Assembly: GCF_004138495.1 (NCBI RefSeq)
Contig: NZ_ML142864.1
Span: forward strand, 177,786-193,716
Length of the DNA: 15,931 nucleotides
Origin: Phytoactinopolyspora endophytica
GTDB taxonomy: Bacteria > Actinomycetota > Actinomycetes > Jiangellales > Jiangellaceae
Direction: 5' to 3'
Shown here in pieces: positions 1 to 15,931 of the stretch. Position 1 is the first letter of the stretch. The number at the start of each line of letters is the position of its first letter. The notes below the pieces were generated by a model. The model did no database searches, had not been told where the DNA came from, and saw nothing but the letters and a program-made list of their open reading frames with translations. The position numbers were made by a program, and so were the translations under genes.

Positions 1-945
1 ACCGATCGGGCAGTCGTTGTCCAGACACCAGTCGAGGAATGCGTTGAGAGCCCGCTCGAAGCCGTACGTCTGGCCGAGCGAGAGCTCCTCCGAGTCCAGC
101 GACGGGTCGATGGCGCCATCGAGCACGAGCCGGCCCGAACGCTCTGGGAACAGATCGGCGTACACCGCCCCGATCGATGTGCCGTAGGACTTACCGAGGT
201 AGTTCAATTGCTCGTCGCCGAGTGCGGCGCGGAGCACATCCATGTCGCGAGCGACGTCCGCGGTGCCGATGTGTTCCAGGAACTCGCCCGACCTCGACTC
301 ACACGCCAGAGCGAACTCTTCGGCCTGGGCCTCTATCGCGGCAGCCTCGTCCTCGTTGTCGTTCTCGTCCTCGCCTTCGTCTTCGGGCGCGTCGTCCTCG
401 GTGGCGCCGTTCTCGTCGTCGACCGGGGGCGTGTCGCCGAGGAAATCGTCCAGGGCTTGGTCCTCGAGACATTCGATCGGCGTGGACGATCCCACGCCCC
501 GCGGGTCGAACCCGACGACGTCGAACTGGTCCAGAATCTGTTGCGACGCGACGAGGTGTGCGTTGCGGGCATAGTCGACGCCCGACGCTCCAGGGCCTCC
601 GGGGTTCACCACGAGTGATCCGACCGCGTCATCTGAGGATGCGGGCACCCGAAGCAGCGCGACCTCGATCTCGTCACCCTCTGGGTCTTCGTAGTCGAGT
701 GGGACGGTCAGCGTCGAGCACTGGAACTGGTCGCCGCAATCCTCCCATTCCACCGTCTGCGTGTAGAACTTCTCAAGAGCGGTATCGATGCCCTCGGTCG
801 CGTCCGGCGCCGGCGTCGACTCCGGCGGCATCTGCTCTTGCGGAGGGTCGTTCGGATCATTAGCGGACGACGAGCATCCGGTGGCGACGATCGCGGCCAT
901 CAACCCAAGGGCGACGACTTTCGACGAGCGTGATCGCCGGCTCAT
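1..945 (-). CDS. Secreted alpha/beta-hydrolase lipoprotein (tripeptidyl-aminopeptidase-like, S33 type), 3' end outside the window
   Basis: This is the first 315 codons of an exported serine hydrolase resembling the actinobacterial tripeptidyl aminopeptidases (SlpD/SlpE, Tap; MEROPS S33), which remove N-terminal peptides outside the membrane. The N terminus has arginines, a hydrophobic stretch and a lipobox, VATGC, with Cys24 as the predicted lipidated residue. The oxyanion-hole motif NPGGPGASG lies at residues 114-122, FDPRGVGSS at about 149-157, and the nucleophile elbow GKSYGTS places the catalytic serine at residue 253. The Asp and His of the triad should lie beyond the left edge. Residues 171-202 form a very acidic, low-complexity insert in the lid region (runs such as EDEGEDENDNEDE). 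The ATG overlaps the stop of the upstream PSP1 gene as ATGA, so the two are probably translated together. The family call is firm; exact peptide specificity is not visible. Confidence 0.9.
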   Translation of the reverse strand, partial: MSRRSRSSKVVALGLMAAIVATGCSSSANDPNDPPQEQMPPESTPAPDATEGIDTALEKFYTQTVEWEDCGDQFQCSTLTVPLDYEDPEGDEIEVALLRVPASSDDAVGSLVVNPGGPGASGVDYARNAHLVASQQILDQFDVVGFDPRGVGSSTPIECLEDQALDDFLGDTPPVDDENGATEDDAPEDEGEDENDNEDEAAAIEAQAEEFALACESRSGEFLEHIGTADVARDMDVLRAALGDEQLNYLGKSYGTSIGAVYADLFPERSGRLVLDGAIDPSLDSEELSLGQTYGFERALNAFLDWCLDNDCPIG

Positions 946-1850
946 TCGGACTCCTGATCACCAAGGGCGGGCGTGTCGCCGTCGTCGTCGCTGTCTTCCT
1001 CCGGGGTCGCCCGCATTCCCGAAGCGACGGCCGTTTCGTAGGCCTGTCGGGAACCGCAGACGCTGGCCTTCGGGCAGGCGACCTTGCGGCCGGTCTCGCG
1101 GTCCCGGACGTACACCGTCTCTGCCGGGACGTTGTAGCCGACGACCGTGCCTTCCACGCCCTCATCGCTCTCGACCCCGCAGCCCAGCGATGGGACATTG
1201 ACCTTGAAGTCCTGATAGAGGGGGTGCTCGTACTTCAGGCAGCACATGAGCCGCCCGCAAGCACCTGAGATCTTGAGTGGGTTCAGCGGGAGGTCTTGGT
1301 CCTTGGCCATCCTGATGCTGACCGGCTCGAAGTCTTTGAGGAAGGTCGAACAACACGTCTCACGGCCACAAGGCCCAACGCCGCCCTGGACACGCGCCTC
1401 ATCGCGAGGTCCCAGCTGGCGCAGATCGATCCTCGCTCGGAGTGTCCTGGCCAGGTCACGGACCAGCTCACGGAAGTCGACCCGTTGCGGCGCGCTGAAG
1501 TAGATCGTGATGAGCTGGTCGACGTCCTCGCGGGTGTCGACGTAGTCGACGCCGACGACCTTCATGGGCAGCCCGTGGTCTCGAATCAGCCGGCGGGCCA
1601 CGACGCGAGCCTCGGCGCGGCGACGGCGGTTGCGCTCGTCGCGCTCCACATGCTCATCGGTCGCGATGCCTTCACACGTCGGCAGACCATCGACGTCCTC
1701 ACTGACCCACTGCGGGGCCCAGATGCATTCGGCCACCTCAGGGCCGTCATCAGTGGGCACAAGAACCTTTTCGCCGACTCTCGGAGAGTGCCCGCCCGGA
1801 TCCAGGTAGTAGAGCTTCCCGTACCGGGTGAAAGCCACTGCCATCACCAT
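942..1850 (-). CDS. ricT: PSP1 C-terminal-domain protein, RicT (YaaT)-like
   Basis: This 302-residue protein matches the PSP1/RicT family. In Bacillus subtilis, RicT works with RicA and RicF in an Fe-S complex that steers mRNA processing; the actinobacterial role is not established. The N terminus (MVMAVAFTRYGKLYYLDPGG) is the family-typical beginning. The conserved core has DHGLPMKVVGVDY at about 91-103, YFSAPQRVDFRELVRDLA at about 117-134, and a cysteine-rich region with Cys161, Cys166, Cys167, Cys198, Cys203 and Cys204 (CGRETCC and ACGRLMCCLKYE), probable cluster ligands. The C-terminal 20 residues are acidic. The frame is open far upstream, to 2600, but that part runs antisense to the fkbM gene and has no family similarity. 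I start at the ATG at 1850; ATG 1844 and ATG 1907 are alternatives, and no strong ribosome binding site decides. It is the first gene of a coupled pair with the peptidase. Confidence 0.87.
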   Translation of the reverse strand: MVMAVAFTRYGKLYYLDPGGHSPRVGEKVLVPTDDGPEVAECIWAPQWVSEDVDGLPTCEGIATDEHVERDERNRRRRAEARVVARRLIRDHGLPMKVVGVDYVDTREDVDQLITIYFSAPQRVDFRELVRDLARTLRARIDLRQLGPRDEARVQGGVGPCGRETCCSTFLKDFEPVSIRMAKDQDLPLNPLKISGACGRLMCCLKYEHPLYQDFKVNVPSLGCGVESDEGVEGTVVGYNVPAETVYVRDRETGRKVACPKASVCGSRQAYETAVASGMRATPEEDSDDDGDTPALGDQESE

Positions 1851-2067
1851 GCCCACAACGCCCACCATACGACCTGTTGCGGCAACCGCCACCACGGCGT
1901 CGGACATCGGCCGGTGCCCAGGGCGGCCGTCGGCTTCATGTGGATCCGGCGGCCGACTGTCCTTTGGTCTGGTGTGGGGTGATGGGAACCGCGGCGCGGG
2001 GTAGAACGTCATAGACACGAAACAGTGGCGGAATTGATGCGACATCGAAATATTCGCGGATGAGGGT

Positions 2068-3048
2068 GTGGTCGGTGAAATGGCCGGTGACGTGACGGAC
2101 TTCGACAAGAGCGGGCGTGGCCGCCGGCACAGCTGGTACGGCGTCAAGCCGACGGTCAAGCGAGTTCTCTCCTGGCGGGTGCCGCATGCTGTGCTGCGCA
2201 GCGGTGCGGCCTTGCTGGGCAGCCGGATCCGTTCTGAACGCCTTCCTGCCCCGGCGCACGTGCACGAGGTCCAGGCGCGGATGGGCGGTGTCTCGTTCGT
2301 CATGAAGCATCCGGATCGCTGTGTCATCGCCAAGGAGCTGTACTGGGGCCGGGGTGTCCGGCCCCGTCCCGCTGACCAGCTGGCTCTGGACGTCTTCGCC
2401 TGCCTGGCGCGGGACACCAGGCTCATCCTGGACGTCGGCGCATACACCGGGCTGTTCTCGATCCTCGGTGCTCGGGTGGCCGAGGACGCGGAAGTGCACG
2501 CGTTCGAAGTGGTGCCAGAGGTGGCGAAAGCCGCTCTGGACAATGTGGTGGCGAACGATCTACTCCGGCGGATCACAGTGCACGTCGAAGGCGTCGGCAA
2601 GGACGGGGGAGCGGCACGGATCGCGGTGGGGGACGGAGGGTCCGCGCTGCCGGACTTCTATTCGACGGAGCTGTACTTCGAGAAGGGTGTCGAGGTGCCG
2701 GTGTACTCGCTGGACGCCTTCATGGACACGCTGTCTTATTCGGCTCGCGGGGTGCCGACGATCGTGAAGATCGATGTGGAAGGCACTGAAGACGTCGTCC
2801 TGCAGAACGGGCAGGAGTTCCTGGAAGCGAATAGACCCGACATCCTGTGCGAGGTGCTCCCGGACTCGGGGGACGCCGACCGGGTGGAGACAGCGCTCGC
2901 TCCGCACGGCTACCGGTACCTTCGGGTGGAGCCCGACGGAATGGTCGAGTACGAACGACTGCGACCGAGTGTGCAGTGCCGTGATTGGCTGTTCACCACC
3001 AAGACAGACGCCCAGCTTCTCACCGCCGGCGTACCGATGCCCGCATGA
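2068..3048 (+). CDS. FkbM-family SAM-dependent methyltransferase
   Basis: A 326-residue protein of the FkbM family, enzymes that usually O-methylate sugars, polyketides or other small molecules with S-adenosylmethionine. The SAM-binding motif I is LDVGAYTGLFS at residues 121-131, followed by the acidic ribose-binding position in HAFEVVPE (Glu147). The second family hallmark, VKIDVEGTEDVVLQNG, is at residues 233-248, and LCEVLPDSG follows at 260-268. The ~100 residues before motif I are not recognisable. The start is GTG 2068, preceded immediately by GAGGG (2062-2066), which is close; ATG 2080 in the same frame is the alternative, with that site 13 bases away. The gene stands alone on the plus strand, divergent from the PSP1 gene and convergent with holB. 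No glycosyltransferase or biosynthetic gene lies beside it, so the substrate cannot be inferred. Confidence 0.85.
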   Translation: MVGEMAGDVTDFDKSGRGRRHSWYGVKPTVKRVLSWRVPHAVLRSGAALLGSRIRSERLPAPAHVHEVQARMGGVSFVMKHPDRCVIAKELYWGRGVRPRPADQLALDVFACLARDTRLILDVGAYTGLFSILGARVAEDAEVHAFEVVPEVAKAALDNVVANDLLRRITVHVEGVGKDGGAARIAVGDGGSALPDFYSTELYFEKGVEVPVYSLDAFMDTLSYSARGVPTIVKIDVEGTEDVVLQNGQEFLEANRPDILCEVLPDSGDADRVETALAPHGYRYLRVEPDGMVEYERLRPSVQCRDWLFTTKTDAQLLTAGVPMPA

Positions 3049-3049
3049 C

Positions 3050-3067
3050 GGCGGTCATCGCGCCGCC
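3050..3067. terminator. Weak stem-loop between convergent fkbM and holB
   Basis: GGCGG (3050-3054) and CCGCC (3063-3067) can pair around an eight-base loop just after the fkbM stop, within the 52-base gap between two convergent genes. There is no T-tract. A 12-bp palindrome, GTACCGCGGTAC, follows at 3081-3092. The position suits a terminator, but the stem is short, so this is tentative. Confidence 0.25.
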
Positions 3068-3100
3068 CTCTAGCGCTGACGTACCGCGGTACCCAGGCCC

Positions 3101-4258
3101 TCAGCCCTCGCGAAGTGCCAACGCCATCGACTCCAGAGCGAGCAATGGAGCGGCGTTGCCGAGTAGCGACTCCCGCGTTTCGACGATCGCTTCCATCCGC
3201 CGCAGCGTGGCCTCCGGCGTCCCGGCCTGGGCCAGCCTCTGCAGGGATGGCCGCATCTCGTCGTTGACCAACTCGGCGTTGACACCGAGCTGAAGCATCA
3301 GCACGTCGCGGTAGAGCGCGAGGACGTCCACCAGTGCCCGGTCGATGGAGTCGCGCTGCACACGGGTGCGGCGGAGTTTCTGTTCCTGCTCCAGTTCCTT
3401 TACCGCCGCATTCATATTCCGCGGCTTGCGACCCGTGGTACCGGCCCCGAGCGCCTTCTTCAGCTCCTCAGTCTCCTTGGCGTCGAGGGCGTCGCAACGC
3501 CGTTCCGCATCGGCCTTGGCCGCCTCCACGAGGTTGGCCGCCGCGTCTAGGCACTCACGGATGTCGTTGAGTGCGAACGGGAGCCGCAGGACCTCTTCGC
3601 GCCGGGCGCGGGCCTCTTCATCGACGGCCAGCGCCCGGGCGCGCCCGATATGACCCTGTGAAGCGCGGGCGGCGAAGGCGGCAAGCCGTTCGTCTACGTT
3701 CTCGGTTGCGGTGAGGTGGGCGGCGACCTCGTTGTATGGAGGCGTGCGGAGCTGGACCACGCGGCACCGGGAGCGGATGGTCGGGACGATGTCCTCGGCG
3801 GTCGGCGCGCACAGCATCCAGACGGTCCGCTCGGGCGGCTCCTCGACCGACAACAGCAGTGCGTCCGCGGCGTCCTCGCCGAGCCGGTCGGCGTCCTCGA
3901 CGATGATGATCTGCCAGCGACCTCGGGCCGGCTTCAGGGCCGCGCGTGGGACCAGATCACGGACCTGACTGATCCGGATGTTCAGCCCTTCGGTGGTGAG
4001 CGCCGCCACGTCCGGGTGTGTTCCAGCCCGGACGTCGGTGCATTCGGCGCAGTGTCCGCAGCCGCCTTGCGGGCACTGCAGGGCAGCTGCGAACGCCTTG
4101 GCGACGACCGACCGGCCCGAGCCGGGTGGCCCTGTGAACAGCCAGGCGTGCGTCATCGACCCGCTGCCCGCCCCGTTGCGATCGACGGATGCGTCCGCAA
4201 TCGTGCGTTGCAGGGCGGGCACCACGGCCTGCCCGACGACGGCATCCCAGACACTCAT
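3101..4258 (-). CDS. holB: DNA polymerase III subunit delta' (clamp loader)
   Basis: The 385-residue delta' subunit of the clamp-loader complex, which opens the sliding clamp and places it on primed DNA. The P-loop region is GPPGSGRS at residues 43-50. The zinc-binding cysteines are Cys62, Cys67, Cys70 and Cys73 in CPQGGCGHCAEC. The Walker B-like strand is IIIVEDADRL at 117-126, followed by LLSVEEPPERT and the sensor-1 and SRC region (TIRSRCRVVQL, 160-170). Arg49 replaces the P-loop lysine, which fits a delta' subunit that need not hydrolyse ATP. The C-terminal half is helical, with a charged stretch at about 255-300 (KETEELKKALGAG and ELEQEQKLRRTR). ATG 4258 overlaps the tmk stop as TGATG, so translation is probably coupled. 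The tmk-holB pairing is common in actinobacteria and supports the call. Confidence 0.95.
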   Translation of the reverse strand: MSVWDAVVGQAVVPALQRTIADASVDRNGAGSGSMTHAWLFTGPPGSGRSVVAKAFAAALQCPQGGCGHCAECTDVRAGTHPDVAALTTEGLNIRISQVRDLVPRAALKPARGRWQIIIVEDADRLGEDAADALLLSVEEPPERTVWMLCAPTAEDIVPTIRSRCRVVQLRTPPYNEVAAHLTATENVDERLAAFAARASQGHIGRARALAVDEEARARREEVLRLPFALNDIRECLDAAANLVEAAKADAERRCDALDAKETEELKKALGAGTTGRKPRNMNAAVKELEQEQKLRRTRVQRDSIDRALVDVLALYRDVLMLQLGVNAELVNDEMRPSLQRLAQAGTPEATLRRMEAIVETRESLLGNAAPLLALESMALALREG

Positions 4259-4950
4259 CAGTGCACCTTCTTTACGGCTGTCGCGACCTCAGCGGCGACC
4301 TGGTCGGCCGGCCGGGCCGCATCGACGACGCGGTACCGTCCCGGGGCGGCAGCGGCGAGGTCGAGAAAAGCCTGCCGGATCCGGGCGTGCACGTGGTCGG
4401 GTTCGCGCTCGATCCGGTCGAACTGCCCGAGGCGCTCGACGCGGCGGCGTCGTTCGGCAGCGTCGAGGTCAAGAATGATCGTGAGGTCGGGCCGTAGGCC
4501 GAGCGTGGCGAACTCGGACAGCGCGGCGACCTGGTCGATGCCGAGTTCGCGTCCGACGCCCTGATATGCGATGGATGAGTCCACATAGCGGTCGGTGATG
4601 ACCACGGCCCCGCGCTGGAGCGCCGGCCGGATCAACGACGCGACGTGGTCCGCACGGTCCGCGGCGAAAAGCAGCGCCTCCGCGCGGGCGTCGAGCTCAC
4701 CGCCGTCGAGCAGTATGGTCCTGACCTCTTTCCCGATGCGGGATCCGCCAGGCTCCCGAGTGACGACGACGTCTCGCCCGAGAGTGCGCAGGTGCTTCGC
4801 CAGCAGGTCCACCTGGGTGGACTTGCCGACACCGTCCCCGCCCTCGAACGCCACGAAGAGCCCTCGGCCGGCATCGGACGCGACGGGATCATCGTCGTCG
4901 TGAGGTGCCACGAGCCGCTCGCGCGTCGACGCGCCGTCGTCCAGAACCAC
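4258..4950 (-). CDS. tmk: Thymidylate kinase (dTMP kinase)
   Basis: Phosphorylates dTMP to dTDP with ATP, the last specific step toward dTTP. The 230-residue protein has the P-loop EGGDGVGKS at residues 36-44, the dTMP-binding TREPGGS at 64-70, DRYVDSSIAYQGVGREL at 120-136 and LDLDAAERRRRVE in the lid region. The first ~28 residues are an extra acidic stretch (HDDDDPVASDAGRG) not found in the compact E. coli-type enzyme. The GTG at 4950 has no Shine-Dalgarno sequence but is preceded six bases away by TAGGCT (4957-4962), a TANNNT -10 element that would start the mRNA on the GTG itself; this supports GTG 4950 over the internal GTG near 4911. It is the leading gene of the tmk-holB pair. In related genomes topA is often next to tmk; here four genes intervene. 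Confidence 0.95.
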   Translation of the reverse strand: MVLDDGASTRERLVAPHDDDDPVASDAGRGLFVAFEGGDGVGKSTQVDLLAKHLRTLGRDVVVTREPGGSRIGKEVRTILLDGGELDARAEALLFAADRADHVASLIRPALQRGAVVITDRYVDSSIAYQGVGRELGIDQVAALSEFATLGLRPDLTIILDLDAAERRRRVERLGQFDRIEREPDHVHARIRQAFLDLAAAAPGRYRVVDAARPADQVAAEVATAVKKVH

Positions 4951-4956
4951 GGCACC

Positions 4957-4962
4957 AGCCTA
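4957..4962 (-). promoter_or_regulatory. Candidate -10 element for leaderless tmk
   Basis: Read on the minus strand, TAGGCT fits TANNNT and ends six bases before GTG 4950, so transcription would begin at the start codon. No convincing -35 sequence lies 17-18 bases upstream. The case rests on the same spacing at two other genes in the window (6578-6583 and 7790-7795). Confidence 0.4.
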
Positions 4963-5018
4963 GTCTCAACGTGGCGTCCGGCGAGGTGCGGCTCACGACG
5001 CCCGGATCGCGGGACGTC

Positions 5019-6380
5019 TCAGCCACAACGGGGGATCGGGTCGCTCCACGAGGAGCCGGAGGTCGTGGAGACGTAGCGGTCGCTCACCCACCGGCCGTCA
5101 GCCAGCTTGTTCCAGACAGACGTCCCGTCCACGGCCATGCCGTCGGCCTGGCATACGACCCACGCCAGCGAGCCGCTGGATAGCGGGCTGCCGGTCGTCG
5201 AATGCGAGGTTCCCGGCCCGGTGCGTGCGTTGAGCGGGGCAGCACTGCTGACCTGCCCGGGATATGTGCAGCGTGGAAGGGCATCCGAGAAGCCGGAGCT
5301 GAACGGCGTCGAGACATGCCCGTCGCTGACCCAGGTGCCGTCGACAAGTTGGTTCCATACTGAGGTGGCGCCGGCCTTCTCGCCGCCGCTCTGGCAGACC
5401 ACGGAGAGCGTGGCCCCTGGCGCGTGTGACCCTGTGGCTGGGTGGGACGTGCCGGGGCCGGTGCGGGCTTTCAGCCCGACGTCGCTGGTCACCTGGTACT
5501 GGTGTGCCACCGTGGCGACAGGAGCATCGATCGCGTTGCTGTCGATGCTGAGAGTGACGCCACCGTTGGTCGCATCGTGGTCGCCTCGGTACTGCTTCGC
5601 GCGCTGGTGCTCAGCCCACTTGGTGTCCGACGTGTTCGGCCAGCCGGTCAGCGTCGTGTCCCGGTCCCAGTCCGCGACCCAGATCGCATCGGGCCTGGCA
5701 TGGTGCGCTGATCCGTGGCTTCCGGACAGGTCGGCGAGGCCAGAGGAGTGATGGACGTAGACGCCTGCGAGGTAGCCGTTTGCGTGCAGCGTGCTGGTCC
5801 ATGCCGAGACATATCGGCGAACCGCGGTCCGGCAGTCATCATCCGACTGGTCATAGTGCTCGATGTCGGCATAGAGAGCGCTCCCGGGTAGCAGTCCGAC
5901 CGTCTTGGCCTGGGCAATCGCGTCCTCCGCGTTGTTCCGCCCCTTCTCGTGGGCGTCCGACTCTGAGAAGGTGCTCATGCCGTCGGCGTGCACGCAGTAC
6001 GGTTGCCGGCCCACGTACGTCGGCAGCAGATCCCAACCCATGGCTGCCGCCTCCTGCACCCAGGATTTTGTGAGCTCAGGCTGCTCGCATCCACGGTTGG
6101 CCCCGCCGAAGTAGACGTTGACCGTGGAGTATGGCGAACTCTGCCACGCGTGGAGAGCCTCGAGCGACGGAGCGGTGCAGGTGTCGAAGGCGAGCCCGGT
6201 GGCCCGGGAAGCGGACGCACCTTTCGGGTAACTGACAGGTGTCTCCGGTTCCGCGACGGCCGGCGGGTTGAAGGTGCCGAGGATGAGCACTGATGCCAGC
6301 GAACCTGCGCCCAGCGTCCTGGTGAGCCTGCGTCTCTTCGCTCCGTTCGTCCGTCCGTCGCCTGCCTGAGATCTGTCCAT
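5019..6380 (-). CDS. Secreted DUF1906 (Rv2525c-like, glycoside-hydrolase-like) protein with two SH3-like repeats
   Basis: A 453-residue exported protein. Residues 14-43 form a signal peptide: an arginine cluster (KRRRLTR), a hydrophobic core (LASVLILGTF) and a likely AVA/EP cleavage site near 43. A Tat route is possible, as known for mycobacterial Rv2525c, but the twin-arginine motif is not canonical. Residues ~60-290 are a DUF1906 TIM-barrel-like domain: GLAFDTC (62-68), YFGG (90-93), YADIEHYD (170-177), GVYVHHSSG (206-214), WVADWDRD (234-241) and a closing SIDSNAID. The acidic residues at Asp66, Asp172, Glu174 and Asp237 are candidate active-site positions. Two tandem SH3-like modules follow, at ~293-371 and ~374-452, each with LxARTGPGTSHxxTGS, VVCQ, a TSVWN strand and WVSD. 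Such modules usually bind peptidoglycan. ATG 6380 is preceded by GGGGGA. Cell-wall hydrolysis is inferred, not shown. Confidence 0.85.
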   Translation of the reverse strand: MDRSQAGDGRTNGAKRRRLTRTLGAGSLASVLILGTFNPPAVAEPETPVSYPKGASASRATGLAFDTCTAPSLEALHAWQSSPYSTVNVYFGGANRGCEQPELTKSWVQEAAAMGWDLLPTYVGRQPYCVHADGMSTFSESDAHEKGRNNAEDAIAQAKTVGLLPGSALYADIEHYDQSDDDCRTAVRRYVSAWTSTLHANGYLAGVYVHHSSGLADLSGSHGSAHHARPDAIWVADWDRDTTLTGWPNTSDTKWAEHQRAKQYRGDHDATNGGVTLSIDSNAIDAPVATVAHQYQVTSDVGLKARTGPGTSHPATGSHAPGATLSVVCQSGGEKAGATSVWNQLVDGTWVSDGHVSTPFSSGFSDALPRCTYPGQVSSAAPLNARTGPGTSHSTTGSPLSSGSLAWVVCQADGMAVDGTSVWNKLADGRWVSDRYVSTTSGSSWSDPIPRCG

Positions 6381-6589
6381 CGGTTCCCCCGTCTCGGTCG
6401 CCTGCAGACGTCAACGCCTCCAAAACTCACTCCTGGTGCCAATGTGACACCTGAGTCAGTTGTGCAACATCGTGCCATACGTAAAGTCATGAGGACAGTG
6501 AGACAGCTAGGCCGCTTCACTCGGAGGGGCGCGGCCGCGGCGCTCACAGATTTGTGTTCCGCTGGTTGGAAGCCGCATAGAGTCGGAGC
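6381..6589. promoter_or_regulatory. Divergent promoter region, DUF1906 gene and serpin
   Basis: This 209-base gap must hold the promoters of two divergent genes. On the minus-strand side the DUF1906 gene has a clear ribosome binding site, GGGGGA, just before its ATG. An imperfect inverted repeat, GGTGCC-N5-GACACC, with one mismatched pair, lies at 6435-6451 and could be an operator. The serpin side carries a TANNNT element, listed separately. Confidence 0.4.
6578..6583 (+). promoter_or_regulatory. Candidate -10 element for a leaderless serpin mRNA
   Basis: TAGAGT fits TANNNT and ends exactly six bases before GTG 6590. An in-frame stop at 6578-6580 rules out a start further upstream, and the only SD-like bases (GGAG, 6585-6588) are one base from the GTG, too close to work well. 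TTGTGT at 6552-6557 is a poor -35, with a 20-base spacer. Confidence 0.4.
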
Positions 6590-7741
6590 GTGGATGTACG
6601 AGCGATCAACCGGATGACATCTGAGTGGCTTCGAGCGGATGGCACCGGTGTGGTGTCGGGTGCGGGTCTATGGCCCCTGCTGGCCGTACTTGCGTCATCG
6701 GCGGATGAGCCCGGCCGGAGCGAGCTGGCCGACGCGGTCGGTGTGCCCGCTGACGAGTGCATGGAGGCCGCGCGTCAGGCGCTGAAGGCGATCGGCGATC
6801 TGGAGGGCGTCGATGCGGCCCTGGGGGTCTGGGCCAACGTGGCCGCGCAGGTGAACCCGGACTGGACGGCGCAGCTCCCCCCGGCGAACGTCGGCGAGCT
6901 GACCGGCGAGCCGGCGGTGGACCAGCCGAAGCTGGACGCCTGGGCGCGGGAGAACACCCGAGGGCTGATCGACCGCTTTCCGGTCGACGCCGACCCGGAC
7001 ACGATGCTCACCCTTGCCAGCGCTTTGGCAGTCCGCACCACGTGGGCACGGAAGTTCAGCGACGAGAACCTGGTCCCGAAGAGCGGGCCGTGGGCGAAGG
7101 AACGGTTGGCGGGCTTGAGCCGCACCTGGCAGGAGCTGGACGACGTGCGGGTGGCGACCACACCCGCGGGTCCGTTGACTCAGACTCGGGTCGAAGGCGA
7201 CAACGGCTTGGATGTCCATCTTGTTCTAGGCGACGAGGACCGGCGGTCCTCCGAGGTGCTCCCGGCGGCTATGGCCGTGCTGGCAGGAGAGCACGAGGCC
7301 CGCGGTGGAACAGAGCTCCTGGAGTCCGATGCCACACCCTCCGCGCCTGGGTTGACGGTTGTGCCGGCTCAGCGGCGGAGCGTGTCAGTGACGGCGGTCC
7401 GTTTTACCGTGCGGTCGGATCACGATCTCTTGGCTCACGCGTCGCTCTTCGGGCTGGACACGGTCCGGCGGGATGATCGGGGACATTTCGCCCGAATCGG
7501 GCCCGTCCCGCTCCGGGTCGACCAGGCGCGCCAGTCGGCGGTCGCCGTCTTCAGTGCGACCGGGTTCGAGGCCGCCGCTGTGACGGCCATCGGGATGCGC
7601 ATGGTGTCGATGCCGGTCCGCAAGGAGCGTGGCCTACGGGTGACCTATGACCGGCCGTTCGGTTTCCTGGCGGTGCACCGCGCCACGGGTCTGGTGCTCT
7701 TTGCGGGCTGGGTCGAGTCCGCCGAGCCTGCCAAGCGGTGA
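6590..7741 (+). CDS. Serpin-family protein (cytoplasmic, no signal peptide)
   Basis: A 383-residue, full-length serpin. Serpins trap serine or cysteine proteases by inserting a cleaved reactive loop into their own beta sheet. The N-terminal helix and SGAGLWPLLAVLASSADEPGRSELADAVG (23-51) match the family's usual beginning (compare FSPLSISTALAML). ASALAVRTTWARKF (144-156) corresponds to the conserved strand before the shutter. The hinge is ATGFEAAAVTAIG (323-335), and the C-terminal signature is YDRPFGFLAVHRATGLVLFAGWVES (353-377). By alignment with alpha-1-antitrypsin, P14 is Phe326 rather than Thr or Ser, and the stretch from P15 Gly to the RPF proline is 31 residues against 25, so P1 cannot be fixed. 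No signal peptide is seen. The start is GTG 6590, probably leaderless. Whether it inhibits a protease is open. Confidence 0.85.
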   Translation: MDVRAINRMTSEWLRADGTGVVSGAGLWPLLAVLASSADEPGRSELADAVGVPADECMEAARQALKAIGDLEGVDAALGVWANVAAQVNPDWTAQLPPANVGELTGEPAVDQPKLDAWARENTRGLIDRFPVDADPDTMLTLASALAVRTTWARKFSDENLVPKSGPWAKERLAGLSRTWQELDDVRVATTPAGPLTQTRVEGDNGLDVHLVLGDEDRRSSEVLPAAMAVLAGEHEARGGTELLESDATPSAPGLTVVPAQRRSVSVTAVRFTVRSDHDLLAHASLFGLDTVRRDDRGHFARIGPVPLRVDQARQSAVAVFSATGFEAAAVTAIGMRMVSMPVRKERGLRVTYDRPFGFLAVHRATGLVLFAGWVESAEPAKR

Positions 7742-7767
7742 GGCTCTTATTCGAAGAGTCGAGCTTG

Positions 7768-7798
7768 TATAATCTAGCTTAGTCTAAGCTAGATTATA
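7768..7798. promoter_or_regulatory. Perfect 31-bp AT-rich palindrome at the ATPase promoter/operator
   Basis: The left arm TATAATCTAGCTTAG (7768-7782), one central T (7783) and the right arm CTAAGCTAGATTATA (7784-7798) make a perfect inverted repeat with 15-bp arms. It ends three bases before the ATG at 7802. The left arm opens with TATAAT, a consensus -10; the right arm contains TAGATT (7790-7795), which ends six bases before the ATG. The symmetry gives the opposite strand the same elements. The AT-richness stands out in this high-GC DNA. With a one-base loop and no T-tract it suits a dimeric regulator's operator better than a terminator. Confidence 0.8.
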
Positions 7799-7801
7799 AA
7801 G

Positions 7802-9283
7802 ATGGAGACTTTCAGGTTCGCCGCCCGCGACGAGTTCGTCAATCGTGTCGCCGATCTGGCGCGCCTCGAGGACTGGTGGGAGGGCGCGGAGCGCAACGTC
7901 CTTGCACTGTATGGACGTCGCCGTGTTGGCAAGTCATGGTTGTTTCGCACCTTCGCCGATGGAAAGCCGGCTATAGTGCTGGTCGCCGACCGTCGCGCCG
8001 AAGGTCAGCAGTTGAACCGCTTCGCCGACCGGCTCGCGCCACTTCTGGGCTTCCGTCCAGATCTCCCTGACTTGCCGACGCTGTTCAGCGCCCTCTATCA
8101 ACTAGCCCGAGAGCAGAAAGTCCTGGCGGTCATCGACGAGTTCCCGTACCTGCTTCCCTCAGTCGCCGCCCGGCGTGACGAGATCCTCACAGCCCTCCAA
8201 GCAGTGATGGAAGAACGCGACTCCGCCACGCTGAAGCTGGTGCTCTGCGGATCGCACATCGGACAGATGACCACACTCCTCAGCGAATCAAGCCCACTAC
8301 GTGGCCGCCTCACTCCACTGTCCGTGGAGCCTCTGCGGTTCGCCGATGCACAGGCATTCATGCCTGACCTCACAGCACAGGAACGCGTCGAGCGCTACGC
8401 GGTTGCCGGCGGCATGAGCCTCTACCTCGACGAACTGGGCCGCGGGCCCGGCGATCTACGGGAACAGGTATGCCGACGAGTCCTCAACCACCGCGGGCCA
8501 CTGTTCAACGACCCACGCGAGGTACTCGAGGAAGAGCTACGACAACCGGGTATCTACTTCTCAATGCTCGAAGAGCTTGCCTTTGGCATGCGCTCGATCG
8601 GCGACCTCGCCACCGCTCTCGGAAGGCGGAGCACCGATCTCAGCCAGTACCTCAATACCTTGAAAGACTTAAGGCTCGTCGAACAGATCGCGCCGCTCAC
8701 GGCCGACCGGTCATCTCGCGATCATCGGTACCGCATCGCCGACGGATTCCTGAAGTTCTGGTTCCGCTTCGTATTCAACTACCAGGAAGACCTGCGCGCC
8801 GGCCTACGACCAGGAGATCACTACGACGGCGAGATCGCCCCGGTACTCGCAGACCATGTCGCACCCGCGTTCGAAGCCCTCTGCCGCGAATGGACACGCA
8901 GTCACCTCGGCAGGCGTGCAAGCCGAGTAGGCACGTGGTGGGGCAAAGCCTTGGCCGAACACCGACGCAGCGGCGAACGCCAGGTCGAAGAGATCGACGT
9001 CGTAGGTCTCCAACGCTCCACCGTCACGATCATCGGCGAGTGCAAATGGACCAATCGCTCCATGACGCCGAAAGTCCTCACCGACCTCGAAACCTACAAG
9101 CTGCCAGCTATGCGACAGGCGAAGCTTCGCTTCTCTGCCGACGGACCGCTCGTCGTCTTCTTCGCCCGCAGCTTCGCTCACAGCCTGATCGAAGTAGCGG
9201 CGACACGTCCGAACGTACATCTGGTCACCCTCGATGAACTCGTATCTGACCTGACCACGACCGACGACCGACAAGGCCAATGA
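7802..9283 (+). CDS. AAA-type ATPase with winged-helix and DUF234 nuclease-like C terminus
   Basis: A 493-residue ATPase of the DUF234/COG1672 type (the archaeal-type MNS group of STAND NTPases). The P-loop is YGRRRVGKS (37-45), Walker B is LAVIDEF (108-114), and LVLCGSHIGQM (147-157) fits the sensor-1 strand. A winged-helix region spans about 256-300 (SIGDLATALGRR, LNTLKDLRLVEQIAP). YRIADGFLKFWFRFVFNYQ (310-328) marks the start of DUF234. The C terminus has EEIDVVG followed by IGECKW: Asp399, Glu413 and Lys415 fit a PD-(D/E)xK nuclease-like core that looks intact. The ATG at 7802 has no Shine-Dalgarno sequence and abuts the 31-bp palindrome. It is a single gene, convergent with dedA. The function of this group is poorly known; defence, plasmid-related or DNA-processing roles are guesses. 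Confidence 0.88.
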   Translation: METFRFAARDEFVNRVADLARLEDWWEGAERNVLALYGRRRVGKSWLFRTFADGKPAIVLVADRRAEGQQLNRFADRLAPLLGFRPDLPDLPTLFSALYQLAREQKVLAVIDEFPYLLPSVAARRDEILTALQAVMEERDSATLKLVLCGSHIGQMTTLLSESSPLRGRLTPLSVEPLRFADAQAFMPDLTAQERVERYAVAGGMSLYLDELGRGPGDLREQVCRRVLNHRGPLFNDPREVLEEELRQPGIYFSMLEELAFGMRSIGDLATALGRRSTDLSQYLNTLKDLRLVEQIAPLTADRSSRDHRYRIADGFLKFWFRFVFNYQEDLRAGLRPGDHYDGEIAPVLADHVAPAFEALCREWTRSHLGRRASRVGTWWGKALAEHRRSGERQVEEIDVVGLQRSTVTIIGECKWTNRSMTPKVLTDLETYKLPAMRQAKLRFSADGPLVVFFARSFAHSLIEVAATRPNVHLVTLDELVSDLTTTDDRQGQ

Positions 9284-9363
9284 CCGCCGGCGCCGGCGAC
9301 GCGCACCCCACGCGGGCTCGGTTCAGACGGGTATGACCACCACGTCGCGACGCGACACGTCTG

Positions 9364-10059
9364 CTATGCCGGTACGTGTTCGAGCGCGGGGTGTCCATGG
9401 TGGGGTGTGTCGTTCGGGGCGTGTGGGGCCCGCGTACCGCGCCGCGTCGCCGCGGCGCGCGCACGGGCCGACATATGACGGCGGGTGCGGATGATGGCTC
9501 GCGTGGTGGCGAGCCACACGCCGACGACGATTGCGGCTCCGGCACCGATGGCCGACTGAGCCCACAGCGGCACGTCCGTGACGGAACCGGTGACATAGCC
9601 GATGCCGAGCATCCAGCTTGCCCAGGCACTTCCCCCGATCGCCCCGCAGAGCAAGAACCGCTGTGGCGATACCCCCGCCATGCCGGCGGCGGCTGAGCTG
9701 GCGGTCCGGCCGAGCGGAATGAACCGGCCCGCGATGATCGCGGCCGAGCTGGCCGAACCCATACGCATGTAGGCGCGTTCGACGCTGCGCTGTACCCGGC
9801 GCCCCAGCCGAGACCGTGCGAGCACGCCGGGAAGCGTGTGCCGGCCGATCAGGTAGACAGCGCAGTCACCCACCAGCGCGCCGCCGGCGGCTGCGATGAG
9901 CACCGCGACGACGTCCAGCTCGCCCGCGGCGGCAAGTGTGCCCGCCGCCACGACGGCCACCTCTGAGGGAACGATCGGAACCACCGCGTCGGCGGCTACC
10001 AGAGCGGCTATGACGACATACACGAGAACAGGTACGGCAACGAGAGCCAAGAGATCCAC
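9364..10059 (-). CDS. DedA/VTT-family membrane protein
   Basis: A 231-residue integral membrane protein of the DedA (SNARE-associated, VTT) family; some relatives flip or transport polyprenyl phosphates or phospholipids across the membrane. Hydrophobic segments are visible at about 4-24, 33-72, 104-127, 135-158 and 168-188. Family hallmarks are the re-entrant PIVPSE (28-33), GDCAVYLIGR (64-73) and GRFIPLGRT (111-119) followed by AAGMAG. The C-terminal 40 residues are a basic, then His- and Pro-rich cytoplasmic tail. The GTG at 10059 follows GGTGGAG at two bases. It lies 96 bases downstream of topA on the same strand, with a strong stem-loop between them, so joint transcription is uncertain. 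The transported substrate is not evident. Confidence 0.88.
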   Translation of the reverse strand: MDLLALVAVPVLVYVVIAALVAADAVVPIVPSEVAVVAAGTLAAAGELDVVAVLIAAAGGALVGDCAVYLIGRHTLPGVLARSRLGRRVQRSVERAYMRMGSASSAAIIAGRFIPLGRTASSAAAGMAGVSPQRFLLCGAIGGSAWASWMLGIGYVTGSVTDVPLWAQSAIGAGAAIVVGVWLATTRAIIRTRRHMSARARAAATRRGTRAPHAPNDTPHHGHPALEHVPA

Positions 10060-10098
10060 GACTCCACCCTTGCCTGGCGGACCTGGGTGAACAACCCT

Positions 10099-10150
10099 GA
10101 GACCGGCAAGCCCAGGGAAACCTCGGGGGTATCCCCGAGCCGTCGGTCTC
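10099..10150 (-). terminator. Nested stem-loop after topA
   Basis: Five bases after the topA stop, on the transcribed strand, GAGACCG (10099-10105) pairs with CGGTCTC (10144-10150), extendable by one G-T and one C-G pair. Inside it CTCGGGG (10122-10128) pairs with CCCCGAG (10133-10139) around a four-base GTAT loop. There is no T-run, as is common for GC-rich terminators. It could end topA transcription or separate topA from dedA. Confidence 0.5.
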
Positions 10151-10155
10151 TGCCG

Positions 10156-12777
10156 TCAGGAGCGGGAGCGCGACTTCGCCGCGCGCTTCTTCGGCGCAGG
10201 CCCCTTGGCACGCTTCTCCGCGATCAACTCGGCGGCGCGTTCGAGTGTCAACGTCTCCACCGATGTGCCGCGCGGCACCGTGACGTTGGTCTCGCCGTCG
10301 GTGACGTACGGACCGAACCGGCCGTCCTTGACCACGAGCGGCTTGCCGTTCGCGGGGTCGTCTCCCAGCTCCTTCAGCGGCGGTGTCGCGGCCCGCGCTC
10401 CGCGGCGCCCCTTGGGCTGGGCGAACAGCTTCTCCGCTTCCTCCACCGTGACGGTGAACAGGGACTCTTCGTCGGGCAGCGACCGGGAGTCGGATCCCTT
10501 CTTCACGTACGGGCCGTACCGGCCGTTGGTGGCAATGATCTCCTTGCCCTCGGCGTCGGCTCCGACGGTTCGCGGCAGCGTCAGCAGCCTCAGCGCATCG
10601 TCGAGCGTGAGCGTCTCCAGCGACATGCTCTTGAACAGCGACGCCGTGGGCGGCTTGGTGCCCTTGGGCGCGTCCTCTTCGAGCAGCTCGGTGACGTACG
10701 GCCCGTACCGGCCGGCCTTGGCGACCACGGTCCGCCCAGTCTTCGGGTTCACTCCTAGCTCCCGGTCGCCGTTACCGGCCTTGAGCAGCTCGCGGGCCTT
10801 GTCGACGGTGAGCTCGTCGGGCGGGAGCTCGTCGGGGATGCTCCCCCGGTTGCCCTCCTCGTCCTCGACGTACGGACCGTAGCGGCCTACCCGCGCCATG
10901 ATCCCTTCACCCACCGGGAATGACGAGATGCCACGGGCGTCGATCTCACCGAGGTTGTCGGCGAGATGCTTGAGACCTTCGACCTTGTCGTCGCCGTGCC
11001 AGAACTGGGCCAGCTCCGCGACGCGGTCGGCGCGGCCGGCGGCGATCTCGTCGAGGACGTCCTCCATCTTGGCGGTGAACGCGTAGTCGATCAGCCTGCT
11101 GAAATGCTCCTCGAGTAGCCGCACCACGGCGAACGCCAGCCACGCGGGCACCAGCGCGTTGCCCCGCTTGAACACGTACCCGCGGTCAAGGATCGTGCGG
11201 ATGATGGACGCGTATGTCGACGGGCGTCCGATCTCACGGTCTTCGAGTTCCTTGACCAGGGTCGCCTCGGTGTAGCGGGACGGTGGCTTGGTGGTGTGGC
11301 CTTCCGGCTCGACACCGGCGGCGGTCAGGCCTTGGCCCTCGGTGAGGTGCGGAAGCCGCTTCTCACGGTCGTCCAGCTCCGCCTCCGGGTCGTCGGCGCC
11401 TTCGACGTAGGCCTTGAGGAACCCGTGGAAGGTGATGGTGCGCCCGGATGCACCCAGCTCGACAGTCTCACCGCTGGACGCGGTGGCACCGACCCGGACG
11501 GTGAGCGTCTCACCCTTGGCGTCCTTCATCTGAGATGCGACGGTACGCATCCAGATCAGCTCGTAGAGGCGGTACTCCTCGTCGCGCAGGCCGGTCTCCG
11601 CCGGTGTGCGGAAGGAGTCCCCAGCCGGCCGGATCGCCTCGTGCGCTTCCTGGGCGTTCTTGACCTTGCTGGAGTAGACCCGTGGTCCGTCCGGCAGGTA
11701 GTCCGGTCCGTACAGTTCGCTGACCTGGGCACGCGCGGCCGAGACGGCGGAGTCGGACAGAGTCGTCGAGTCCGTCCGCATGTAGGTGATGAAGCCGTTC
11801 TCGTACAGCCGTTGCGCCACCTGCATGGTGCGAGCCGCGCCGAAGCCGAGCTTGCGCGATGACTCCTGCTGCAGCGTGGTGGTCCGGAACGGTGCGTAGG
11901 GCCGCCTCGTGTACGGCTTGGCTTCGACGGAGCGGACCTGGTATTCGACGTTGTTCAGGGCGCCGGCGAGAGCCCGCGCCCGGTCCTCGTCCAGGACGAT
12001 GACGTTGCCTCGTCCCTTGGTCTGCCCGCTGGCGTCGAAATCGCGGCCGGCGGCGACCCGGGCTCCATCGACTGTGAGCAGCTTCGCGGCGAACGCGCTC
12101 GGCTCGTCGGACGTGCCAGTGTCCAGGGTGGCGGTGATGTCCCAGTACGACGCCGAGGTGAACGCCATCCGCTCGCGTTCCCGGTCGACGACGAGCCGCG
12201 TGGCGACGCTCTGTACCCGGCCGGCGGACAGGCCCTGTGTCACCTTGCGCCAGAGCACCGGCGAGATCTGGTAGCCGTAGAGACGGTCGACGATGCGCCG
12301 GGTCTCCTGAGCGTCGACCAGGTCCTCGTCGATGTCTCGTGGGCTCTGGACAGCGTTGCGGATCGCGTCCCGCGTGATCTCGTGGAAGACCATCCGGCGC
12401 ACCGGCACCTTCGGCTTGAGCTCCTCGCGCAGGTGCCAGGCGATCGCTTCACCCTCGCGGTCCTCATCTGTCGCGAGTAGCAGCTCGTCGGCGTCCTTCA
12501 GCAGCGACTTGAGCTTCTTGACCTGGTCCTTGGCGCGGCCTGCCGGGACGATGTAGAGGGGATCGAAGTCACCGTGGACGTCCACGCCCACCGGGTTGCC
12601 GTAGCGCTCTCGCTGGGTCTCCGGAACGTCCGTCTTTTTCGACGGGAGGTCGCGGATGTGCCCCAGGGAGGACTCCACGACATAACCGTCGCCAAGATAG
12701 CCGGCGATGGTCTTGGCCTTCGCCGGCGACTCCACGACGACGAGGCGGCGTCCCACCCCGTTCGCGCTCTGTGCCAT
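10156..12777 (-). CDS. topA: DNA topoisomerase I (type IA)
   Basis: The 873-residue enzyme that relaxes negative supercoils by passing a strand through a transient 5'-phosphotyrosine break. The TOPRIM domain begins at VVVESPAKAKTIAGYLG (13-29), with Glu16 and the metal-binding DEDREGE (104-110). The gate helices include QGLSAGRVQSVATRLVVDRERER (181-203), and the active-site tyrosine is Tyr332 in GFITYMRTDST. Instead of Cys4 zinc fingers the C terminus has four repeats, each with GR(Y/F)GPYV, at 631-637, 689-695, 752-758 and 819-825. It ends in a basic tail (PAPKKRAAKSRSRS), as usual in actinobacteria. The ATG at 12777 is preceded by AAGGGGA at four bases, favouring it over the TTG one codon earlier. 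This is the anchor of the topA-tmk-holB region. Confidence 0.98.
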   Translation of the reverse strand: MAQSANGVGRRLVVVESPAKAKTIAGYLGDGYVVESSLGHIRDLPSKKTDVPETQRERYGNPVGVDVHGDFDPLYIVPAGRAKDQVKKLKSLLKDADELLLATDEDREGEAIAWHLREELKPKVPVRRMVFHEITRDAIRNAVQSPRDIDEDLVDAQETRRIVDRLYGYQISPVLWRKVTQGLSAGRVQSVATRLVVDRERERMAFTSASYWDITATLDTGTSDEPSAFAAKLLTVDGARVAAGRDFDASGQTKGRGNVIVLDEDRARALAGALNNVEYQVRSVEAKPYTRRPYAPFRTTTLQQESSRKLGFGAARTMQVAQRLYENGFITYMRTDSTTLSDSAVSAARAQVSELYGPDYLPDGPRVYSSKVKNAQEAHEAIRPAGDSFRTPAETGLRDEEYRLYELIWMRTVASQMKDAKGETLTVRVGATASSGETVELGASGRTITFHGFLKAYVEGADDPEAELDDREKRLPHLTEGQGLTAAGVEPEGHTTKPPSRYTEATLVKELEDREIGRPSTYASIIRTILDRGYVFKRGNALVPAWLAFAVVRLLEEHFSRLIDYAFTAKMEDVLDEIAAGRADRVAELAQFWHGDDKVEGLKHLADNLGEIDARGISSFPVGEGIMARVGRYGPYVEDEEGNRGSIPDELPPDELTVDKARELLKAGNGDRELGVNPKTGRTVVAKAGRYGPYVTELLEEDAPKGTKPPTASLFKSMSLETLTLDDALRLLTLPRTVGADAEGKEIIATNGRYGPYVKKGSDSRSLPDEESLFTVTVEEAEKLFAQPKGRRGARAATPPLKELGDDPANGKPLVVKDGRFGPYVTDGETNVTVPRGTSVETLTLERAAELIAEKRAKGPAPKKRAAKSRSRS

Positions 12778-13158
12778 CAATTCCCCTTGGTCATATCGTC
12801 ATAAACCCCTCATGAAACAACGCACGGTATGCGACGTTGCTTCCGCGAGGGTCCCCAGCAGTGCGTACATGGTGGGCCGGTCCTGCTCAGCCGCCGGCTG
12901 TTCGCGATCGACCCGCGGCCGAGGCGAGCATGGTCCATTCATGATCGACACCGCCCTGCTCCAGGGTGAGTGTAAGACGTTCAGGGCCGCTCGCGCTCGG
13001 GTGGATGCTCTGATGAGACGCGATCACGCTGGGCGCACGGTCCGCAATGCGCTCCTGCGACGGCCTGAAACGCTGCCGTTTCGGTCCTGGGCACCTTCCC
13101 AATCCACTCTGCTCCGAGGCGTATGAACTGTGGTGTGACAGCTGGACACATCCGCGGC
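12778..13158. other. Gene-free stretch between yggS and topA
   Basis: These 381 bases hold no protein I can support. Short frames are open on both strands (the best on the minus strand, about 71 codons from a TTG near 13102) but show no family features. The part nearest topA holds its ribosome binding site and presumably its promoter, which I cannot place with confidence. A 13-bp perfect palindrome, CAGCCG-C-CGGCTG, lies at 12888-12900. A small imperfect stem (TGTG-N9-CACA) lies just beyond the yggS stop, near 13133-13150. Confidence 0.5.
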
Positions 13159-13866
13159 CTAGGGTCGCGGACGCACTCCGAACACGGCAGAGCCGACGCG
13201 GACCATAGTGGCCCCTTCCTCTATGGCAATGTCCAGGTCACCGCTCATACCCATCGACAGCGTGCCCATGTGCACGTTGTCGATCCGAGCATCTCGGATC
13301 TGGTCTCGAACCTCGCGTAGCCTGCGATAGCCGGGCCGGATGAGATCTGGATCCGCGGCGGGCAGACCGATGGTCATTAAGCCGCGGATACGGATGCGGT
13401 CCCGTTTCGCCGTCTCGCGTGCGAACGTCAGCGCGTCGTCGGGGGAGACGCCGAACTTGCTGATCTCGCCGGACGTGTTCACCTGGAGCAGCACGTCCAC
13501 GCTGCTATCGATGGAGTCGAGCCGACGCTGCAGTCGGTCGGCCAGATCAACCCGATCCAGCGACTGTATGCAGGTCACATACGCCAGTGCCTGGTTCACC
13601 TTGTTGGTCTGCAGGTGGCCGATCAGATGCCGCTCGCAGGGAAGCGCCGACAGAACCTCGTCCTTCTGTGCCAGCTCCTGGACACGGTTCTCACCGATCA
13701 GGTGCTCGCCCGCCCCGACGGCGGTCGCGATCCGCTCGGCGGACACCGTCTTCGTCGCCAGCAGGAGCCGCACGTGGTCGGCCTCGTGCTGGGTCTCGGC
13801 GACGGCTCGCGCGATGCGCGCTCGCACATCGCCGAGGTTGGCCAGGATGTCGTCGTCGTTCAGCAT
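13159..13866 (-). CDS. yggS: YggS/PLPBP-family pyridoxal-phosphate homeostasis protein
   Basis: A 235-residue single-domain PLP-binding protein of the YggS/PROSC family, which buffers pyridoxal 5'-phosphate and influences amino- and keto-acid balance without a known catalytic activity. LLLATKTV at 34-41 carries the PLP Schiff-base lysine, Lys39. GENRVQE (58-64), HLIGHLQTNK (80-89), VLLQVNTSGEISKFG (125-139), LSMGMSGDLDIAIEEG (203-218) and RVGSAVFG (223-230) are the family landmarks, the last binding the phosphate. Length is normal and the protein looks intact. In many actinobacteria this gene is in the ftsZ-sepF cluster; here it lies alone between topA and a divergent transport lipoprotein. 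ATG 13866 has no ribosome binding site and may lie on a nearly leaderless mRNA. Confidence 0.95.
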   Translation of the reverse strand: MLNDDDILANLGDVRARIARAVAETQHEADHVRLLLATKTVSAERIATAVGAGEHLIGENRVQELAQKDEVLSALPCERHLIGHLQTNKVNQALAYVTCIQSLDRVDLADRLQRRLDSIDSSVDVLLQVNTSGEISKFGVSPDDALTFARETAKRDRIRIRGLMTIGLPAADPDLIRPGYRRLREVRDQIRDARIDNVHMGTLSMGMSGDLDIAIEEGATMVRVGSAVFGVRPRP

Positions 13867-13876
13867 GCTGTTTCTT

Positions 13877-13905
13877 AACCTAGACCACCCGTGATTCCAT
13901 GTCCC
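13877..13905 (-). promoter_or_regulatory. Candidate promoter for yggS
   Basis: Read on the minus strand, GGGACA (13905-13900) and TAGGTT (13882-13877) are separated by 17 bases. A transcript would begin around 13870, only a few bases before ATG 13866, which has no Shine-Dalgarno sequence. The -10 fits TANNNT and the -35 matches four of six consensus bases. Confidence 0.4.
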
Positions 13906-14030
13906 ATGTGGTGGCCGTCACGGCGGTCGGTTCTCGACCGGATGGAGCGTCCTCGGCGGGCCACCGCCGGTAGCCGGGAGTCTTCCGTCATTTCGGCCCA
14001 GACCCGGCGCGCGGAGGTGCGGACAGATGA

Positions 14031-14059
14031 TTGACAATCTCAATGATTGAAGAAATCAT
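14031..14059 (+). promoter_or_regulatory. Promoter and overlapping inverted repeats upstream of the substrate-binding lipoprotein
   Basis: A consensus -35, TTGACA (14031-14036), is followed after 17 bases by AATCAT (14054-14059), a four-of-six -10. Two inverted repeats interlock here: CAATC-N5-GATTG (14035-14049) and ATGATT-N5-AATCAT (14043-14059). They cover the spacer and -10, where a repressor would block RNA polymerase. The leader would be about 50 bases. The area is distinctly AT-rich. Confidence 0.6.
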
Positions 14060-14116
14060 CGTGTGATTCGAGACACATGTCGTTTTCCGGCGTGTCGAAG
14101 GTGAAAGGACCGGACC

Positions 14117-15106
14117 ATGCGCAAACCGATAATTGCTGGTATCGCTGCGGCGGGCATCCTCCTTGCTGCGTGCGGAGGCGATGACGACGGCGAAACCGAT
14201 GACGCGCAGGCGACCGGCGACGCCCAGGCGAGCGGCGACTCCGGAGATACGCGTGAGGTGACCGTGGGCGCTCTGCCTATCGTGCCGACCGCGGCGTTGC
14301 AGCTGGGGATCGATCAAGGTTTCTTCGTCGACCACGGGATCGACGTCACCCTCGAGCTCGGGCAAGGTGGTGCGGCACTGCTCCCGGCGGTCGTCGCCGG
14401 TGAGATCGACTTTGTCGTCGGACAGCCACTGCCACTCATGGTCGCCCAGGAACAGGGCCTCGACATCCGGGTCATCACCGGCTTCTCCGCTTCCAAACCC
14501 GAGGGGGACGACATCAACGGGGTCTTCGCCGCCGAGGACTCTGGCATCGAGTCCGCGGCCGACCTGGCCGGCAAGAACGTCGCCGTGAACACCCTTAATG
14601 GCGCCGGCGACGTGACCATACGCGAGGCCGTGCGGCAGGACGGCGGTGACGCCGACTCCGTGCAGTTCGTGGAACTCCCGTTCCCGAACATGCCGGCCGC
14701 CCTGGAGCAGGGCGACGTCGACGCGGTCTGGATCCCGGAGCCGTTCGTGACCACGCTCGTCGAAGACGGCGCACAGCTCGTGACGTACAACTACCAGGAC
14801 GCCGCCCCAGGACTGGACACGATGGTGACCTTCACCAGTGGCGAGCTGGCGGAGCAGGACCCAGAGTTGGCCGGGGACTTCGTCGCTGCGATGGACGAGT
14901 CTCTGGCCTACGCCGAGGAGAACCCCGAAGACGTCCGCGAGACACTCGTCGACTTCCTCGACATGGACCCTGCGTTAGCCGAGCGTGTCGCGATCGAGAC
15001 GTTCACCTCAGAGATCAACATCGAGGCACTGAACACACTCGGTGACCTGGCCGTCCAGGACGGGCTCCTGGACGAGGCGCCCGATCTGGACGCATTGCTG
15101 AACTGA
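14117..15106 (+). CDS. ABC-transporter substrate-binding lipoprotein (SsuA/TauA/NMT1-like)
   Basis: A 329-residue extracytoplasmic binding protein of the SsuA/ThiY (NMT1/THI5-like) class, whose members bind sulfonates, nitrate, taurine or thiamine-precursor pyrimidines. The signal peptide MRKPIIAGIAAAGILLAAC has the lipobox LAAC with lipidated Cys19, followed by an acidic linker to about residue 50. The mature domain begins TVGALPIVPTAALQLGIDQGFF. ELGQGGAALLPAVVAGEIDFVVGQ (about 81-104) and ALEQGDVDAVWIPEPF (about 195-210) are typical of the fold. The ATG at 14117 follows AAAGGA at seven bases. No permease or ATPase gene adjoins it: upstream is divergent yggS, downstream a convergent reductase. 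The ligand cannot be read from the sequence. It probably works with a transporter encoded elsewhere. Confidence 0.9.
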   Translation: MRKPIIAGIAAAGILLAACGGDDDGETDDAQATGDAQASGDSGDTREVTVGALPIVPTAALQLGIDQGFFVDHGIDVTLELGQGGAALLPAVVAGEIDFVVGQPLPLMVAQEQGLDIRVITGFSASKPEGDDINGVFAAEDSGIESAADLAGKNVAVNTLNGAGDVTIREAVRQDGGDADSVQFVELPFPNMPAALEQGDVDAVWIPEPFVTTLVEDGAQLVTYNYQDAAPGLDTMVTFTSGELAEQDPELAGDFVAAMDESLAYAEENPEDVRETLVDFLDMDPALAERVAIETFTSEINIEALNTLGDLAVQDGLLDEAPDLDALLN

Positions 15107-15148
15107 ATATGCGCCTCGGTAGGTTCTCCGGCGACCTCGAATCTCTGA

Positions 15149-15931
15149 TCAGCGCTGAGGGGTGACACCAGCGACGAAAGTCATGTCCGGGTAGCGGTTC
15201 CCGACTGGGACGATGTGCTCCAGTTCCCTCATGTCGGCCTCGTCGAGTTCGACCTCGAGCGCACCGATGTTCTCCTCGAGGTGGTGGCGTCTTCTGGTAC
15301 CTGGGATCGGGACCACGTCGTCGCCCTGGGCCAAGACCCAGGCGAGCGCGATCTGGCTCGCAGTGACGCCTTTGCGTGCTGCGATCGAGCGCACCGTATC
15401 GACCAGCTCGAGGTTCTTCTTGAAGGCGTCGCCCTGGAAGCGCGGGTGGTTGCGGCGGAAATCGTCGTCCACGAGGTCGTCGGGAGAGGTGATCGCGCCG
15501 GTCAGGAACCCGCGGCCTAATGGGCTGTAGGGAACGACGGCGATACCCAGTTCGCGGCAGGTGTCTATGACGTCCCCTTCGACGTCGCGGCTCCACAGGG
15601 ACCACTCGGACTGCAGAGCGGCGATGGGATGCACGGCGTGGGCACGACGGATAGTGTCGGCCGCCGCCTCGGATAGTCCGAGGTAGCGCACCTTGCCGGC
15701 GTCGACAAGCTCGCTCATGGCCCCGACGGTGTCTTCGATCGGGACGTTGGGGTCCATCCGGTGCAGGTAGTAGAGATCGACGTGCTCGACGTCCAGACGT
15801 CGCAGAGACGCGTCGCACGAGGAGCGGACGTACTCGGGCGTGCCGTTGAACCCGCGACTCGCGGGGTTGGCCGGGTCGCGGACGATCCCGAACTTGGTTG
15901 CCAGCACCACCTCATCCCTTCGGCCCGCGAT
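15149..15931 (-). CDS. Aldo/keto reductase, 5' end outside the window
   Basis: The C-terminal 260 residues of an NADPH-dependent aldo/keto reductase. The frame is open through the right edge ([15 protein letters not shown]), so the start and about 70 residues, including the catalytic Asp and Tyr, are missing; a GTG at 15910 is internal. Visible landmarks are the catalytic-tetrad lysine in LATKFG, the tetrad histidine in [42 protein letters not shown], and the NADPH-binding C-terminal portion [19 protein letters not shown]. The pattern resembles the AKR13/YakC-like group that reduces small aldehydes. It converges on the substrate-binding gene with a 42-base gap holding no clear terminator. The substrate is unknown. 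Confidence 0.93.

Follow-up and report, generated by a model that had tools for sequence, protein, structure and literature searches.

Introduction

ATPase-nucleases with DUF234 (PDC-S27) or DUF4143 (PDC-S01) domains belong to the most abundant candidates for defence genes; according to the accessible part of the account, both are ATPases fused to PD-(D/E)XK domains, and validation is pending for most PDCs (PMC12988326). Both PDC-S01 and PDC-S27 have also been counted in rumen genomes, as stated in the accessible part of a second account (PMC13356809). These portions of the two sources make no mention of repeats upstream of PDC-S01 or PDC-S27 genes (PMC12988326; PMC13356809). Likewise, full-text searches of PMC literature, with few subscription papers covered, listed no description of such upstream arrays.

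Regulatory sites of comparable layout are familiar from other systems. The iterons of plasmid replication origins are short repeats of fixed phase that lie beside the gene of a presumed binding protein and sometimes repress that gene. The controllers of toxin-antitoxin and restriction-modification systems are autorepressors, and their palindromic operators cover the promoter of a gene that may be harmful.

Here, we analysed a 15,931-nt stretch of DNA from Phytoactinopolyspora endophytica (the window), in which a perfect palindrome stands directly before the gene of a predicted ATPase-nuclease. Comparison with related loci suggests a switch that precedes many genes of this one predicted family in bacteria and archaea, with boxes placed 15 bp apart and a sequence particular to each gene, so that each protein may read and control its own gene.

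Results

A perfect palindrome composed of two boxes

The 31-bp palindrome (7768..7798, no strand assigned; 15+1+15), a putative two-box operator, was taken from the inverted-repeat listing of the window and evaluated with shuffles. Its arms, 7768-7782 and 7784-7798, are complementary at 15/15 positions around a central T7783, just as the first-pass annotation of this DNA had described, and it is the sole case of fully complementary arms (100%) among the 8 inverted repeats listed for the window with arms up to 100 nt apart. The trinucleotide AAG (7799-7801) separates the palindrome from the ATG at 7802. The annotation was therefore right to let the symmetry end three bases before the ATG, while the end that it gave, 7801, takes in three unpaired bases. 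Its judgement that the symmetry is unlikely by chance agrees with both shuffling experiments: the palindrome score was matched by 0/300 dinucleotide shuffles of a 145-nt region (p=0.003, the floor of this test), and an arm of at least 15 (loop 0-8) arose in 1/200 shuffles of the entire window.

The exact 31-mer had no match in the genome contig collection (genome_contigs). Within the organism's own 7.6-Mb genome, the core 19-mer (up to 3 mismatches) recurs at two other sites, L010 with 1 mismatch and L011 with 3, and the 27-mer pattern spanning both boxes (up to 3 mismatches) has a single occurrence. Many genomic copies unrelated to such genes, a possibility raised in the first-pass annotation as a check on its proposal, were not seen, and the palindrome is nearly unique.

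The 1-mismatch copy (L010 1501-1519, C30:8157-8175 in the same genome) resembles both boxes, with 1 mismatch in 19 and 9/12 matches at shift 15. It precedes a GNAT acetyltransferase-like ORF, with TAGATT 7 nt before the GTG, and a MarR-like ORF is found near the site; both ORFs were judged by eye. This copy is possibly a second target or the relic of a lost paralogue, and, as it lies before another gene, the action of the site may not be confined to cis.

A better description of the palindrome is a pair of quasi-palindromic 12-bp boxes placed 15 bp apart across a likely promoter. Box 1, TAATCTAGCTTA (7770..7781, no strand assigned), equals its own reverse complement at 10/12 positions. Box 2, TAAGCTAGATTA (7785..7796, no strand assigned), lies 15 bp from box 1, to which it is identical at 10/12 positions, and again equals its own reverse complement at 10/12. 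The symmetry is perfect because these two quasi-palindromic boxes stand in inverted orientation. A third box at exactly 15-bp spacing was considered and dropped, given that the comparison yielded matches of only 2/12 and 3/12; the array in the window consists of two boxes.

The downstream gene encodes a predicted ATPase-nuclease

The gene that follows (7802..9283, forward strand; 493 aa) encodes a predicted ATPase / winged-helix / PD-(D/E)XK protein. Its Pfam matches, PF01637 and PF03008, both exceed the curated cut-offs (ATPase_2, 60.3 bits, cut-off 33.2; DUF234, 55.1 bits, cut-off 22.5), which bears out the identity of a DUF234 ATPase assigned in the first-pass annotation. By HMM score, the protein also matches PDC-S27 model PDLC04984 of PADLOC (E=1.6e-25), with residues 11-420 aligned to positions 3-416 of the 474 in the profile.

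The ATPase_2 domain (residues 12-193; 7835..8380, forward strand) contains the Walker A residues G43-K44 as well as D112-E113, each of which is kept in 121/121 aligned relatives. The candidate DNA reader is a winged-helix region (residues 250-312; 8549..8737, forward strand), for which an AF2 model predicts helices at 250-259, 266-273 and 277-289 and strands at 293-296 and 309-312; a weak HTH_metalloreg match at residues 255-295 lies under the cut-off. This order of a P-loop NTPase followed by a winged helix, as supported by the invariant Walker residues and the AF2 model, is that of STAND-type proteins, and the protein finds structural matches in Apaf-1/CED-4/NLR proteins. Winged helices in STAND proteins can occur without DNA contact. 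The DUF234 match (residues 320-419; 8759..9058, forward strand) carries a PD-(D/E)XK-type motif, D399 ... E413-C-K415, recognised from Pfam and conservation: D399 is kept in 120/121, E413 in 98/121 and K415 in 114/121 relatives, and E413 and K415 are invariant among 56 closer sequences. The D ... (D/E)xK motif is predicted to lie on the core sheet, and the best match of the nuclease-domain model is the restriction endonuclease MspJI (E=7.2e-4), the sole one at E<=0.001; this model has a pLDDT of 80.0, and the other four models 64-67.

No small partner gene, as in two-gene toxin-antitoxin operons, was found; the downstream gene at 9364-10059 is on the opposite strand and has a VTT domain. By Pfam, the ATPase gene is not Rep. 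On the upstream side, a serpin-domain protein (6590-7741, E=2.1e-18) stops 26 nt short of the palindrome; proteins of this kind are uncommon among bacteria.

Boxes of fixed phase precede many members of the family

Relatives were drawn from whole genomes and the genome contig collection, and 121 loci were analysed. The family counts leave out 40 loci that were incomplete or unparsed by the motif filter and 8 that had been set aside beforehand (4 other genes; the remainder were duplicates or cut short); L036 and L040, in each of which boxes can be seen, were restored by hand, and two loci without usable or unmasked upstream DNA were dropped (L007 has N). The organism's own genome contains nine matches to the protein. 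At all eight paralogue loci examined, AT-rich repeated or inverted half-sites were visible by eye beside the start, differing in sequence each time.

Inverted repeats with p<=0.05 precede the start codon in 70/119 relatives (p<=0.01: 54/119), compared to 6/117 further upstream, 1/121 and 3/121 within the gene and 14/116 downstream, the latter being expected from terminators. The second batch alone gave 30/51 vs 1/51 further upstream. Hence, the first-pass suggestion to look for palindromes before the starts of homologues was rewarded at many loci, but the orthologue L014 lacks a significant one.

When the 75 nt before each start were compared with themselves (match of at least 10/12, shifts 8 to 45), a pronounced phase emerged. 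Matches at shift 15 occurred in 39/121 loci and at shift 16 in 12/121, over a background of 0.3 and 0.2, respectively, in shuffles and 2/121 and 1/121 in far-upstream DNA. Further peaks fell at 30 bp (11 loci) and 45 bp (3 loci), with 0 to 2 loci at all remaining shifts. Split by batch, repeats at 15/16 bp were present in 30/70 and 21/51 loci vs 3/70 and 0/51 further upstream. Under a looser criterion (repeat of at least 9/12 or palindrome with p<=0.05), 96/121 loci were positive; 25/121, L014 included, showed neither such a repeat nor a significant palindrome, and L037 and L038 (61% and 59% identical) stayed under both thresholds. Direct repeats of fixed phase, a feature of iterons, are seen as the 15-bp peak in the family, while the window itself holds two boxes only. 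Judged by these comparisons, the conserved element is the spacing of the boxes by 15 (16) bp, in direct or inverted orientation, and not perfect symmetry.

Individual loci differ in the form of their arrays. The palindrome search missed direct-repeat arrays at 15-16 bp in L003, L101 and L139 (p=0.468, 0.969 and 0.178). The most regular array observed, at L160, comprises four boxes near AACATCGATGTTA with 15-bp spacing. In L040, from a Treponema MAG, CGTAATAAAGTTTAT is repeated at 15 bp upstream of 738, an array outside Actinobacteria and archaea.

The same phase is present in archaea. Among 148 haloarchaeal plasmid records, 15 genes of the 25 matches listed were scanned over 110 nt upstream of their starts as annotated; 15/15 had a match of at least 10/12 at exactly 15 bp vs 0/15 further upstream. 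As a control, TetR genes of the same class (29 of 30 loci) gave 0/29 at 15/16 bp with at least 10/12 (2/29 with at least 9/12), and 5/29 had palindromes. Sister genes for DUF4143 ATPases (L170-L196; 17 of 30 loci parsed) likewise gave 0/17 at 15/16 bp with at least 10/12. However, direct repeats of at least 10/12 were found at 23 bp in 10/17 and within 22-24 bp in 13/17 of these genes, and their upstream regions are mostly non-palindromic (3/17 at p<=0.05). Phased repeats therefore occur in at least two ATPase-nuclease families, with a spacing that is each family's own.

The boxes overlap a putative leaderless promoter

Both hexamers named in the first-pass annotation are present: TATAAT at 7768-7773 and, inside box 2, TAGATT (7790..7795, forward strand), a -10-like TANNNT hexamer and putative promoter element located exactly 6 nt before the ATG in a leaderless arrangement. 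In actinobacteria, a TANNNT at this distance from the start marks leaderless transcription. The 6-nt gap recurs in 22/121 relatives (next highest offset, 9), and a Shine-Dalgarno-like stretch was detected in 2 of the 26 loci with a gap of 6 or 7 nt vs 52/121 overall. The exact spacing points to a leaderless mRNA. Where a 15-bp repeat is present (39 loci), the second box lies at a median of 22 nt from the start.

A perfect inverted repeat just before an ATG could also act as RNA, forming a start-codon hairpin or an attenuator. We consider this very improbable and rejected it as the main reading because the -10 spacing would leave the repeat outside the transcript and because many relatives carry direct, not inverted, repeats. 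The 1-nt loop of the palindrome counts further against a hairpin, as loops of this length are sterically poor for RNA.

The boxes travel with their gene and differ among paralogues

DNA alignment to the orthologue L014 (protein 85% identical) revealed a homologous stretch covering boxes and gene (7766..9264, forward strand), and no homology was found in the flanks. The box sequences are kept in L014 without a significant palindrome (p=0.495). Homology to L036, from a Solirubrobacterales MAG (protein 70% identical), runs from 7764-9124 and again includes boxes and gene but not the flanks. For L037 (61%), homology begins only inside the gene, and a different sequence stands before the ATG.

These data also bear on the possibility that the palindrome is a chance or mutational repeat without function. 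AT-rich islands favour symmetry, an arm of at least this length did arise in one of the window shuffles, and the 25/121 loci mentioned above lack both signals. Nevertheless, one and the same phase recurs in unrelated box sequences, in the second batch and in archaea, and the box sequence is kept in L014 and L036, which makes a functionless repeat scarcely credible.

Across the family, operators were alike (at least 15/20) in 57/65 pairs at protein identity of at least 0.8 vs 69/4661 pairs below 0.3. Pairs from the same genome had alike operators in 3/131 cases. At identity 0.45-0.8, operators were alike in 2/30 same-genome vs 330/1413 different-genome pairs (label permutation P=0.02; the pairs are not independent), which is suggestive, not proof, of orthogonal operators in members sharing a genome. 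Box sequences differ from paralogue to paralogue, are retained between close orthologues and move together with the gene. Two scans asked which part of the protein determines the box sequence, one by sliding-window partial correlation and one by mutual information computed column by column in the largest subfamily, where 43 of 59 loci had a usable box. Neither gave a clear peak or singled out the winged helix.

A separate, unlinked regulator might instead bind the boxes and control the gene. The near copy before an unrelated-looking gene (L010) would fit such an arrangement, and self-binding is itself inferred. Yet the boxes are paralogue-specific within one genome, while their phase is common to domains of life, and a regulator acting in trans would therefore have to exist once per paralogue; we regard it as quite unlikely.

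Discussion

We propose that the palindrome probably serves the adjoining gene as an autoregulatory operator, phased and specific to the paralogue. Inverted repeats before the starts of relatives and near-uniqueness in the genome are what a dedicated operator predicts. The first-pass proposal of such an operator, used for self-control by the ATPase, holds up in these two respects; its emphasis on perfect symmetry does not, given that L014 lacks the symmetry and has kept the boxes. Binding by the ATPase and recognition by its nuclease-like domain, both raised in the annotation, are predictions. Autoregulation is the parsimonious reading because the phase spans domains of life, the boxes are private to each gene and lie at the promoter, and the product itself contains a predicted winged helix. 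The 25 loci with neither signal, the scans for a box-determining domain and the imperfect symmetry of L014 weigh against it.

In such a circuit, the boxes would extend over positions -34 to -4, counted from the start codon. For a leaderless mRNA, this region would include the core promoter. The gene's own product would bind them through its winged helix, one dimer per box, and adjacent dimers packing at the fixed 15-bp repeat could make binding cooperative. Bound product would then shut off its own transcription. Each family member may have co-diverged with its own box, which would avoid cross-regulation between paralogues in one cell. A change of state in the STAND-like ATPase, be it through nucleotide, oligomer or an invader-derived ligand, could free the operator and thereby raise the level of a nuclease that would be dangerous when abundant.

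The boxes could also be a loading or target site of the ATPase-nuclease, serving as self tag, decoy or platform for spreading, with any effect on transcription as a by-product. The iteron-like phase, an ATPase fold near STAND, ORC and MuB-type proteins, the nuclease motif within the same chain and the homology of boxes and gene as one unit without their flanks would all suit such a site. However, the boxes lie at the promoter, as expected of an operator, and three array patterns had 0 exact matches in viral contigs (viral_contigs), which therefore give no sign of an external target. We find this explanation unlikely.

A bolder extension, possible but doubtful, treats the boxes as a code of identity. 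Every paralogue among the ATPase-nucleases would read its own box in a multimer of fixed geometry (15 bp for DUF234, 22-24 bp for DUF4143), which would keep members in the same cell orthogonal in a manner reminiscent of plasmid incompatibility. Occupancy of the self-array would restrain the nuclease, and loss, titration or copying of the box, as might be brought about by an invading element that carries similar repeats, would free or arm it. If true, two large families of defence candidates would be self-addressed, DNA-reading switches.

Returning to the autoregulatory operator, a phase-locked element shared across the family is the first handle that we found on the DNA possibly read by DUF234/DUF4143 ATPase-nucleases. 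Since every gene is accompanied by a predicted binding site of its own, binding, autoregulation and the inducing signal are directly testable in archaeal and bacterial members alike. Beyond this, the array indicates where the true start codon and promoter lie, and it can serve as a sequence signature in the search for more members.

Among described systems, PDC-S27, a PADLOC candidate for single-gene defence with ATPase_2 and DUF234, is one of the closest: the protein matches its model and shares the fusion of ATPase and PD-(D/E)XK domain, but the accessible part of its account contains neither operator nor upstream repeats (PMC12988326), and a defence role is predicted at our locus. DUF4143 ATPases of the PDC-S01 kind also carry phased upstream repeats; theirs are spaced by 22-24 bp instead of 15 bp and are mostly non-palindromic. 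Alignments to the structurally solved archaeal ATPases PABY2304 (2qen) and SSO1545 (2fna) stop before the nuclease domain, and we know of no DNA site for either protein. Plasmid iterons share the short, fixed-phase repeats adjoining the gene of a putative binder; here, the phase is 15 bp, the boxes are quasi-palindromic, and a predicted ATPase-nuclease takes the place of the Rep initiator. The autorepressors of toxin-antitoxin and restriction-modification systems have in common with this locus palindromic sites across the promoter of a potentially harmful gene. Unlike these systems, the arrangement described here involves a single gene whose one polypeptide unites a putative DNA reader with an ATPase and a nuclease, and it maintains a fixed phase in bacteria and archaea through many unrelated box sequences.
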